From: Arthrobacter sp. 260 | GTDB lineage: Bacteria > Actinomycetota > Actinomycetes > Actinomycetales > Micrococcaceae | Direction of reading: 5' to 3' | Length of the DNA stretch: 64,000 nt | NCBI RefSeq assembly: GCF_013116745.1 | Contig: NZ_JABFOE010000005.1 | Location: 124,001 to 188,000 of the forward strand | In this document: positions 1 through 64,000 of the stretch, one piece after another | Layout: every line of letters starts with the position of its first letter | How positions within the stretch are numbered: the first letter of the stretch is position 1 | The notes under the pieces: model-generated | What the model was told of the DNA's origin: nothing | The model's database searches: none | Seen by the model: the letters and a program-made list of their open reading frames with translations, nothing else | Made by a program: the position numbers and the translations under genes

Positions 1-236
1 AGGCGGAACAGCGGTTCGCTGCTGGCACCGCCGTCGGCCACCACCGACGCCAACCCTGGTTCAACCGCCAGGAGGCGGACGAGGGACTGCAGGGCAAGAT
101 CGGGGTTGGCCGAGCGCGCCAGCCCATCAAACAGGGACCGCTCCGGGATGTCCTTCAATTCAGGCGCATCCAGGAACCGGGTGCTTTTCTCCAGATCGGT
201 GAAGCCCCTGCTGATGAGTTGGCGGTTCAGGCTCAT
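1..236 (-). CDS. glnE: Bifunctional glutamine synthetase adenylyltransferase/adenylyl-removing enzyme, N-terminal part (gene runs off the window)
   Basis: Only the first 78 codons are present; the gene continues beyond position 1. The N-terminus reads MSLNRQLISRGFTDLEKS, followed by a Leu-rich helical stretch ending near LFDGLARSANPDLALQSL. I recognise this as the start of actinobacterial GlnE. In the family this enzyme adds and removes AMP on the regulatory tyrosine of glutamine synthetase I in response to nitrogen state. It follows glnA2 with a 13-bp gap and is probably cotranscribed with it, the same gene pair as in mycobacteria. No strong Shine-Dalgarno precedes the ATG, so it may depend on translation of glnA2. 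Confidence 0.8.
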   Translation of the reverse strand, partial: MSLNRQLISRGFTDLEKSTRFLDAPELKDIPERSLFDGLARSANPDLALQSLVRLLAVEPGLASVVADGGASSEPLFR

Positions 237-249
237 GGTGGGTGCCAGC

Positions 250-1590
250 TTAGAGAATCCCGAGGTTGCGACGCAGTTCGTAGGGCGTGACCTGGATGCG
301 GTAGTCGTGCCACTCGGCGCGCTTGTTCCGCAGGAAATTCTCGTAGACCTGCTCACCGAGAATCCCTGCGACCAGCTCCGAATCCTCCATCACCCGGATG
401 GCGTCGTGGAGGCTCGCTGGCAGCGGGTCGTGACCCATGGCGCGGCGCTCGGTGGCCGTCAGGCTCCACACGTCGTCCTCGGCGCCGGGCGGCAGCTCGT
501 AGCCTTCCTCGATACCCTTCAGACCGGCGCCCAGCAGCACCGAGTAGGCGAGGTAGGGGTTGCTGGCCGAGTCGATGCCGCGGTACTCGATGCGAGCAGA
601 CTGGCCCTTGTTCGGCTTGTACAGGGGGACGCGGACCAGTGCAGAACGGTTGTTGTGCCCCCAGGACAGGTAGCTGGGCGCTTCTCCCCCGCCCCAGAGG
701 CGCTTGTAGGAGTTCACGAACTGGTTGGTGACCGCGGTGAACTCGGGCGCGTGCTTGAGGATCCCCGCGATGAATTGGCGGGCCGTCTTGGACAGCTGGA
801 ATTCGGCGCCGGCCTCGTAGAAGGCGTTGGCGTCGCCCTCGAAGAGGGAGAAGTGGGTGTGCATGCCGGAGCCGGGGTGGTCGGAGAACGGCTTGGGCAT
901 GAAGGTGGCGTAGCTGTTCTGGGTCAGCGCCACCTCCTTGATGATGGTCCTGAAGGTCATGATGTTGTCGGCGGTCTGCAGCGCGTCGGCGTAGCGCAGA
1001 TCGATCTCGTTCTGCCCTGGCCCGGCTTCGTGGTGGCTGAACTCCACGGAGATCCCCACCGATTCCAGCATCGCGACGGCGGTACGCCGGAAGTCCTGCG
1101 CCACCCCGCCCGGGACGTGGTCGAAGTAGCCCGCCTGGTCCACCGGCACGGGCTGGCCGTCCGGACCCAGCTCGTCGGACTTGAGCAGGTAGAACTCGAT
1201 TTCCGGGTGGGTGTAGCAGGTGAACCCCATGTCAGCGGCTTTCGCCAGGGTCCGCTTCAGCACCCCGCGGGGGTCAGCCGTGGAAGGCATCCCGTCAGGG
1301 GTGAGGATGTCGCAGAACATCCTGGACGTCGGTTCCTTCTCCCCGCGCCAGGGCAGGATCTGGAAGGTGGACGGGTCGGGCTGCGCCAGCATGTCCGATT
1401 CGAACACCCGCGCCAGGCCTTCGATGGAGGAGCCATCAAAGCCCAGCCCCTCCTCGAAGGCACCTTCCACTTCCGCCGGGGCAAGTGCCACCGACTTCAG
1501 TGATCCCACGACGTCGGTGAACCACAGGCGCACAAACCGCACATCGCGTTCCTCGATGGTACGGAGTACAAATTCCTGCTGGCGGTCCAT
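250..1590 (-). CDS. glnA2: Glutamine synthetase, type I (GlnA2-like)
   Basis: This 446-residue protein is the ATP-dependent ligase that makes glutamine from glutamate and ammonia in the cytoplasm. Visible family motifs are GFDGSSIEG near residue 50, HHEAGPGQNEID near 190, GSGMHTHFSL near 240, NRSALVRVP near 315 and RIEYRGIDSASNPYL near 335. At 446 residues it matches the short GS-I alpha/GlnA2 group rather than the longer GlnA1. The C-terminal region has GYELPPGAEDD where adenylylated enzymes carry NLYDLP, so it probably is not itself a GlnE substrate. A GAGGG ribosome site lies 6 bases before the ATG. glnE follows directly. Confidence 0.95.
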   Translation of the reverse strand: MDRQQEFVLRTIEERDVRFVRLWFTDVVGSLKSVALAPAEVEGAFEEGLGFDGSSIEGLARVFESDMLAQPDPSTFQILPWRGEKEPTSRMFCDILTPDGMPSTADPRGVLKRTLAKAADMGFTCYTHPEIEFYLLKSDELGPDGQPVPVDQAGYFDHVPGGVAQDFRRTAVAMLESVGISVEFSHHEAGPGQNEIDLRYADALQTADNIMTFRTIIKEVALTQNSYATFMPKPFSDHPGSGMHTHFSLFEGDANAFYEAGAEFQLSKTARQFIAGILKHAPEFTAVTNQFVNSYKRLWGGGEAPSYLSWGHNNRSALVRVPLYKPNKGQSARIEYRGIDSASNPYLAYSVLLGAGLKGIEEGYELPPGAEDDVWSLTATERRAMGHDPLPASLHDAIRVMEDSELVAGILGEQVYENFLRNKRAEWHDYRIQVTPYELRRNLGIL

Positions 1591-1713
1591 TGCTACCCTC
1601 TTTCATGCAGTTGATTGGTGCCCGCGCATCATCACGAGTTCGGGCCACCAGTTCACTCTACTGGGCGGGGTGACTAACGGCAGGATTGTGCCGCTATGCC
1701 GGGTGGGTAAGCG

Positions 1714-3324
1714 TCAGAGCACCAGGCCCAGGGCGAAAGGACCGATCATGACCGTGAAGATCGTGATGAGGATGACGCCCACGATATTGAGGACAATACC
1801 GCCGCGCACCATCTCGGAAATCTTCACGTTTCCGGTGGCGTAGACGATCGCGTTCGGAGGCGTACCGACCGGGAGCATAAACGCGCAGGTGGCTGCTAGA
1901 GCCGCCGGGATGAGCAGTGTCTGCGGGTCGATCCCGATGCCGATGGCAACGCCGCCGAGGATTGGGATGAAGGTGGCCGCCGTCGCCGTGTTGCTGGTGA
2001 TTTCTGTCAGCAGCAACACGATCGTCACCACAGCGGCCAACAGCAGCACGATTGGCAACGCGCCGAGCCCGCTGACCTGTTCGCCGAACCAGGCATCGAG
2101 TCCGGTCCGTGCAACAGCGCCGGCGAGAGCGAGACCGCCGCCGAACAACAGCAGCACGCCCCAGGGCAGGCCCTCTTCGGCGTCCTTCCAGACCAGGGTC
2201 ATGTTGCCCTGCTTGTCGGCGGGGATCATGAAAAGTGCAATGCCCGCCGCGATTGCGATCGACGTGTCGTCGAGGGTTCCGAGCCACGGCATGGCCGACT
2301 CGATGGCTCCGATGTTCGACAGCAGCCCGGGGAAGATCCAGAGGAAAGCGGCGCTGGCGAAGACGGCGAGGACGGTCTTCTCGCCCTGGCTCATGGTGCC
2401 CAGCTTGCTGATCTCAGAGTCGATCAGTTCCTTGCCGCCCGGGATCTCCTTCAGGGAGAACTTGAAAATGACGCGGGTGATAAGCAGCCAGGCGATCCCG
2501 ATGAAGACGATGACAATCGGGACACCGAGCATCATCCACTGGACGAATCCAACGTCCTCACCAAGTTCGGTGCTGATGTATCCGGCAACGATCGCGTTGG
2601 GAGGGCTTCCAAGAAGGGTACCCAGACCACCGATGGTGGCTGCCCAGGCGATCGAAAGGATGAGGGCCACACCGAAGATGCGGACCTCCTTGTCACTGAC
2701 GACGTCGCTGATGGACTTACCGGCGTCCAGGTCCTTGGCGGTCTGGCCGGTCGGCGTCTTGGACCCGTGGCTGTTCTCGACGACGAGGGTCAGGATACTG
2801 AGCGCGATCGGGAGCATCATCAGGGTGGTCGCCGTATTGGAGACCCACATCGAGAGGAAAGCAGTGGAGATCATCAGGCCGAGGATGATCCGGCGTGGAT
2901 GGGTGCCGACGCGTCGCAGGGTCAGCAACGCGATCCGGCGGTGCAGGTTCCATTTCTGCATCGCGATGGCGATGAGGAAGCCGCCCAGGAACAGGAACAC
3001 GATCGGGTTGGCGTAGGGTGCCGTGGACTCTGCCACCGTCGCTCCGGAGAGCATCGGCAACAGGACGATCGGCAGCAGCGACGTTACTGACAGCGGAAGA
3101 GCCTCAGTCATCCACCAGACGGCCATCAGGCCGGCGATGGCCGCAACGGCGCGGGCCTCGTTGGGAAGATCTGAACCCCCCAGGGCGAAGTAAATCACCA
3201 GGGCAATGACAACCCCGAGACCCCGTACCATCCAGAGGCGACCTGCCGACCGGGTCGGCTCGCCCCCGTCGGTTGCGGCGCCCGCCGTCGCTTCGCTCGT
3301 AGTTGATTCCGCCTGATGACTCAT
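1714..3324 (-). CDS. DASS (SLC13) family sodium/divalent anion symporter
   Basis: A 536-residue polytopic membrane protein with about eleven hydrophobic segments after a 35-residue hydrophilic N-terminus. It has the two inverted-repeat hallmarks of the DASS family: SNTATT near residue 161 with GSPPNAI near 240, and SNTATAATF near 444 with GTPPNAI near 487. Family members couple sodium to uptake of C4-dicarboxylates, citrate or sulfate; the substrate cannot be told from the sequence. It sits alone between glnA2 and panB, with about 120 bp to glnA2, and may have its own promoter. A GGGAG ribosome site lies about 11 bases before the ATG. Confidence 0.85.
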   Translation of the reverse strand: MSHQAESTTSEATAGAATDGGEPTRSAGRLWMVRGLGVVIALVIYFALGGSDLPNEARAVAAIAGLMAVWWMTEALPLSVTSLLPIVLLPMLSGATVAESTAPYANPIVFLFLGGFLIAIAMQKWNLHRRIALLTLRRVGTHPRRIILGLMISTAFLSMWVSNTATTLMMLPIALSILTLVVENSHGSKTPTGQTAKDLDAGKSISDVVSDKEVRIFGVALILSIAWAATIGGLGTLLGSPPNAIVAGYISTELGEDVGFVQWMMLGVPIVIVFIGIAWLLITRVIFKFSLKEIPGGKELIDSEISKLGTMSQGEKTVLAVFASAAFLWIFPGLLSNIGAIESAMPWLGTLDDTSIAIAAGIALFMIPADKQGNMTLVWKDAEEGLPWGVLLLFGGGLALAGAVARTGLDAWFGEQVSGLGALPIVLLLAAVVTIVLLLTEITSNTATAATFIPILGGVAIGIGIDPQTLLIPAALAATCAFMLPVGTPPNAIVYATGNVKISEMVRGGIVLNIVGVILITIFTVMIGPFALGLVL

Positions 3325-3433
3325 AAGTGCAGCTCCCTCACGCCGTCGTGTTGTCCATCACAACCTAACATCGTTTCGCCAGCGGATCCTGCCGGCCTAC
3401 AGGCGAGCAGGGGGTCTGAAGTAGGCTCGGGGT

Positions 3434-4318
3434 ATGACTTCAGCAGATATTCCAGCACCCTACGGCACGGGCGCCCGGGACGCCGACGCCGGTGCGCCAG
3501 CCGCTGACGCCACGCCCCGGACACCCGCCCGAATCCGTACCCATCACCTGCAGCAGGCCAAGGCCGAGGGGCGGCGCTTCGCCATGCTCACCGCCTACGA
3601 CCAGTACGCCGCAGAGATCTTTGACGATGCCGGCATCGAGGTTCTCCTCGTCGGCGATTCGGCCGCCAACAACGTCCTCGGCTACAAGACCACGCTGCCG
3701 ATCACCGTGGACGAAATGATTATCTTCTCCCGCGCCGTCACGAACGGCGCGCACCGCGCGCTCGTGGTGTGCGACCTGCCGTTCGGGAGCTATGAGGTCT
3801 CCCCCGCCCAGGCCATCGAGTCGTCGGTCCGCCTGATGAAGGAGGGCGGGGTGCACGCGGTGAAGATGGAGGGCGGACGGCACTACGCTGACACCGTCCG
3901 GGCCCTGTCCGCTGCCGGAATCCCGGTGATGGCCCACATCGGCTTCACCCCGCAGAGCGAGCACGCCCTGGGCGGGTACCGGGTCCAGGGCCGCGGTGAC
4001 GCCGCCCAGGAACTCATTGACGACGCCGTTGCCCTCGCCGATGCCGGGGCGTTCTGTGTCCTGATGGAGATGGTCCCCGCAGAGGTGGCCGCCGCCGTCG
4101 ACCGGGCCGTCGGCGTACCCACCATCGGGATCGGCGCCGGTAATGCCACCACCGGGCAGGTACTGGTCTGGCAGGACATGGCAGGGGTCCGCACCGGGCG
4201 TCAGCCGAAATTCGTCAAGCAGTTCGCTGATGTGCGGTCAGTCCTGGCGCAGGCCGCAACCACATACGGCGAGGAAGTCCGTAACGGTACCTTCCCCGGA
4301 CCGGAACACAGCTTCTGA
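3434..4318 (+). CDS. panB: 3-methyl-2-oxobutanoate hydroxymethyltransferase
   Basis: PanB transfers a hydroxymethyl group from 5,10-methylenetetrahydrofolate to 2-oxoisovalerate, giving ketopantoate, the first committed step of pantothenate synthesis. After a poorly conserved 33-residue N-terminal extension the family begins at [11 protein letters not shown]. The metal- and substrate-binding segments [45 protein letters not shown] and [20 protein letters not shown] are all present. At 294 residues it is slightly longer than usual because of the Ala/Pro-rich N-terminus, so an internal start cannot be excluded. It diverges from the upstream transporter. No other pan gene is in the window. Confidence 0.95.
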
Positions 4319-4319
4319 G

Positions 4320-4484
4320 TTACTGCTCGTCCTCGGCGTCCCACGCCTGGTTGCGCTGCGCCACCTTTTCCAGGGCGCGCTCGGCCTCCGCCCGGGTGGG
4401 GTAGGGCCCGATCAGTTTCCGCCAGTCTGACTGTGCGTCCTCTTCGATCTCGTGGGTCTGTACGTTGTACCAGAACTCGGCCAT
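4320..4484 (-). CDS. Small SPOR-motif-like protein, 54 aa
   Basis: A 54-residue ORF convergent with panB, its stop one base from the panB stop. It begins MAEFWYNVQTHEIEEDAQSD and continues WRKLIGPYPTRAEAERALEK. The pattern of an aromatic N-terminal strand and GPYPTRAEAERAL resembles one SPOR-like repeat, and very similar short proteins are common in Micrococcaceae. Role unknown; peptidoglycan or protein binding would be the family-based guess. An excellent GGAGGA ribosome site precedes the ATG, which supports a real gene despite its size. Confidence 0.75.
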   Translation of the reverse strand: MAEFWYNVQTHEIEEDAQSDWRKLIGPYPTRAEAERALEKVAQRNQAWDAEDEQ

Positions 4485-4544
4485 GGGTGTCCTCCTCGAT
4501 CGTGACTTTCGGCGGGACGCCGTACCGCCTATAAGATCAAGAGT

Positions 4545-5423
4545 ATGCCTCAGCAATCCGTCAGCGCACCCGTTGGAACGCTCGTTCCGGGGACCGTCAG
4601 CCCTCAGCTGCCGGTTCCGGCCAGCATTCCCCGCCCCGAGTATGTCGGCCGCAGCGGACCGGCCCCCTTCACGGGGTCCGAGGTCAAGACTCCAGAAACC
4701 ATCGAAAAGATCCGCCGGGCCAGCCGTCTGGCCGCCCAGGCCATCGTCGAGGTGGGACGCCACATTGAGCCAGGCGTCACCACCGACCAGCTGGACCGGG
4801 TGGGCCACCAGTTCCTCGTGGAGAACGGCGCGTACCCCTCCACCCTGGGCTACCGCGGGTTCCCGAAGTCCATCTGTTCCTCGCTGAACGAGGTGATCTG
4901 CCACGGCATCCCCGACACCACGGTGGTCAACGACGGCGACATCATCAACATCGACATCACCGCGTACCTGGACGGGGTCCACGGGGATACCAACCACACC
5001 TTCCTGGTGGGCGACGTCGACGACGAGTCGCGCCTCCTGGTGGAGCGCACGAAGGAATCCCTGAACCGGGCCATCAAGGCGGTAGCCCCAGGCCGGGAGA
5101 TCAACGTCATTGGGCGGGCCATCGAGTCTTACGCCCGACGGTTCGGATACGGGGTGGTGCGCGACTTCACCGGGCACGGCGTCGGTGAGGCGTTCCACAC
5201 CGGCCTCATCATCCCCCACTACGACGCCGCGCCGGCCTACAACCGGATCATCGAACCGGGGATGACGTTCACCATCGAGCCGATGCTCACCCTTGGAACC
5301 ATCGAGTGGGACATGTGGCCGGATGAATGGACCGTGGTCACCAAGGATCGCCGGCGCACCGCACAGTTTGAGCACACCCTGCTGGTGACCGACAGCGGCG
5401 CCGAAGTTCTGACAGTCCCTTAG
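4545..5423 (+). CDS. map: Type I methionine aminopeptidase
   Basis: This 292-residue enzyme removes the initiator methionine from nascent cytosolic proteins. Two metal-ligand aspartates lie in [19 protein letters not shown], followed by GHGVGEAFH with the catalytic histidine and by glutamates in TIEPMLT and QFEHTLLVT. An N-terminal extension of about 45 residues precedes the catalytic fold ([16 protein letters not shown]), as in many actinobacterial paralogues. It runs in the same direction as ppgK, 62 bp upstream. Confidence 0.95.
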
Positions 5424-5485
5424 CCATCGGGTTCCGGCGGCACCCTGCTGCGTCGGCAACCCATGACCTACCCCTGGAGATAAAC

Positions 5486-6325
5486 GTGGGCAAAAGTACC
5501 GAGAAGAAGCAGGGTAAGCACCTGCCCAACACCGTCATCGGGATCGACATCGGTGGGACCGGCATCAAGGGCGGCATTGTTGACCTGGTGGCCGGGGAGA
5601 TTGTGGGTGAGCGATACCGTGTCCCCACCCCACAGCCGTCCACCCCGGAGGCGGTCGCCGAGGTAGTTGCGCAGATCGTCGCGGAACTCTCCACCCGGCC
5701 CAACGCACCGGCGGCGGACGTCCCGATCGGTGTCACCTTCCCGGCGATCATCCAGCACGGCATCGCCCGGTCGGCGGCCAACGTTGACCAGAGCTGGGTG
5801 AACACCGACGTCGACGGCCTGTTCAGCAAGGTCCTGGGTCGCGACGTTCACGTCATTAACGACGCCGACGCCGCCGGCCTCGCCGAAGTGCGGTACGGCG
5901 CAGGCAAGGGAGTCGACGGCACGGTCCTGGTCATCACCCTGGGCACCGGGATCGGCTCCGCGTTCATCTTCGATGGGAAGCTGGTGCCCAACGCTGAACT
6001 CGGCCACCTTGAGATTGACGGGTACGACGCCGAGACACGGGCTTCTGCGGTTGCCCGCGAACGCGACGGCATCGATTGGGACGAGTACGCCGTCCGTCTT
6101 CAGCGGTACTTCTCCCACGTCGAATTCCTGTTCTCGCCGGAACTGTTCATCGTGGGCGGCGGCATTTCCAAGCGCAGCCAGGAATACCTGCCCGGGCTCA
6201 ACCTGCGCACCCGCATCATTCCGGCGCAGCTGAAGAACCAGGCCGGCATAGTGGGCGCCGCCCTGCAGGCTGCCCTGCATTTCAAACGTCTCGCGAAGCT
6301 GGCAGCGGCCGTCCCCGAGGCCTGA
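5486..6325 (+). CDS. ppgK: Polyphosphate glucokinase (ROK family)
   Basis: A 279-residue ROK-fold kinase that phosphorylates glucose with inorganic polyphosphate, and usually also ATP, to glucose-6-phosphate. The phosphate-1 loop is [25 protein letters not shown] supplies the catalytic aspartate region, and [13 protein letters not shown] and ELGHLEID follow. GTG is the start: it follows TGGAGA at good spacing and is the first plausible start after map. The lysine-rich N-terminus ([11 protein letters not shown]) is family-typical. The SDR gene follows after 5 bp and is probably cotranslated. Confidence 0.93.
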
Positions 6326-6330
6326 TCCCT

Positions 6331-7086
6331 ATGTCTGATCACCGTGGCGTGATCCTGGTGACCGGTGCCAGCCGGGGAATCGGGGCCGCGATCGCGCGGC
6401 GCTGCGCCCAAGACGGATACGCGGTTGCCGTGAACTATGCGTCGGACAGTGAAGGCGCGCGACAGACGGTTGCCGCCATTGTTGACGCAGGCGGGACCGC
6501 TGAGGCCATCGACGCGGACGTGAGCCTCGCGTCCGACGTCGTCAGGCTGTTCGACCGCGCCGCCGAGCTGGGAATGCTTGCCGCCGTCGTCAATAACGCG
6601 GGTATCACCGGCAACCTGATCGGCCCCCTGGCCGAGGTGCCGTCCGAGATCCTCCAGCGGGTGGCCGACGTCAACGTGGTGGGTCCCCTGCTGGTCTGCG
6701 GTGAGGCGGTCCGCCGTCTGTCGACCCGGCTCGGCGGCACCGGAGGGCAGATCATCAACATCTCCTCCACGGCGGTGAAGGCGGGCTCCCCCGGCACCTG
6801 GGTGCACTATGCGGCGACCAAGGGTGCTGTGGATGTACTGACCGTCGGCCTGGCGTCCGAGGTGGGGCCGGAGGGCGTTCGGGTGAACTGTGTAGCACCG
6901 GGGAGTACTCATACCGGCCTGCACGCGGCCGCCGGGATGCCGGACCGCACCGCCAGGCTGAGCCCTGGCATTCCTCTGGGGCGGGCTGCCGAGCCGGAGG
7001 AGGTGGCCGCCGCTGTCTCCTGGCTGCTCTCCCCCGAGGCGTCCTACATCACCGGGGCGATCCTGCCGGTGAGCGGCGGGCGCTGA
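6331..7086 (+). CDS. SDR family oxidoreductase
   Basis: A 251-residue classical short-chain dehydrogenase/reductase. The NAD(P) motif TGASRGIG lies near residue 12, followed by NNAG near 90, the catalytic serine in NISSTAVKAG, YAATKGAVD (YxxxK) near 160, and the C-terminal PVSGGR. It resembles glucose-1-dehydrogenase and 3-oxoacyl-ACP reductase-like members, but the substrate cannot be assigned. It begins 5 bp after ppgK, so the two form an operon; a sugar or polyol substrate would fit but is inference only. Confidence 0.88.
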   Translation: MSDHRGVILVTGASRGIGAAIARRCAQDGYAVAVNYASDSEGARQTVAAIVDAGGTAEAIDADVSLASDVVRLFDRAAELGMLAAVVNNAGITGNLIGPLAEVPSEILQRVADVNVVGPLLVCGEAVRRLSTRLGGTGGQIINISSTAVKAGSPGTWVHYAATKGAVDVLTVGLASEVGPEGVRVNCVAPGSTHTGLHAAAGMPDRTARLSPGIPLGRAAEPEEVAAAVSWLLSPEASYITGAILPVSGGR

Positions 7087-7136
7087 CCTGACGTACCAAG
7101 CGCAGGACGCCCGGGTCTCTGGGTGAGGAAGTGGTG

Positions 7137-7176
7137 CCGGTGGCGGCGTCGGCTTCCCCTCCGCAGCCACCACCGG
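7137..7176. terminator. Candidate bidirectional hairpin between convergent genes
   Basis: CCGGTGGCGGC (7137-7147) can pair with GCCACCACCGG (7166-7176), an 11-bp stem with one mismatch, in the gap between the SDR gene and the convergent nrdR. There is no T-tract, so intrinsic termination is only a suggestion. Confidence 0.4.
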
Positions 7177-7185
7177 AGCTCTGTG

Positions 7186-7683
7186 TTACTGCGCGGTCAG
7201 CGGCCTCTGGGTGCCGGTGGGGCCCGAGGGGCCCTCGCTGGCCTCGCGGCGCAGTTTCGCGATGGCTGACTCGAAGTCCTCGAGTGAGTCGAATCCCTGG
7301 TACACACTGGCAAACCGAAGGTAGGCTACCTGGTCAAGCTTCTGCAGCGGACCGAGGATGGCCAGCCCTACCTCATGGGCGTCGATTTCTGCTGCGCCGC
7401 TGGCCCGGATGGATTCCTCGACCTCCTGCGCCAGGAGTGCCAGGTCGTCTTCGGTGACCGGCCTGCCCTGACAGGCTTTTCGGGCACCGTTAATGACCTT
7501 GCTGCGGCTGAAAGGTTCACCGACTCCTGAGCGTTTGATTACGCTCAGGCTGGTGGTCTCGACGGTGGTGAACCGCCGGCCACACTCCGGGCACTGGCGG
7601 CGGCGCCTGATGGCTGAACCGTCGTCGGCCAACCGGCTGTCGACCACCCGCGAATCGGCGTTACGGCAAAAGGGACAAAACAT
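7186..7683 (-). CDS. nrdR: Transcriptional repressor NrdR
   Basis: NrdR represses ribonucleotide reductase genes in response to ATP/dATP. The 165 residues begin [17 protein letters not shown] and continue to [10 protein letters not shown], a four-cysteine zinc ribbon with pairs CPFC and CPEC. An ATP-cone follows ([20 protein letters not shown]). The C-terminus is extended by about 15 residues rich in Ser/Gly/Pro. hisD lies upstream in the same direction, 111 bp away. Two NrdR-box-like sites sit between hisD and nrdR, implying autoregulation. Confidence 0.96.
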
Positions 7684-7745
7684 GCCGCGCCTTTCAATCG
7701 GTGATGATCGGTAGCGGGGCCACCGTGTGGAACACCACCATTCTA

Positions 7746-7793
7746 GAACTAGATATGGGAAAACTACAACAGTGTCATTACTACATGTAGTGG
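7746..7793 (-). promoter_or_regulatory. Pair of NrdR-box-like operators upstream of nrdR
   Basis: The general NrdR box core is CwAtATaTwG. CTACATGTAG at 7781-7790 matches the conserved positions and is palindromic. CTAGATATGG at 7749-7758 matches 8 of 10. The start-to-start distance is 32 bp, three helical turns, as in characterised NrdR operators. They lie 66-107 bp 5' of the nrdR start, in an AT-richer stretch that follows the hisD stop. Confidence 0.65.
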
Positions 7794-7794
7794 T

Positions 7795-9156
7795 TTAGGT
7801 GAACCGAATGGAGACGGCATCGCCGTGGGCGGGGAGGTCCTCGGCGCCAGCGAGGCTGGTGATGTGCTGGCTGACTTCCGCCAGAGCCGCCCTGTCGTAA
7901 TTGATCACCTGGACCGCTTTGAGGAAGGTGGTCACATTGAGCCCGGAAGCGAACGTCGCGGTCCCCCCGGTCGGCAGGACGTGGTTGGACCCGGCGCAGT
8001 AGTCGCCCAAGCTGACCGGGCTGTACTCGCCCACGAAGACAGCTCCGGCGTTCCGGATCCGCGCTGCGACCGCTGCAGCATCAGCCGTCTGGATTTCCAG
8101 GTGTTCGGCCGCATAAGCGTCGCAGACGGCGATCCCGTGTTCGACGTCGTCGACCAGAATGGTGCCGGACTGTCGGCCAGCCAGCGCCTCCCGTACCCGA
8201 TCGGCATGTTTGGTGGTCGCGATCTGCGCGGCCAGTTGGACGCGGACCCGGGACGCGAGTTCTTCGGAATCGGTGATCAGCACCGACGCGGCCTGCGGAT
8301 CGTGTTCGGCCTGGCTGATGAGGTCGGCGGCGATCAACCGGGGATCGGCGTCGGCGTCGGCCAGGACGGCAATCTCGGTGGTGCCAGCCTCAGCGTCAAT
8401 ACCGACAGTCCCCTTCAGGAGACGTTTGGCGGTCGCCACAAAAATGTTGCCCGGACCGGTAACCACATCAACGCGTTCCAAGGCGTCCTCTGCGGTGTCA
8501 CCGTCCACCCCATAGGCGAACGCGGCCACGGCCTGAGCTCCGCCGATCGCGTACACCTCGGCGATGCCGAGCATCTCCGCGGCAGCGAGGATCACCGGGT
8601 GCGGGAGCCCACCGAACTCCTTCTGGGGCGGAGAAGCGATAGCGATCGACTGCACTCCTGCAGCCTGCGCGGGCACCACGTTCATCACCACCGAGGACGG
8701 GTAGACGGCCAAACCGCCCGGAACATAAAGGCCCACGCGGCGGACAGCTACCCACTTGTGAGTCACGACGGCGCCTGGCGAGATCTCCACCTCGACGTCG
8801 CCCGGGACCTGCGCGGCAGCGAAACGGCGAGCGCGGTCGATGGATTCGGCGAGCGCCAGCCGGACGTCCGGGTCAAGGTCGGCGAGGGCACGACTCAGCG
8901 CCTCCCGGGGAACCCGAGGGGTGGTCTGCTCAACGCCGTCGAACTTCAGCGCCAACTCCCGCAGCGCGGCAAGGCCACGCTCCCGGACGTCGGCGAGAAT
9001 CGCGGCGACCGGGGCTTCCACCCCGGAGCCGCCCACCTCGGGGCGTGGCATGACCTCGCTAAGGGCTGCACCAGTGAGCGCACTGCCACGCAAATCGATG
9101 GTCCGGAAGTCGGTAAAAGAGTCAGTCGGGGACTGTTGAGCGAGCGAATTGTTCAC
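7795..9156 (-). CDS. hisD: Histidinol dehydrogenase
   Basis: HisD carries out the last two oxidations of histidine synthesis, L-histidinol to L-histidine, with NAD and zinc. In the 453 residues I see [18 protein letters not shown], the NAD-binding [58 protein letters not shown] and [15 protein letters not shown], which together carry the zinc and catalytic histidines and glutamates. Length is normal. No other his gene is in the window; nrdR is downstream. Confidence 0.96.
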
Positions 9157-9250
9157 CCTTCGAGTCTACCGGGCGGTACCAGTTGAGACTCCAACGAACC
9201 GTTGATGTGCTTCGGGCTGTCCGTTCCTGGGCCCGGGTCGGGGTGTGTGG

Positions 9251-9646
9251 TCAGGGAGTCGCTGGCTCGCTCGTCTCGGCGTCCCACCCGCTGGCGCCGT
9301 AGTCCACCAGGGGGCGGACCTCGACGCTTCCATAGAGCGGCATGCTCTCTGCGATGGCGAGTGCCCCGGCAAGTTCCGGCACGTCGACGAGATAGAAGCC
9401 GCTGATGTGCAGTGTGCCAGCTGTGGGGTCCGGTTGCTCTCGGGGCTCTGGGCCGGCAAGAGACGGCTGGACCATAACCGCCGAGCGCACGGGTTCAAGT
9501 TCACCGCTATCCAGGTAGGCACCACCTTCGCGCACCCTGGCCTCGAAATCCATCCACGCCTGGTAATCGGCGTCGCCGCCAAATCCCTCGGCGTAATCCT
9601 GCCCTTCGGGCACGTCCTTGGTCCACATCAGCAACAGGTATTTCAC
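9251..9646 (-). CDS. YCII-related domain protein
   Basis: A dimeric alpha-beta barrel (YCII/DGPF) protein beginning VKYLLLMWTKD and ending with the family-typical GFYLVDVPELAGALAIAESMP and VEVRPLVDY. Function in the family is unknown; members are often next to ECF sigma factors. I chose the GTG at 9646 because homologues begin with MKYLLL; an in-frame GTG at 9688 would add 14 unconserved residues. Neither has a strong ribosome site. An ECF sigma factor gene lies in the same orientation about 1 kb upstream. Confidence 0.75.
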   Translation of the reverse strand: MKYLLLMWTKDVPEGQDYAEGFGGDADYQAWMDFEARVREGGAYLDSGELEPVRSAVMVQPSLAGPEPREQPDPTAGTLHISGFYLVDVPELAGALAIAESMPLYGSVEVRPLVDYGASGWDAETSEPATP

Positions 9647-9730
9647 GGTACGGAGCCGAGGGGCAGGACCCGGCTCAACCTCCCTCACCGCATTAGACCA
9701 CAGCCTGCACGGCCCGGGAAGTACTGCTAC

Positions 9731-10123
9731 CTACTGGCCCTCGATCGCGAGGATCGTAATGTCGATCTCGCCAGGGGCCAGCCCACTGTCCTGGATTCTA
9801 CGAGCGATCAGGGCTTGAAGCTGCTCGGCAAGCCCCAGGGCCCGGTGCTCGACATCCGTCGCAATGTCGGCGCTGACGTGGACCCGGTCATCAGCGACTG
9901 TGAGAACCAGTCCATCCCGGGTGACGGTCGACGGTGCGCTGGCGGCGGCGCGGGAGCCCGGCTGGGTGGAAGCCACGAGGCTCACCTTGAACTTCCGGAT
10001 CATACTTTTCACCGTTGGCTCAAGGCGAAGGAGGCCCGGCTGCTCCATCAGCTCTGAGGTGAGTGAGTCGGCAAGCGCATCGAGGTCTGCGACCTGGTCC
10101 ACGAGAGGCTGATCAGACATCAT
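9731..10123 (-). CDS. Asp23/Gls24-like protein (short)
   Basis: A 130-residue protein I do not recognise as a named family. Its second half (DGLVLTVADDRVHVSADIATDVEHRALGLAEQLQALIARRIQDSGLAPGEIDITILAIEG) has the strand-helix-strand order of Asp23 domains and ends in the same kind of IDITI strand. The start is ATGATG at 10123, after GGAGG at 6 bases. It overlaps the upstream ZAS-Asp23 gene by 11 bp, so the sigma, fusion and this gene form one translationally coupled unit. Assignment to the Asp23 fold is inferred from pattern, not from strong identity. Confidence 0.7.
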   Translation of the reverse strand: MMSDQPLVDQVADLDALADSLTSELMEQPGLLRLEPTVKSMIRKFKVSLVASTQPGSRAAASAPSTVTRDGLVLTVADDRVHVSADIATDVEHRALGLAEQLQALIARRIQDSGLAPGEIDITILAIEGQ

Positions 10124-10688
10124 AAAGATCCTCCACAACAATATCGATCTGTTTCATGATGATTGACGTTTGGGCTTCGACCACTGTCCCCACACGCTCG
10201 CGCACCAGCGCCAGGGTCTCCGGGATCTTGACCGTCGAGGACAGGGCAACTGTGAGGGCGATGCGCACTTCTGTCGGGGTGGGACTGTCCAATGCTGGCC
10301 CCCGATTGTCGGCATGTATCTCGCAGCGACGGGCCCGGACGCCCGGCAGGGTCGACGCGGCGAACCGAATCAGCGCCACCAGGGCCTGCTCACTGATCTC
10401 GATTGCTCCGAGTGAGGTTCTCTTCAGCGGCGTTTTCTTACCACGACGGATTTCGGCCCGCGCGACGAGCATGATCGCTTCCTTGACCCGGCTTCCAGGC
10501 TGCAGTTCCGGGTCTATTTTGTCCCGTTCCCTCATGGACTCTGTGACGGCCGCCAGGTGATACAGCGAGTTTCTTGCGCTCTGACAGTCAGCGCACGATT
10601 GCTCATGTGCGGTCGGGGGTTCATCGATGGATGCCCAGAACTCGTCGAGTTCACGGCCGCACCCCAGGCGGGAATGGTCATTGTTCAT
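10113..10688 (-). CDS. Asp23/Gls24 domain protein with N-terminal anti-sigma-like zinc motif
   Basis: A 191-residue protein with two parts. Residues 1-40 contain HEQSCADC, H28-x3-C32-x2-C35, with His5 and Cys10 upstream; this is the ligand pattern of ZAS zinc-binding anti-sigma domains. After a basic linker (RRGKKTPLKRTS), residues 94-191 form an Asp23 domain: GAIEISEQALVALIRFAAS, then LPGVRARR, then VRIALTVALSSTVKIPETLALVRERV, and a final IDIVVEDL. The start ATG at 10688 overlaps the sigma factor stop as ATGA; an ATG two codons upstream also exists. There is no transmembrane segment. Its place directly after an ECF sigma gene suggests it is the cognate anti-sigma or a sensor for it; this is inference. 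Confidence 0.75.
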   Translation of the reverse strand: MNNDHSRLGCGRELDEFWASIDEPPTAHEQSCADCQSARNSLYHLAAVTESMRERDKIDPELQPGSRVKEAIMLVARAEIRRGKKTPLKRTSLGAIEISEQALVALIRFAASTLPGVRARRCEIHADNRGPALDSPTPTEVRIALTVALSSTVKIPETLALVRERVGTVVEAQTSIIMKQIDIVVEDLYDV

Positions 10689-11404
10689 CGCCATGGTTCC
10701 ATCCCTTCTGCTAAGAATCGTTTCGCCCGGGCTATCCGTCCCCGGACTGTGCTTTCAGGCAGTTGAACGATCGCTGCAATGTCGCGGTAGGAAAACTCGT
10801 GAACTTCTTTCAGTAGCCAACACGCCCGCGGTCCCGGGGGTACTGTCTGGAGCAGATCGGACAACGCCCGCATCTGCGCCTGGTTCTCATATTCGCTGGC
10901 AGGATCCGCCAGTGGACCCTTACCGATACTAGTCCTGGACTCAGCAGACTCCTGGCCGCTGTCGTTTTCGTCGTGCGGTTGTTCGGGCCTCCGCTTGCGG
11001 GTACGGAGCAGGTCGAGGCACTTGTTGGTCGCAGTTCGATACAGCCAGGGGATGAATGCCTGGGGAACTTTCAGGTCGGGCAGCGCCCGCCAGGCACTGA
11101 TGAAGGTTTCCTGAACCAGGTCTTCAGCCTCTGACCGGTCGTTGAGCATCCGCAGGCATAGCCGGTACAGCCCACCCTGGTACTCGGAAATGAGCCATTC
11201 AAAAGCCTCAACATCCCCGTCCTGCGCACGATTGATTATCGTGACTTCATCGATCTCATCCAGGGGCATCCACACCCGAGCATCGGGGTCGCCGTCCTGC
11301 TGGAACCCGCCCTGAGAATCACCCATCCCCGGGAACGATTCGTCCCCGGCGTCCTTCCCGGGCTGACGGGGGTGCTCCCGTCCGGGAGCTTTCGTCTCAT
11401 CCAT
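10685..11404 (-). CDS. ECF RNA polymerase sigma factor
   Basis: A 239-residue sigma-70 family protein of ECF type. After an unusual hydrophilic N-terminal extension of about 50 residues, region 2 runs from INRAQDGDVEAFEWLISEYQ through SEAEDLVQETFISAWR to FIPWLYRTATNKCLDLLRTR. A charged linker follows, and then region 4, VPPGPRACWLLKEVHEFSYR with the helix-turn-helix AAIVQLPESTVRGRIARAKR. I chose the ATG at 11404, after AGGAAGAG at 5 bases; a GTG two codons upstream is also open. It heads a leftward operon with two Asp23-like genes and diverges from the Asp23 operon to the right, which it probably controls (inference). Confidence 0.9.
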   Translation of the reverse strand: MDETKAPGREHPRQPGKDAGDESFPGMGDSQGGFQQDGDPDARVWMPLDEIDEVTIINRAQDGDVEAFEWLISEYQGGLYRLCLRMLNDRSEAEDLVQETFISAWRALPDLKVPQAFIPWLYRTATNKCLDLLRTRKRRPEQPHDENDSGQESAESRTSIGKGPLADPASEYENQAQMRALSDLLQTVPPGPRACWLLKEVHEFSYRDIAAIVQLPESTVRGRIARAKRFLAEGMEPWR

Positions 11405-11735
11405 TTTCACTCTTCCTCGACAACACTATCCATCAACCTCGTCCGAGATTTCCATCCTTCCCGGGGCGAGAACCCGTCGAGATAGACACCAGCATAAGGT
11501 AAGCAGCCTGCTGGTCTGGGCACCGGGTTCCACCCGGTATGAAGCACCTTCCGTCGCCAATGGCCCTCCCACGTTTCTGGTCTGAGGGGGTCTAGCCCGT
11601 TGAAACTGGTGAATAAATCCGTTGGCCGGTTGCTGAACAAAAAAAGTTTCACATCTCGCGTGAGGAATGAACGGCCGCTGCGTCTTACCTATGTAAACCA
11701 GAAGCTATATGCGCCTTTGAGGAGATTAGATTCAC
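11405..11735. promoter_or_regulatory. Divergent intergenic region between the sigma factor and Asp23 operons
   Basis: 331 bp with no credible gene. The right third is AT-rich and contains a run of seven A residues after TTGCTGAAC. It leads to GAGGAG, an ideal ribosome site 11 bases before the Asp23 ATG. A perfect 7-bp hairpin, ACCGGGT (11522-11528) and ACCCGGT (11532-11538), sits in the sigma-proximal half. The region must hold both promoters; I could not pick out a convincing -35/-10 pair by eye. Confidence 0.5.
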
Positions 11736-12251
11736 ATGTCAGACGAACAGAATTCACGTCGCACCGCCGTTGTCCCAGCTACTGGTGAAGAGCAGCAGCG
11801 CCGGGCTGACCAGAAGTCGAAGGACGCCGACCGGAAAGAAAATGTTGGGCCTCTTCAGACCGACATGGGCAACACCACCATCACCGAAACGGTGGTTCAG
11901 AAGATCGCTGGCATCGCTACCCGCGAGGTACCGGGCGTCTACGCAATGGGCAGCGCCGGCCGCCGGGCATTCAGCAATCTGACCGAACGCATCCCCGGCT
12001 CCCAGACCAACGTTAGCGGCGGCGTCAGCGTTGAAAAGGGCGAACGGCAGGCCGCGATCGACCTGACCATCGTCGTCGAGCACGACGCTTCGATTGTCGA
12101 GATCAGCCAGATGATCCGGCGGAACGTCATTTCGTCAGTCGAGGACGCCACCGGACTGGAAGTGATCGAGGTCAACATCAACGTTGCTGATGTCCACCTC
12201 CCCGAGGATGACCAGGACCAGGACAACTCGAACCACAAAGACCTTCAGTAG
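11736..12251 (+). CDS. Asp23/Gls24 family envelope stress protein
   Basis: A 171-residue protein with a polar N-terminus (about 45 residues), then a full Asp23 domain: TTITETVVQKIAGIATREVPGVYAMG, VEKGERQAAIDLTIVVEHDA, and ATGLEVIEVNINVADVHLPED. In Firmicutes Asp23 is an abundant membrane-associated cell-envelope stress protein anchored by AmaP. The C-terminus is acidic (EDDQDQDNSNHKDLQ). It is first in a rightward operon and has an excellent GAGGAG site. A strong hairpin follows its stop, so it may be made in excess over the downstream genes. Confidence 0.9.
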   Translation: MSDEQNSRRTAVVPATGEEQQRRADQKSKDADRKENVGPLQTDMGNTTITETVVQKIAGIATREVPGVYAMGSAGRRAFSNLTERIPGSQTNVSGGVSVEKGERQAAIDLTIVVEHDASIVEISQMIRRNVISSVEDATGLEVIEVNINVADVHLPEDDQDQDNSNHKDLQ

Positions 12252-12262
12252 GTCCCACAGAC

Positions 12263-12294
12263 GCTGACCGGCGCACCCCCTAGCGCCGGTCAGC
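12263..12294 (+). terminator. Perfect 12-bp hairpin after the first Asp23 gene
   Basis: GCTGACCGGCGC (12263-12274) pairs perfectly with GCGCCGGTCAGC (12283-12294) around an 8-base loop, 11 bases after the Asp23 stop and within the operon. No T-tract follows. It is probably a partial terminator or an mRNA-stabilising structure that sets a high ratio of the first gene to the rest. Confidence 0.55.
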
Positions 12295-12409
12295 CCAGAA
12301 GGTGCTGCGCGGAACAACATCCATCTCAGCGGATCCGCGCAGCATCTTCCCACCATCTGCCCTGCGACCCTCATCGCTCGGCTCCATCGCATCAGAAAAG
12401 GCAACCACC

Positions 12410-12592
12410 ATGAACACGACAGCCCTTGGCCTCCTCGCAGGTCTCTTCCTGGGACTCGCAGCAGCATTCGGAGGATTCTCTGAATTTCTGATTGTCGCCG
12501 CCTTCGGTGCCCTCGGCCTCCTAGCAGCCAGGGTGATCGAAGGAAAGCTTGACCTCAGCGCACTCACCGGCCGATCGAGCTCCCGCAAATGA
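12410..12592 (+). CDS. Small DUF2273-like membrane protein, 60 aa
   Basis: A 60-residue protein starting MNTTALGLLAGLFLGLAAAF with a second hydrophobic stretch FLIVAAFGALGLLAARVIEG and a short basic tail. Two closely spaced membrane segments with a Gly-rich pattern are typical of the DUF2273 proteins that accompany Asp23 and AmaP genes. The next gene starts inside its stop codon (ATGA overlap), so the two are coupled. The function is not known. Confidence 0.75.
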   Translation: MNTTALGLLAGLFLGLAAAFGGFSEFLIVAAFGALGLLAARVIEGKLDLSALTGRSSSRK

Positions 12593-12999
12593 CCGCAACC
12601 CAGCACCCACGCAGGATAGTGGGCAGTGAGCACCGCGACTCTGGCGCCCGCGGAACGCTGACCATCTCCGAGAAGGCCATCGAGAAGATCGCGGGGCAGG
12701 CCGCGGCGGAGGTTCCTGGTATCCACGGAACCTCCGGTGGCTTCCTGGGCCTCGGATCCCACAGTGATGAAGACGCCCGGCCGAAGGTCAAAGTGCAGCT
12801 GAGCGGTCGCATTGCCGCACTGCACATTAGTGCTGGGGTGAAGTACCCGGCACCTCTGCGGGTAACCACTGATCGCCTTCGCCAGGCAGTCAAGGACAAG
12901 GTGAACGCATCCTGCGGAATCGAGGTCCGCCAGATTGATATCGATGTCCAGACACTTGTCAGTGCCGCCACCACCCCGGGAAGAAGAGACCTCCTATGA
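12589..12999 (+). CDS. Asp23/Gls24 family protein (second copy of the operon)
   Basis: A 136-residue Asp23-domain protein: RGTLTISEKAIEKIAGQAAA, EVPGIHGTSGGFLG, VQLSGRIAALHISAGVKYPA and a C-terminal IDIDVQTLV. Compared with the first copy, it lacks the long polar N-terminus and carries a Gly-rich insertion after VPG. It overlaps the DUF2273 gene and the following DUF6286 gene by 4 bp each, so all three are translationally coupled. Confidence 0.88.
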   Translation: MTATQHPRRIVGSEHRDSGARGTLTISEKAIEKIAGQAAAEVPGIHGTSGGFLGLGSHSDEDARPKVKVQLSGRIAALHISAGVKYPAPLRVTTDRLRQAVKDKVNASCGIEVRQIDIDVQTLVSAATTPGRRDLL

Positions 13000-13562
13000 G
13001 TAAGAAGCCCGTCTCACAGTCGCTACGGCGGAGATCCAGCAGGGCGCTCCCCGCTGCGATCGCCGCGCTGGTGCTCCTTACCGCCGCAGCGCTCGCAATC
13101 TGGGGATCCGTTGCCTATCTGACCACCGGCATGTGGCCGGCATTCCTTTCAGGACCCAACGATCTGGCGGCCTCCCTTAACTGGAACGCACCCATCGTCT
13201 GGGTGGCCTCAGGGGTGGCGCTCCTCCTCGGAGTGGTCCTGCTCCTCGCGTCCCTCCTCCCCGGGAAGCACACGTCCATCCGGATTGGCGGCACCCAGGA
13301 GACCAACCATGCCCTGTCTGAATCGGTGATCAGCCGCCAGGGACTGGCCAGGTTGACCGGTGCCCTTGTTGATCAAACCGACGGCATCAGATCGAGTTCA
13401 GTGGCGGCGACGGCCCGCGTAGTCAAGGTCAATGCCAGGAGCACCCTCCATGATGCCGGAACTCTGTCGACTGAGCTGAAGGCGATGTTGACGCAGGAGT
13501 TCCAATCAATGGGTCTCACCCCGGTTCCCCGGGTCCGCGTTAACGTCCGTCCCTCCGCCTAA
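12996..13562 (+). CDS. DUF6286-like membrane protein of the Asp23 operon
   Basis: A 188-residue protein with a basic N-terminus, a first membrane segment (ALPAAIAALVLLTAAALAIW) and a second (WVASGVALLLGVVLLLASLL). A cytoplasmic domain of about 95 residues follows, ending VRVNVRPS. The layout, two membrane segments plus a small alpha/beta domain, matches proteins annotated DUF6286 that occur with Asp23 genes in actinobacteria. It probably tethers Asp23-type proteins to the membrane (inference). Confidence 0.7.
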   Translation: MSKKPVSQSLRRRSSRALPAAIAALVLLTAAALAIWGSVAYLTTGMWPAFLSGPNDLAASLNWNAPIVWVASGVALLLGVVLLLASLLPGKHTSIRIGGTQETNHALSESVISRQGLARLTGALVDQTDGIRSSSVAATARVVKVNARSTLHDAGTLSTELKAMLTQEFQSMGLTPVPRVRVNVRPSA

Positions 13563-13659
13563 CCACCGACTCCACCGTCCCAGCTGAAAACCGATTGATC
13601 GGGCTTCGGCACGTCGCGCTCCGCCACGGAGATGCACACTACAGAGATAAGGAACCAAA

Positions 13660-14280
13660 ATGAGGGAAACAGCCGGCACGCTCAACAGGACCTGGTTGGC
13701 CATCATTGCACTGCTGATGATTTTGGCAGGGACAGCGGGAATACTGCTTTCGAGTGGCCTCGCGGGTTCGCTAGCGGAATCCTCCGGGATCGGAATCTCC
13801 CCGGTCGGCCCCAACGAGCAGGTCTTCCCCGTTGCGCCGGGCGAGGTGCTAAACACTCCCCTGGCGGCCATTATTGTCACGGTAGTGGCTGCACTGGTGG
13901 GTCTTCTCGCCTTGGCGTGGCTCAGCGCACAGGTGCCCAAGCGCCATCAGGGAGATACCTTTCGACTCCACGGAAAGCAAGGATCGGATGGCTACACGCT
14001 GTGCGACCCCAGGGTGCTCGCCTCTGCCGTTGAATCGGAAACAGAAGCGCTACTGGGCGTCGCTTCGGCTTCCGCGATCCTTCGCGGCAGTGCCAACGAA
14101 CCGGAATTGAACCTCGACATCAAGATGGATGATCGGGCGAAAGTACAGCAGGTGATCGAAAGCGTGCACCGACAGATTGCACCAAATCTGGAATCCGCTC
14201 TTGAGGTTCCGTTGCGAAAGGTCGCGGTCCTTTTGAACGTCACGCGTCGTCCGTCGAGCGATAAAACTGCAGTGATCTGA
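13660..14280 (+). CDS. AmaP-like alkaline shock membrane anchor protein
   Basis: A 206-residue protein with an N-terminal membrane segment (TWLAIIALLMILAGTAGILL), an external loop, a second segment (AAIIVTVVAALVGLLALAWL), and a cytoplasmic domain ending VPLRKVAVLLNVTRR. This is the architecture of AmaP, which holds Asp23 at the membrane in staphylococci. It lies 97 bp after the DUF6286 gene; its position as the last large gene of the Asp23 operon supports the call. The name is by analogy; identity to AmaP was not tested. Confidence 0.7.
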   Translation: MRETAGTLNRTWLAIIALLMILAGTAGILLSSGLAGSLAESSGIGISPVGPNEQVFPVAPGEVLNTPLAAIIVTVVAALVGLLALAWLSAQVPKRHQGDTFRLHGKQGSDGYTLCDPRVLASAVESETEALLGVASASAILRGSANEPELNLDIKMDDRAKVQQVIESVHRQIAPNLESALEVPLRKVAVLLNVTRRPSSDKTAVI

Positions 14281-14364
14281 CAACTATCAATAAGGTATGC
14301 CACGCCGTTGGATCGGCTTGTCGTGCCTAAACTTCACAGACTGCCTGAAGGGTGACCGATTAAT

Positions 14365-14466
14365 ATGAGGAACAAACTACTGACCGTCCTGCTCACCGCC
14401 ATTGCCGGCTGGATCAAGGGACGGTCTTCCCGCCCCACCAAGTCGGGTCGGTCAAAGAGACGATAA
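14365..14466 (+). CDS. Possible 33-aa amphipathic cationic peptide
   Basis: An ATG at 14365 opens 33 codons, ending at TAA 14466. The product begins MRNKLLTVLLTAIAGWIKGR and ends in a tail rich in Ser, Arg and Lys. A GAAGGG site lies about 9 bases upstream. The short hydrophobic helix with a strongly basic tail could be a membrane peptide. It lies 84 bp after the AmaP-like gene in the same direction. Evidence is only start, ribosome site and composition. Confidence 0.4.
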   Translation: MRNKLLTVLLTAIAGWIKGRSSRPTKSGRSKRR

Positions 14467-14535
14467 ACCACGGACCGCTGGGCTCGGGCGCAAGCTCGAG
14501 GCCAGCGGACCATGCTGGCGTCCTCCGGCTGATGG

Positions 14536-15636
14536 CTACTTGTTCTTGCCGCGGGCGTCGACGCTCCAGCGGGCGACAGCTGTGCCGTCACTGACTACAG
14601 TGGCCTCATCGACAAGGTTCATCGTCAGGCACACATGGTTTGGGATTACCCGTAGACGTGTTCCCAGCGCTGGAAGCTCACTGTCATCTGGCCAGATCAC
14701 GGTGGCGTGGTGCTCCGACAGCGCACTGATGCGGGCTCCGGGGTGGTCCAGGAGGCGCCCGAACCCACTCGCCCAGGCCGGACGGTCGCTGCCGATGATC
14801 TTGCTTCCCGCATCCAGGACACACCGGCGCGGCGTTGACCCCTCACCCTCATGGCGGCTGACAACGGTCGCCGCTACGGTGAGCGCGATCTCGTCGAGGG
14901 TGCAACGCCCAAGTTCCAACTGCTGAGCATCGCCAAAGACATAGACACCCGGCCGAACCTCGTTTGCCGCTGACCGTCCGGCGAGCGCTGCCGTGGGTGT
15001 GGATCCTCCGCTGATCCGGGAAATGTCGAATCCTGCACGGCGAAGAAGGCTAACTGCCTCCTGAAGAGCTAGATGCTCCTGTTCTGCTGCTTTCACCGGC
15101 ATCCCCGGAGCGTAGCTGTGACCAGGGAAGGTGAAGACCCCTGACACCCGCAGACCCGCAGCAGTAGCCGACTCCGCCACCTCGACAGCGTGTGATGGTC
15201 TGACACCACTGCGATGGTGACCACTGTCGATCTCCACCATGACCTCTATGCTGCCGGTCAGGTTCGAAAGTGCCGCACCCATTGCCTGGGCGGCCTCCAC
15301 CGAATCTGTACCAACAGCGACCCGTGCCACGGAGCCTAGCTGGGCCAGTCTGCGAGCATGATGCGGTGTCACCCACAGGGGATACGCGATAAAGACATCC
15401 CTGGCGCCATGCTGCACAAAAACCTCAGCCTCCCCGATGGTCGCCACCGTCAATCCAACCGCTCCCGCCGCCAGTTGCAGCGAGGCGATCTCCGGCATCT
15501 TGTGAGTTTTCACATGCGGTCGAAGGTCAATCCCCTTGGCCAGCACAGCGGTCGCCATTCGGTCGATGTTTCGCCCCAGGATGTCCCGGTCAATCAGAAC
15601 CTCCGGGGTCTGAACGTCAGCTGGCACAGCACTCAT
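14536..15636 (-). CDS. D-threonine aldolase/D-serine dehydratase-like PLP enzyme
   Basis: A 366-residue fold type III PLP enzyme with an alanine racemase N-terminal domain. RPHVKTHK near residue 41 carries the PLP lysine. Further motifs are VEIDSGHHRSG, SGGSTPTA (phosphate binding) and, at the C-terminus, LSEHHATV and IPNHVCLTMN, the His/Cys metal site of the DSD1/D-threonine aldolase family. It would cleave or deaminate a D-hydroxy-amino acid in the cytoplasm; threonine versus serine cannot be told. It is convergent with the Asp23 operon and alone. Confidence 0.85.
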   Translation of the reverse strand: MSAVPADVQTPEVLIDRDILGRNIDRMATAVLAKGIDLRPHVKTHKMPEIASLQLAAGAVGLTVATIGEAEVFVQHGARDVFIAYPLWVTPHHARRLAQLGSVARVAVGTDSVEAAQAMGAALSNLTGSIEVMVEIDSGHHRSGVRPSHAVEVAESATAAGLRVSGVFTFPGHSYAPGMPVKAAEQEHLALQEAVSLLRRAGFDISRISGGSTPTAALAGRSAANEVRPGVYVFGDAQQLELGRCTLDEIALTVAATVVSRHEGEGSTPRRCVLDAGSKIIGSDRPAWASGFGRLLDHPGARISALSEHHATVIWPDDSELPALGTRLRVIPNHVCLTMNLVDEATVVSDGTAVARWSVDARGKNK

Positions 15637-15860
15637 TGTTCCTCTTCCGTTGTTCCTTTTCCTGGGACCCGGTTCATTCGGTCTCGATCGTAGCGGTCCC
15701 TAAGCCGAGCACCCACTGATGCAGCCTCTCCCCACACCGATTCATCTTGCTTGCGGCATATCGGCGGACTGCGCTACCGTCGGCGCAACAATTCCAGTGA
15801 ACCGGCCAGGCTGACCGCAGTCCCCGTTCAGCGCCGACCGCCTTCATACCAGGAGCAGCC

Positions 15861-16532
15861 ATGTCACTTGTTCGCGTACACAACTTCTCCATCTCACTCG
15901 ATGGATTCGGCACCGGGGAAGGACAACAGCTCGACGCTCCGTTCGGACACGCCGGAACGCGCTTGCTTGAGTGGGCTTTCCCAACGCGCACCTTTCAGGC
16001 GTTGGGCTTCCACGGCAAGGAGGAGGGCTCAGACGGGATCGATGAAGCTTTCGCCAGCAGCTGGGCCTCGGAGATTGGCGTAGAGGTGATGGGGCGTAAC
16101 AAGTTCGCACCCCTGCGCGGGCCTTGGATCGACGAGGAGTGGAAGGGATGGTGGGGAGATGACCCGCCATTCCACACCCCGGTGATCGTCCTCACCCATC
16201 ACCCGCGCCCCGAGCTGACCATGAACGGCGGCACCACTTTCCACTTCATGGACGCCAAACCCGCCGAAGTGTTCGAACGGGCGCGGGCCCTCGCCGGTGG
16301 TCAGGACGTGCGAATCGGTGGCGGGGTGTCCACCGTCCGCCAGTTCCTCGCAGCGGACCTGATCGACCACATGCATCTCGTTGTTGTCCCAATCGTGCTT
16401 GGCCGTGGCGAGCGGTTGTGGGACGGCCTGGAAGGCGTCGAAGAGCGCTTCGGTATCGAAGCCGCTTCCTCCCCCAGCGGGGTGATTCATCTGACCTTTA
16501 ATCGACGGGAGCGTGCCGGAAAAGAGCAATAG
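15861..16532 (+). CDS. Dihydrofolate reductase family protein (RibD C-terminal-like)
   Basis: A 223-residue protein starting MSLVRVHNFSISLDGF, with VMGRNKFAPLRGPW, PVIVLTHHPRP, DVRIGGGVSTVRQFLAADLID and HLVVVPIVLGRGERLW. This is the NADPH-binding DHFR/RibD-like fold common as single genes in actinobacteria. The folate enzyme itself is not implied; the substrate is unknown. It is a single gene with 224 bp upstream and a small membrane ORF downstream. Confidence 0.85.
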   Translation: MSLVRVHNFSISLDGFGTGEGQQLDAPFGHAGTRLLEWAFPTRTFQALGFHGKEEGSDGIDEAFASSWASEIGVEVMGRNKFAPLRGPWIDEEWKGWWGDDPPFHTPVIVLTHHPRPELTMNGGTTFHFMDAKPAEVFERARALAGGQDVRIGGGVSTVRQFLAADLIDHMHLVVVPIVLGRGERLWDGLEGVEERFGIEAASSPSGVIHLTFNRRERAGKEQ

Positions 16533-16611
16533 GACGATAACCCTCGTTTCAAGGCAATGCTAGCCTCGTAGACACACGGTCAGATATATAGGCAAATAAT
16601 GGGGGTATCGG

Positions 16612-16764
16612 ATGATGTATGCGGGGATAATCGGAATTCTCTACATCCTGATAGTGGCAATATTCGCAATCCTGGCGATCTATGCCTTGGTGCTGGTGAT
16701 AATCTTCCTTCGTCTTCGTATCGACGAAATCCGAGCCGGGCGGAGTGCCGGGCCAATCAATTGA
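16612..16764 (+). CDS. Small single-pass membrane protein, 50 aa
   Basis: An ORF of 50 codons from an ATGATG start to TGA 16762-16764, preceded by GGGGGT at about 6 bases. The product begins MMYAGIIGILYILIVAIFAI and continues with a hydrophobic run, then LRLRIDEIRAGRSAG: one long membrane helix with a basic cytoplasmic end. The family is not recognised. Unusually many ATA/ATC codons set it apart from neighbours. It is convergent with the lipoprotein gene. Confidence 0.6.
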   Translation: MMYAGIIGILYILIVAIFAILAIYALVLVIIFLRLRIDEIRAGRSAGPIN

Positions 16765-16786
16765 TTGGTCCTTGAATGTTCTGCAA

Positions 16787-17389
16787 TCAGTCCTGCAGGA
16801 CCATAAAGGTGAACCAGGTTTCGACGTCGCTACACGTGTCCGGGATATCGATCTCGTTTGGCGGCAGATCTCCTCCACCAAACACCAGTGTCGCGCCGGC
16901 GGGGTAGGTTATCCCGTCGAACGTCAATTGACCATTTGCCCAACCCGGTTCAGACTCGGCACGGAACAGAGGCAGCAGCTCTTGCCCGTCAGGGAGGCGA
17001 ATCAGGAGGCATCCCTCCTTTTCCACTAACTTTCCGGTCGTTGCCCCCGCGGGCCCAGAGGGCTCCGGGGAGCTGAATGTGACGACGCTGGCCCGCCCGA
17101 GTTCTTTCTCCCCCGCAGGGACTTCCGCTGCTGAGGTTTCATCGGGGGCTGCGGGACTCGTCGTCGAATCCTCAACAGCTGCGATCTCCGCATCCGGTGG
17201 CGTCGCGGCGGCTTTCGTTTCCGGATGCGAAGCTGACGAAAACGAAGTAGCTGTCGATTCCGGTGGCGACGCCTCATCAACCTCAGCGCCACACCCTGAT
17301 AAAACGATCAGCCCGATCAGTGCTCCAGCGAACTGCGCCCGACGCCGATATCGGCATGATGATAAAGCATTTTCCAAGATTTCCCCCAC
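16787..17389 (-). CDS. Putative lipoprotein
   Basis: A 200-residue protein with a basic N-terminus (SSCRYRRRAQ), a hydrophobic stretch and a lipobox LSGC with the lipidated cysteine at position 33. About 75 residues of Ser/Thr/Ala/Glu-rich low-complexity linker follow. A globular domain of about 90 residues has KLVEKEGCLLIRLPDGQELL, FDGITYPAGATLVFGGGDL and a second cysteine in PDTCSD. Cys near 127 and Cys near 188 may form a disulfide. The family is not recognised. Confidence 0.7.
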   Translation of the reverse strand: MGEILENALSSCRYRRRAQFAGALIGLIVLSGCGAEVDEASPPESTATSFSSASHPETKAAATPPDAEIAAVEDSTTSPAAPDETSAAEVPAGEKELGRASVVTFSSPEPSGPAGATTGKLVEKEGCLLIRLPDGQELLPLFRAESEPGWANGQLTFDGITYPAGATLVFGGGDLPPNEIDIPDTCSDVETWFTFMVLQD

Positions 17390-17512
17390 CTTGATCTTTT
17401 GGTCGCGATGTTCAAAGGGTACGCCTGCTTCTTCGGCTGGCTGAAGGAACCATTGATTGTTATCCAGTCGTTAGAGATGTCCGTGGATAGGAGGCTGCGC
17501 TATGCTCGCGTT

Positions 17513-17857
17513 ATGGCTGAAAAAGCGAAAAGCATCGAAGAATATCTCAATGCGCTCGACCCTGAATACCGGACTGAACTCGAACGGATCCGCACCCTGG
17601 TGCAGCAGCTCGTACCGGGTACCGAAGAGGCAATAAGCTACGGCATGCCGACGCTCAAGTACAAGAATCGGGCGCTGGTATATTTCACAGCGTCCAAGAA
17701 ACACATGAGCTTCTACCCGTCCTCATGGGCAATCGACGAGTTGAGGGACCAGCTCCAGCACTACAAGACCACCGAACACGCAATCGCCCATCCAAGGATC
17801 GGCCGGATTAGATGGGAGTCCAGGATTCGGCCGATGTGTCCCATTCCCGGATCGTAG
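17513..17857 (+). CDS. DUF1801 (iron-chaperone-like) protein, 3'-truncated
   Basis: The first 90 residues are a typical DUF1801 protein: MAEKAKSIEEYLNALDPEYR, EEAISYGMPTLKYKNRAL, and HMSFYPSSWAIDELRDQLQH. From about codon 91 the family C-terminus is missing. It is replaced by a tail (AHPRIGRIRWESRIRPMCPI) read from the opposite strand of the neighbouring SRPBCC gene. The break lies near 17779-17785, where that gene also ends abnormally. The ATG at 17513 is the conserved start. It is probably a remnant and may not fold. Confidence 0.6.
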   Translation: MAEKAKSIEEYLNALDPEYRTELERIRTLVQQLVPGTEEAISYGMPTLKYKNRALVYFTASKKHMSFYPSSWAIDELRDQLQHYKTTEHAIAHPRIGRIRWESRIRPMCPIPGS

Positions 17858-18243
17858 TCGTATCCGGTTATAAACCTGGTTCCACCATCAGTCGGAACAT
17901 AGCGCCAATAGCCTGAGCCCTTTCTGATGGGTGATAAGGGGTTCGCGGTAGAGAATTTCAGCACCGACGTTGCCTGCCCATCAGCCCGGAACCGGTGTCC
18001 CAAGGAAACACCAATACCTGTGATCGCGTAAAAGGGAAGATTGAACCCGTACCGGAAATGCGTGACCTCTTGGTCGCCGGTGCTGACCGGGACGATGCTA
18101 GAAAATCGCAGATCCCACCGGGGATGCTGTTCCGGGTTTTGGCTAAGATCCCACACTTCCTCGAGGGATGCACCGATTTGGGTCTCGACGTAAATCTGCT
18201 TTCGATCTGCGGCAGCTACCTTCTTCTTCCCCATTGTCCCCAT
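17761..18243 (-). CDS. SRPBCC (START-like) family protein, 3'-truncated
   Basis: A 160-residue product beginning MGTMGKKKVAAADRKQIYVE. It has the family-typical VWDLSQNPEQHPRWDLRFSS, a membrane- or ligand-pocket stretch, YWRYVPTDGGTRFITGYDYD and RPILGWAIA. Relatives usually continue with WSFDRLR and another helix; here it stops after an unrelated CSVVL read through the DUF1801 gene. It may be a broken gene. An ATG three codons downstream is also possible. Confidence 0.6.
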   Translation of the reverse strand: MGTMGKKKVAAADRKQIYVETQIGASLEEVWDLSQNPEQHPRWDLRFSSIVPVSTGDQEVTHFRYGFNLPFYAITGIGVSLGHRFRADGQATSVLKFSTANPLSPIRKGSGYWRYVPTDGGTRFITGYDYDPGMGHIGRILDSHLIRPILGWAIACSVVL

Positions 18244-18530
18244 TTCGGTAGCTTACTGGGCAAGTCAAACTCTTCGGCCCTATAGGTCTGGCAGGTGGAA
18301 GCCGGCACAACGATCCCGTTTCCTTTACGGTCCGTTTTCGCCGCCGTAAGCCGGTCCCCACCGCCACGACTTGTCCTGTGGACTTGTGCGTGGCCTTACG
18401 GAACGAAGGAGGATTATCTGCTGGTCCTTTCGCTCCTCTGTGAGCATCCCGAAAGCGCAACACATGGATGGGCTTCCTACTGCCATCTGCGCGGAAGTTC
18501 GATTAATCCGCTGTTTCACCAAAGCTCGTC

Positions 18531-18944
18531 CTAGTCCTCCTTCGAGCCAAGCCCGAATCGATAGGTGGAGCCCACGAGAGCTAACGCGATGAACAAAGGT
18601 GCTACGACTGCTACGACGGGGATGCCAACCAGCGAAGTGCCGGTCACATCCCCTCGCGTCGAATCGTGAAAGGCGAGGATCAACGACAGGGACATGGTTC
18701 CTATGACAAGGCCCCTGTTGAGCATGGGGGCAAAGGATCGACTCAAGACAATAACCGTCGCTGCCAAACCGGCGTACTCCCATGCCTGACCATAGGAATG
18801 CCAGAGACCGTCACGCACAGTTCCCCCAAGCCAGGCGAACCACAGGAACAACGACAAATGGGTGAGGATCCACAGCATCACAACCGCAGTAGCCTGCGCC
18901 ACCAACCGCTGCGGAACGTTCAACCGATCCCACCACTCAACCAC
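18531..18944 (-). CDS. Hypothetical membrane protein, four TM segments
   Basis: A 137-residue protein starting MVEWWDRLNVPQRLVAQATA. Four hydrophobic segments are visible: VVMLWILTHLSLFLWFAWL, YAGLAATVIVLSRSF, GLVIGTMSLSLILAF and VGIPVVAVVAPLFIALALVG. The family is not recognised. It stands alone, with about 290 bp to the left and 700 bp to the right free of genes. Confidence 0.65.
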   Translation of the reverse strand: MVEWWDRLNVPQRLVAQATAVVMLWILTHLSLFLWFAWLGGTVRDGLWHSYGQAWEYAGLAATVIVLSRSFAPMLNRGLVIGTMSLSLILAFHDSTRGDVTGTSLVGIPVVAVVAPLFIALALVGSTYRFGLGSKED

Positions 18945-19662
18945 AATGGCTCACTCCGTCCGTCACTAGAATGCTCTGTCGTCCTGGCAGATGGCTCAGA
19001 TACCCCGCTCGGCTGTGATTCAACTTCATCCTTGCCTAGCGTCGCTGATCATCCGACGATCCGTAGGGGGATCTCCACCGCGAAACCTGTCCATGCATTC
19101 CTATGGAGGGGTCTGCATCAAGCGCGGCGAGCCAACTATTTGGTTTGACTTGTCCGGCATTGCCAAGCCTTCTCAATTTGGCCACCAGCTGGGTCCAGGG
19201 GGTCGTTCTTCGACTAATCTGTCTCACGTTCGCCTCAGGGCCGCTTACGGTCTCCCATATTCAATGCATTCTCGGTCCCAATAATCTCGTGCGCGTCCAA
19301 GATGCCCCGCCTCACTCCCGACGCTATTACGTCTCTCAAAAGAAAAGGAAAACAGCGGCGAGAACAATAACAGAGACAAATCCCCAAATATCCATTAGCC
19401 CACCCTACCCAGAGAACCAGTGTCGACGTGCTTGACCGCTAGCGGATCCCTCAACCGAACCGACCTACATGATCCGAGTGTCTTCAGGCAAAGAATCCTG
19501 ATCAGTGGACCCGTAGGATCCATAAAACTCCCTTACGAAAAGACTGGCCGACGGACCTGAAAGCTTAGCGACCCGTGGTCGAACAAGGTTCCGGGGAGTA
19601 CCTTTATGGCGTGGAGACGCGCGAATCTAAGACCGTCGTCGTTCCCGGATCCCCACCGCAAG
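18945..19662. other. 718 bp without a supportable gene
   Basis: Both strands contain only short ORFs with no family features. The stretch is less GC-biased than its surroundings and codon-position bias is not visible. The only item of note is a 19-codon minus-strand ORF at 19336-19395 (hydrophobic peptide MDIWGFVSVIVLAAVFLFF), preceded by GGGTGGG. It may be decayed DNA. Confidence 0.5.
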
Positions 19663-20581
19663 TCACTTTCGCAGTGGCGACCGAAGAGATCGCAGGACCA
19701 GCTTCGCCTGGTCCCGGACCCGATTGCCGTTGTAGATGATGAAGTCCTTCCCAGCATGGACCCCTGGTTTACCGGCACAGGCCACCGTCCTTTGGTGCAG
19801 AGCCTCAAGCTGCTGAACGGTCACAGGGAGAGGCCGTTCGTGGGGGTGCTGCCGGGCACCCAAAGGAAAGTCCCGTCCTGCATCCATTGTCAGTTCGACG
19901 TGACCGCCGAGGAGATGACTCACGGGATGGGTGTCCGAGAATTCCACCAGCGTTCCAATCGTGGCAAGAAACGCGTCCATGTCACGGACGTAGAGCCGCC
20001 CCGGATAGATGGTGTCACCAGTGAAAAGACTTGCGGTCCACTGGTCATAGAAACGTGATCGACGCTTCCTGGTGACCAGGGGAAGGGATCAGCACCAGCT
20101 CCCGACCGCCCAGATTCACCGATGCTGTCTGTGAGGGCCACTTGGTGAACCCGAAATGCTCAATGACGTCATCCAGGTCACTCCCCACGACTGTCGTGTC
20201 CGGCCGATCCAGAAACTCCTTGTCGCCGGCGGTGTGATCGCCATGCCCATGGGAATGCGCAACGATCAGCCCGTATGCCTTACGCGGATGCTCCGTTAGC
20301 CATTCAGCGATCAGCCGCTCGACGACGGCGCGCAGGGGCCACTTCAGGGGGTCCCGCGTCGCACCCGTATCGATGAGGAATGCGGTGGAGTTGCCAAACA
20401 GCAGATAGACAAACGGCCCTTCGGGGCTGGTGCGAAGGCTCTGCCGGATGATGTAGGTGTGTTGCTCCAACCGGTGAACCTGATAGCTCGGTTCATCGAC
20501 GTCTGTTCCGTCGATCCAGCGGACGTTGGCGTCCACCGTGGTGGGAGCCGCAGTGACAAAATCTATTTCGTCGTTTGTCAT
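19663..20581 (-). pseudogene. Metallo-beta-lactamase-fold hydrolase, frameshifted
   Basis: The first 178 codons encode an MBL-fold protein with the zinc motif HSHGHGDHTAGD near residue 110 and IPSPGHQEASI near 168. The frame then ends at a TGA (20045). Dropping one T from ACGTTTCTATGAC near 20050 restores a continuous frame: YDQWTASLFTGDTIYPGRLY, containing the expected TGDT motif, then SHLLGGHVELT, to a stop at 19663. The span is 919 bp, 3n+1, giving about 305 residues, a normal length. It is a real frameshift mutation or a sequencing error. Confidence 0.75.
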
Positions 20582-20651
20582 GGCAGCACCCTAATCCATG
20601 AGGAAGCTGGCGGGTTAGCTTTGGCAGGCTGACCGTAATCAACAAGCAGTT

Positions 20652-21044
20652 TTACGGCTGTGGATCGATTCGCTGCCCGAACCGTGGCGGCTCGATCATC
20701 GGATCGTCTGGCGAGCGGCCGTTGACTGGTTCTTCCCGCCGCAAACGTTGGGTCAGCTGGTCGTGTGAGGTCCCGCCTGGGTCCGGGCGTACGGGGCTTG
20801 GGTCGGCGTCGTCGGCCGTGTCGTCGTCGTGCGAGGGAAGGAGAATAGTGAAGAGGAAGGCGACCGCGAAGGCCACCAGTCCTGCGCGCAAACCGACGTC
20901 ACTGCGCAGGACGTTGTCTGTCCCGCCGGAGGTCACCACTGCAGCGACGATTCCAACGAAAAGGCCAACACCGGCACCGAGGGCCAGACCGCGTCCGACC
21001 CGGAGAAGAAGCCGACGAAAAATGTCGTGATGCTCAAATTTCAT
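20652..21044 (-). CDS. Hypothetical membrane protein, two TM segments
   Basis: A 130-residue protein starting MKFEHHDIFRRLLLRVGRGL. The two hydrophobic segments are ALGAGVGLFVGIVAAVV and AGLVAFAVAFLFTILLPS. An acidic, Pro-rich cytoplasmic tail (HDDDTADDADPSPVRPDP) follows. The start at 21044 is chosen because GGAG stands 9 bases upstream; an upstream start would add nine residues. The family is not recognised. Confidence 0.65.
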   Translation of the reverse strand: MKFEHHDIFRRLLLRVGRGLALGAGVGLFVGIVAAVVTSGGTDNVLRSDVGLRAGLVAFAVAFLFTILLPSHDDDTADDADPSPVRPDPGGTSHDQLTQRLRREEPVNGRSPDDPMIEPPRFGQRIDPQP

Positions 21045-21092
21045 AGCCCACTTCTCCGGGTATCGGGACACCGTCAGATGGACGTGTGGTAC

Positions 21093-22139
21093 CTAGGCGG
21101 TCTCGTCCGCCACCCGGATGAGGACCTTGCCGGTGACACCGCTTTCGACGGCGTCGTGCGCAGCGGCAGTCTCCTCCAGGGGGAACCAGTGCAGCGGAAG
21201 TCCGGCGGACTCCCCCACGGGCAAAGCCCCGTCGCGCAGGGCTGCGGTGATGTCCTCGGCGGCGGCGAGCAGCGGCTCGGTCCCTACCGTGTAGAGGAGC
21301 AGTCCCTGCCAGCGGACGTTCTTCGCAAAACTCGCGATGATCGGTGCCGTGAAATCGTCACCATTATTGTTCGCGTAGTAGGCGATGCTGCCATGGTTGG
21401 CCAGCACCTCAACGTCGAGCGCAGCGTTCTGGGCGGGAGCCACCTCGACCACCTGGTGGACGCCGTCGGGAGCGATCTCGCGGATCCGGTCAGCGAGGGC
21501 GTCATCGGGATACTGGACCACGTGGTGTGCACCGGCAGCGCGGGCCAGTTCGGCCTTCGCCTCGCTGCTGACGGTCGCGATCACTGTGGCGCCAGCCCAG
21601 ACGGCAAGCTGAATCGCTGCATGTCCGACGGCCCCCGCTCCACCCTGCACGAGAACCACCCGACCGGTCAGCGCTTCGGGCGCAAGACGTGCTGGCCCCT
21701 GCTCGTGGACGGTGAGCGCACGGTGCGCCGTCATCGCGGGGACGCCAAGGCTGGCGGCCACGTCAAAGTCGATACCCTCAGGCAGTGCCACTACCCGGTC
21801 CGCGGGAAGGACAGCGAACTCCTGCGCCGTTCCGGTGGGACGGCCATGCGCAGCCAGGTACACCCAGACCCTGTCGCCGACCGCCAGGCCGGTCACGCCG
21901 TCGCCGAGCGATTCGATGACGCCGGCACCGTCCTGGTTGGGGACTACCTCGTCAAAGGCGAGGTCCCCCTCGGAGCGGGCCTTCCAATCGGTGGGATTGA
22001 CGCCGGAAGCGGCGATGCGGACCCGGACTTCGCCGGGGCCGGGGGCAGCTGCTTCGCGCTCGACGAGGGACAGGACTGAAGATGCTCCGGTGACGGAGTA
22101 AACGATTGCTTTCATATTCAGGCCAACCGGCTCTGTCAT
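21093..22139 (-). CDS. NADPH:quinone reductase-like medium-chain oxidoreductase
   Basis: A 348-residue MDR-superfamily protein without the structural zinc cysteines. It has MKAIVYSVTG at residue 9, SGVNPTDWKAR, PNQDGAGVIESLGDGVTG, and the nucleotide-binding VLVQGGAGAVGHAAIQLA near 160. These are typical of quinone oxidoreductase/zeta-crystallin relatives. It probably reduces quinones or enones with NADPH; the physiological substrate is unknown. The start could be the internal ATG at MKAIVY. It is probably monocistronic. Confidence 0.88.
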   Translation of the reverse strand: MTEPVGLNMKAIVYSVTGASSVLSLVEREAAAPGPGEVRVRIAASGVNPTDWKARSEGDLAFDEVVPNQDGAGVIESLGDGVTGLAVGDRVWVYLAAHGRPTGTAQEFAVLPADRVVALPEGIDFDVAASLGVPAMTAHRALTVHEQGPARLAPEALTGRVVLVQGGAGAVGHAAIQLAVWAGATVIATVSSEAKAELARAAGAHHVVQYPDDALADRIREIAPDGVHQVVEVAPAQNAALDVEVLANHGSIAYYANNNGDDFTAPIIASFAKNVRWQGLLLYTVGTEPLLAAAEDITAALRDGALPVGESAGLPLHWFPLEETAAAHDAVESGVTGKVLIRVADETA

Positions 22140-22198
22140 CGGCCTATTCCCTGCGGACCGTGCGCCCGGTCCTGGGACCCACCGTTTGGGACGTGGTG

Positions 22199-22711
22199 CT
22201 AGCCGCGGCGTTTGCCCCAGGCCAGATCGATCAGGGCTGAAATGAACACAACCAGCGCCGCGGCTGCTGGCCAGATGGCGGCGGCACCCAGGGAATGCAG
22301 GACAAAGTCAGGTTCGGCACCGAGCATCATGCCCAGCCATTGGCCGACGACGACGGCGAGCACCGACCCCACCAGCGATCCGCCCACCGCCGCAACGATC
22401 CGCTGCCAGGCGCCGGGTAGCTCCATCCGCTGCACCAGGAGCCAGCCCACCACGATCCCGACCACCAACTGGAGCCCGGCAAGGGTAAGGTCCCCCACCA
22501 GGGGCGCCTCCTCAGGGGCAGGGTCACCATAGAGGCCGCCCCCGGGTGCAGCAAACCACCACACCACGCCCATCAGCAGGCCCAGGCCAGCCATGGCGCT
22601 GGCCCACCAGACCAGAGACGTCGGCGGAACTCCGGTGTCCTTGGTGGCCACTGAGTAAACGGGAGGTGGGTAGCTGCCGGGTTGCTCGGCGTCGGGACTG
22701 GTGGGGCGCAT
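22199..22711 (-). CDS. Hypothetical membrane protein (DUF2567-like layout)
   Basis: A 170-residue protein with a Pro-rich N-terminus of about 30 residues and four hydrophobic segments: SLVWWASAMAGLGLLMGVVW, LAGLQLVVGIVVGWLLVQ, AAVGGSLVGSVLAVVVGQWL and AAIWPAAAALVVFISALI. A short basic end follows. The layout resembles actinobacterial DUF2567 proteins, but that is a pattern match only. It diverges from the flavin reductase gene 55 bp away. Confidence 0.65.
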   Translation of the reverse strand: MRPTSPDAEQPGSYPPPVYSVATKDTGVPPTSLVWWASAMAGLGLLMGVVWWFAAPGGGLYGDPAPEEAPLVGDLTLAGLQLVVGIVVGWLLVQRMELPGAWQRIVAAVGGSLVGSVLAVVVGQWLGMMLGAEPDFVLHSLGAAAIWPAAAALVVFISALIDLAWGKRRG

Positions 22712-22766
22712 GACTTATACATTAACAAAGTTATGCGGCACCAGTACCTCACCTAGGGTGGGGTGC

Positions 22767-23285
22767 GTGACTCAACAAGCCCCCGCCGACCAGCCAATCC
22801 CCGACCCGGCAGCAGCCTTCCGTGACGCTTTCCGCCGCCATCCGGCGGGAGTCACGATCATCACCGCTGTCTATGAGGGTAAACCGTTCGGGTTCACCGC
22901 TACCTCGGTATCTTCCCTCTCCGCCGACCCGCCACGGTTCAGTTTCAACATGGCCCGCACCTCCTCGTCCTGGCCCGCCATCGCCAATACGAACTACATC
23001 GGTGTGCACATGCTGGGGCTCGCCAACCGCGAACTCGCGGATCGGTTTGCGCGCAGCCGCAACCGTTTCGACGGCGACCATTGGAAGCCCGGACCGCACG
23101 GCGTGCCCGTGCTGGAGAACGTGGCGGCGCACCTGATCGGCCGGATCAGCATGCGGCTGTCCTTCGAGAACAACGCGGTGGTGGTCGCCGAAGTGGCCTC
23201 CGGCGAAGTGGGCGCCCCCGGTGTTCCGCTGCTTTACCACGGCGGATCGTACGGGCAGCCGACAGCTCTCGACTACGAAATCTAG
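22767..23285 (+). CDS. Flavin reductase family protein
   Basis: A 172-residue FMN-binding split-barrel protein: FRDAFRRHPAGVTIITAVYE, GFTATSVSSLSADPPRFSFN, NYIGVHMLGLANRELADRFA and PLLYHGGSYGQP are the family landmarks. It supplies reduced flavin to an oxygenase or reduces flavin-linked substrates; the partner is not nearby. The GTG at 22767 is used because in-frame conservation starts soon after it and no ATG is available. It is convergent with dnaE, 10 bp apart. Confidence 0.87.
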   Translation: MTQQAPADQPIPDPAAAFRDAFRRHPAGVTIITAVYEGKPFGFTATSVSSLSADPPRFSFNMARTSSSWPAIANTNYIGVHMLGLANRELADRFARSRNRFDGDHWKPGPHGVPVLENVAAHLIGRISMRLSFENNAVVVAEVASGEVGAPGVPLLYHGGSYGQPTALDYEI

Positions 23286-23295
23286 CGCGGCCCGC

Positions 23296-26200
23296 CTACA
23301 CGTCCAGGCAGGCGGGCCCCAACAGCACCTTCAAGTCGCCAAAGAGTGACGACGTCGGATTGACCCTCAGCTCGACGCCGAGCCGCATGACCTCGACCTT
23401 GCGGTTGCTGTTCAGGCGAATCTGCACTTCGCTGGTACCCGGGTGGGTCCGCAGCACGTCCCGTAGGGCGACAACGGCGGTTTCGGTGGCCTTGTGGTGC
23501 GCCATCGAAATAACCACAGGGCCTGAATGGCCCTCGCTGAGGTCCGGAACACTGAGCTCCTGCGCGTTAAGGGTGACGGCGCCGTCGTCGCGCCGTTGCA
23601 GCCGGCCGCGCACGACCACGATCAGGTCCTCGGCGAGGACACCGGCGATCGGCCCGTACACCTGCCCAAAGAACATCACTTCCATTGACCCTGCGAGGTC
23701 CTCGATCTCGGCGCGCGCGTAGGCGTTGCCGCTGTTCTTCGCGATCCGCCGCTGCAGGGAGGTGATCATGCCGGCGATGGTGACCATCGCGCCGTCGGCG
23801 GGGCCCTCATCGCTGATGATCGAGGTGATCGACGAGTCCGCATGCTGGCTCAGGATGCCGTCGAGGCCCTGCAGCGGGTGGTCGGACACGTAGAGCCCGA
23901 GCATGTCGCGTTCGAAGGAGAGCTTGTCCTTCTTTTCCCACTCCGGCAGGTCCGGCACCTCGACCGAGAGACCACCGACGGACCCGGGTTCGTCGAACGC
24001 GCTGAACAGGTCGAACTGGTTCGCTGCCTCGTTGCGCTTGAGGACAATCACCGAGTCCACGGCTTCCTCATGGATCATGGCGAGGGCACGGCGCGGGTGC
24101 TTGAGCGAGTCGAACGACCCGGCCTTGATCAGGGATTCGATGGTCCGCTTGTTGCAGACCACCGCCGGAACCTTCTGCAGGAAGTCGCTGAAGGAAGTGA
24201 AGGCACCCTTCTCGGTACGTGCACCCACCATGGCGCCCACCACGTTGGCCCCAACGTTGCGGATGGCGCCCATCCCGAAGCGGATGTCGGTGCCGACCGG
24301 GGTGAAGTTCACGCTCGACTCGTTGACGTCCGGTGGCAGGACGGTGATGCCCATCCGGCGGCACTCGTTGAGGTAGATCGCCAGCTTGTCCTTGTCATCG
24401 CCCACGCTGGTGAGCAGGGCGGCCATGTACTCGGCCGGGTGGTGGGCCTTGAGGTAGGCGGTCCAGTAGGACACCAGCCCATAGGCGGCGGAGTGGGCCT
24501 TGTTGAACGCGTAGTCCGAGAAGGGCAACAGGATGTCCCACAGCGTCTTGATCGCCGCTTCGGAGTATCCGTTGTCCTTCATGCCGTTGGCGAAGCCCTC
24601 GTACTGCTTGTCCAGTTCCGACTTCTTCTTCTTGCCCATCGCACGGCGAAGGATGTCGGCACGGCCCAGCGAGTAGCCGGCGACCTTCTGGGCGATAGCC
24701 ATCACCTGCTCCTGGTACACGATCAGGCCGTAGGTGGTTCCCAGGATCTCGGCAAGCGGCTCCTCCAGCTCCGGGTGGATCGGAGTGACCTCCTGAGCGC
24801 CGGTCTTCCGCAGCGCGTAGTTGGTGTGCGAGTTCGCGCCCATGGGTCCCGGCCGGTACAGCGCGATGACGGCTGAGATGTCTTCGAAGTTGTCGGGGCG
24901 CATCAGCTTCAGCAGGGCACGCATCGGCCCGCCGTCAAGCTGGAACACACCCAGGGTGTCGCCGCGGGCCAGCAACTCGTAGGAGCCCTGGTCCTCAAGG
25001 TCCAGGTCCTCCAGGACCAGATCGATGTCCTTGTTGAGCTTGATGTTCTCCACCGCGTCGGTGATGATCGTCAGGTTCCTCAGGCCAAGGAAGTCCATCT
25101 TGATCAGCCCGAGGTTCTCACAGGTCGGGTAATCGAACTGCGTGATGATCTGACCGTCCTGGTCACGGCGCATCAGCGGAATGATGTCGATCAGCGGGTC
25201 CGATGACATGATGACGCCGGCCGCGTGGACACCCCACTGGCGTTTCAGGCCCTCCAGGCCCAGAGCGGTTTCGAAGACCTTCGCCGAGTCGGCGTCGGAC
25301 TTCAGCAGTTCACGCAGCTCCTCGGCTTCGGAGTAGCGCTTCGAGTTCTTGTCGTGCACATCGGTCAGGGCCAGGCCTTTACCCATGACGTCCGGCGGCA
25401 TCGCCTTGGTGAGTCGCTCCCCCATCGAGAACGGGTACCCCATCACCCGGGAGGAGTCCTTCATGGCCTGCTTCGCCTTGATGGTGCCGTAGGTGACGAT
25501 CATGGCCACTCGCTCGTCGCCGTACTTCTCGGTGACGTACCGGATCACCTCGGACCGGCGCCGATCATCGAAGTCGACGTCGAAGTCGGGCATTGACACA
25601 CGCTCGGGGTTGAGGAACCGTTCGAAGATCAGCCCGTGTTGCAGCGGATCGAGGTCGGTGATGCGCATCGCGTAGGCGACCATCGACCCGGCACCGGAGC
25701 CACGGCCGGGGCCCACCCGGATGCCGTTGTCCTTGGCCCAGTTGATGAAGTCGGCGACCACCAGGAAGTAGCTGGGGAAGCCCATCTGGGTGATGACGCC
25801 AGTCTCATACTCGGCCTGCTTGCGGACAGCGTCGGGAATGCCCGCCGGGTAGCGGTACTGCAACCCGGTCTCGACCTCCTTGACGAACCAGGACTGCTCG
25901 CTCTCCCCCTCGGGGACGGGGAAACCGGGCATGTAGTTGGCTTTGGTGTTGAATTCGACGTCGCAGCGCTCGGCGATGAGCAGGGTGTTGTCGCAGGCCT
26001 CGGGGTGGTCCCTGAAAATGGAGCGCATTTCAGCGGGCGACTTGAGGTAGAACTCATCGGCGTCGAACTTGAACCGCTTCGGGTCGGCCATCGTGGACCC
26101 GGACTGGACACAGAGCAGCGCTGCGTGAGCCTTCGCATCCTCTGCGTGGGTGTAGTGCAGATCGTTGGTAGCCACCATCGGCAGCCCGAGTTCTTTGGCC

Positions 26201-26862
26201 AGCTTGATCAGGTCCGACTGGACGGCGCGCTCGATGTCCAGCCCATGGTCCATCAGCTCGCAGAAGAAGTTGTCCGCACCGAAGATGTCACGGAAGTCGG
26301 ACGCCGCCTGCATCGCTTCGCGGTACAGGCCGAGCCGGAGCTTGGTCTGCACCTCCCCCGAGGGGCAGCCGGTGGTGGCGATGAGGCCCTTGCCGTAGGT
26401 CTGCAGCAGGTCCCGGTCCATCCGCGGTTTGTACAGGTAGCCTTCCAGGGACGCGAGAGAGGACATCCGGAAGAGGTTGTGCATTCCCTCGGTGGTTTCA
26501 GCCCACATGGTCATGTGCGTGTAGGCGCCAGCACCCGAGACGTCGTCGCGGCCGCCACCGCCCCACTTCACCCGGGTCTTGTCCGCACGGGCGGTGCCGG
26601 GCGTCAGATAGGCCTCAACACCGATGATCGGCTTGATCCCGGCCGACCGGGCTTTGTCCCAGAAGTCGAAGGCCCCGAAAACGAACCCGTGGTCGGTGGT
26701 GGCGAGGGCTTTCATGCCCAGTTCCTCGGTGTGAGAGAACAGATCAGTCAGCCGGGCGGCACCGTCGAGCATTGAGTATTCGGTGTGATTGTGCAGGTGG
26801 ACGAAGGAATCGTCGCGGGTCGGCTTGGCTGGGGAAGCTTGGGGAGATGCTGTTGAAACCAC
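23296..26862 (-). CDS. dnaE: DNA polymerase III alpha subunit
   Basis: The 1188-residue replicative polymerase subunit. The PHP domain opens with FVHLHNHTEYSMLDGAARL at residue 20. The catalytic aspartates lie in PDFDVDFDDRRR near 420, followed by GPMGANSHTNYALRK, YQEQVMAIAQKVAGYSLG and NKAHSAAYGLVSYWTAY. An OB fold begins VTIAGMITSLQRR near 1027. The length is normal for a DnaE1. The GTG at 26862 is the only possible start because an in-frame TAG lies 12 nt before it; the GGAGG abuts the start codon, which is unusually close. Confidence 0.96.
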   Translation of the reverse strand: MVSTASPQASPAKPTRDDSFVHLHNHTEYSMLDGAARLTDLFSHTEELGMKALATTDHGFVFGAFDFWDKARSAGIKPIIGVEAYLTPGTARADKTRVKWGGGGRDDVSGAGAYTHMTMWAETTEGMHNLFRMSSLASLEGYLYKPRMDRDLLQTYGKGLIATTGCPSGEVQTKLRLGLYREAMQAASDFRDIFGADNFFCELMDHGLDIERAVQSDLIKLAKELGLPMVATNDLHYTHAEDAKAHAALLCVQSGSTMADPKRFKFDADEFYLKSPAEMRSIFRDHPEACDNTLLIAERCDVEFNTKANYMPGFPVPEGESEQSWFVKEVETGLQYRYPAGIPDAVRKQAEYETGVITQMGFPSYFLVVADFINWAKDNGIRVGPGRGSGAGSMVAYAMRITDLDPLQHGLIFERFLNPERVSMPDFDVDFDDRRRSEVIRYVTEKYGDERVAMIVTYGTIKAKQAMKDSSRVMGYPFSMGERLTKAMPPDVMGKGLALTDVHDKNSKRYSEAEELRELLKSDADSAKVFETALGLEGLKRQWGVHAAGVIMSSDPLIDIIPLMRRDQDGQIITQFDYPTCENLGLIKMDFLGLRNLTIITDAVENIKLNKDIDLVLEDLDLEDQGSYELLARGDTLGVFQLDGGPMRALLKLMRPDNFEDISAVIALYRPGPMGANSHTNYALRKTGAQEVTPIHPELEEPLAEILGTTYGLIVYQEQVMAIAQKVAGYSLGRADILRRAMGKKKKSELDKQYEGFANGMKDNGYSEAAIKTLWDILLPFSDYAFNKAHSAAYGLVSYWTAYLKAHHPAEYMAALLTSVGDDKDKLAIYLNECRRMGITVLPPDVNESSVNFTPVGTDIRFGMGAIRNVGANVVGAMVGARTEKGAFTSFSDFLQKVPAVVCNKRTIESLIKAGSFDSLKHPRRALAMIHEEAVDSVIVLKRNEAANQFDLFSAFDEPGSVGGLSVEVPDLPEWEKKDKLSFERDMLGLYVSDHPLQGLDGILSQHADSSITSIISDEGPADGAMVTIAGMITSLQRRIAKNSGNAYARAEIEDLAGSMEVMFFGQVYGPIAGVLAEDLIVVVRGRLQRRDDGAVTLNAQELSVPDLSEGHSGPVVISMAHHKATETAVVALRDVLRTHPGTSEVQIRLNSNRKVEVMRLGVELRVNPTSSLFGDLKVLLGPACLDV

Positions 26863-26931
26863 CCTCCCATTCTAGGCCAGTCCATCTCCCCGCCCGACGG
26901 ACATGCCGGGTGCGGCAGGAGACGGATCAGC

Positions 26932-27867
26932 TCACACGTCGCCCGCGGCGAGGGCGTCCAGCGCGTACCGGAGATCATCCGGATAGGGGCTGGTGGCGCT
27001 GACCGTCTCCCCCGACACTGGGTGCTCGAACGAGAGCTTCTGGGCGTGGAGCCACTGCCGGGTCAACCCCAGGTGGGCGGCCAGGCTGGGATCGGCGCCG
27101 TAGGTCAGGTCCCCAACACAGGGGTGGCGCAGGGCAGAGAAGTGCACCCGGATCTGGTGGGTGCGCCCGGTTTCCAGGTTCACTTCCAGAAGGCTTGCCT
27201 TCCCGAACGCCTCCAGCACCGTGTAGTGGGTCCGGGACGGTCGTCCGTCCTCCAGCACGGCGAAGCGCCAGTCGTGGGCCGGGTGCCTGCCGATGGGAGC
27301 GTCGATGGTTCCCTCCAGCGGGTCCGGGAGTCCCTGGACCAGGGCGTGATACACCTTTTCCACTGTGCGTTCCTTGAAGGCGCGCTTCAGGACTGTGTAG
27401 GCGTGCTCGGTTTTGGCGACCACCATGGCTCCGGAGGTGCCGACGTCCAGGCGGTGGACAATTCCGGCGCGTTCGGTGGCGCCCGACGTCGAAATCCGAT
27501 AACCGGCTGCCGCGAGGGCGCCGACGACCGTCGGTCCCACCCAACCGGGCGAGGGATGTGCGGCAACCCCGACGGGTTTGTCGATGACCACCAGGTCGTC
27601 GTCGTCGTACAGGATGCCCATGCCGTCAACGGTCTCGACGACGACGGCGAGGGGGTCAACGGTGGCAGGGACCCTGATCTGCAGGACCGCCCCGGCGGCC
27701 GGCCGATCGGACTTGCCGATCGCCTTACCGTTGCTGGTCACGAAACCGGCCACGCACCAGGCGGCGGCGGCGGACCGGGAGACCCCCGCGACTGCTGCGA
27801 GGACCGCGTCGGCGCGGGCGCCACCAAGCTCGGCCGGGACCCGCTCGTCCCGTTCAACGGCGTTCAT
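26932..27867 (-). CDS. RluD-family pseudouridine synthase
   Basis: A 311-residue RNA pseudouridine synthase with an N-terminal S4-like RNA-binding segment ([20 protein letters not shown]). The catalytic motif [18 protein letters not shown] has the aspartate near 138. [20 protein letters not shown] is the other RluA-family signature. It most resembles RluD, which modifies 23S rRNA, but the exact target is unproven. The ATG overlaps the lspA stop as ATGA, so the genes are coupled. Confidence 0.92.
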
Positions 27868-28484
27868 TTGGTGTCTTCCGGGCCGTCGACGGCCGGTTCG
27901 TCGGTGCTGCGTTGACCGTCCAGGCCGATGCCCCGGAGGGTGAGCAAGCAGATGAGGCAGACACCGGTGACGACGGCGGAGTCGGCAATGTTGAAGATGG
28001 CGAAGTTGGGGAATGCGATGAAGTCGACCACGTGGCCCTGCCCGAAGGAGGGTTCCCTCAGCAGCCGGTCGGTCAGGTTGCCCACGGCCCCACCGAGCAC
28101 CAGGCCCAGCGCGACAGCCCATGACCAGGACGCCACCTTGCGGACCTGGGTGATGATGGCGATGGCCACCGCGGCCATGATGATGGTGAACACCCAGGTG
28201 TAATCGGTGCCGATGGAGAACGCCGCCCCCGGATTGCGAATGAAGTGCCAGTTCAGGATGGGCGGGAACACCGGCGTGATCTGGCCCTCGGTCATGGTGG
28301 AGACCACCCAGATCTTGGTCAGCTGGTCCGCGATATAGATGACTGCGAAACAGGCGATGAAGAGCAGCGCGTATTTAGCTCCAGTGCGCCGCCGGTGGCT
28401 GGCGCCTGTCGTCGGAGCGTGGTCGGCCGGTGAAGGTTCGTCGGAGCCGGTGGGGGTGCCGCGCTCGGGTGTCTGGTCTGTCAT
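27864..28484 (-). CDS. lspA: Lipoprotein signal peptidase II
   Basis: A 206-residue four-pass membrane aspartic peptidase that removes signal peptides from prolipoproteins such as those encoded at 16.8 and 63.3 kb. The catalytic aspartates are in NLTDRLL near 140 and FNIADSAV near 166. The motifs [10 protein letters not shown] and GHVVDFI are present. The N-terminus (about 35 residues) and C-terminal tail are hydrophilic extensions. rluD follows with an ATGA overlap. Confidence 0.95.
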
Positions 28485-28556
28485 GGCGCTTTCGTGTGTG
28501 GCGCTGGCCGCGCCTAGCGGGAGGGGTGCATCGGTGCTGGTAACCAGCCTACGGCA

Positions 28557-28591
28557 GAGGCCGGCCGCCGGGGATCCCGGTGGCCGGCCTC
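28557..28591 (-). terminator. Strong GC-rich hairpin downstream of divIVA
   Basis: GAGGCCGGCC (28557-28566) pairs with GGCCGGCCTC (28582-28591). The inner arms CCGGG and CCCGG continue the stem across one mismatch to a 3-base loop. It is placed between the divIVA stop and the lspA start, so it probably separates the two. There is no clear T-tract. Confidence 0.5.
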
Positions 28592-28642
28592 ATGGAGTGC
28601 CTGTAGCTGTGCTGCGCCGCCAAGACGGCGCAGGGACTTGAC

Positions 28643-29413
28643 CTAGGAGGTGGTGGCCTCGGAGGCAACCGATCCGCGGGAATCCAGGTCGCGGAGCTGG
28701 CCCTCGATGTACGCCTTGAGGCGCGAGCGGTAGTCGCGTTCGAAGATCCGGAGCTGCTCGACCTTGCCCTCGAGGACAGCCTTCTGCTGCTCGAGCGCAC
28801 CAAGGGTCTCGCGGGTCTTTTCCTCGGCGTCGTCAACCATGCCGGTCGCCTTGACCTGCGCTTCGGCGATGATCTTGTCGCGCTGCTCCACACCTGCGTT
28901 GACGTACTCGTCGTGGAGCTTCTGCGCCATGGCGAGAACTCCAGCGGCAGCGTCAGCGGTTCCGGCGGCGGGTGTTGCCGCTGCTGGTGCTGCGGCAGCG
29001 GTGGTGGTGTCGTCCGACTTCGCGGCGACGGCCTTCGTGTCGTCGGCCTTCGTGTCGTTGGCCTTTGCGCCGTCAGTCTTGGCGTTGTCGGCCGTGCCTG
29101 CGTCAGTCTTCACCGCGGTGGCGCTGGTCTCGTCGCTCTTGGCCGCGGGGGTCTTCGGCTCGTCCTTGACCTTCTCCGTGTGCGAGCTTGCCGCTACGGG
29201 GGCGGGCACTGCTGTGTCCGGGGCTGAATCCTGGGACGTGGAGGAGGTGGCGTCCGCGAGCTTGCGCCGCAGTTCGTCGTTCTCCTGGTTCAGGCGGCGA
29301 AGCTCGACGACGATCTCGTCGAGGAAATCGTCTACCTCGTCCTGGTCGTAGCCTTCACGGAACTTAGTGGGCTGAAACCTTTTGTTGACAACATCTTCTG
29401 GCGTCAGAGCCAT
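28643..29413 (-). CDS. divIVA: DivIVA domain polar growth/division protein (Wag31-like)
   Basis: A 256-residue protein starting MALTPEDVVNKRFQPTKFRE, the membrane-curvature-binding DivIVA N-domain. A coiled coil follows (DEVDDFLDEIVVELRRLNQE). A low-complexity stretch of about 80 residues is rich in Lys/Asp/Thr/Ala repeats (KTDGAKANDTKADDTKA). A C-terminal coiled coil (KLHDEYVNAGVEQRDKIIAE onward) ends it. In actinobacteria it recruits wall synthesis to poles and septa. Its position after yggT and sepF in the ftsZ neighbourhood is standard. The degenerate linker is longer than in Wag31. Confidence 0.92.
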   Translation of the reverse strand: MALTPEDVVNKRFQPTKFREGYDQDEVDDFLDEIVVELRRLNQENDELRRKLADATSSTSQDSAPDTAVPAPVAASSHTEKVKDEPKTPAAKSDETSATAVKTDAGTADNAKTDGAKANDTKADDTKAVAAKSDDTTTAAAAPAAATPAAGTADAAAGVLAMAQKLHDEYVNAGVEQRDKIIAEAQVKATGMVDDAEEKTRETLGALEQQKAVLEGKVEQLRIFERDYRSRLKAYIEGQLRDLDSRGSVASEATTS

Positions 29414-29554
29414 CTGGTCACCTCATAGTGGTTATAAGACATGCCTGCCTATGAAGCAGACCTGACTACGGTACCGAATTGTGGACACGAAACTCTAGAA
29501 TCTACACCGATTATGTGATTCAGCGTATATCTTTTGGGACTCGAAAACGAACCG

Positions 29555-29851
29555 TTAGACCGAGCGGGCCAGGCTGTCTGCGACGAACATGAGGATGGTG
29601 ACACCCAGGAACACCACCAGGAAGGCCAGATCGAGCGACACTCCACCCAGCCGCAGCGGGGGGATGAGCCGGCGAAGGGCCTTGATCGGTGGGTCGGTGA
29701 CAGTGTAGACGCCCGACGCCAGAACCAGTGCGGCCCTCTTGGGGCGCCATCCGCGCGCGAACATCTGCACGGCGTCGTAAACGATCCGAATAATCAGCGC
29801 TACCTGCACAAGCATCAGCACCAGGTAGATCAGAACAAAAACCAAACTCAC
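29555..29851 (-). CDS. YggT family membrane protein
   Basis: A 98-residue membrane protein of the YggT family: MSLVFVLIYLVLMLVQVALI at the N-terminus, DPPIKALRRLIPPLRLGGV in the middle, and a second membrane segment LAFLVVFLGVTILMFVAD. The DPP...RR motif before a Gly is the family signature. The gene lies between sepF and divIVA, as in most Gram-positives. The role is uncertain, possibly in septal or osmotic processes. Confidence 0.9.
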   Translation of the reverse strand: MSLVFVLIYLVLMLVQVALIIRIVYDAVQMFARGWRPKRAALVLASGVYTVTDPPIKALRRLIPPLRLGGVSLDLAFLVVFLGVTILMFVADSLARSV

Positions 29852-29912
29852 GCGGCAGTCACAGTCCTAAAAACGATACTTCGAGAGGAACCCGTGAAAT
29901 AAGTCAACCACG

Positions 29913-30431
29913 CTAGCTTTGATTGAAGAAACTAGCCTGCGCCTCGCTGGCCTTCTGGTCTTCGCCCAGCACCTCGATGTAGGAGGGCGACAGGAGGAAC
30001 ACTTTGTTGGTGACGCGCTCGATGCTCCCGTGAAGTCCGAACACCAGACCTGCCGAGAAGTCGACCAGACGCTTGGCGTCGGATTCACCCATGTCGGTGA
30101 CATTCATGATGACGGGGATACCGTCCCTGAAGCTTTCACCAATGAGCTTGGCGTCATTGTAGGAGCGCGGGTGCACGGTGGTGATCTGGCGCAGGGCGGC
30201 TGAGTCTTCGCGTGAGGACTGCGCACGCTTGATCGGTGTCACTGGGGCCCGATACTCGTCGACCGGCGCAAGCCGCGCCGCTGGTGCGGCATCAGCATGT
30301 CGGTCGTCACGGTCGTAGTCCACTGAGTGATCCTCGTTCCTGGCATGTGTTGTCTTCTGCTCGTTTTCGTAGTGCTCATCACCGTCGGCGAGCCCAAGAT
30401 AGATCATTGTCTTGCGCAGTGCGCCAGCCAT
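29913..30431 (-). CDS. sepF: Cell division protein SepF
   Basis: A 172-residue protein with the N-terminal membrane-binding amphipathic helix ([16 protein letters not shown]) and a variable acidic linker of about 70 residues. The SepF core is [40 protein letters not shown] and [12 protein letters not shown]. It tethers FtsZ to the membrane, replacing FtsA, which is absent here as in other actinobacteria. It follows yggS in the leftward series. Confidence 0.94.
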
Positions 30432-30469
30432 GGGAAGCTCCTGTCATTTCGTTAGGTATAGTCCAGACG

Positions 30470-31240
30470 CTACCCCAAGGGCGGGCGTTCACCGAGGACC
30501 TGAGAGCCAATTCTGAGGTGTGTCGCGCCGGCCGCGACCGCGGCTTCGAGATCTCCGCTCATGCCTGCCGAGATGGCCGTGGCGGCGGGGAATTCGGCAC
30601 GGAGCATGGCGGAGATCCCGGCGAGCTGATGGAAGGCCGCCAGGGGTTCGTGGCCCAGCGGGGCGACCGCCATCACCCCCGCCAGAGACAGTCCGTCGGT
30701 GGCCTCAATCAGGTGCCCGAGGGCGTTCACTTCCTCCGGGGACGCTCCCCCACGCTGGTGTCCGCTGACACCCTCGGTGGCACCGTCCGCGCCGGAGAGG
30801 TCAACCTGGATGAAACACTTAAGGGATGGCCGCTCAGGGCTGGTCTCCCGCTCGACGGCGACGCCCCTGCCTAGCGCCTTCACCAGGGAAGCACGGTCCA
30901 CCGAATGCACCGCGTGTGCATACCGTGCCACTGACCGCGCCTTGTTGGTCTGTAGTTGACCGATAAAGTGCCAGCGCAGGCCAAGGCCCGCAAGTTCCTG
31001 AGCTTTCGCTGAAACCTCCTGATCCCGGTTCTCCCCCAGGTCTGTCACACCGAGATCGGCCAGGATCCTGATGTCGGCCACCGGGAAGTACTTCGTGACG
31101 ACAATGAGCTGGGGCCGGTCAGTCCGTCCTGATTCAAGAAGGGCCGCATCAATCCGCTGGTTGACTGCCGCCAGCCGCTCGGTGAGTTCTTCCACCCGCG
31201 CGCCATCTTCCGCCCGCGAGCCAGTGGTCACTGGTTCCAT
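30470..31240 (-). CDS. YggS family PLP-binding protein (PLP homeostasis)
   Basis: A 256-residue alanine-racemase-N-like PLP protein. LIVVTKYFPVADI has the PLP lysine near residue 45, followed by LGENRDQEVSAKAQEL, WHFIGQLQTNKAR and GMSGDLEAAVAAGATHLRIG. The start ATG at 31240 (MEPVTTG) overlaps pgeF by 13 bp. An extended upstream ORF reaches 31423 but reads through pgeF in another frame and is not conserved. The insert around GADGATEGVSGHQRGGAS is longer than usual. Family members control PLP levels and lack racemase activity. Confidence 0.9.
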   Translation of the reverse strand: MEPVTTGSRAEDGARVEELTERLAAVNQRIDAALLESGRTDRPQLIVVTKYFPVADIRILADLGVTDLGENRDQEVSAKAQELAGLGLRWHFIGQLQTNKARSVARYAHAVHSVDRASLVKALGRGVAVERETSPERPSLKCFIQVDLSGADGATEGVSGHQRGGASPEEVNALGHLIEATDGLSLAGVMAVAPLGHEPLAAFHQLAGISAMLRAEFPAATAISAGMSGDLEAAVAAGATHLRIGSQVLGERPPLG

Positions 31241-31938
31241 ACCAGGCCCACGAACCGGCCGGAGGCGGCACTGCGGCGGTGGGAGAAGAGAGACTCGTTG
31301 TCCAGGGTGCACAGCTGTGCTGGGTCGCCGACGGGATGCACCTGCACCCCCATCTGCTGGAGCTGCGACGTGACTGCCGCGGGGAGATCGAGGCCTGGGG
31401 TACCCCAGCGGGTGGTTGCCCACGCGGCCGGCACCACCGCTGCGACGTCGTCGCGCATATCGGCGGGAACCTCGTAGCAGCCGCCGCAGATCGACGGGCC
31501 AATCCAGGCGCCCAGATCCTCGGTGCCGAGCCGCCGAAGCTCGGCCACGGTGTTGGTGATGATGCCATCGAGAATCCCCTGCCGTCCCGCGTGGACGACG
31601 GCGGTCGCTCCCGCACCCCCACGGGCCGACAGCACCACGGGGACGCAGTCGGCGACCATGACGGCCAGGGGAACCGAGCCGTCGTCGCTGATCAGCGCGT
31701 CGGCAGTTACCACCGCTGCGCGATCGTCCCCGGACCCCACCGCGACAGCGTCGGCGGAATGGGTCTGGTGCATGAAACGCAGCGAGCCAGCAGGGACGTG
31801 CATGGCGGACTCCAGTTGGGCCCGACGACGAAGCACCGAAGCGGGCTCATCCCCCACATGGAGTGCGAGATTGCCCGCCTCGGCGTTCGAAAAGGCTGCC
31901 CACCGGCCCGGGTAGATTTCCTGGCGCCAGAAGAACAC
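31228..31938 (-). CDS. pgeF: PgeF/YfiH-type peptidoglycan editing factor (laccase-fold)
   Basis: A 236-residue protein of the multicopper polyphenol oxidase-like family. MHQTHSADAV has the first histidine, VMVADCVPVVLSA the cysteine, and VVHAGRQGILDG the second histidine. These metal/nucleophile positions are shared with PgeF, which removes wrongly incorporated amino acids from cell-wall precursors (and with ylmD). The start is GTG, since conservation starts FFWRQEIYPGR. It is encoded directly downstream of ftsZ (11 bp), in keeping with a wall-related role. Confidence 0.88.
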   Translation of the reverse strand: MFFWRQEIYPGRWAAFSNAEAGNLALHVGDEPASVLRRRAQLESAMHVPAGSLRFMHQTHSADAVAVGSGDDRAAVVTADALISDDGSVPLAVMVADCVPVVLSARGGAGATAVVHAGRQGILDGIITNTVAELRRLGTEDLGAWIGPSICGGCYEVPADMRDDVAAVVPAAWATTRWGTPGLDLPAAVTSQLQQMGVQVHPVGDPAQLCTLDNESLFSHRRSAASGRFVGLVWNQ

Positions 31939-31949
31939 TGTGTCAGCTG

Positions 31950-33143
31950 TTATTTCAGGAAGTCCGGCACGTCGAGTTCATCGGAGCGGCTCGAGGAAAA
32001 ATCCGGCTCAACGACGGCTGGCAGGTCAACGTCGAAACCCGAGTCGGCGGGAACGTTGTTGGACTGCTGTGACCGCTGCGACCAGGCTCCGAGACCCGCT
32101 GAGGCGGGAACGGCTGCTGCGGCGGCAGGCACGCTGGCTCCCACTGACGGAGCGGAGACCGGCTTGGACAGCTGTGCACTGGGCTGCGAGGTGGCATCGA
32201 CCTGGTCGAAACCAGCAGCGATCACTGTCACGCGGGCCTCGTCGCCAAGAGCATCGTCGATGACCGCACCGAAGATGATGTTCGCCTCCGGGTGTGCCAC
32301 TTCCTGGACGAGGCGTGCGGCCTCGTTGATCTCGAACAGACCCAGGTCCGATCCGCCCTGGATGGACAGCAGGACGCCGTGGGCGCCGTCGATCGACGCC
32401 TCGAGCAGCGGCGACGCAATGGCGAGTTCGGCTGCCTTGACCGCGCGGTCTTCGCCGCGGGCCGAGCCGATGCCCATCAGGGCCGAGCCGGCACCCTGCA
32501 TCACTGACTTCACGTCGGCGAAGTCGAGGTTGATCAGGCCGGGGGTGGTGATGAGGTCGGTGATGCCCTGGACGCCAGAGAGGAGAACCTGGTCGGCCGA
32601 GCGGAAGGCGTCAAGCATCGAGACGTTGCGGTCGCTGATGGACAGCAGCCGGTCGTTCGGGATGACGATCAGGGTGTCGACCTCGTCGCGGAGGGTGTCG
32701 ATCCCGGTCTCGGCCTGGTTGGACCGGCGCCGTCCCTCGAACGTGAACGGCCGGGTGACAACGCCGATGGTCAGCGCGCCGAGTGAGCGCGCGATGCGGG
32801 CGACGACGGGCGCGCCACCGGTACCGGTACCGCCACCCTCACCGGCGGTAACGAAGACCATGTCCGCGCCGCGCAGTACTTCTTCGATTTCCTCTGCGTG
32901 ATCCTCGGCGGCACGGCGGCCCACCTCGGGGTCGGCGCCGGCGCCGAGGCCGCGGGTCAGTTCCCGCCCGACGTCGAGTTTCACGTCGGCGTCGCTCATC
33001 AGGAGTGCCTGCGCGTCGGTGTTGATGGCGATGAACTCAACGCCACGCAACCCCACCTCGATCATGCGATTGACGGCGTTCACGCCACCGCCGCCGATGC
33101 CTACTACCTTGATGACGGCCAAGTAATTCTGCGGTGCTGCCAC
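31950..33143 (-). CDS. ftsZ: Cell division protein FtsZ
   Basis: The tubulin-like GTPase that forms the Z-ring. The 397 residues show [15 protein letters not shown] near residue 16, the tubulin signature [13 protein letters not shown] near 104, and [21 protein letters not shown]. The C-terminal tail [10 protein letters not shown] serves for SepF and other partner binding. A variable Ala/Ser/Pro-rich linker joins core and tail. An AT-rich 186-bp leader separates ftsZ from ftsQ and probably holds its own promoter. Confidence 0.97.
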
Positions 33144-33204
33144 GGTCCTGTGTCCCTTGTTCGAATGCGCTGTGTGGTGCTTGTCTGGCTGGATCTGTTC
33201 CCAG

Positions 33205-33275
33205 CCTTAGTCTTGACCAACGTTAACTCTCAACTTGAAAGTCAATGTTATGTCAAGTAACTTCTATTCAAGACG
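33205..33275 (-). promoter_or_regulatory. AT-rich ftsZ promoter region with inverted repeat
   Basis: In the ftsQ-ftsZ gap the arms ACTTGA (33233-33238) and TCAAGT (33253-33258) form a perfect inverted repeat, within an AT-rich block unlike the rest of the cluster. On the minus strand several TTGA elements occur (TTGAAT, TTGACA, TTGACT) and TAACAT could serve as a -10. The precise promoter cannot be fixed by eye. Confidence 0.45.
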
Positions 33276-33329
33276 CTATGGGCAGGTGCACGCTTCTGCA
33301 ATGACCGAGCCCGCGTGTCGGATTTTTCT

Positions 33330-34202
33330 TTAGCGAGTGACCGGTCGTGACGGCGTGCTCACGTCGAAAACCTTTGCTGGCGGGTCCGCCGGCGGGGCTT
33401 CCAGCAGCGCCTCAAGTACCAGTGCCTTCGCTTCGTTCTGCTCGGCACTCCCCCAGAAGATGGTCTGGTCGTTGGCGAGGGACAGTTCCACTGAATCCAC
33501 CGAATCCGCCGAGGCGTGGTTCAGCTGGTTCAGGATGCTCTCCGGCAATGCGGCGAGAACCGCAGCAATCGAGGAGAACACCTCGCTGTTGACCGCATCG
33601 GTCCCGCCGTCGATCAGCGGAAGCTGGACCGCGTCACGGTCCGTCACGGAGGCCAGCTGGCGCCCGTCCTCGTCGATCAGCAGGAACTGCCCGCTGCTCT
33701 GGAGGATGGCGACCGGAACACGCTCCCGGATGTTGACGGCCAGTCCCGACGGCGGAACTGCGGCGACCGTGACGCTTTCGATGGGGGCGAAGCCGTCCAT
33801 GAGTTCCGCGACCTGCTCATCGGAAATCTGGGGCAGGGGAATGCCGAGCAGCGGTTCCAGGGCTTCGGTGGCCTCCTCGGAGGTCACCAGGGAGTTGCCG
33901 GTGACCTCAACACTGCGGAGCGCCAGTGCCGGGGAGAAGATGAGGTAGGCCAGTAGCCCGCCGATCAACAGGACCAGCGTGATGAGTCCGAGGATGAGGT
34001 ACAGCCGTCGCCGGCTCTTGCGCGGTTTCGGAAATTCGACCACCGAACCGTGGGAGTCGTCCTCGGCCGGCAGCCACGGGTCGTCGGCGGTGTCGAGGAG
34101 GGAAACTTTGCTGCTGTTGACCCGTGGGACACGAACCGGTCCAGGCTTCGCTGGGGACCCGGACGTGGACACCACCGGCGGGGTCGGCTTCCGGCGGCTC
34201 AT
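33330..34202 (-). CDS. ftsQ: Cell division protein FtsQ
   Basis: A 290-residue bitopic protein of the divisome FtsQLB complex. A basic cytoplasmic N-terminus (about 75 residues) leads to one membrane segment (RLYLILGLITLVLLIGGLLA). An extracellular POTRA domain follows (SVEVTGNSLVTSEEATEALE, then GFAPIESVTVA). The C-terminal beta domain has a Ser/Asp-rich end. It overlaps murC by 4 bp. Position between murC and ftsZ is the actinobacterial standard. Confidence 0.93.
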   Translation of the reverse strand: MSRRKPTPPVVSTSGSPAKPGPVRVPRVNSSKVSLLDTADDPWLPAEDDSHGSVVEFPKPRKSRRRLYLILGLITLVLLIGGLLAYLIFSPALALRSVEVTGNSLVTSEEATEALEPLLGIPLPQISDEQVAELMDGFAPIESVTVAAVPPSGLAVNIRERVPVAILQSSGQFLLIDEDGRQLASVTDRDAVQLPLIDGGTDAVNSEVFSSIAAVLAALPESILNQLNHASADSVDSVELSLANDQTIFWGSAEQNEAKALVLEALLEAPPADPPAKVFDVSTPSRPVTR

Positions 34203-35620
34203 GAGGGTCCGGTGGAGTTGCCGTGCCCGGTGAGGGCAGCCACCAGCTGGGCGCCGTACTGGGTCACGTCACCGGCACCGATGGTGAGGATAATGTCTCC
34301 CGGGACTGCACGGGCGGCGACCGCTTGCACGGCCTCGGATGGATCGGCGAGGTACCCGCCCGGTACGGTGAGCCGGTCGGTGATCAGGCGGCTGGTCACC
34401 GACGGCGTGGGGTCCTCCCGGGCGGCGTAGATGTCCAGCACGGTGGCCGAGTCGGCCAGGTTCAGGGCCGTCGCGAACTCCGCAGCGAACTCCCTGGTCC
34501 GGGAAAACAGGTGCGGCTGGAACAGCACGTGTACGCCGTGCCCGGCAGCGACGGCACGGGCAGCGTGCAGCGCAGCGGTCACTTCGGTGGGATGGTGGGC
34601 ATAGTCGTCGAACACCCGCACTCCCCGACCAGTGCCCTTGGCTTCGAACCGGCGGGCAGCGCCGGTGAAGGAGGCAAGGCCTGCGGCTGCGGCTGCCGGG
34701 TCCACTCCCAGTTCGAGGGCGACGGTGAACGCCGCGGCAGCATTCCGCACGTTGTGGGCGCCGGGGACACCCAGCCGCAGTTCCTGCTCGCAGTCGAGTC
34801 CGTCCACCGAAAAGGAGAGCAGGCTGGTGGAGGCGCTACCTGCGGTGTGTGTCTCGCCGATGCGCACGTCCGCGAACTCGGAGTACCCGTAGGTCCGCGT
34901 CCGGCGGGTGTCACCGACCCGGGCAACAAGGGCGGCGGCGCCGTCGTCGTCCAGGCACGTGACGAGCACGCCGTCGTCAGAAGGCAGCAGGGCAGCGAAG
35001 CGGTCGAACACCTCGTAGACGGCGTCGGCAGTACCGTAATGGTCCAGGTGGTCTGCCTCGACATTGGTGACCACGGCAATCCGCGGCGAGTAGTTGAGGA
35101 AGGATCCGTCGGATTCGTCTGCTTCAGCGACGAAGACTGAGCCGTCCGCCCACGCGGCGTTCACGCCCAACGCGGCGACGTCGCCACCGATAGCGAAGGA
35201 CGGGTCACGCCCAGCCGACTGCAGCATCACGGTGATCATGGCGGTGGTGGTGGTTTTGCCGTGGGTACCGGCGACGGCCACCACTTCCCGACCGGTCATC
35301 GCGACCGCCAACGCTTCTGACCGGTGCAGGATCCGGAGGTTGCGCTGTCGGGCTGCCGCCAGCTCAGGGTTGGTGGCCCGGATGGCTGAGGACACCACCA
35401 CCGTGTCCACTTCGTCAACGTTTCCGGCCTCATGGCCCACGGTGGTGATGGCCCCGAGGCCGGCAAGGGAACTGAGCGTCGGGGATGCGGCGGCGTCCGA
35501 TCCGGACACCGGCACTCCCTGACCCAGCAGGACCCGGGCCACCGCCGACATGCCGGCGCCGCCGAGTCCGATGAAGTGGACCCGGCCCAGGTCACCGGGT
35601 GCCAAAGTGGGGGCGCTCAT
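34199..35620 (-). CDS. murC: UDP-N-acetylmuramate-L-alanine ligase
   Basis: MurC attaches L-Ala to UDP-MurNAc in the cytoplasm. Its 473 residues begin with the UDP-binding [18 protein letters not shown]. The ATP P-loop [18 protein letters not shown] is near 119, and [14 protein letters not shown] and [11 protein letters not shown] follow. The length is usual. It overlaps ftsQ by 4 bp and murG by 4 bp, so it is tightly coupled. Confidence 0.96.
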
Positions 35621-36726
35621 GCTGCTGACTTCCGTGCAGCGGCGACCACGAGGCTGGCCATTTGGACGTCGGCGTCCCTGACGCCAAGGTTGGTGCTGGC
35701 GGCGGCCATCGCGGCCAGGGCCGCCTCGTTCTTCAGCAACGGGAAGACTTCCTTCTTCAGCCAGTCTGCGGTCAGTGCCGCGTCCTCGACCAGGAGGGCG
35801 CCGCCAGCAGTAATCAGATCGGCGGCGTTGCGGCGCTGTTCGCCGTTGCCGTGCGGGAGGGGGACAAACACGGCGGGCAGGCCGACGGCGCTGACCTCGC
35901 TCACGGTGGCGGCTCCTGCCCGAGCGAGCAGGAGGTCGGCCGCAGCGTAAACCGTTTCCATGTCATCGACGTACTCAACCTGGCGGTAGCCCTCAGTCTG
36001 CAGGGGCTGCCCGTCGGCACCGGTCACCTGCTTGCCGCCGCCGGTGATGTGCAGCAACTGAATCCCCTCGGCAGCGAGCAGTGGCACAACGCTCGCCACC
36101 GCGCGGTTGATGCTGAGGGCACCCGATGAGCCGCCGGTCACGATCAGGGCCGGCTGGCTGGCGTTCAGATCAAGCGCGGTCCGCGCCGCGGCCCGCGCGT
36201 CCGCCCGGTTGAGGGTGGAGATGCTCCGGCGCATCGGCATGCCTACCACCTGGGCCCCCGGCAGACCTGTGCCTTTGAACGCGGCGGCCACCGTGGTGGC
36301 GATCCGTGAACCCAACCGGTTGGCCAGGCCGGGCCGGGCGTTGGCCTCGTGGATGACCACCGGGACCTTCCGCCGCCACGCCGCCAGGTACAGCGGGGTC
36401 GAGACGTAGCCGCCCACCCCGACGACGACGTCGGCACCGGCGCGGTCGATCACCGCGGTCGCCTGCCGGACGGCGCGCACCAGGCGCGCGGGAAGTTTCA
36501 CCAGGTCGATCGACGGACGCCGGGGCATCGGCACCCGGTCGATCGTTTCCAGCGGGTAGCCGGCGGCGGGAACCAGCCGGGTTTCCATGCCGGCAGCTGT
36601 GCCGACCACCGTCAGGCGGATGCTTGGATCGTGCTCGCGGAGGGCGTGGGCGATGGCCAACAGTGGACTGATGTGGCCGGCGGTGCCGCCACCTGCCAGG
36701 ACCACCGAAAGGGGGCTTGTGCTCAT
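35617..36726 (-). CDS. murG: MurG glycosyltransferase (lipid II synthesis)
   Basis: MurG adds GlcNAc to lipid I to make lipid II at the inner membrane face. The 369 residues begin with [20 protein letters not shown] at residue 8, contain [29 protein letters not shown] near 190 and [20 protein letters not shown], and end in a short Lys/Ser tail. The ATG at 36726 is chosen because [14 protein letters not shown] is the family start; longer upstream ORF sequence reads into ftsW. It overlaps ftsW by 4 bp. Confidence 0.95.
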
Positions 36727-38081
36727 CGGGCTGTGGGATCTCTTTCTGGGGAGCGCAGTGTGGTGACGGAGGCGACGGGCGCATCTGCCACGGGGGCGGG
36801 AGGCATCTTCCGGGCGAAAGCGAGGAGCACCCCGACGGCGGCGAGGGTGAAGGTCAGCGCCGACCCGCCGTAGGAAATGAATGGGAGGGGGACGCCGATC
36901 ACGGGCAGCACGCCTGTAACCATGCCGATGTTGACGAAGGCCTGGCCGATCAGCCACACCAGGATCGAACCGAGGAGGATCCTGACGAACGGATCCGTGT
37001 AGCGGCGGGCGACCCGAATGGTGGCGACAGCGAGGATTCCGAAGAGGGCGACGACCACGAGGGTCCCTATCAGACCGAACTCCTCACCGATGATGGCGAA
37101 AATGAAGTCGTTGTGGGCTTCAGGGATCCAGTTCCACTTTTGCCGGCTCTGCCCAATGCCGACCCCCCACCAGCCTCCGGAGGCCAGCGCGAACAAGCCG
37201 TTGTTGGCTTGGAGGCAGAGGTCCTGGCCGTCGTCGCAGTTAATTCTCAGCCAGGCGCTGATCCGGTCGCTACGGTTTCCACTGGTGAGGACCATCACTA
37301 TCGCGCCGGCGGCACCAGCAAGCCCGGCGATGGTGAACATCTTCATCGGCGCGCCAGCGAAGAACAGCGCGGCTGCCAGGATCATCATCAGGATGATGAC
37401 GGTACCGAGGTCACCACCGAGCAGGACGAGCCCGATGGGAAGGCCACCCAGGGGGATGGCCGGGATCATTGCGTGTTTCCAGTTTCTGATCAGCCGGCCC
37501 TTCCGCGCCAGCACACTGGCGAGCCAGAGGGCGAGGGCAAGCTTCGCTGGTTCTGACGGTTGCATGCTGAACCCGCCGATCCGGATCCAGTTCTGGTTGC
37601 CGTTGATGTTCTCGCCGATGGCCAGCACCAGGACCAGCAGCACCACTGCTATGCCCAAGCCGGGCCAGGCCAACATTCGGTATCCCCGGGGACCGAAGCG
37701 GGAGAGGATGAGCATGAGCACCAGTCCTCCGGCCGCCCATCCTGACTGTTTGAGGAACAGCTCGAACTCGCTGGTTCCTTCGGCAATAGCCTCTACCGAT
37801 GACGCCGAGAGCACCATCATGAGGCCGATCGCCGTGAGGGCGAGGGCCGCCCCGAGGATCATGTAGTAGCTGGCCCCGCTGGCCTGCTTGTCGCTGCCTT
37901 CGAGATACGTCCAAAACCTGCCGAAGCGGGCTCGGAGGCCTTTCGCGGGCGGGGCTGTCTCCTCGAGAGACGCGGACTGCTCGCCGGCGGCAGGAGGTGC
38001 CGTGGCGGTTGGGGTCGAAGAACGGGAATGCTGACGCATCACCGGCTTCCGGCGGACTGGCCGGGTGGGCGTGGTGACCAT
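36723..38081 (-). CDS. ftsW: FtsW, SEDS-family lipid II polymerase/flippase of the divisome
   Basis: A 452-residue polytopic SEDS protein with about ten membrane segments after a hydrophilic N-terminus of about 60 residues. Visible landmarks are [49 protein letters not shown] and [17 protein letters not shown] near the end. It works with the transpeptidase FtsI to make septal peptidoglycan. It lies between murD and murG; the stop of murD and start of ftsW share position 38081. Confidence 0.95.
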
Positions 38082-39631
38082 TAGAACTCCTTTGCGGTCT
38101 TCGCCTGCCCTTCCACGATCACGCGGACTGCCTCGATAAAGGCCTTGCCTCGGTGAGCATAGGAGGAAAACTGATCCATGGATGCTGCCGCCGGAGCCAT
38201 CAGCACGGTGTCGCCGTCGCTGGCTAACCGTGCCGATTCCTTTACCGCCGATTCCATCACGCGTTCACCCTGGGGTGCGGTGGTGGTCTCGTCGGCCAAC
38301 GTCACGTTTCCAGTCTCTCCCGGGCCCGCGTTGATCAGCGGAACATCTGGAGCGTGTCGGCGCAATGAGGCGATGAGGTCGGAACTGTCGGCGCCGATCA
38401 GCACCACCGCCTTCAACCGGCGGGCGTGGGTCTGCACCAGCTCGTCATAGTTGACGCCCTTGGACAGTCCCCCGGCAATCCAGATCACCGAGTGGAACGC
38501 CGCCAGGGAAGCGGCGGCAGCGTGCGGGTTGGTTGCCTTGGAGTCGTTGATCCAGAGGACCCCGTCATGGGAGGAGACCAGCTGGATGCGGTGGTCGGTG
38601 GGCTGGTAGTTGCGGATCCCGGTGCGAATCGCTGCCGGTGACACTCCTGCGGCCCGGACCAGCGCCGCAGCGGCCAGCGCGTTGGCGACGAGGTGGCGGG
38701 GCACCAGTTCGCCGAGTTCAGTGATGGCGGCAAGCTCGACGGCGGAGTCCTTGCGCTGTTCGATGAACGCGCGGTCCACCAGCAGGTTGTCGACCACGCC
38801 GAGCATGCTCACCATGGGGGTGGAGGTGGTGAAACCGATCGCACGGCACCCCTCGACGACGTCGGCGTCCTCCACCATCCGCTCGGTGGCAGGCTGTTCG
38901 GCGTTGTAGACGCAGGCAACCTTGGTGTTCGCGTAGATCTTTGCCTTGTCGGCGGTGTACTGGTCGAAACCACCGTGCCAGTCGACGTGGTCTTCCGCGA
39001 CGTTCAGGCAGACACTGGCCAGCGGGGAGATCGCGTTGATCCAGTGCAGCTGGAAGCTGGAGAGTTCAACGGCGAGGAAGTCATAGCCCTGGGGATCCCT
39101 GATCGCATCGAGGATCGGGGTGCCGATGTTGCCCGCTGCTATCGCTCGGAGCCCGCCCGCCTGCAGCATTGACTCCACCAGCGTGACGGTGGTGGTCTTG
39201 CCGTTGGTCCCCGTGACGGTCAGCCATTCGGCGGTGGGCCGACCCTCGCGGATCCGAACCCGCCAGGCGAGTTCCACGTCGCCCCAGACGGGGATACCGG
39301 CGTCGGCCGCTGCACGCAGCAGGGGCTGCTGCGGGGTCCAGCCGGGTGAGGTGACCACCAGATCGGGGAGGCTGCCGTCGATCAGGGGAAGCGCGGCGGC
39401 GTGGTCGGCGCCGAGCAGCACATCGACGGCGCCCACGATGGTCAGGGTGTCCGCCTTCGCCCGGTTCTCGTCGGTGTCCGATCCGTCGACGACGACAACG
39501 CGGGCACCAAGTTCGATCAGGGTGTCGGCGACCGAGAACCCGGTGATGCCGATGCCGGTTACGGCGACCCGGAGCCCCGCCCAGTCGGAGTCCCAGGAGG
39601 TCAGGGCGTCAAGGTTGGGCGTGACGGTCAT
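38081..39631 (-). CDS. murD: UDP-N-acetylmuramoylalanine-D-glutamate ligase
   Basis: MurD adds D-Glu to UDP-MurNAc-L-Ala. Its 516 residues include LRVAVTGIGITGFSVADTLI near 20, the P-loop TVTGTNGKTTTVTLVESML near 140, NVAEDHVDWHGGFDQYTADK and NDSKATNPHAAAASLAAF. It is somewhat longer than the usual 450-490 because of inserts after the middle domain. The start at 39631 (MTVTPN) overlaps the mraY stop as ATGA; longer reading upstream is the mraY gene in another frame. Confidence 0.95.
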   Translation of the reverse strand: MTVTPNLDALTSWDSDWAGLRVAVTGIGITGFSVADTLIELGARVVVVDGSDTDENRAKADTLTIVGAVDVLLGADHAAALPLIDGSLPDLVVTSPGWTPQQPLLRAAADAGIPVWGDVELAWRVRIREGRPTAEWLTVTGTNGKTTTVTLVESMLQAGGLRAIAAGNIGTPILDAIRDPQGYDFLAVELSSFQLHWINAISPLASVCLNVAEDHVDWHGGFDQYTADKAKIYANTKVACVYNAEQPATERMVEDADVVEGCRAIGFTTSTPMVSMLGVVDNLLVDRAFIEQRKDSAVELAAITELGELVPRHLVANALAAAALVRAAGVSPAAIRTGIRNYQPTDHRIQLVSSHDGVLWINDSKATNPHAAAASLAAFHSVIWIAGGLSKGVNYDELVQTHARRLKAVVLIGADSSDLIASLRRHAPDVPLINAGPGETGNVTLADETTTAPQGERVMESAVKESARLASDGDTVLMAPAAASMDQFSSYAHRGKAFIEAVRVIVEGQAKTAKEF

Positions 39632-40731
39632 ATGAGTACTACCCATTCGGCGTAGAAGATGCCCAGCGCGACTGCCACGAATAGTCCGGCCAGGATCCAG
39701 AACCTGACTACGACCGTTACTTCCTGCCAGCCCTTGAGCTCGAAGTGGTGCTGGAGCGGGGCCATCTTGAAGACACGCTTGCCGCCGGAGAGTTTGAAGT
39801 AGCCCACCTGGATGATGACCGACAGGGTGATCATGACGAACAGACCGGCGAGGATCACGAGCAGCAGCTGGGTGCGGGAGAGGATGGCGAAGCCGGCGAT
39901 GGCGCCGCCGATCGCGAGGGAACCGGTGTCGCCCATAAAGATTTTCGCTGGGGAGGTGTTCCACCAGAGGAAACCGACGAGCGCGCCGCACATGGTGCCG
40001 GCGATCAGGGCCAGGTCGAGGGGATCGCGCACGGTGTAGCAGACGCTGCGGGACACTTCGTCCAGCGCACAGCTCTGGTTGGACTGCCAGATGCCCATCA
40101 GCATGTAGGCGCCGAACACCAGGACCGACGCTCCGGCGGCGAGGCCATCGAGACCGTCGGCGAGGTTCACGCCGTTGCTGGCGGCCGTGATGATCAGGTT
40201 GGACCAGATGACGAAAAGCACCGCTCCGACAATGGTCCCCGCGAACGCCAGGTCCACCGACGTGTCCCGGATGAAGGAGATGGCGGTTGACGCGGGGGTC
40301 CTGCCGTTCTCGTTGGGGAAGCCGAGGGCGAGGACGGCGAAGATGATCCCGACCAAGGTTTGCCCGGCGATCTTGGCGGGCGCGCTCAGCCCGAGGCTGC
40401 GCTGCTTGGAGATCTTGATGTAGTCGTCGAAGAACCCAACGATTCCCATCCCGACCATCAACATGAGCAGCAGCAGGCCAGACGCTGACGGCCCGTTGGA
40501 TACCCCGGCCATCATCATCAGGAGGTGGGTGACGAAGTAGGCGAGGAGCACGGAGCCGACGATGACGGCGCCGCCCATCGTCGGTGTGCCGCGCTTGGTG
40601 TGGTGCGCGGTGGGTCCGTCGTCGCGGATGAACTGCCCGTACCCGCGGTTCACCAACAGGCGGATGAACAGGGGGGTTCCCACGAGGGCCAGCACAAGCC
40701 CCATGGCGGAGCCGATGAGTAGCGCAATCAC
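39628..40731 (-). CDS. mraY: Phospho-N-acetylmuramoyl-pentapeptide transferase
   Basis: MraY transfers phospho-MurNAc-pentapeptide to undecaprenyl phosphate to form lipid I. A 367-residue, ten-pass membrane enzyme with GPTAHHTKRGTPTMGGAVI near 40, GFFDDYIKI (catalytic Asp pair), NLADGLDGLAAG near 195, FMGDTGSLAIGG near 270 and the C-terminal PLQHHFELKGW. It overlaps murF and murD by 4 bp on both sides. Confidence 0.96.
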   Translation of the reverse strand: MIALLIGSAMGLVLALVGTPLFIRLLVNRGYGQFIRDDGPTAHHTKRGTPTMGGAVIVGSVLLAYFVTHLLMMMAGVSNGPSASGLLLLMLMVGMGIVGFFDDYIKISKQRSLGLSAPAKIAGQTLVGIIFAVLALGFPNENGRTPASTAISFIRDTSVDLAFAGTIVGAVLFVIWSNLIITAASNGVNLADGLDGLAAGASVLVFGAYMLMGIWQSNQSCALDEVSRSVCYTVRDPLDLALIAGTMCGALVGFLWWNTSPAKIFMGDTGSLAIGGAIAGFAILSRTQLLLVILAGLFVMITLSVIIQVGYFKLSGGKRVFKMAPLQHHFELKGWQEVTVVVRFWILAGLFVAVALGIFYAEWVVLI

Positions 40732-42254
40732 AGCTGCGGCCCCCCTTGGAGGTCAGTTGGGCCGGGCGCTGATGTTCCAGGCATGGCAGTGGTGGGTTCG
40801 GTCGATGACAATGCTATCCGATCCCCCAGGAATCGAAGCCCGGAGCCGTTGGAGGATTTGAACAGCACCAGGTCGCCTGGCAGCAGTGCCGCGGTCAGCA
40901 TCGTCTCGGCTTCGGCGACGTCAGCGGCGAAGAGGACCTCGTCCCCCCACGACCCTTCCAGGACCGCCCCGTTGTAGAGGGCGCGGGCGCCCATCCCGAC
41001 CACCAGAAGCTTGGTGATGTTCAGGCGGACCACTACCCGACCGACGGCGTCGTGCTCGTTGATGGAGTCCTCCCCCAGCTCGAGCATTTCCCCCAGCACG
41101 GCCCAGGTTCGCCGGCCCCGGCCAAGTTCGGCCAGGGTGCGCAGCGCCGCGCGCATCGATTCCGGGTTGGCGTTGTAGGCATCGTTGATGATGGTGACGC
41201 CGTCGGCCCGTTCGGAGCGTTCCATCCGCCAGCGGCTCTGGGCCTGCAGGCGGGAGAGGGCTGCAGCGATGTCGTGGCCGGGGATGCCGAGGGCACTAGC
41301 CACCGACGCGGCGGCGAGGAGGTTGGTGATCTGGTGGGTGCCGATAAGTTTCGCGGTGACCGGGTAGGTGGTGGTTCCGCCGTCGGCGGCGGGTACCACG
41401 AGGTCAAACGCGGGGTACCCCTCAACTGTGGTGGTGACCGCGGTCGCCCGGACTGTCGGGCCGCCGTCGGGAAGCTGCGAGGAATCGGAGGTGAAATAGA
41501 GGCGTTGTGCGGCGGTGACCGACTTCATCGCGAGCACGCGGGCGTCGTCGGCGTTGATGACGGCGGTACCGGACGCCGGGAGTGCGCGGACCAGTTCCGA
41601 TTTTGCGCGGGCGATGTTGTCCACGCCGCCGAACTCTCCGGCATGCGCGCTTCCGACCCCGAGGACGACACCGATATCGGGGGCCACCATGTCCGCGAGG
41701 TAGGTGATCTGCCCGATCTTGGTGGCGCCCATCTCGATGATGAGGTAGCGGGTGCCGTACTCAGCACTGAAGACGGTGAGGGGCACACCCACTTCGCCGT
41801 TGTACGACCCGATCGGCGCCACTGTGGGGGCCTGCTCGGCGAGGATGCCAGCCAGGAGGTCTTTAGTGGTGGTCTTGCCGGCGGACCCGGTGATGCCGAT
41901 GACGGTCAGCGGCGAGTGGGCGCGCAGCCGCCGGACCACTTCGGCGGCGAGGCGGCCCATTGCGAGGACGACGTCGTCGACGACTACCGCCGGGTATTCG
42001 CCGGGACCGTCGGGCTGCTCCTGCGGGACGGGGTGCTCCACCAGGGCCAGCACCGCCCCGTTCCGGAACGCCTGGGGCACGAACTGATGACCGTCGGCTG
42101 TATCGCCGGGCTTGGCGACGAAGAGACCGCCGGCTTTGACCTCGCGGGAGTCCACCGAGACGGACGTCACGGCGAGGGTCTGCCGGGCTGCGGCTGCGGG
42201 GGTCAAGGCGCCCCTGGTGATTGCCGCGATTTCGGCTGCGCTTAGTTCAATCAT
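40728..42254 (-). CDS. murF: UDP-N-acetylmuramoyl-tripeptide-D-alanyl-D-alanine ligase
   Basis: MurF adds D-Ala-D-Ala to complete the UDP-MurNAc pentapeptide. The 508 residues have a MurF-type N-domain, the P-loop VIGITGSAGKTTTKDLLAGI near 121, IIEMGATKIGQITYLADMV and IINDAYNANPESMRAALRTL. The C-terminus is Pro/Gly-rich and variable. It lies 6 bp after murE. Confidence 0.96.
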   Translation of the reverse strand: MIELSAAEIAAITRGALTPAAAARQTLAVTSVSVDSREVKAGGLFVAKPGDTADGHQFVPQAFRNGAVLALVEHPVPQEQPDGPGEYPAVVVDDVVLAMGRLAAEVVRRLRAHSPLTVIGITGSAGKTTTKDLLAGILAEQAPTVAPIGSYNGEVGVPLTVFSAEYGTRYLIIEMGATKIGQITYLADMVAPDIGVVLGVGSAHAGEFGGVDNIARAKSELVRALPASGTAVINADDARVLAMKSVTAAQRLYFTSDSSQLPDGGPTVRATAVTTTVEGYPAFDLVVPAADGGTTTYPVTAKLIGTHQITNLLAAASVASALGIPGHDIAAALSRLQAQSRWRMERSERADGVTIINDAYNANPESMRAALRTLAELGRGRRTWAVLGEMLELGEDSINEHDAVGRVVVRLNITKLLVVGMGARALYNGAVLEGSWGDEVLFAADVAEAETMLTAALLPGDLVLFKSSNGSGLRFLGDRIALSSTEPTTAMPGTSAPGPTDLQGGPQL

Positions 42255-42260
42255 GACGGT

Positions 42261-43919
42261 CTAGGATTCTATCCTGTGGCTGGGATGGACAGAGAATCCA
42301 TGGCGTGTCAACGCCCGGGCCAATTCCACCCGGTCGTCGAGGGGCAGGTTCACTCCCTTAACCTCCTGCCACACCTCGTGGCCGCGGCCCGCGATCAGCA
42401 CAGTGTCGGCCGGTCCCGCCAGCGCCACGGCACGGTCAATCGCCTCGGCGCGGGGGTAAACCTCAAGGATCTCGCAGGCCAGGTTCTCGGCGTCGCGTGC
42501 CTGCTGTGCACCGGCCAGGACGCCCTGCCTGATCTCTGCCTCGTCCTCGTCGTGGGGGTCGTCATCGGTGACGATCACGACGTCGGCGAGCCGGGCTGCC
42601 GTGGCTCCCATGACGGGCCGCTTGGTTTGGTCCCGCTGGCCGGTGGCACCGAAGGCGACGATCAGCCGGGCGCCCGCAGCGGGTGGGCGGACCGATTCCA
42701 GGGTGCGTGCCAGCGCATCAGGGTTATGGGCGAAGTCGACGATCGCTGCCGGGCTGTCCCCGATCAGCTGCATCCGCCCCGGTACGGCAGCCGAGAAGGG
42801 GTCGGAGCGGTCGGCTGACCGCTGCACCTCGTCGGGGTCCACTCCGGAGGCGAGCACCATCACGGTGGCGAGAGCCGCATTGGAGATGTTGAAGGTTCCG
42901 GGCAGGCCTGAATGAAGGAACAACCGCTCCCCCGCCGGCCCTCGCAGGGTGAACCGGTGGCCGAGCCCGTGGCGTGTCACGTCACCAACCGTCCAGTCCG
43001 CGTCCTGGGTCAGCCCCGCGCCCGGGTCGGTGCTGAGCGTGACGACGTCGCTGCTGGCTTCCTCGACGAGTTTCCGGCCCCACGCGTCGTCGACAATGAC
43101 CACGGCGCGGCGTGACCGCTCGGTCTGGAACAGGGCAGCCTTGACCGCGAAGTACTCGTCCATGGTGCCGTGCAGGTCGAGGTGGTCCTGGGTGAGGTTA
43201 GTGAAACCGGCGACGTCGAAGCGCACGCCGTCAACCCGGCGGTACTCGATCGCGTGGGAGGACACCTCCATCGCGGCGGTGTGGATTCCCCGCTCGCGCA
43301 TCAGTCCGAGGATGCCATGCACCTGGGGCGACTCCGGAGTGGTGAGCGCGCTGGCGATGGGTTGTCCACCGGCGTGGATCTCGATGGTGCCCATCAACCC
43401 GGTGGACTGGCCCAGACCCTCGAGCAGCGCGTTGATGAAGTAGGTAGTGGTGGTTTTGCCGTTGGTGCCAGTGACGCCGAACAGGGTGGGGCGGGGAGCC
43501 TCGGTGGGCTGGCTGTTGAAAATGATCGCCGAAAGGGGGCCTACCAGTGCCCGCAGGTTCTCGGACCGGAACACCGGGGTGCTGCCGGCAGCGCCCGCGG
43601 CTGCGGCAAGGCCAGCTTCGTCGGTGAGTACCGCCACCGCTCCCGCGTGCAGGGCCCGTTCCGTGAAGGCGGCTCCGTGCCTGCCGGTTCCGGGCAGGGC
43701 GATGTAAAGGTCGCCGGGGCGGACCAGCCGGGAGTCGATGGACACCCCGGTGACCGAAACCGGAACAGCACCGCTGTCGCCGTGGACGGCTGGCAACCCG
43801 GCAGGTAGACGGCTGAACGCAGCGGCCAGCGAGACCGGGGTCACCTCGGCGGGACGCATCCCTGCATCGGGCTGCGCTGCTTCATTGGGTTGCGCGGCGG
43901 GTTCTTCAATTGTTGGCAC
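42261..43919 (-). CDS. murE: UDP-N-acetylmuramoyl-tripeptide synthetase
   Basis: MurE adds the third residue of the stem peptide. The P-loop GVTGTNGKTTTTYFINALL is near residue 146, followed by AMEVSSHAIEYRRVDGV and GATGQRDQTKRPVMG. At about 455 the amino-acid-selecting loop reads DDPHDEDEAEI, where DAP-adding enzymes have DNPR; this suggests L-Lys addition, as in Micrococcaceae walls. At 552 residues it is slightly longer than average due to an N-terminal 30-residue extension. Confidence 0.94.
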   Translation of the reverse strand: MPTIEEPAAQPNEAAQPDAGMRPAEVTPVSLAAAFSRLPAGLPAVHGDSGAVPVSVTGVSIDSRLVRPGDLYIALPGTGRHGAAFTERALHAGAVAVLTDEAGLAAAAGAAGSTPVFRSENLRALVGPLSAIIFNSQPTEAPRPTLFGVTGTNGKTTTTYFINALLEGLGQSTGLMGTIEIHAGGQPIASALTTPESPQVHGILGLMRERGIHTAAMEVSSHAIEYRRVDGVRFDVAGFTNLTQDHLDLHGTMDEYFAVKAALFQTERSRRAVVIVDDAWGRKLVEEASSDVVTLSTDPGAGLTQDADWTVGDVTRHGLGHRFTLRGPAGERLFLHSGLPGTFNISNAALATVMVLASGVDPDEVQRSADRSDPFSAAVPGRMQLIGDSPAAIVDFAHNPDALARTLESVRPPAAGARLIVAFGATGQRDQTKRPVMGATAARLADVVIVTDDDPHDEDEAEIRQGVLAGAQQARDAENLACEILEVYPRAEAIDRAVALAGPADTVLIAGRGHEVWQEVKGVNLPLDDRVELARALTRHGFSVHPSHRIES

Positions 43920-43934
43920 GTGTGTTGCTCCGGG

Positions 43935-45704
43935 CTAGTACTCGATGGGGTAGGTCTCGGGCTCGCCCGAGGACGGCGCGACGTTCCTCGCGTTCAGCAC
44001 CTGTTCCATGACCTTCTGGAAGGACTCCCCCGGGATCAGATAGTACAGATCCCCCTGCGGGCGCTGCAGTGTGATCACCACGACGTATTCGGGGTCTTCC
44101 ATGGGTGCCATACCGGCGTAGGTGAGGGTGAAGCCGTCGTAGCCACCCGAGGCGCTGGGGGCCTCAGCGGTACCGGTTTTGGAACCTACCCGGTACTGGT
44201 CCAGAGCCCCGGAGGCGCCCGATCCATCCACGGTGACGGTTTCAAGCATCTTCTGGAGCTGCGCCGAGGTCTCGGTGGAGACCACTTCGACTCCCTCGTC
44301 CTGCGGGACCTTGTGTTCGGTACCATCGGGGTCGATGTAAGAGTCGATCAGGCGCGGCTTCAGCCGGACGCCGTCGTTCGCGATGGTCTGGTAAACCATT
44401 GCGGTATGGAGGGCGGTCTGGGCGAGGCCCTGGCCGAACAACACCGTGTACTGCTGGCGGTCGTCCCAGTCTTCCGGCTGGGCGAGGATTCCGCTGGTTT
44501 CCCCGTTCAGCCCGACGTCGAGGGGCTGGCCGATCCCGAACTTGGTCAGCCAGTCGTAACGCTCCTGCTTGGTGAGTTGCTCACCGATCATCACCGTGCC
44601 AGTGTTCATCGACTTGGCGAAAATGCCTGCGGCTGTCCGGCGCTCCTCGCCGTGCTCGAAGGCATCCTTGAAGGTCTGGTTGTCAACGGTGTAGGTGTTG
44701 GGGAGGAGGAATTCGCTGGTGGGTTCGATGATCCCCTCCTCAAGGGCCGCGGCCATGGTGATCAGCTTTGTAGTGGAGCCGGGTTCGAAAGAGGACGTGA
44801 CCGAGAGGGGTTTGCGGAACTCGGGTTCGGTGGCGCCCGGATTGTTGGGGTCCATGGTGGTCGACTCGGCCATGGCGACGATCCCGCCGGTATCCGCCTC
44901 CACGACCACGATGTTGCCCCACTGGGCGTTGTATTCCTCCACCTGGGAGGCGATGGTCTGCTGGGCGAACCACTGCAGGTCCTGGTCGATGGTCAGCTTC
45001 ACCGACTGGCCGTCCTTGGCGGGAACATCCTCGTTGGTCGCATACGGGATGCGGATCCCGTCGCCACCGATCTCGAAGGTGCGGCTGCCCGGCTCCCCCG
45101 TCAGGATGTCATTCTGGGTGAGTTCGAGCCCTTCGTTTTCTTCTCCGACGAATCCGACGATGGACCCGGCGACCGGCCCCGATGGGTAGGTGCGGAGGCT
45201 AATCGCGTCAGCATAAACGCCGGGCATACGTACGGCCAGGGCTTCGTTCTTCACCTCGGGCGTGACCGACCGGGCAACATAGCCAAATTTCTTGTCCCCG
45301 ATGATTGCTGCTTTCAGATCTGCCGCGTCCTGCCCGAGGATCTCCGACAGCTCGGCGAAACCTTCGTCCATGGTGACCTCTTCACGGTCACCATCGGCGT
45401 TGATCCGTGCGAAGGTATCACCCTCGGCGAGGGTCTGGTCGACGACGATATCGAAGCGTTCAACGCTGCGGGCCAGGTAGTTTCCCTTGCTATCGAGGAT
45501 GTCGCCACGCACGGGCTGCACCGGGAAGGATTCCAGCCGCTTGTTCAGCCCAGCCTGGGCCATACCACCAAGGTCAAGTGCCTGCACCTGGAACAGCCGG
45601 ACGCCGAGTACCAGCAACAGGATCAGGACGAAGGCCAGCCCAACCCGTAGCCGCTTCGTGCCGAGAGCCACCCGGAATTTGTCGTGCTCGGTTGCTGTAG
45701 CCAC
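43935..45704 (-). CDS. ftsI: Septal penicillin-binding protein FtsI (transpeptidase)
   Basis: A 589-residue class B PBP with one N-terminal membrane anchor (LRVGLAFVLILLLVLGVRLF), the dimerisation domain with RGDILDSKGNYLARS, and a transpeptidase domain. The active-site motifs are EPGSTTK (SxxK) near 306, SMNTGT (SxN) and GSKTGTAEA (KTG). It cross-links septal peptidoglycan with FtsW. The extracellular C-terminus ends EPETYPIEY. It follows ftsL, 44 bp. Confidence 0.95.
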   Translation of the reverse strand: MATATEHDKFRVALGTKRLRVGLAFVLILLLVLGVRLFQVQALDLGGMAQAGLNKRLESFPVQPVRGDILDSKGNYLARSVERFDIVVDQTLAEGDTFARINADGDREEVTMDEGFAELSEILGQDAADLKAAIIGDKKFGYVARSVTPEVKNEALAVRMPGVYADAISLRTYPSGPVAGSIVGFVGEENEGLELTQNDILTGEPGSRTFEIGGDGIRIPYATNEDVPAKDGQSVKLTIDQDLQWFAQQTIASQVEEYNAQWGNIVVVEADTGGIVAMAESTTMDPNNPGATEPEFRKPLSVTSSFEPGSTTKLITMAAALEEGIIEPTSEFLLPNTYTVDNQTFKDAFEHGEERRTAAGIFAKSMNTGTVMIGEQLTKQERYDWLTKFGIGQPLDVGLNGETSGILAQPEDWDDRQQYTVLFGQGLAQTALHTAMVYQTIANDGVRLKPRLIDSYIDPDGTEHKVPQDEGVEVVSTETSAQLQKMLETVTVDGSGASGALDQYRVGSKTGTAEAPSASGGYDGFTLTYAGMAPMEDPEYVVVITLQRPQGDLYYLIPGESFQKVMEQVLNARNVAPSSGEPETYPIEY

Positions 45705-45748
45705 TTCAATTTCCTTCGGTGTCTTGCTGGTGATCGGTGAGCTGTGCG

Positions 45749-46387
45749 TTACCCGCCGGTGCCCTGCTGAGGCGCTGGGATCGACCCGCCGTTGAGTTCG
45801 ATCGCCTGTGGCTGCTCGGACTGAACGACCGGCTCCTCGGCTTCCGCTACTTCAGGCTCCTCAGCGGCGGGAGCTGCTGGTTCGTCCTCGGCCGAGCTGT
45901 CAGCGGCTGGCGCCCCGGCGGCGGCGTTGCTACTGGTGGACACATCTGGTGCAGCGATCAGCGCCAACGGCTCACCACCCTTCGTCGCAGCTTCTGGGGT
46001 ACCGGTAATTTTCATTGAATCTACATCAATCGCACCGAATCCCGGGGAGGCAACCATGCCGAGTTCCCGGGCCTCCGCGGCAAGGTTCTGCGGGGCCTGT
46101 TGGTCTTCCATCTGCTGGGTAAGGGCCTGGTTTTCCTGGGCCAGCGCGATCTGCTGGTTCCGCAGCTCGACGAGCTCGTATTGGCTGCTCGATACCGAGA
46201 TGTTGAGCATCAGCACCGTGACCAGGGCTCCGACCAGGGCGAGCATGCTGAACACTGCAAAGGGGATGCGGCGTCGGGCCGGGCCAGCCGGGACCAGCGA
46301 CAGCGGTGTCCTGACCTGCTGGGACGATGCACCACCCAGCCGAGGGGTAGCCAGCGGCGCGTAGGATTCAGCGAGTTGCTGGCTCAT
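45749..46387 (-). CDS. ftsL: FtsL-like septum protein
   Basis: A 212-residue bitopic protein: a 40-residue basic N-terminus, one membrane segment ([20 protein letters not shown]) and a short coiled coil ([20 protein letters not shown]) with the [12 protein letters not shown] motif that FtsL proteins have. A long Ala/Glu/Pro-rich extracellular tail of about 90 residues, not part of the usual FtsL, follows. Its position between rsmH and ftsI is diagnostic. It overlaps rsmH by 4 bp. Confidence 0.88.
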
Positions 46388-47394
46388 GATGCATTCCTGT
46401 CTTTGGTGTTACGAGAGTCATTTTTGATGCGTTCAACGGCCCGCAGCTTCGCCGATGCGGCTCGTGGGTTTTCTTCGATTTCCAGCTCGGTGGGAGCTTC
46501 AGTTCCGCGAGTCAGAGATTTGAGGTACGGCTTGTGCTCCTCGAGCTCCACCGGGAAACCCACTGGAGCGGAGGATCGGGTTCCTGCGGTGAACGCGGTC
46601 TTCACGATTTTGTCTTCCAGCGAGTGGTACGACATGGCCACCACTCGACCGCCGACGTTCAGTGCGTCGATGGCGGCGGGAACCGCGCGGGTCAGCACCG
46701 TCAGTTCCTCGTTCACCTCGATCCGCAGCGCCTGGAAGGTTCGCTTGGCGGGGTGTCCACCGGTCCGGGCTGCCCCGGCGGGGACCACCGCGCGGATGGC
46801 CTCCACCAGTTGCCCGGTCGAGGTGAAGGGCGTCTGACGCCGTGCGGAAACGATCGCCGAGGCGATCCGCCCGGCGAACTTCTCCTCGCCCCAGGCCCTG
46901 ATGATTCGGAGCAGCTCAGCTTCGGGGTACGCGTTGACGACGTCGGCGGCGGTCTGACCGGTGCTGGTATCCATCCGCATATCCAGCGGGGCATCGTAGG
47001 AGTACGCGAACCCGCGGTCCCGCTCGTCGAGCTGGAGGGAGGACACACCGAGGTCGAACAGCACGCCGTCAACGGCGTCAATGCCCAGGTCGTCCAGAAC
47101 GTCGGGAAGTTCGTCATAGACCGCGTGCACCAGGTCGGTTCGGCCGGCGAAGGAGGCGAGCCGCTCACCCGCGAGGGCGATGGCCTGCAGGTCGCGGTCG
47201 ATGCCGACCAGGTGTGCCTGCGGGAACCGCTCAAGCATTAGTTCGGAATGTCCGCCCATACCCAGGGTGGCGTCGACAACTACCGGGGTGCGGCCAGCAG
47301 CGACGGCGGCGTTAACGGCTGGTTCGAGGAGCGAGATGCAACGTTCACGCAATACCGGGACGTGTCGGTCACCGGTAGGGCGATCGTCGCTCAT
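46384..47394 (-). CDS. rsmH: 16S rRNA (cytosine(1402)-N4)-methyltransferase
   Basis: RsmH (MraW) methylates C1402 of 16S rRNA with SAM. The 336 residues have [13 protein letters not shown] near 12, the SAM motif [16 protein letters not shown] near 40, [20 protein letters not shown], and the family-conserved [15 protein letters not shown] and [11 protein letters not shown]. It follows mraZ after about 200 bp and begins the coupled dcw series. Confidence 0.96.
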
Positions 47395-47600
47395 CCGTTC
47401 GCTCCTTCCTCGGTCTTGCGTATTGGTTTGTTGTCACTGCGGGTTTCTTGGACCAGATCCCCATCCGACCAGGCGCTGTGCCCGCCTGGCTCCGGGGAAG
47501 GTGATCCAGGTGGAACGTGCGCCGGGCGGCTGGAGATCTCGTTCAAGAAACCATCCTGCTGTCCTGCTGTGTACTTCGGTGGTGCTGGTCCTGCTCGGTT

Positions 47601-48032
47601 CTAGAAGAACCCGGGTAGCGCTTCCTCGTCGGTCTCGGAGAACGTGTTCTCCTTCTCCGCCAGGTAGTTCTCCCATGCCGTCGCGTCCCAGATCTCGGCC
47701 CGGCTACCCGCACCAATCACTGCCAGTTCCCGCCCCAGACCGGCGTAGGTGCGGAGCGCCTGCGGAATGGTGATGCGCCCCTGCTTGTCCGGAACCTCAT
47801 CTGACGCACCGGACAGGAAAACCCTGGCGTAATCACGTGACTGCCGTGATGACAGTGGCGCTGACCGCATCTGCTCGTGAAGCTGTTCAAACTCGGACTG
47901 ACTAAAAACGTAGATGCACCGTTCCTGGCCCCTGGTCAACACCAGCCCGTCTGAAAGTTCATCACGAAATTTCGCTGGGAGGATCAACCGACCCTTCTCA
48001 TCGAGGCGTGGCAGATGAGTTCCAAGGAACAT
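47601..48032 (-). CDS. mraZ: Transcriptional regulator MraZ
   Basis: A 143-residue protein with two SpoVT/AbrB-type DNA-binding halves: [20 protein letters not shown] with KFRDEL, and [20 protein letters not shown]. MraZ forms rings and represses the dcw promoter through repeated GTGG-type boxes; such boxes lie just upstream of this gene. The start at 48032 is the conserved MFLGTH. An acidic C-terminal tail is present. It is the first gene of the dcw cluster. Confidence 0.95.
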
Positions 48033-48069
48033 CTGCCACCGCCCATCCGATCCGGAAAGCACCTCGCGG

Positions 48070-48105
48070 CACCACTACACTCTTATAACCACCACTTTAC
48101 TCCAC
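48070..48105 (-). promoter_or_regulatory. Phased MraZ-box array upstream of mraZ
   Basis: On the minus strand the hexamers GTGGAG (48100-48105), GTGGTG (48090-48095) and GTGGTG (48070-48075) lie at steps of 10 and 20 bp, with a degenerate fourth position at 48080-48085. Tandem GTGG/TGGG boxes at one-helical-turn phasing before mraZ are the known operator of MraZ. The array is 38-73 bp upstream of the mraZ start. Confidence 0.7.
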
Positions 48106-48187
48106 ATCCCTCCCCCGTCAATCCATTTTGACCCTCTGTGGCGGTAATTTTCCTGGCAGTTTCCTGTGTTTGAGCGGATCTTCTGCG

Positions 48188-48360
48188 GTGGTGGGAAGTG
48201 GAGGGAAATCCCGCACGCGGGACCAGTCAGACCCCTCCCTGAGGGGTGAATATCAGCCCGGAGGTCGTGGCGGCCCGGTTAAACACCGATAGACCCACCG
48301 TGGCGGGTCTATCGGAGATGCTGGGTGCGGTCTTTGGGACAGCGGTGGATGAAAGTGGAG
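48188..48360 (+). promoter_or_regulatory. Second set of 10-bp-phased GTGG boxes on the plus strand
   Basis: GTGGTG at 48188-48193 with GTGGAG at 48198-48203 (10-bp step), and GTGGAT at 48345-48350 with GTGGAG at 48355-48360 (10-bp step). GTGCGG lies 20 bp before the latter pair at 48325-48330. They are in the mraZ upstream region, in the opposite orientation to the mraZ array and 3' of the DUF3040 gene. They could be distal MraZ sites; chance in GC-rich DNA is not excluded. Confidence 0.35.
48286..48315 (-). terminator. Hairpin downstream of the DUF3040 gene
   Basis: CCGATAGACCC (48286-48296) pairs perfectly with GGGTCTATCGG (48305-48315), an 11-bp stem with an 8-base loop. It lies 73 bp after the DUF3040 stop and before the mraZ promoter region, so it could stop read-through into the dcw cluster. 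No long T-tract is present. Confidence 0.5.
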
Positions 48361-48387
48361 GGCTTTACGGCACCCCTACCTCGGAGC

Positions 48388-48768
48388 TCAGGGCTGTTCG
48401 CGTTTCCGCTCGTCCCATTTCTCTTCGAGGGTGCTCAGGAAGCCACCGCTTCGATTGACGGGTGCCGCCTTAGTGGTCCCTCGAGGCATAGGAGCCGCTT
48501 CGCTTTCCTTGGACCGGGTCGTGGCGAAGTAAACGCCCGCGCCCATCACCAGGAACCCTGCCACGCCCACCAGAATGATCTGGTTGGCGACGCCCAGCAG
48601 CAGGATCAGGATCCCTGCAACAGCCATCAGCGCGCCAATCACAATTCTGCGCGTCGACATTGATCGCGGTGTGCTCGATGCCATTGAACTGGCGAACTTC
48701 GGATCGTCGGCGTGCAACTGCTGCTCCAGCTGATCAAGCAGCCTCTGTTCGTGTTCCGAGAGTGCCAT
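48388..48768 (-). CDS. DUF3040 domain membrane protein
   Basis: A 126-residue protein starting MALSEHEQRLLDQLEQQLHA, the DUF3040 hallmark. Two membrane segments follow (IVIGALMAVAGILILLLGVA and ILVGVAGFLVMGAGVYFAT). A cytoplasmic tail ends LEEKWDERKREQP. The ATG at 48768 has GGAGG at 5 bases; an ATG further upstream is less good. Very common next to mraZ in actinobacteria; the role is unknown. Confidence 0.88.
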   Translation of the reverse strand: MALSEHEQRLLDQLEQQLHADDPKFASSMASSTPRSMSTRRIVIGALMAVAGILILLLGVANQIILVGVAGFLVMGAGVYFATTRSKESEAAPMPRGTTKAAPVNRSGGFLSTLEEKWDERKREQP

Positions 48769-48993
48769 CACTGCCTCCATACGGTTAATTAACTCTGGTC
48801 CCTCACCCCAACCAACGAGTACCGAATACATCGAGTTCCCTGCCACAGGAACACCTGTGTCCGGGCCCAGATTCAACCGATACAGATGGCTAAAATTGAC
48901 CTTTGCTCTAAGGATAGATCGCAATGCCCACAAGGGAAAGCCACCGGCTGCGCGGACCGGTTGGCCGCTCTGTCACGGGGTCCGCCGGATGCC

Positions 48994-50205
48994 TTAAGGG
49001 GAAGAATCGCGGGGCCGGCCAAAGAGCTGTGCCGGTTGGATTGCAGCCTTTCCGAACTTCCGGTTCACCTCGTCGAGCGCCGACTCCGCCAACCGCCAGT
49101 TTTCGTCGCGGCGGTCGATGGTCAGTTGGTGACCCAACCCGGATGACGGTTCCAGCTGGTCAGCGCGCACGCCGACCAGGCGAACGCTCATCGGACGCTC
49201 ACCGAGGGCGGCAAGCAGGGACAGCGAGGCAACGTAGATGGCATTGGCGCTGTCGGTCGGCTCGCTTAGCCGTTTGGTCCTGGTCAGTGTGGAGAAATCG
49301 GCGTAGCGCAGCTTGATGGCCACGCCACCGCACTGCAGGTGGGCAGCGCGCAGCCTGGCCGCCGTGCGATGGGACAGCCGGAGCATCTCGGTATGCAGCG
49401 TGGGATCGTCGCTGACATCATCGGCGAAAGTCTCCTCGGCGCCGATGGTCTTCTCTTGGCGGGTGACCGTGACGGTCCGGGGGTCCCTGCCCCAGGCCAG
49501 ATCGTGGACGTGCTGGCCGGTCACACCGAGCAACTTGCGCAGCGAGGACACGGGGGTCTGGGCAAGATCTTCCACCGTCCGTATCCCCAGGCGCGCCAGC
49601 ACTTCCTGGGTTTTCGCGCCGACCCCCCAGAGCGCTGACACCGGAAGGGTGTGCAGGTAGGCGACCGTCTCCTCTCCGCGGATCACGAGCAAACCATTGG
49701 GCTTGGATCTGGTTGACGCGATCTTGGCGACAAACTTGGTTGTTGCCGCCCCCACACTGGCGGTGATCCCCAGCTCGCTTTTGATCCTGGTCCTGATCAG
49801 TTCGCCGATATCACGCGGTCCACCCAGCCGGCGCATCGACCCGGCAATATCAAGGAAGGCTTCATCGACGCTGAGCTGCTCGACAAAGGGGGTGATGGTG
49901 CCGAAGATGGCCATCACCGCACTGGATACCGCAGCGTATTTGTCGTGGTGGGGTTCGAGGATGACGCCCTGCGGGCACAACCGCATCGCTGCAGACATCG
50001 GCATGGCCGATCGGACCCCAAACCGCCGCGCTTCATAGGACGCTGAGAGCACCACCGACCGACCACTGGGGGAACCCACAATCACCGGCACACCGACCAG
50101 GTCCGGCCGGTCCAGCAACTCCACTGCTACATAGAACGCATCCATGTCCACATGGAGGATGGTGCACTCAGCATCCTGTAGCTTCGCCCTGGGCCCAACA
50201 ATCAC
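48994..50205 (-). CDS. dinB: DNA polymerase IV (Y-family)
   Basis: A 403-residue translesion DNA polymerase. Catalytic residues are in ILHVDMDAFYVAVEL (Asp20, Asp22) and LSVDEAFLDIAGS near 112. Further motifs are SYEARRFGVRSAMPM, GVGAKTQEVLARLGI (helix-hairpin-helix) and RQEKTIGAEETFADD at the little-finger boundary. There is no obvious C-terminal beta-clamp pentapeptide, but the tail contains AQLFGRP. GTG at 50205 is my choice; upstream M is 25 codons away and unconserved. Confidence 0.9.
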   Translation of the reverse strand: MIVGPRAKLQDAECTILHVDMDAFYVAVELLDRPDLVGVPVIVGSPSGRSVVLSASYEARRFGVRSAMPMSAAMRLCPQGVILEPHHDKYAAVSSAVMAIFGTITPFVEQLSVDEAFLDIAGSMRRLGGPRDIGELIRTRIKSELGITASVGAATTKFVAKIASTRSKPNGLLVIRGEETVAYLHTLPVSALWGVGAKTQEVLARLGIRTVEDLAQTPVSSLRKLLGVTGQHVHDLAWGRDPRTVTVTRQEKTIGAEETFADDVSDDPTLHTEMLRLSHRTAARLRAAHLQCGGVAIKLRYADFSTLTRTKRLSEPTDSANAIYVASLSLLAALGERPMSVRLVGVRADQLEPSSGLGHQLTIDRRDENWRLAESALDEVNRKFGKAAIQPAQLFGRPRDSSP

Positions 50206-50316
50206 TGTCCAATCGTAGCCAGTCACTAGGATGGAGTGAGCCCAAAGATTGCCCCGGCCAGGGAAATGCGCGCTGCGCACTGGCGCGGACTCTTGCCCGC
50301 ACCCAGAGGAGAGCCC

Positions 50317-51441
50317 ATGACCGCCACGAATCCACTTGTCGAAGAAGGCTCGGTTGAGCAGCTGGTCACCTCGGAACAGACCGCCTACCGCGCCGGTGTG
50401 ACCGCTGGCCTGGACAACTTCCTTGCCCGTCAGCGGGAAATCCTTGCCTCGATTGCCGAGGATGCCCTTGAGCCAGCCGCGGCGATCACCCGGCTGACGG
50501 CGGGTGGCAAGCGACTGCGGGCGCTGCTCTGTTACTGGGGTTTCCGGGGCGCTGGCGGTGCAGCAGGGGCCCCCGAACCTGTTCTAGCCGGCGTTGCACT
50601 TGAACTGTTCCAGGCGGCGGCGCTGATTCACGACGACGTGATCGACCGCTCCGACACCAGGCGCGGGTCACCGAGCGTCCACCGCCAGTTCGGAACCCTC
50701 CATGAGGGCAACCGGTGGCATCTGAGTCCCGACCGGTTTGGGGTGTCAGCAGCGATACTGACTGGCGACATGTGCCTGTCGTTCAGTGAGGAACAGTTTT
50801 CTGCCATCGGGGCGATCGCCGGTTCGGGAACTGAGGGCCGGGCAATCTTCAACCGGATGCGCACGGAGGTCATGGCGGGTCAGTACCTTGATCTACTGGA
50901 GGAAGCAGCAGGGCCTGACCGGACACCGTCCGAGGCCGCCGAGCGGGCTCGGCAGATTGTCCGCTTCAAATCGGCGAAGTATTCGATCGAGCATCCGCTG
51001 GGCCTCGGCGGCGCCCTCGCAGGTGCCAGCCCCGCCCAGCTCAGAGGGTATTCGGCCTTCTCGTTGCCGCTCGGCGAGGCATTCCAGCTCAGGGACGATG
51101 TGCTTGGCGTGTTCGGAGACCCGCTGGTTACTGGTAAGCCTGCAGGCGATGACCTCCGCGAGGGCAAACGTACCCTCCTGATCGCCCAGGCGCTCAAGGA
51201 CGGCAGTCCCGCCGACCGTCAACTGATCAATTCCACCCTGGGCCGCGCCGATCTGGACGACGACGGCGTCAGCCGGCTACGGGACGCGATCTCCACCTCA
51301 GGAGCCCTGCAGGCGGTCGAGTCCCTGATCGCCGAGCGGTGGGATGCGTCGACCGCCGCCCTGGACCAGATCGAGCTGGACACTGTCTGCCGCTCAGCCC
51401 TTTCGGGTTTGGCAACCGCAGCGGTCAGCCGGTCGGCCTGA
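50317..51441 (+). CDS. Polyprenyl diphosphate synthase (trans-isoprenyl)
   Basis: A 374-residue enzyme condensing isopentenyl diphosphate onto allylic diphosphates. The first Asp-rich motif is ALIHDDVIDRSDTRRG near 105 and the second is AFQLRDDVLGVFGDP near 260. GGKRLRALLCYW and HRQF are also present. Chain length cannot be set; the actinobacterial neighbours suggest a geranylgeranyl- or longer-chain product for quinones or carotenoids. The AGAGGAG ribosome site is excellent. It diverges from dinB. Confidence 0.9.
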   Translation: MTATNPLVEEGSVEQLVTSEQTAYRAGVTAGLDNFLARQREILASIAEDALEPAAAITRLTAGGKRLRALLCYWGFRGAGGAAGAPEPVLAGVALELFQAAALIHDDVIDRSDTRRGSPSVHRQFGTLHEGNRWHLSPDRFGVSAAILTGDMCLSFSEEQFSAIGAIAGSGTEGRAIFNRMRTEVMAGQYLDLLEEAAGPDRTPSEAAERARQIVRFKSAKYSIEHPLGLGGALAGASPAQLRGYSAFSLPLGEAFQLRDDVLGVFGDPLVTGKPAGDDLREGKRTLLIAQALKDGSPADRQLINSTLGRADLDDDGVSRLRDAISTSGALQAVESLIAERWDASTAALDQIELDTVCRSALSGLATAAVSRSA

Positions 51442-51477
51442 CCGCCGCCACCAGGTTTGTTTGACTACTACTGCCTA

Positions 51478-51517
51478 CAGCTAGCACCTACTGCTAACGC
51501 CTACTAGGGGCTAGCTG
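51478..51517. terminator. Inverted repeat between convergent genes
   Basis: CAGCTAGC (51478-51485) and GCTAGCTG (51510-51517) are perfect 8-bp arms flanking a 24-base loop that holds repeated CTACTG/CCTACT elements, between the convergent polyprenyl synthase and Rv2175c-like genes. Function as a terminator is weakly supported. Confidence 0.3.
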
Positions 51518-51529
51518 CTGTTCGCCGAT

Positions 51530-51883
51530 CTACCAGGCGGCAGCCTGCGCACGGCGCCGGATCTCGGTCTTCCGGCCTTCACGGAGGGCGTCGATGGGGC
51601 GGCCCGGCAACGACTCGTCAGGGGTAAACAACCACCGGACAATGTCCTCATCGCTGAAGCCTGAATCGGCGAGCACGATGATAGTCCCCTTGAGGCTGTC
51701 CACCACCGCGCCCTCGAAGATGAATTCTGCGGGAACGCTTCGGACGTTGCGTTCCTTGCTGCGGAGGGCAATCAGCGACTTCTCGTCGAGGAGGCCATGG
51801 ACCTTGGTGATGGGCACATCCAGTTCGAGTGCCACCTCCGGCAGGTTCAACCATGCGGGCACAAGTTCTTCGAGTTCATTCAC
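51530..51883 (-). CDS. Rv2175c-like DNA-binding protein
   Basis: A 117-residue protein with a winged helix N-half (ELVPAWLNLPEVALELDVPI, then TKVHGLLDEKSL) and the C-terminal FIFEGAVVDSLKGTIIVLAD, SGFSDEDIVRWLFTPDESLP and GRPIDALREGR. It matches the Rv2175c family of mycobacteria, where the protein is a substrate of the PASTA kinase PknL encoded next to it; here a similar kinase lies 2 kb away, separated by the LysM gene. The ATG at 51883 has no clear SD. Confidence 0.85.
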   Translation of the reverse strand: MNELEELVPAWLNLPEVALELDVPITKVHGLLDEKSLIALRSKERNVRSVPAEFIFEGAVVDSLKGTIIVLADSGFSDEDIVRWLFTPDESLPGRPIDALREGRKTEIRRRAQAAAW

Positions 51884-51964
51884 CCCCTAAGGGTGCCAGA
51901 TGTGAGGCCTCCGCTCCACTTCTGCTATCGACACGCCGACGGGGCTGTAAAGGTGTGACCCAGG

Positions 51965-52145
51965 ACTATTGTGCTAGGCAACTTTTGGTGTAGATTCTCA
52001 TGAGTCACACCAGTAACACCAGTCACTTTTTACTCTCGCGCACCATCAGATGATTTTGATTGAGGACCCGACGACCCTGGTCGATCGGGCCTGTTTCGGC
52101 CATCGGCGCGGCCCGTTCCGTTGACCATAGATTGAGGATTAGACC
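51965..52145 (+). promoter_or_regulatory. Promoter and long leader of the LysM-transglycosylase gene
   Basis: TTGTGC and TAGATT separated by 16 bases (about 51969-51996) make a plausible sigma-A promoter. The leader to the ATG at 52146 is then about 140 nt. It contains a repeated ACACCAGT element. I looked for the conserved blocks of the c-di-AMP (ydaO) riboswitch often found on such genes and did not see them. Confidence 0.4.
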
Positions 52146-53522
52146 ATGACTGCCCAGCGCCCGTCATCGCCGCTGTTCGGATCCCAGGCACGTGCCCGGG
52201 GCACCCGCCTTCCCAGCCGCTTCAACATTGCGGTATCCACCGCCGCGATCCCCGCCATGCTGTTCTCCGCCGTCGCCCTGGCCCAGCCAGCCAGCGCCGC
52301 GCCGGTGACGGTCAATGCCCAACAGGCACCACGCCTTGCCCCTGCGGTAATTGTCCCAGCGGGCCTGACGTCCGCCACCGGGAACGTTGCCGCCCGGATT
52401 CCCAGCTTTGTGGCACCCGCCCAGAGTGCCCCAAAGACCTACACGGTCAAGGCTGGCGACACCATCAGCGGCATTGCGCTCAAGCACGGAGTGGACACCA
52501 GTTCGGTCCTCACTGCGAACGGCCTCAACGCAAGCTCGCTGATCCACCCGGGTCAGAAGATCAAGCTCAGCGGTGCGCCAGCCAGCAAGGCTGCGGCGAA
52601 GCCCGCTGAGGCTGCGCAGCCGAGCGCAGCGGCCGGATATACGGTCCGGGCCGGTGACACACTCAGCGCCATCGCGGCCACGCACGGCGTCAGCCTCAGT
52701 ACGGTCCTGAAGGCAAATTCGCTGTCGATGACGTCGGTGATCTACCCCGGCCAGAAGCTCAAGCTTGGCGGCTCAGCCGAGGTCTCGGTGGCTTCAACCG
52801 AGATCGCTCCGGCGGCACCCAAGCCAGCTGCACCTGCGTCCACCGGGTCCTACACCATCAAGGGCGGTGACACCCTTGGCGCCATCGCCGCAAAGCACAA
52901 CGTGAGCCTCAGCGCACTCCTGAAGGCCAACAAGCTCAGCGCGACAACCATGATCCATCCCGGGAAGAAGCTGACCATCCCCGGCGCAGCCGCACCCACC
53001 ACTGCACCTGCAGCGGAGACCGCACCCCCGGCAGACCTGGTGCCGTCCACATTCCTGCACTACACCTACCCCCAGCACGTGGTGTCGGAGGCAAACCGGA
53101 ACAAGCACCTGCTGAATTCCCTCCCGGTTCCCAGCAATGAGGCAATGAAGACCATCGTTGCTGACACCGCCCGCTCGATGGGCGTGGATCCGAGCCTCGC
53201 ACTTGCCGTGTCCTACCAGGAGTCGGGATTCAACCAGCGTGCCGTCTCCCCGGCCAACGCCATCGGTGCCATGCAGGTCATCCCCATGTCAGGCGAATGG
53301 GCATCGGACCTCGTGGGACGGAAGCTGAACCTGCTGGACCCCCACGACAACGCAACCGCCGGCGTTGCGATCCTGAAATCCCTGATCCGGACCAGCCCCA
53401 ACCTGGAGGATGCCATTGCGTCCTACTACCAGGGGCAGTACTCGGTGAGCACCCACGGTATGTTCAGCGACACGAAGAGCTACGTCGCTGCGATCAAGTC
53501 ACACCAGGCGAACCTGCGGTAA
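52146..53522 (+). CDS. Secreted triple-LysM lytic transglycosylase
   Basis: A 458-residue exported protein. A signal peptide (residues 1-52, MLFSAVALAQPASAAPV) is followed by three LysM domains at about 98, 164 and 235, each starting YTVKAGDT/YTVRAGDT/YTIKGGDT and ending near IHPGQKIKL. An SLT-type domain follows at about 331: MGVDPSLALAVSYQESGFNQ (catalytic Glu), NAIGAMQVIPMSG and ASYYQGQYS. It would cleave peptidoglycan glycan strands extracellularly. Ala/Pro-rich linkers join the domains. It lies between the Rv2175c-like gene and the PASTA kinase. Confidence 0.9.
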   Translation: MTAQRPSSPLFGSQARARGTRLPSRFNIAVSTAAIPAMLFSAVALAQPASAAPVTVNAQQAPRLAPAVIVPAGLTSATGNVAARIPSFVAPAQSAPKTYTVKAGDTISGIALKHGVDTSSVLTANGLNASSLIHPGQKIKLSGAPASKAAAKPAEAAQPSAAAGYTVRAGDTLSAIAATHGVSLSTVLKANSLSMTSVIYPGQKLKLGGSAEVSVASTEIAPAAPKPAAPASTGSYTIKGGDTLGAIAAKHNVSLSALLKANKLSATTMIHPGKKLTIPGAAAPTTAPAAETAPPADLVPSTFLHYTYPQHVVSEANRNKHLLNSLPVPSNEAMKTIVADTARSMGVDPSLALAVSYQESGFNQRAVSPANAIGAMQVIPMSGEWASDLVGRKLNLLDPHDNATAGVAILKSLIRTSPNLEDAIASYYQGQYSVSTHGMFSDTKSYVAAIKSHQANLR

Positions 53523-53605
53523 CTCCCCCTAGGGACGACCGGTGAATCGGGGTGGAATCGGGTGTCGATTCCACCCCGTTCCATGTCTGCACTTAGGATC
53601 GAAGG

Positions 53606-55726
53606 GTGCATGAACGGCAGAACGACCCGCTGGTGGGCTCGGTGGTGGACGGGCGGTATCTCGTGCTGTCGCGCCTTGCGCGGGGCGGCATGTCGACCGT
53701 TTACCGTGCCACCGACCAGCGCCTTGACCGCGACGTGGCACTGAAGATCCTGTACCCCCACCTCGCCGAGGACGCCAGCTTCCTGGACCGGTTTGAACGC
53801 GAGGCGAAGTCAGCGGCACGGCTATCCCACCCCCATGTGGTGGGCGTCCTGGACCAGGGAGTCGAGGACTCCGCTGAGCGGTCACTCGCCTACCTGGTGA
53901 TGGAATATGTGCCAGGCAAAACGCTTCGGGACCTGCTGCGGGAGAAGGGGCGACTGACCCCCCGAATCGCCCTGGCCATGATGGATCCCGTGGTTGAAGG
54001 ACTGGGCGCGGCTCACGACGTCGGGCTGGTCCACCGCGATGTGAAACCCGAGAACGTCCTGCTCGCCAGCAACGGCCGGATCAAGATCGCCGACTTCGGC
54101 CTCGCCCGCGCGGTCTCCACCACCACCAACACCGGCACCCTGATCGGCACGGTCGCCTACCTGTCCCCCGAGCTGGTCACCGGCGGAGGTGCTGACGCCC
54201 GCAGCGACATCTACTCGGCTGGCATCATGCTGTTCGAACTCCTCACCGGAAAGCATCCCTACACCGGCGATGTTCCCATCCGGGTGGCCCTGCAGCACGC
54301 CAATTCCACGGTGCCCGCCCCCTCAACCCTGGTGCCCGGGCTCGCGGCGGACATCGACGAGCTGGTCCAGTGGTGCACATCGGTCGACCCAGAGGATCGG
54401 CCCATCGATGGCAACGCCCTCCTCGGCGAACTCAGGCACATCCGGACCACCCTAACCGACGAGCAGCTGGACTTCGAACTTCCCGACGATGACGAGGGTA
54501 AAGACGACGCCCCCACAGCGGCGACCGGTGCAGTGCCCGGCGGGACCGAAGTGATCGATTCCCTCGCCGGCAGCGGCGCCACCGAGGTGATCGGCGGACG
54601 TGGCGGCCCGAGACCAACAGAGGTGATCGGGGCTGACCAGTTCAGGACGTCGGTGATCGCCAACGACGTCCAGCACACCCGCGCGTTCCGGACGGCACCG
54701 GAACCTCAGTCCGCACCGCGGCAGGAGCCGGATTCGAAGACCCGCGACAAGGCAGCAGCGCGGGACTTCAAGGTCTATCAGAAGCAGCAGGCAAAGGCGG
54801 CCCAGCGCCCCGAAAAATCCCTGCATCCGGGACACCGGGGCCGCCGCAACGCACTCTGGATTGTCCTGTTGCTCCTCCTTGCAGGCTTGGCGGCAGGGGT
54901 CGGCTGGTTCTTCGGCGTCGGTCCCGGCGCCCTGGCCACCATGCCCGACGTCGTCAACCGCTCGGTGCCGCAGGCGGAACTGCTGCTCGCAGAGAGTGGC
55001 CTTGACTCCCCCCGCTCGGAGGAGGAGTTCCATGACGAGGTGGAGTCCGGCCTGGTGATCCGCAGCGAGCCGGCGGCGCAGACACAGCTTCGCCGCTACG
55101 AGTCAGTCGAACTGTTTGTCTCCAAGGGGCCCGAATTGTTCGCTGTCCCCAACGTGGTCAACCGCAGCGAGGCGTCGGCGACTGAACAACTCGACGGAAC
55201 CGAGCTGGCGGTCGGCGAGATCACCCGGGAGTTCAGTGCCGACGTCGCAGACGGGCTGGTCATCAGCCAGACGCCCGCCGCTGGCGAGCAGTCACCGCGC
55301 GGGACAGCGGTCAACCTGGTGGTGTCGCAGGGCCCGGAGCCCATCGACGTCCCGGTGGTGTCCGGCCTGTCCAGGGCCGAGGCTGTTGAAGCGATCGAGG
55401 CCGCTGGGCTGGTCGCCGCCTTCGCACCCGACGGCGAGAACAGCCGGGACATCCCCGAGGGGGCCGTCGTCGGACAAAGCCCATCGGGCGGGCAGCTCAC
55501 CCGTGGCGAGACCGTCACCCTGACGTTGTCCCTCGGCCCGCGCCTCGTGGAAGTGCCCAACGTGTTCTCCCAGCGGGAGGAAGCGGCAGTGGCCGAGCTC
55601 GAGGCGGCCGGTTTCGTCGTCGTCGTTGACTACACCTTCGGCAGTTCCGTGCTGGGGCTGGTAGCGGGCCAGGACCTGACCGGTGAACAGCCCGAGGGGT
55701 CGACGGTCACCATCACAGTCACGTAG
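53606..55726 (+). CDS. Ser/Thr protein kinase with four PASTA domains (PknB/PknL-like)
   Basis: A 706-residue bitopic eukaryotic-like kinase. The N-lobe has LARGGMSTVY and the ATP lysine K47 in DVALKIL; the catalytic loop is VHRDVKPENVLL near 144 and the magnesium loop IADFGLARA near 163, with SPELVTGGGADARSDIYSAG. The juxtamembrane linker has three TEVI repeats, which could be autophosphorylation sites. One membrane segment (ALWIVLLLLLAGLAAGVGWF) is near 414. Four extracellular PASTA repeats follow, each ending in SKGPEL/SQGPEP/SLGPRL/TITVT. PASTA binds peptidoglycan fragments. GTG start. Confidence 0.94.
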   Translation: MHERQNDPLVGSVVDGRYLVLSRLARGGMSTVYRATDQRLDRDVALKILYPHLAEDASFLDRFEREAKSAARLSHPHVVGVLDQGVEDSAERSLAYLVMEYVPGKTLRDLLREKGRLTPRIALAMMDPVVEGLGAAHDVGLVHRDVKPENVLLASNGRIKIADFGLARAVSTTTNTGTLIGTVAYLSPELVTGGGADARSDIYSAGIMLFELLTGKHPYTGDVPIRVALQHANSTVPAPSTLVPGLAADIDELVQWCTSVDPEDRPIDGNALLGELRHIRTTLTDEQLDFELPDDDEGKDDAPTAATGAVPGGTEVIDSLAGSGATEVIGGRGGPRPTEVIGADQFRTSVIANDVQHTRAFRTAPEPQSAPRQEPDSKTRDKAAARDFKVYQKQQAKAAQRPEKSLHPGHRGRRNALWIVLLLLLAGLAAGVGWFFGVGPGALATMPDVVNRSVPQAELLLAESGLDSPRSEEEFHDEVESGLVIRSEPAAQTQLRRYESVELFVSKGPELFAVPNVVNRSEASATEQLDGTELAVGEITREFSADVADGLVISQTPAAGEQSPRGTAVNLVVSQGPEPIDVPVVSGLSRAEAVEAIEAAGLVAAFAPDGENSRDIPEGAVVGQSPSGGQLTRGETVTLTLSLGPRLVEVPNVFSQREEAAVAELEAAGFVVVVDYTFGSSVLGLVAGQDLTGEQPEGSTVTITVT

Positions 55727-55779
55727 CCGTCTCTCATTCCCGAACCACCGGGGTGCGCCCCAGAAATACTTCGGGACAC

Positions 55780-55813
55780 AACAAAGGCGAAGCGTTTCCG
55801 CTTCGCCTTTGTT
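55780..55813. terminator. Perfect 15-bp bidirectional intrinsic terminator
   Basis: AACAAAGGCGAAGCG (55780-55794) and CGCTTCGCCTTTGTT (55799-55813) are perfect complements around a TTTC loop, with A/T ends giving short U-tracts on both strands. It lies between the kinase stop and the convergent aroF-type stop and should serve both. Confidence 0.85.
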
Positions 55814-55821
55814 ATGTGCTG

Positions 55822-57213
55822 CTAGCGCTTGGAGAGTGCTCCGGCAACCAGGAATGCCATCTCAAGGGACTGCATGTGGTTCAGACGGGGATCGCAGACC
55901 GATTCGTAGCGTTCCAGGAAGGCTTCCTGGTCCACTGGATCGGCGCCACCCAGGCACTCGGCGACGTCGTCGCCGGTCATTTCGACGTGCAGGCCACCCG
56001 GGAAGGTCCCCAGCGAGTTGTGAACCTCGAAGAAGCCTCGGACCTCGTCCATGACGTCGTCGAAGTTGCGGGTCTTGTAGCCGTTCGGCGACGTGACGGT
56101 GTTCCCGTGCATGGGGTCGGAAACCCACAGCACCTGGGCGCCGGAGTCGGTGACCTTCTGGACCAGCTTGGGTAGCTTCTCGCGGATGTTCCCGGCACCC
56201 ATGCGGGTGATGAAGGTCAGGCGGCCCGGTTCGCGGTTGGGGTCAAGCTTGTCGATCAGGGCCAGCGCATCGTCCGGGGATGTGCCGGGGCCGAGCTTGA
56301 CGCCAATCGGGTTCCGGACCCGGGAGAGGAAGTCGATGTGCGCGCTGTCGATGTCGCGGGTGCGCTCACCAATCCACAGGAAGTGGGCCGAGGTGTCGTA
56401 CGGCAGGCCCGTACGGGAGTCGGTCCGGGTCAGAGCCCGCTCGTAGTCGAGCAGCAGGGCCTCATGGCTGGCGAAAAACTCCACCCGCTTCAGCGCCTCG
56501 AAGTCGGCGCCGCAGGCGTCCATGAAGCGGACGGCGCGGTCGATCTCACGGGCCAGCGACTCGTAACGCGAGTGCGCGGGGTTGGCGGTGAATCCCTTGT
56601 TCCAGTGGTGCACCAGGCGCAGGTCGGCGAAACCGCCCTGCGTGAAGGCACGAATCAGGTTCAGGGTCGAAGCCGACGTGTGGTACGCCTTGACCATGCG
56701 GGAGGCGTCATGGCCCCGCGATTCTGGGGTGAAGTCGTAGCCGTTGACCATGTCGCCGCGGTAGGCGGGGAGGGTCACGCCTTCACGGGTCTCGTCGTTC
56801 GATGAGCGGGGTTTGGCGAACTGTCCGGCCATCCGGCCCATCTTGATGACGGGAAGTGATGCGCCGTAGGTCAGTACCACTGCCATCTGGAGGATAGTGC
56901 GGACACGGGCGCTAATCCGGTCTGCGGTCGCGCCTTCGAAGGTCTCGGCGCAGTCGCCGCCCTGGAGCAGAAACGCCTTCCCCTGCGCGGCGGCGGCCAG
57001 GCGGCTGCGCAGCACGTCGACTTCACCGGCGAAGACCAGCGGTGGAAGGGTGGAGAGCTCCTTGACGGAGGCCGAATACACGCTGCTGTCCTGCCAGGTG
57101 GGCTGCTGCGAAATCGGCAGCTCGCGCCAGTGATCGAGCATGGAGTCGGTCTGCTGGCTGCTCTGCCCGGCTGAGGAAACGGTGGAATCGGTGGGTGCGA
57201 GGATATCAGTCAC
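55822..57213 (-). CDS. Class II 3-deoxy-7-phosphoheptulonate synthase
   Basis: A 463-residue DAHP synthase of the plant-like class II, first step of the shikimate pathway (PEP plus erythrose-4-phosphate). Seen are FLLQGGDCAETFEGATADRI, VIKMGRMAGQFAKPRS, YRGDMVNGYDFTPESR, GFTANPAHSRYESL, IGERTRDIDSAHIDF, GMHV-like EMTGDDVAECLGG and RYESVCDPRLNHMQSLEMAF. The length is normal. Same gene content as Rv2178c near pknL in mycobacteria. Confidence 0.95.
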   Translation of the reverse strand: MTDILAPTDSTVSSAGQSSQQTDSMLDHWRELPISQQPTWQDSSVYSASVKELSTLPPLVFAGEVDVLRSRLAAAAQGKAFLLQGGDCAETFEGATADRISARVRTILQMAVVLTYGASLPVIKMGRMAGQFAKPRSSNDETREGVTLPAYRGDMVNGYDFTPESRGHDASRMVKAYHTSASTLNLIRAFTQGGFADLRLVHHWNKGFTANPAHSRYESLAREIDRAVRFMDACGADFEALKRVEFFASHEALLLDYERALTRTDSRTGLPYDTSAHFLWIGERTRDIDSAHIDFLSRVRNPIGVKLGPGTSPDDALALIDKLDPNREPGRLTFITRMGAGNIREKLPKLVQKVTDSGAQVLWVSDPMHGNTVTSPNGYKTRNFDDVMDEVRGFFEVHNSLGTFPGGLHVEMTGDDVAECLGGADPVDQEAFLERYESVCDPRLNHMQSLEMAFLVAGALSKR

Positions 57214-57298
57214 CAGTTAAGCGTAATGGTTCAGGCAACCCGTAGTGGCCAGGGCCGTCACGCAGCCGGGCGGCGCTGTCATATTGTGCCGGCCATTA

Positions 57299-58216
57299 CT
57301 ACCGCTTGCGGGTCAGCCAGGATGGGAGCTTGATGCTGGTGAGCTTGTCGCGGACCGAGGCCTTGTCGGTCACCAACGCGTCAGCCGCGTCCTTCCCGGT
57401 TCCACCCTTCCCGGCGTCGACGTCCACCTTGGGCCCGGTGGGTTCGTGATCGGTCGACGTCGTATCGGTAGCTTTTGTCTCTGACGCCTTCTTGTCGGAG
57501 GCTTTCTTGTCAGCGGACTTCTTTTCTGTGGCCTTCGCGGCCGCCAGCTTTTCCTTGACACTGCTCGCGTACACGTCCACGTACTCCTGGCCGGAGAGCC
57601 TCATGAGTTCGTACATGATCTCGTCGGTGACTGACCGCTGAACAAAGCGGTCCTCCGCGAGTCCCTTATACCGGGAGAAGTCCAGGGGTTCACCGACGAT
57701 GATGCCGATCCGGCGAATGTTGGGGATGCGCCTGCCGATGGGCTGCACCTTGTCGGTGCCGATCATCGCCACCGGGATCACTGGCACACCCGTGGCCAGA
57801 ACCAGCTTGGCAACGCCTGTCTTCCCGCGGTACAGACGTCCATCCGGGCTGCGCGTTCCCTCGGGGTAAATCCCCAGGATGCCGCCGCCGTTGAGCACCG
57901 CTTCCCCGGCGCTCAGCGAGGACGACGAAGCAGCACCGCCCGAACGGTCCATCGGGAGCTGGTTCGAGAGACGGAAGAACATCGCGGTGAGTTTGCCCTT
58001 AATACCCTTGCCCGTGAAGTACTCGGACTTGGCCAGGAAGATCACCGGGCGCGGCACCGCGATCGGCAGAAATATGGAGTCGGAGAAGGAGAGGTGGTTG
58101 CTGACCAGCACTGCTGGGCCCTCTGCGGGGACATTGTCCATTCCCTTTACCCACGGGCGGAAGAGCAGACCCAGAATCGGACCCACAATGATCCGCTTCA
58201 TGAACCAATAAAACAC
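57299..58216 (-). CDS. 1-acyl-sn-glycerol-3-phosphate acyltransferase-like protein
   Basis: A 305-residue PlsC-family acyltransferase. The catalytic NHLSFSD (NHx4D) is near residue 40 and PEGTRSPDG near 120, with LPMDRSG and PVIPVAMIG between. It transfers acyl groups in phospholipid synthesis at the membrane. After about residue 205 a low-complexity tail of Lys/Ala/Asp/Thr repeats (EKKSADKKASDKKASETK) and then a basic end follow; such tails are not part of the core. The start is GTG at 58216, since FYWFMKRIIVGP is conserved and AGGAAGG precedes it. Confidence 0.88.
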   Translation of the reverse strand: MFYWFMKRIIVGPILGLLFRPWVKGMDNVPAEGPAVLVSNHLSFSDSIFLPIAVPRPVIFLAKSEYFTGKGIKGKLTAMFFRLSNQLPMDRSGGAASSSSLSAGEAVLNGGGILGIYPEGTRSPDGRLYRGKTGVAKLVLATGVPVIPVAMIGTDKVQPIGRRIPNIRRIGIIVGEPLDFSRYKGLAEDRFVQRSVTDEIMYELMRLSGQEYVDVYASSVKEKLAAAKATEKKSADKKASDKKASETKATDTTSTDHEPTGPKVDVDAGKGGTGKDAADALVTDKASVRDKLTSIKLPSWLTRKR

Positions 58217-58348
58217 GCTGACAGCCTTCCTAGACCCGGACGGGACCACACGGGAATCCCCCACTGATGATCGCGCTTTTCCTTGAGAGACTACTCTAAG
58301 GGGCGCCTCCGCTGGTAAGGCATCGACAGCAGGTGGCACGATGGGGCT

Positions 58349-59113
58349 ATGACATCCAGTGCCGGCCCGGTCGCCTTCTCCAACGATGGTTTTGGGGAGG
58401 CCTCCCGCATTGGGGTAGTGATGAGCCACGGCTTCACCGGATCCCCGGTCAGCCTGTTGGAATGGGCGCGGTATCTTGCGGACCAGGGGTATGCGGTGAG
58501 GCTGCCGCTGCTTGCCGGGCACGGAACCACCTGGCAGGAGCTGGCCCGCACTCCGTGGCAGCACTGGTACGCCAGTTATGAGGCCAGCTACCGGGAACTG
58601 GAAGAATCGACCGACGTGGTTGTCGCCGCTGGACTTTCAATGGGTGGAACCCTCGCCCTGCGGCTGGCAGCATTGCAGCCGGTGGCTGGCGTCGTCGTCG
58701 TCAATCCGGGCCTGACCATCGCCGATCCGCGGGCGCGCTACGCGGGACTGCTGAAGTACGTGATGCGGTCGGTGCCGGCGATCGCCAACAACATCAAGAA
58801 GGAAGGTCTCGACGAGGGCGCCTACGCGCGGACCCCCGTCGCCGCCGTCGTTCAGCTCTCCAAACTGTTCCGGGAGACGGTGGCGCAACTGCCCAGCGTT
58901 ACCGCCCCGACGCTGGTTTTTCGTTCATCAGTGGACCCGGTGGTACCGGAGAGCAGCATCGAGGTATTGCAACAGCGGATCGGGAGTGCTGAACTGGAGA
59001 TTGTCCGTTTGGAGAACAGCTATCATGTTGCGACCATGGACCATGACGCGCAGTCAATTTTTGAACGCTCAGCGCAATTCATCCAGCACGTGACGGCAGG
59101 TAGCACCGCATGA
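58349..59113 (+). CDS. Alpha/beta hydrolase (esterase/lipase-like)
   Basis: A 254-residue alpha/beta hydrolase. The lid/oxyanion region is SHGFTGSP near 32, PLLAGHGTTWQELARTPWQH follows, and the nucleophile elbow is GLSMGG near 96. The acid and histidine are in RSSVDPVVPE and SYHVATMDHD. It resembles monoacylglycerol lipase/carboxylesterase YvaK-type enzymes; the substrate is unknown. It diverges from the acyltransferase gene and overlaps the next gene by 4 bp. Confidence 0.87.
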   Translation: MTSSAGPVAFSNDGFGEASRIGVVMSHGFTGSPVSLLEWARYLADQGYAVRLPLLAGHGTTWQELARTPWQHWYASYEASYRELEESTDVVVAAGLSMGGTLALRLAALQPVAGVVVVNPGLTIADPRARYAGLLKYVMRSVPAIANNIKKEGLDEGAYARTPVAAVVQLSKLFRETVAQLPSVTAPTLVFRSSVDPVVPESSIEVLQQRIGSAELEIVRLENSYHVATMDHDAQSIFERSAQFIQHVTAGSTA

Positions 59114-59601
59114 CATCCCGAGGTCAGGAACCCAACGAGTCCACCGACGATGCCGTGTGGCAGGATTTGGTGGCGCGGCTGGAGCAGACTCCCAGCGCGC
59201 CGGACAGGGCGGGCGAAGAAGCCCCAGCGCCGGCACCCGAACGTAACGCGGGTGTGGGGATGTCCGATCAGGAGCGGGTGCGCGCTCTGTTCGAGAATCA
59301 GCCCCGCCGCTCCCCCGCAGGTCCCCGCGACTACACCCCGAAGGAATCCGACGACGACGAGGACGAGGGGTATCACCCGCCGGAGCCACCGGCTTTGGGC
59401 ACGGGCGAACCGCTTCTGGTGCTCGCCTGGTTCGGTGCCGTGGGTGGACCGATCGCCCTGCTGCTCCTCGCCATGTTCTGGCGTGCAGCACCGCTCATGA
59501 TGATGCTGGGAGTGTTGGCCATCTTCCTGGGCTCGGTTGCCTTCCTCATTTTCCGGCTCCCCAAGACCCGCGACTTCGACGACAACGGCGCGGAAGTCTA
59601 G
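59110..59601 (+). CDS. Hypothetical membrane protein, C-terminal two TM segments
   Basis: A 163-residue protein. The first 95 residues are hydrophilic, with an acidic block (KESDDDEDEGYHPPEPP). Two hydrophobic segments follow (VLAWFGAVGGPIALLLLAMF and LMMMLGVLAIFLGSVAFLIF), and then a short charged end. The start overlaps the hydrolase stop as ATGA. Conserved position next to the hydrolase in relatives is likely. The function is unknown. Confidence 0.75.
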   Translation: MTSRGQEPNESTDDAVWQDLVARLEQTPSAPDRAGEEAPAPAPERNAGVGMSDQERVRALFENQPRRSPAGPRDYTPKESDDDEDEGYHPPEPPALGTGEPLLVLAWFGAVGGPIALLLLAMFWRAAPLMMMLGVLAIFLGSVAFLIFRLPKTRDFDDNGAEV

Positions 59602-59634
59602 CGAGGCTTTTGCCCAGATAGACCTGCGGTTCAG

Positions 59635-60522
59635 TCACCCGGGAACGTGGAGCGTTTCGGCCCGTGGGGTGGCAGAGGACTTGTCGCGCCGGCCTCCTCG
59701 TTGAGCGGCGGCTCCGGCGATCACCACCAGGGCAATCCCGATGATCTGCAGGACCCCTAGCTGCTGTTGAAGAATGATCAGCCCCAGCAACACCCCAAAC
59801 GCCGGCTCGAGCGCCATCAGGGTTCCGAAAGCCGTCGGGGTCATTCGGCGCAGGGCGAGCATTTCCAGGGCGAAGGGCAGCACCGGCAGCAGGACCGCAA
59901 GCCCCAACGCCGCAATGAGGATGCTTGGGGTGATCTGCCCGACCGCCTGGGGGATGCCGATGGTTGCCGCCGCGAGTGCCGCAATCGGCACGGTCAGTGA
60001 CAGGGAGCCGATCCCGGTAAAGCGGTCGCCGATGCGCTGTGTCAGCAGAATGTAGACCGCCCACCCGACGGCGGCCATGGCTGCGAACCCGACCCCGGTG
60101 GGATCGAACTCTCCCCGCCACGGTTGGGTCATCAGGACCACACCGAGTAGGGCGAGCGCTGGCAATAGCAGGGCGCTTCGCCGGTGGCTGCGGATCGCTG
60201 CGACGGTCAGCGGTCCAAGGAACTCGATCGCTACGGCGGTTCCCAGGTCGATGTGCTCCAGCGCTGCGAGGAACCCGACCGTCATGACACCCGTTGCAAG
60301 GCCGAGGCCGAGGATGGTGGGGACGTCCTGCCGCCGGATCGAGCGCAACGGCGGGCGGACCAGGAGGATCAGGATGATCGCTCCCATACTCAGGCGCAGC
60401 CAGGCAGTTCCCGCGGGTCCAACGGCTCCGATCATCTCGACTGACAGGGCGGAGCCGAGCTGGACGGACAGCATCGCGGTGACCGCCAGCCCCCACGGCG
60501 GGATCGGAAGTGTTCTGGTCAT
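59635..60522 (-). CDS. EamA/DMT family exporter
   Basis: A 295-residue protein with ten predicted membrane segments in two EamA repeats. The first is LAVTAMLSVQLGSALSVEMI onward, with TVGFLAALEHIDLGTAVAIE. The second is VYILLTQRIGDRFTGIGSLS and ALRRMTPTAFGTLMALEPAF. RhtA-like exporters of this family export threonine/homoserine or other amino acids; the substrate is unknown. It overlaps the B3/B4 gene by 4 bp; probably part of one operon with the XRE-cupin regulator. Confidence 0.85.
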   Translation of the reverse strand: MTRTLPIPPWGLAVTAMLSVQLGSALSVEMIGAVGPAGTAWLRLSMGAIILILLVRPPLRSIRRQDVPTILGLGLATGVMTVGFLAALEHIDLGTAVAIEFLGPLTVAAIRSHRRSALLLPALALLGVVLMTQPWRGEFDPTGVGFAAMAAVGWAVYILLTQRIGDRFTGIGSLSLTVPIAALAAATIGIPQAVGQITPSILIAALGLAVLLPVLPFALEMLALRRMTPTAFGTLMALEPAFGVLLGLIILQQQLGVLQIIGIALVVIAGAAAQRGGRRDKSSATPRAETLHVPG

Positions 60523-61250
60523 GGCTGTTCCCGAGGGGTCTCCATGAGACGCCTGGCCACCTGCACATCGGGGCCGAGCCGTTCCAGGTGGGTGTACAAG
60601 TCGGCGGTGGCTTGGCCGAGCGCCTCGTCCGAGAGTGGAGCCAGCGCGTCGAGAATAAACAGCGCACTGGTGGTGTGGTCATGGAGCTGTGTTCGCCGTC
60701 CCTGGCGCCAGTTCCAGCGCCGGCAGGTGACTCCGGCGTCGTCGCACCACACCACTTCGCCCGGCTCCGGGTGTTCCACCGTCGCTTCTCCGCCGGTTGC
60801 GGTATCGAAGGGTTCGGTGCCGTTGGCGCGGATCAGCCGTGGGGCGCCAACGTAGCCGGCCAGGTCCTCTCCGCCCAGGGGGATCTGGTGCAGGACCGAG
60901 ATCGCGTTATACATGTCAGTCAGACGGTTTACCCGGGGCAATCCGGTTGCGGCCCGGCGCACCAGTGCCTCAAGACTGTTCCTGGTGCGCTGCGGTTTGG
61001 CGCCGAAGGCCCGGTAGGCATCGCGCCACGCTGCCACGTGCGGCACGTCCTCCACCGGTCCGGCGGCGAGGAGCTGGACCGCGAACGCTTCGGCCTTTTG
61101 CAGGAGTGCTTCGCTGACGTCGTCGCTGGGGCCCGGCACCAGACCATCGACGGCGATGAGTACGGCCCGGTAGTCCGGGCGCAGGGCGAATACCTCGGGA
61201 TCCACCCCGGCGGACTCGACCAGGTGCTGCAGCGCGCCCTGTTCACTCAT
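60519..61250 (-). CDS. B3/B4 tRNA-synthetase-editing domain protein
   Basis: A 243-residue stand-alone protein with the B3/B4 domain of bacterial PheRS beta. VAAWRDAYRAFGAKPQRTRN, LEALVRRAATGLPRVNRLTD and MYNAISVLHQIPLGGEDLAG are typical of the family. HPEPGEVVWCDDAGVTCRRW and TQLHDHTTSALFILDAL complete the domain. Such proteins may hydrolyse mis-acylated tRNAs or bind amino-acid derivatives. It overlaps the neighbouring genes by 4 bp each. Confidence 0.8.
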   Translation of the reverse strand: MSEQGALQHLVESAGVDPEVFALRPDYRAVLIAVDGLVPGPSDDVSEALLQKAEAFAVQLLAAGPVEDVPHVAAWRDAYRAFGAKPQRTRNSLEALVRRAATGLPRVNRLTDMYNAISVLHQIPLGGEDLAGYVGAPRLIRANGTEPFDTATGGEATVEHPEPGEVVWCDDAGVTCRRWNWRQGRRTQLHDHTTSALFILDALAPLSDEALGQATADLYTHLERLGPDVQVARRLMETPREQP

Positions 61251-61849
61251 TGCTTGCCTCCGATTGAATGCCCCAGCCCGACGCCAGGCTCAAAGACGGC
61301 CATGGCGAATCGGGTGGGTTCGGCTGTGTCGTTCCGGTAGGAGTGGTCAACATCCCCGGGGAAGGACAGGGCGTCTCCCGGCCCGAGCACGATTGGCTGG
61401 TCATCGACCACGACCGTGAGCGAGCCTTCCAGCACCTGTAGCAATTCCTTGGTCCCCTCAGAGTGGGGCTCGCTTGGATGGTGATCTCCGGGCACCATGA
61501 CCCATTCCCAGAGTTCCACGACGTCAGGTGATTCGGTGCCCGCTACGAGAATGCCGCGCCCGCCGGCCTCCGACGTCCAGAGCGCGGCTCCCTCGCCACT
61601 CCTGGTGACGGTGACGGGTTTGGGCGCAGGCGACTCCACCAGGGCCGGAAGTCCGACCCCCAGGGCGTCGCTGATCCGCAACAGGGTCCCGACACTAGGG
61701 TTCACTGCGCCCTGTTCAACATTGATCAGCATTCGTCGGCTCACTCCTGCGGCCTCGGCCAACTGCTCGAGTGTCAGGGAGCGAGATTGCCGCTCCTGTT
61801 TGACCCGTGCCCCGATTGCCGCTGCGAGAGCGGTGGTACTTGCATCCAT
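61247..61849 (-). CDS. XRE-family regulator with C-terminal cupin
   Basis: A 200-residue regulator: HTH_3 domain (AAIGARVKQERQSRSLTLEQ, then LAEAAGVSRRMLINVEQGAV) at residues 8-65, and a cupin at 130-195 (DHHPSEPHSEGTKELLQVLE, VVVDDQPIVLGPGDALSFPG). The cupin probably binds a small ligand to control the exporter operon. Two starts are possible. ATG 61849 is preceded by no SD and could be leaderless; ATG 61885 has AGCAGG in front but would put the operator palindrome inside the coding sequence. I chose 61849. Confidence 0.85.
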   Translation of the reverse strand: MDASTTALAAAIGARVKQERQSRSLTLEQLAEAAGVSRRMLINVEQGAVNPSVGTLLRISDALGVGLPALVESPAPKPVTVTRSGEGAALWTSEAGGRGILVAGTESPDVVELWEWVMVPGDHHPSEPHSEGTKELLQVLEGSLTVVVDDQPIVLGPGDALSFPGDVDHSYRNDTAEPTRFAMAVFEPGVGLGHSIGGKQ

Positions 61850-61858
61850 AAGTGCATG

Positions 61859-61881
61859 ATACTGCACTATTAGTGCAGTAT
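61859..61881. promoter_or_regulatory. Perfect 23-bp palindrome, probable XRE operator
   Basis: The arms ATACTGCACTA (61859-61869) and TAGTGCAGTAT (61871-61881) are perfect 11-bp inverted repeats around a single central T. The site lies 10-32 bp before the chosen start of the XRE-cupin regulator. This is the usual place of an autoregulatory operator for XRE-type proteins. TGCAT elements flank the arms, extending the symmetry. Confidence 0.7.
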
Positions 61882-61934
61882 GCATCCTGCTCGTACTTCC
61901 TTGACGGCCGGATGGCTACTGTTTGGGGCGCTTA

Positions 61935-62260
61935 GTGCAGTTGTGGCGGGTCCTCCCGATTACGCGCCGGGTGCTTGTGCAGTTGTGGCGGGTGCGTGAA
62001 TTTGCCCCGCGTTGCTTGTGCAGTTGTGGCGGGTCCTCCCGATTACGCGCCGGGCACTTGTGCAGTTGTGGCGGGTGCATGAATTTACCCCCCGCTGCTT
62101 GTGCAGTTGTGGCGGGTCCTCCCGATTACGCGCCGGGCACTTGTGCAGTTGTGGTGGGTGCATGAATTTACCCCGCGTTGCTTGTGCAGTTGTGGCGGGT
62201 GCAGGTCGCAGGCACCCACCACAAGTGAACGAATGGTGGAGCCTACCCACCACAAGTGCA
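61935..62260. repeat. Tandem/dispersed repeat island: 17-bp core in alternating 42/41-bp steps with terminal inverted copies
   Basis: The core GTGCAGTTGTGGCGGGT starts at 61935, 61977, 62018, 62060, 62101, 62143 (one mismatch) and 62184, steps 42, 41, 42, 41, 42, 41. Two different linkers alternate: A (25 nt, starting CCTCCCGATTACGCGCCGG) and B (24 nt, starting GCATGAATTTACCCCGCG). The unit is thus 83 bp, about 3.2 copies. It ends in two inverted, diverged copies near 62214-62227 and 62245-62260, giving a hairpin with the last direct core. ORFs crossing it are by-products of the repeat. Confidence 0.9.
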
Positions 62261-62304
62261 CACCTTAAGATCGCGGCGGGTCCCACAGCTACTCTGCGAG
62301 CGTG

Positions 62305-63252
62305 TCAGCAGCCAACCCCGGCGGGGTTCTCTAGGCAGTTATCCGCGACACTGTGCCGCTCACTGCGCCAGATACTCATCAGGTGCGGTTCCGACGAGAC
62401 CCGGGCGAGGCCTGCCACCGGTAACCACGGCCCGCCATCAACCGAGTAGTCCCCGGCGAACAACGTGTCCAGCTGGACGAAGTAGTCGCCAGTTTCCGTA
62501 TACAGATGACTCGTGGGGGTTTCGGTATCAAACCCGTCGCCTGGGACGGCGCTTCCGGGGTTGGAGGTGGTCAGGCTTGTGCCGTCACCGTAGGACCATT
62601 CATAGGAGACCGGCCAGGCACGCAGTTCGATCTGGGCGTTCTGGAACTCGAAAGTGAATTCCTGGTCATTGGCGACGGCGTAAAGGTTGCTGTGGGCGTT
62701 CCGCAACCCAAACTGGTCTGGCTGAGAAAAGACACCCGCAGCCAGAATCGGCTGACTCTCGAACTCAGTCAACGTGATGATGATCGGTGCTTCCCCGAGG
62801 GTTTCGGCAGTCGGTGCCACCGGTGGTTGTCCCGGGTAAAGGCACCCGCTCCGTCCCGTCGCCGTCTCAGTGGGTGGACTGGTGTTCCGGTTGACCTCAA
62901 TCCACTGCACCAACATCCCGTCGGCCTGCGCATCACACTGGGCGTTCAGCTGCACACAGTATCCGGGATCCATGAAGTCTTGAGCGCCGGCTGTGCAGAC
63001 CCGCTCGTAGATGTAATCAATCCCGTCATCGGTTGGAAGGTAAGCGTTGGTAGCTCCGGCGGCTTCCCGTTTCCCTGAACCACCAGAACCACCAGTGGAT
63101 TCACGGCTGACATTCTTTGCACTCACGTTGGATTCGTCAAAGGTAATGCCAGACTCGCTTTCAGCTGCGAGAGCAGGCGCCACGGAGATAGATAGAGACG
63201 AGGCAACGCCGACAAATACTGCGATCGTAATGGCTAACCAAGTTCTGCTCAT
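62305..63252 (-). CDS. Secreted PKD-like domain protein
   Basis: A 315-residue protein with a signal peptide (MSRTWLAITIAVFVGVASSL, cleavage near ALAAES). A Ser/Gly-rich segment (STGGSGGSGKREAAG) follows, then a middle region with several cysteines (YERVCTAGAQDF, GYCVQLNAQCDAQ, GRSGCLY). A PKD-like fold is visible in PVSYEWSYGDGTSLTTSNPG, SHLYTETGDYFVQLDTLF. Extracellular, probably in protein or carbohydrate contact; exact role unknown. The DUF6318-type lipoprotein gene is 6 bp upstream in the same unit. Confidence 0.7.
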   Translation of the reverse strand: MSRTWLAITIAVFVGVASSLSISVAPALAAESESGITFDESNVSAKNVSRESTGGSGGSGKREAAGATNAYLPTDDGIDYIYERVCTAGAQDFMDPGYCVQLNAQCDAQADGMLVQWIEVNRNTSPPTETATGRSGCLYPGQPPVAPTAETLGEAPIIITLTEFESQPILAAGVFSQPDQFGLRNAHSNLYAVANDQEFTFEFQNAQIELRAWPVSYEWSYGDGTSLTTSNPGSAVPGDGFDTETPTSHLYTETGDYFVQLDTLFAGDYSVDGGPWLPVAGLARVSSEPHLMSIWRSERHSVADNCLENPAGVGC

Positions 63253-63258
63253 GCGACG

Positions 63259-63987
63259 TCACGTTCCCTCTGGTGATCCAAAATCAAGCATGATCCACCT
63301 ATTTTGTTCATAGATCGCGATTAGGACATCGATGCCTGGCTCCGAGCTTGGCGACTCTCCCACAGCCTCACCGGACTGCGAGAACAAGGTCACCTCGCCT
63401 TGCCCCACTTCGACAAAAGAATTGATAGAACCAGCCGTGTTAAGTTCAAAATCAGTGGAAAAGGTAAGCACTTCGGCTTCTCCACCGGCTACCCAACCGC
63501 CGGAAGCGAATTGCTCTTGAACTCCCTCAACGACGTTGGCGCAGGTCCCGCATCCGCTATCAGTGATCTCGAGAAACTCAGCCCAGTCGTTGGTGATGTA
63601 CCCGTAGCTAAAGAGTTCGAACCAGTACTCGGTGAACGCCTCCAGGCCTTCTACCGAGTTCTCGTCGGCGAGGGCGGGTTTCTCGGGCACCGGGATGTTG
63701 GCGGCTGGACCGTCTGACGACGCTGCGGTCGGTTCGGGCGCGGCGGGTTCAGACGGTGCAGTCGTATGTGTGGACAACGGGCTTGTGGGTTCCGGAGCCG
63801 AGGCGGAGGTCTCCCCCGCAGTGGGGCCCGGCGGCGATGCGTCGCCCTGACATCCCGTCACCAGTAACCCGAACACGATGGCAACTGCGACGGTCCGGCT
63901 GCGCGGGTGGAACAAACTACGGAGCGGGAGCAAGGTGCTGGGTTGGATCAAACTGCGGAGCGGGACCAGACGGCGGGGCGGGGACAT
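63259..63987 (-). CDS. DUF6318-like lipoprotein
   Basis: A 242-residue lipoprotein: an unusual basic N-terminus with a 12-residue internal repeat, then a hydrophobic stretch and lipobox LVTGC with the lipidated Cys46. A Pro/Ser/Thr/Ala-rich linker of about 60 residues follows, and then a globular domain (FTEYWFELFSYGYITNDWAE, then TDSGCGTCANVVEGVQEQF). The latter pattern matches DUF6318. It is probably anchored on the outer face. The ATG at 63987 is near the window end; a downstream GTG/TTG start just before the hydrophobic core is also possible. Confidence 0.75.
   Translation of the reverse strand: MSPPRRLVPLRSLIQPSTLLPLRSLFHPRSRTVAVAIVFGLLVTGCQGDASPPGPTAGETSASAPEPTSPLSTHTTAPSEPAAPEPTAASSDGPAANIPVPEKPALADENSVEGLEAFTEYWFELFSYGYITNDWAEFLEITDSGCGTCANVVEGVQEQFASGGWVAGGEAEVLTFSTDFELNTAGSINSFVEVGQGEVTLFSQSGEAVGESPSSEPGIDVLIAIYEQNRWIMLDFGSPEGT
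63913..63968. repeat. 36-bp tandem duplication in the lipoprotein 5' end
   Basis: CAAACTACGGAGCGGGAGCA (63913-63932) and CAAACTGCGGAGCGGGACCA (63949-63968) are two nearly identical segments at a 36-bp period, i.e. a 12-codon in-frame repeat (LVPLRSLIQPST and LLPLRSLFHPRS) upstream of the signal sequence core. Confidence 0.75.
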
Positions 63988-64000
63988 GCTACGAGGCTGT

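Follow-up and report, generated by a model that had tools for sequence, protein, structure and literature searches.

A protein of Arthrobacter sp. 260 in which an Asp23 domain follows an anti-sigma-like domain is read here as a soluble anti-sigma factor of class I in which Asp23 would act as the sensor. It would hold the ECF sigma factor whose gene immediately precedes its own, and this sigma factor, once released, would transcribe an asp23 operon from the candidate promoter GCGTGA-N17-CGTCTT. A probability of about 0.6 is given to this reading. In the window, which is the whole stretch of 64,000 nucleotides analysed, the minus strand carries the sigma gene, the fusion and gene3 as consecutive genes with short overlaps. 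The sigma gene (10685..11410, starting at GTG 11410 or ATG 11404, either being possible) matches sigma-70 region 2 (E 1.4e-20) and region 4 (E 4.8e-11), so that its designation as an ECF sigma factor in an earlier, sequence-only reading of this DNA holds. The fusion, named ASDI-Asp23 protein and likely an anti-sigma factor (193 aa, 10113..10694), is delimited by its open reading frame, a conserved overlap, its homologues and Pfam. It is followed by gene3 (129 aa, 9731..10120), coding for a diverged Asp23-like protein. Behind gene3, on the same strand, lies a gene for a YCII-like protein (9251-9688; PF03795, E 0.0093, below cut-off), which probably stands outside the unit, as a search of the sequences fetched for 26 named loci did not reveal it.

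The plus strand carries an operon that begins 325 bases from the sigma gene and extends over 11736-14280. This includes asp23a (11736..12251; PF03780, E 5.6e-28), the gene of a small DUF2273-like protein (12410..12592; PF10031, E 0.03, below cut-off), asp23b coding for a second Asp23 protein (12589..12999; PF03780, E 2.8e-14), the gene of a DUF6286 protein (12996..13562; PF19803, E 2.3e-21), and the gene of an AmaP-like protein (13660..14280; NF033218, E 3.2e-10, 40 bits, below the cut-off of 55). The candidate promoter is located ahead of asp23a, at 11658..11686 on the plus strand.

The start of the fusion had been placed at 10688, in an ATGA shared with the sigma stop codon. This placement is replaced here, as ATGA is found at the sigma stop in only 6 of 25 named loci, whereas a start codon in the context (A/G)TGGCGx, immediately 5' of the sigma stop codon, is present in the window and in 25/25 named loci having the pair. 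The sequence GAAGGGATG stands just upstream of that start in 20 of these 25 loci. The conserved start therefore corresponds to ATG 10694, which gives a 10-bp overlap with the sigma gene.

The renumbering also affects the putative zinc ligands. The Hx3Cx2C pattern recognised in HEQSCADC is indeed present (10584..10607, minus strand), with its residues numbered H30, C34 and C37 from the start at 10694 rather than H28, C32 and C35, and a fourth candidate ligand, C12 (10659-10661, minus strand), had been omitted. All four positions are kept in the 27 rows having the N-terminus in the homologue alignment A1 (31 rows, the other four beginning inside the protein), and they are invariant across the 45 rows of alignment A3. 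The motif is thus more than a chance occurrence.

The first 88 residues or so (10431..10694, minus strand) resemble an entire class I anti-sigma domain. When residues 1-88 (35 rows) were compared by hhalign with 30 zf-HC2 anti-sigma segments from relatives' genomes, a probability of 90.7 and a score of 40.4 were obtained over 74 columns, helix 4 included. The reversed set gave a probability of 0.5 (score 9.7), seven of eight column shuffles gave at most 0.14 (score 5.4) and the eighth no alignment, while two subsets of known zf-HC2 anti-sigma segments aligned with one another at 98. After masking of the ligands on both sides, the match stayed in register through helix 4 with a score of 24.0 and a probability of 34; the zinc motif therefore accounts for much of the signal, not for all of it. 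This whole-length alignment with zinc-type class I domains supports the ZAS-like N-terminus proposed from the letters alone. A weakness of the assignment is that single-sequence scans with Pfam zf-HC2 matched none of 35 members at E <= 1. Among solved structures, the best sequence match was 3hug, the Mtb SigL-RslA complex (E 0.089, at the zinc motif).

Structure prediction is consistent with this assignment. In the AF2 model of the full protein (pLDDT 75), helices are predicted at residues 16-21, 29-33, 35-60 and 68-82 ahead of the Asp23 domain, and nearly the same helices (35-58 and 68-85) appear when the N-terminus is modelled alone (pLDDT 79). Class I anti-sigma domains are described as consisting of three N-terminal helices, a linker and a fourth helix, the Hx3Cx2C motif of the zinc-type domains spanning helices 2 and 3 (PMC7406223). 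The predicted order of helices agrees with this arrangement, and H30-C34-C37 spans the predicted helices 29-33 and 35-60. In a fold search with the model of the N-terminus, no solved anti-sigma structure was found among the matches listed.

The C-terminal half of the fusion is an Asp23/Gls24 domain, as the sequence-only reading had it. Residues 95-190 (10125..10412, minus strand) match PF03780 at E 7e-6 with 26.9 bits against a cut-off of 28 when the frame is scanned alone, and the cut-off is passed with the neighbours of the frame included (29.3). A 96%-identical homologue (P0001) bears PF03780, and this profile matches 33 of 35 fusion members at E <= 1. No Pfam match was found for gene3, which is present in 26/26 named loci. 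Its product aligns with the Asp23 domain of the fusion at an hhalign probability of 93, versus only 1.7 with the Asp23a alignment, and could perhaps be a helper in Asp23-Asp23 contact.

The association of the fusion with the sigma gene extends well outside the window. Of the 26 loci obtained from a scan of named genomes, 25 carry the sigma gene, the fusion with Hx3Cx2C and gene3 together. The locus of Arthrobacter sp. B0490 (L124, also L045) is a remnant lacking sigma gene and motif; it retains gene3 and the Asp23 end of the fusion, and an asp23 operon was not found alongside. In 24 of the 26 loci, a strong asp23a match lies next to these genes, in divergent orientation in 23; in Sanguibacter (L123), asp23a stands in front on the same strand, in L105 it is broken beside the sigma gene, and in L124 it was not found. 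The genome of Arthrobacter sp. 260 itself includes a second sigma/fusion module with its own asp23 gene (contig C161:19064-22586, L033), the sigma factor of which is 39% identical.

In the phylum, 50 of 396 genomes match the paralogue at E <= 0.001 and, in the class, at least 179 of 393 match profile A2, many of them in both cases through Asp23 only. Forty-eight class-wide loci from other genera were fetched (four of them from the genomes of L054-L057, which are those of L161, L157, L160 and L163), 42 with a full-length match; the partial matches L198-L203, without the anti-sigma part, were left out. An ECF sigma gene stands in front, on the same strand, in 42/42 of these full-length members, and Hx3Cx2C is found in 31/42, the other 11 all belonging to family f19. 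The fusion thus recurs in other actinobacteria, which the sequence-only reading had proposed to look for, and the sigma/fusion pair is old, as its constancy among these genera indicates. Over 73 loci (26 close ones including the window, five of the paralogous type and 42 class-wide), the sigma gene lies within 150 nt of the matched start in 72, with a median overlap of 10 bp; in the exception, L178, it is also in front, but at a greater distance. Among 35 genomes of the genus, ten carry the window-type fusion (12 copies) and all ten have a window-type asp23a, defined by a line set by the author at 190 bits or more, versus three of the 25 genomes lacking this fusion. Such co-inheritance is not independent evidence, because the fusion and asp23a are neighbours.

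What suggests a link between the sigma factor and the asp23 operon is a conserved candidate promoter. Alignment of the sigma-asp23a spacers revealed a single conserved segment ahead of asp23a, GCGTGA-N17-CGTCTT(T)ACC-TGTGTAC. ECF promoters usually have CGTC at -10 and a spacer of about 17 bp. The pair CGTGA-N17/18-(C/T)GTC was counted in at most 400 bases before asp23a and was found in 25/25 close loci, which are related and not independent, in 3/3 paralogous modules and in 16/32 class-wide regions. On the antisense strands, the counts were 0, 0 and 1, respectively, and dinucleotide-shuffled sequences gave means of 0.3, 0.005 and 0.5. Before 20 generic asp23 genes unlinked to this sigma gene, the pair was not found (0/20). 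Two of 27 close loci, L105 and L124, were dropped from the count as asp23a is broken or absent beside the sigma gene, and so were ten of 42 class-wide loci in whose fetched sequence no asp23a was detected. An earlier, stricter pattern had matched 5/32 class-wide regions, and dyad counting then suggested (C/T)GTC; because the pattern was chosen after this counting, the promoter counts describe more than they test, the unlinked asp23 genes and the antisense strands being the fair controls.

At the scale of the own genome, the bare core GCGTGA-N17-CGTC shows no enrichment, with 12 matches versus 11 in the backward control. The longer pattern GCGTGASGAWT-N12-CGTCTTWMC, with up to three mismatches allowed, has one perfect match, which is the site at 11658, and one match with three mismatches (backward control, one). 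For the paralogous module, CCGTGA-N18-CGTCTTA has a single perfect genome match, located at the module, and one match with one mismatch (backward control, two). In A. agilis (G008, L204), an intact asp23a situated about 43 kb from the sigma gene retains the site; a second copy was left out as its upstream stretch is masked. In the three genomes of the genus having a window-type asp23a without this sigma gene (G019, G031 and G033), the pair is missing; a stretch resembling it has CGAC, not CGTC.

The pair also stands ahead of the sigma gene itself in 6 of 72 loci, namely the four f22 loci (all of this family), L165 (one f21 locus) and L171. The last was not counted, the pair being about 330 bases from the sigma gene. 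Since the pair closely precedes the sigma gene in the f22 loci and in L165, some members probably control themselves. In the window, no such site was found before the sigma gene itself. In Arthrobacter sp. H41 (L103:7593-8083), a second copy of the site precedes a PRC-barrel gene (PF05239, E 9e-10) that adjoins a CsbD gene (PF05532, E 6.3e-13), so that the stress regulon of this strain may be a wider one.

The nature of the signal has to be weighed against the behaviour of the zinc ligands. The fusion could be an anti-sigma factor of the RsrA kind, for which the signal would be the oxidative loss of zinc from C12/H30/C34/C37, the Asp23 part being a tether or a dimer part. Of 72 aligned loci, 61 retain the four ligands, Hx3Cx2C persists in the 31 class-wide members cited above, and the N-terminus aligns better by hhalign with the RsrA-like subset (probability 80) than with the other subset (38). 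However, the remaining 11 aligned loci, all of family f19 (L157, L160, L161, L163, L168, L171, L173, L176, L180, L182 and L196), have H30 replaced in 11/11 members and C12 and C34 also lost in 7/11, C37 being kept in 11/11, and yet the sigma gene stays in place. TGACG-N16-CGTC is likewise kept before asp23 in 4/8 f19 regions. Zinc is therefore unlikely to be a general signal, even if metal may still be bound by the 4/11 f19 members keeping all three cysteines. The presumed target is moreover a scaffold operon, not thiol enzymes, and this redox explanation is considered unlikely. Homologues lacking the cysteines beside a sigma gene had been named as evidence against an anti-sigma role, and the seven f19 members devoid of C12 and C34 are partly of this type, the four others keeping their cysteines. 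Such a loss does not refute an anti-sigma domain, because class I domains are known to occur with and without zinc (PMC7406223). Family f19 offers a natural test of the purpose of zinc, one or more of the ligands being lost while the linkage to the sigma gene stays.

Two other explanations dispense with inhibition by the fusion. If the fusion were a further scaffold protein of the Asp23 type, its zinc knuckle being structural, and were co-produced with a sigma factor controlled by its own transcription, the failure of the zf-HC2 scans and the many Asp23 paralogues in the cluster would be accounted for, but neither the whole-length profile match to anti-sigma domains nor the fixed position behind the sigma gene in 42/42 members would be; this explanation is judged improbable. 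The constant pairing by itself cannot separate inhibition from help, and the fusion might thus be a positive partner recruiting the sigma factor to the membrane region or aiding its binding to RNA polymerase. Its resemblance to known inhibitory domains speaks against such a role, which is the least probable of those considered.

In the preferred reading, that of an inhibitory anti-sigma factor bearing an Asp23 sensor, the N-terminal domain of the fusion would bind and block the ECF sigma factor of the preceding gene. Gene order, overlap, motif, conservation and the conserved site are what the sequences show, and the steps built on them are predicted. By profile similarity, residues 1-88 would contact sigma region 4 through a three-helix bundle and region 2 through helix 4, and zinc would hold the bundle together in most members. 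The Asp23 domain, as the putative sensor half of the anti-sigma factor, would dock via Asp23-Asp23 contacts on a membrane scaffold formed by the Asp23 and AmaP-like products of the operon, and the state or amount of this scaffold would set how tightly the sigma factor is held. Loss of scaffold would free the sigma factor, which would read the GCGTGA/CGTC site and transcribe the divergent asp23-DUF2273-asp23b-DUF6286-amaP-like operon; more scaffold would then be made and the feedback loop would close. In S. aureus, filament-forming Asp23 is held at the membrane by AmaP, and the cell-wall stress response is induced when either protein is lost (PMC6954212). A more specific and tentative version can be envisaged, in which the assembly of an Asp23 lattice gates the sigma factor making this lattice. 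The anti-sigma factor would then be an Asp23 subunit joining, or displaced from, the Asp23-AmaP lattice, as a scaffold checkpoint, similar to FlgM-FliA of flagella, operating across families of the class, including part of one devoid of most zinc ligands. In a Curtobacterium, Asp23/Gls24, CsbD and related genes rise upon drying (PMC12029717), and drying or osmotic stress would fit as a signal.

The pairing of a sigma factor with an Asp23 protein has already been published as a prediction. In the ECF classification as related in a review, the groups ECF286 and ECF292 lie beside genes of soluble Asp23-family proteins predicted as anti-sigma factors, and the review sets these groups aside because experimental data on their activation are lacking (PMC8999054). 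The passage concerned mentions neither a zinc motif nor an anti-sigma domain, and gives no mechanism or target promoter. A search of literature listings and some passages did not find the N-terminal anti-sigma domain, the f19 ligand loss, the target site or the asp23-operon loop, and the original ECF classification paper may contain part of this.

Compared with the zinc-binding anti-sigma factors RsrA, RslA, ChrR and RsiW, the fusion shares the C...Hx3Cx2C ligands, the four-helix domain and a gene adjoining an ECF sigma gene, but it differs from them by the Asp23 domain behind its anti-sigma-like domain. In these four proteins, the zinc-type class I domain is followed by nothing, by a cupin or by a transmembrane sensor. 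The Asp23-AmaP scaffold of S. aureus, like the window, associates Asp23 and AmaP-like proteins in one operon (PMC6954212). The window differs by the ECF-type site before the operon and by the sigma/anti-sigma pair encoded divergently from it, whereas asp23 of S. aureus belongs to the SigB genes.

Should the sigma factor of the window belong to ECF286 or ECF292, these groups would gain a target site to examine and a possible mechanism at the level of domains. Asp23 of S. aureus is anchored to the membrane by AmaP, and the molecular function of Asp23 is still referred to as unclear (PMC6954212). With a likely anti-sigma factor that bears an Asp23 domain and a predicted target in an Asp23 operon, what the Asp23 scaffold senses becomes directly testable in soil bacteria.
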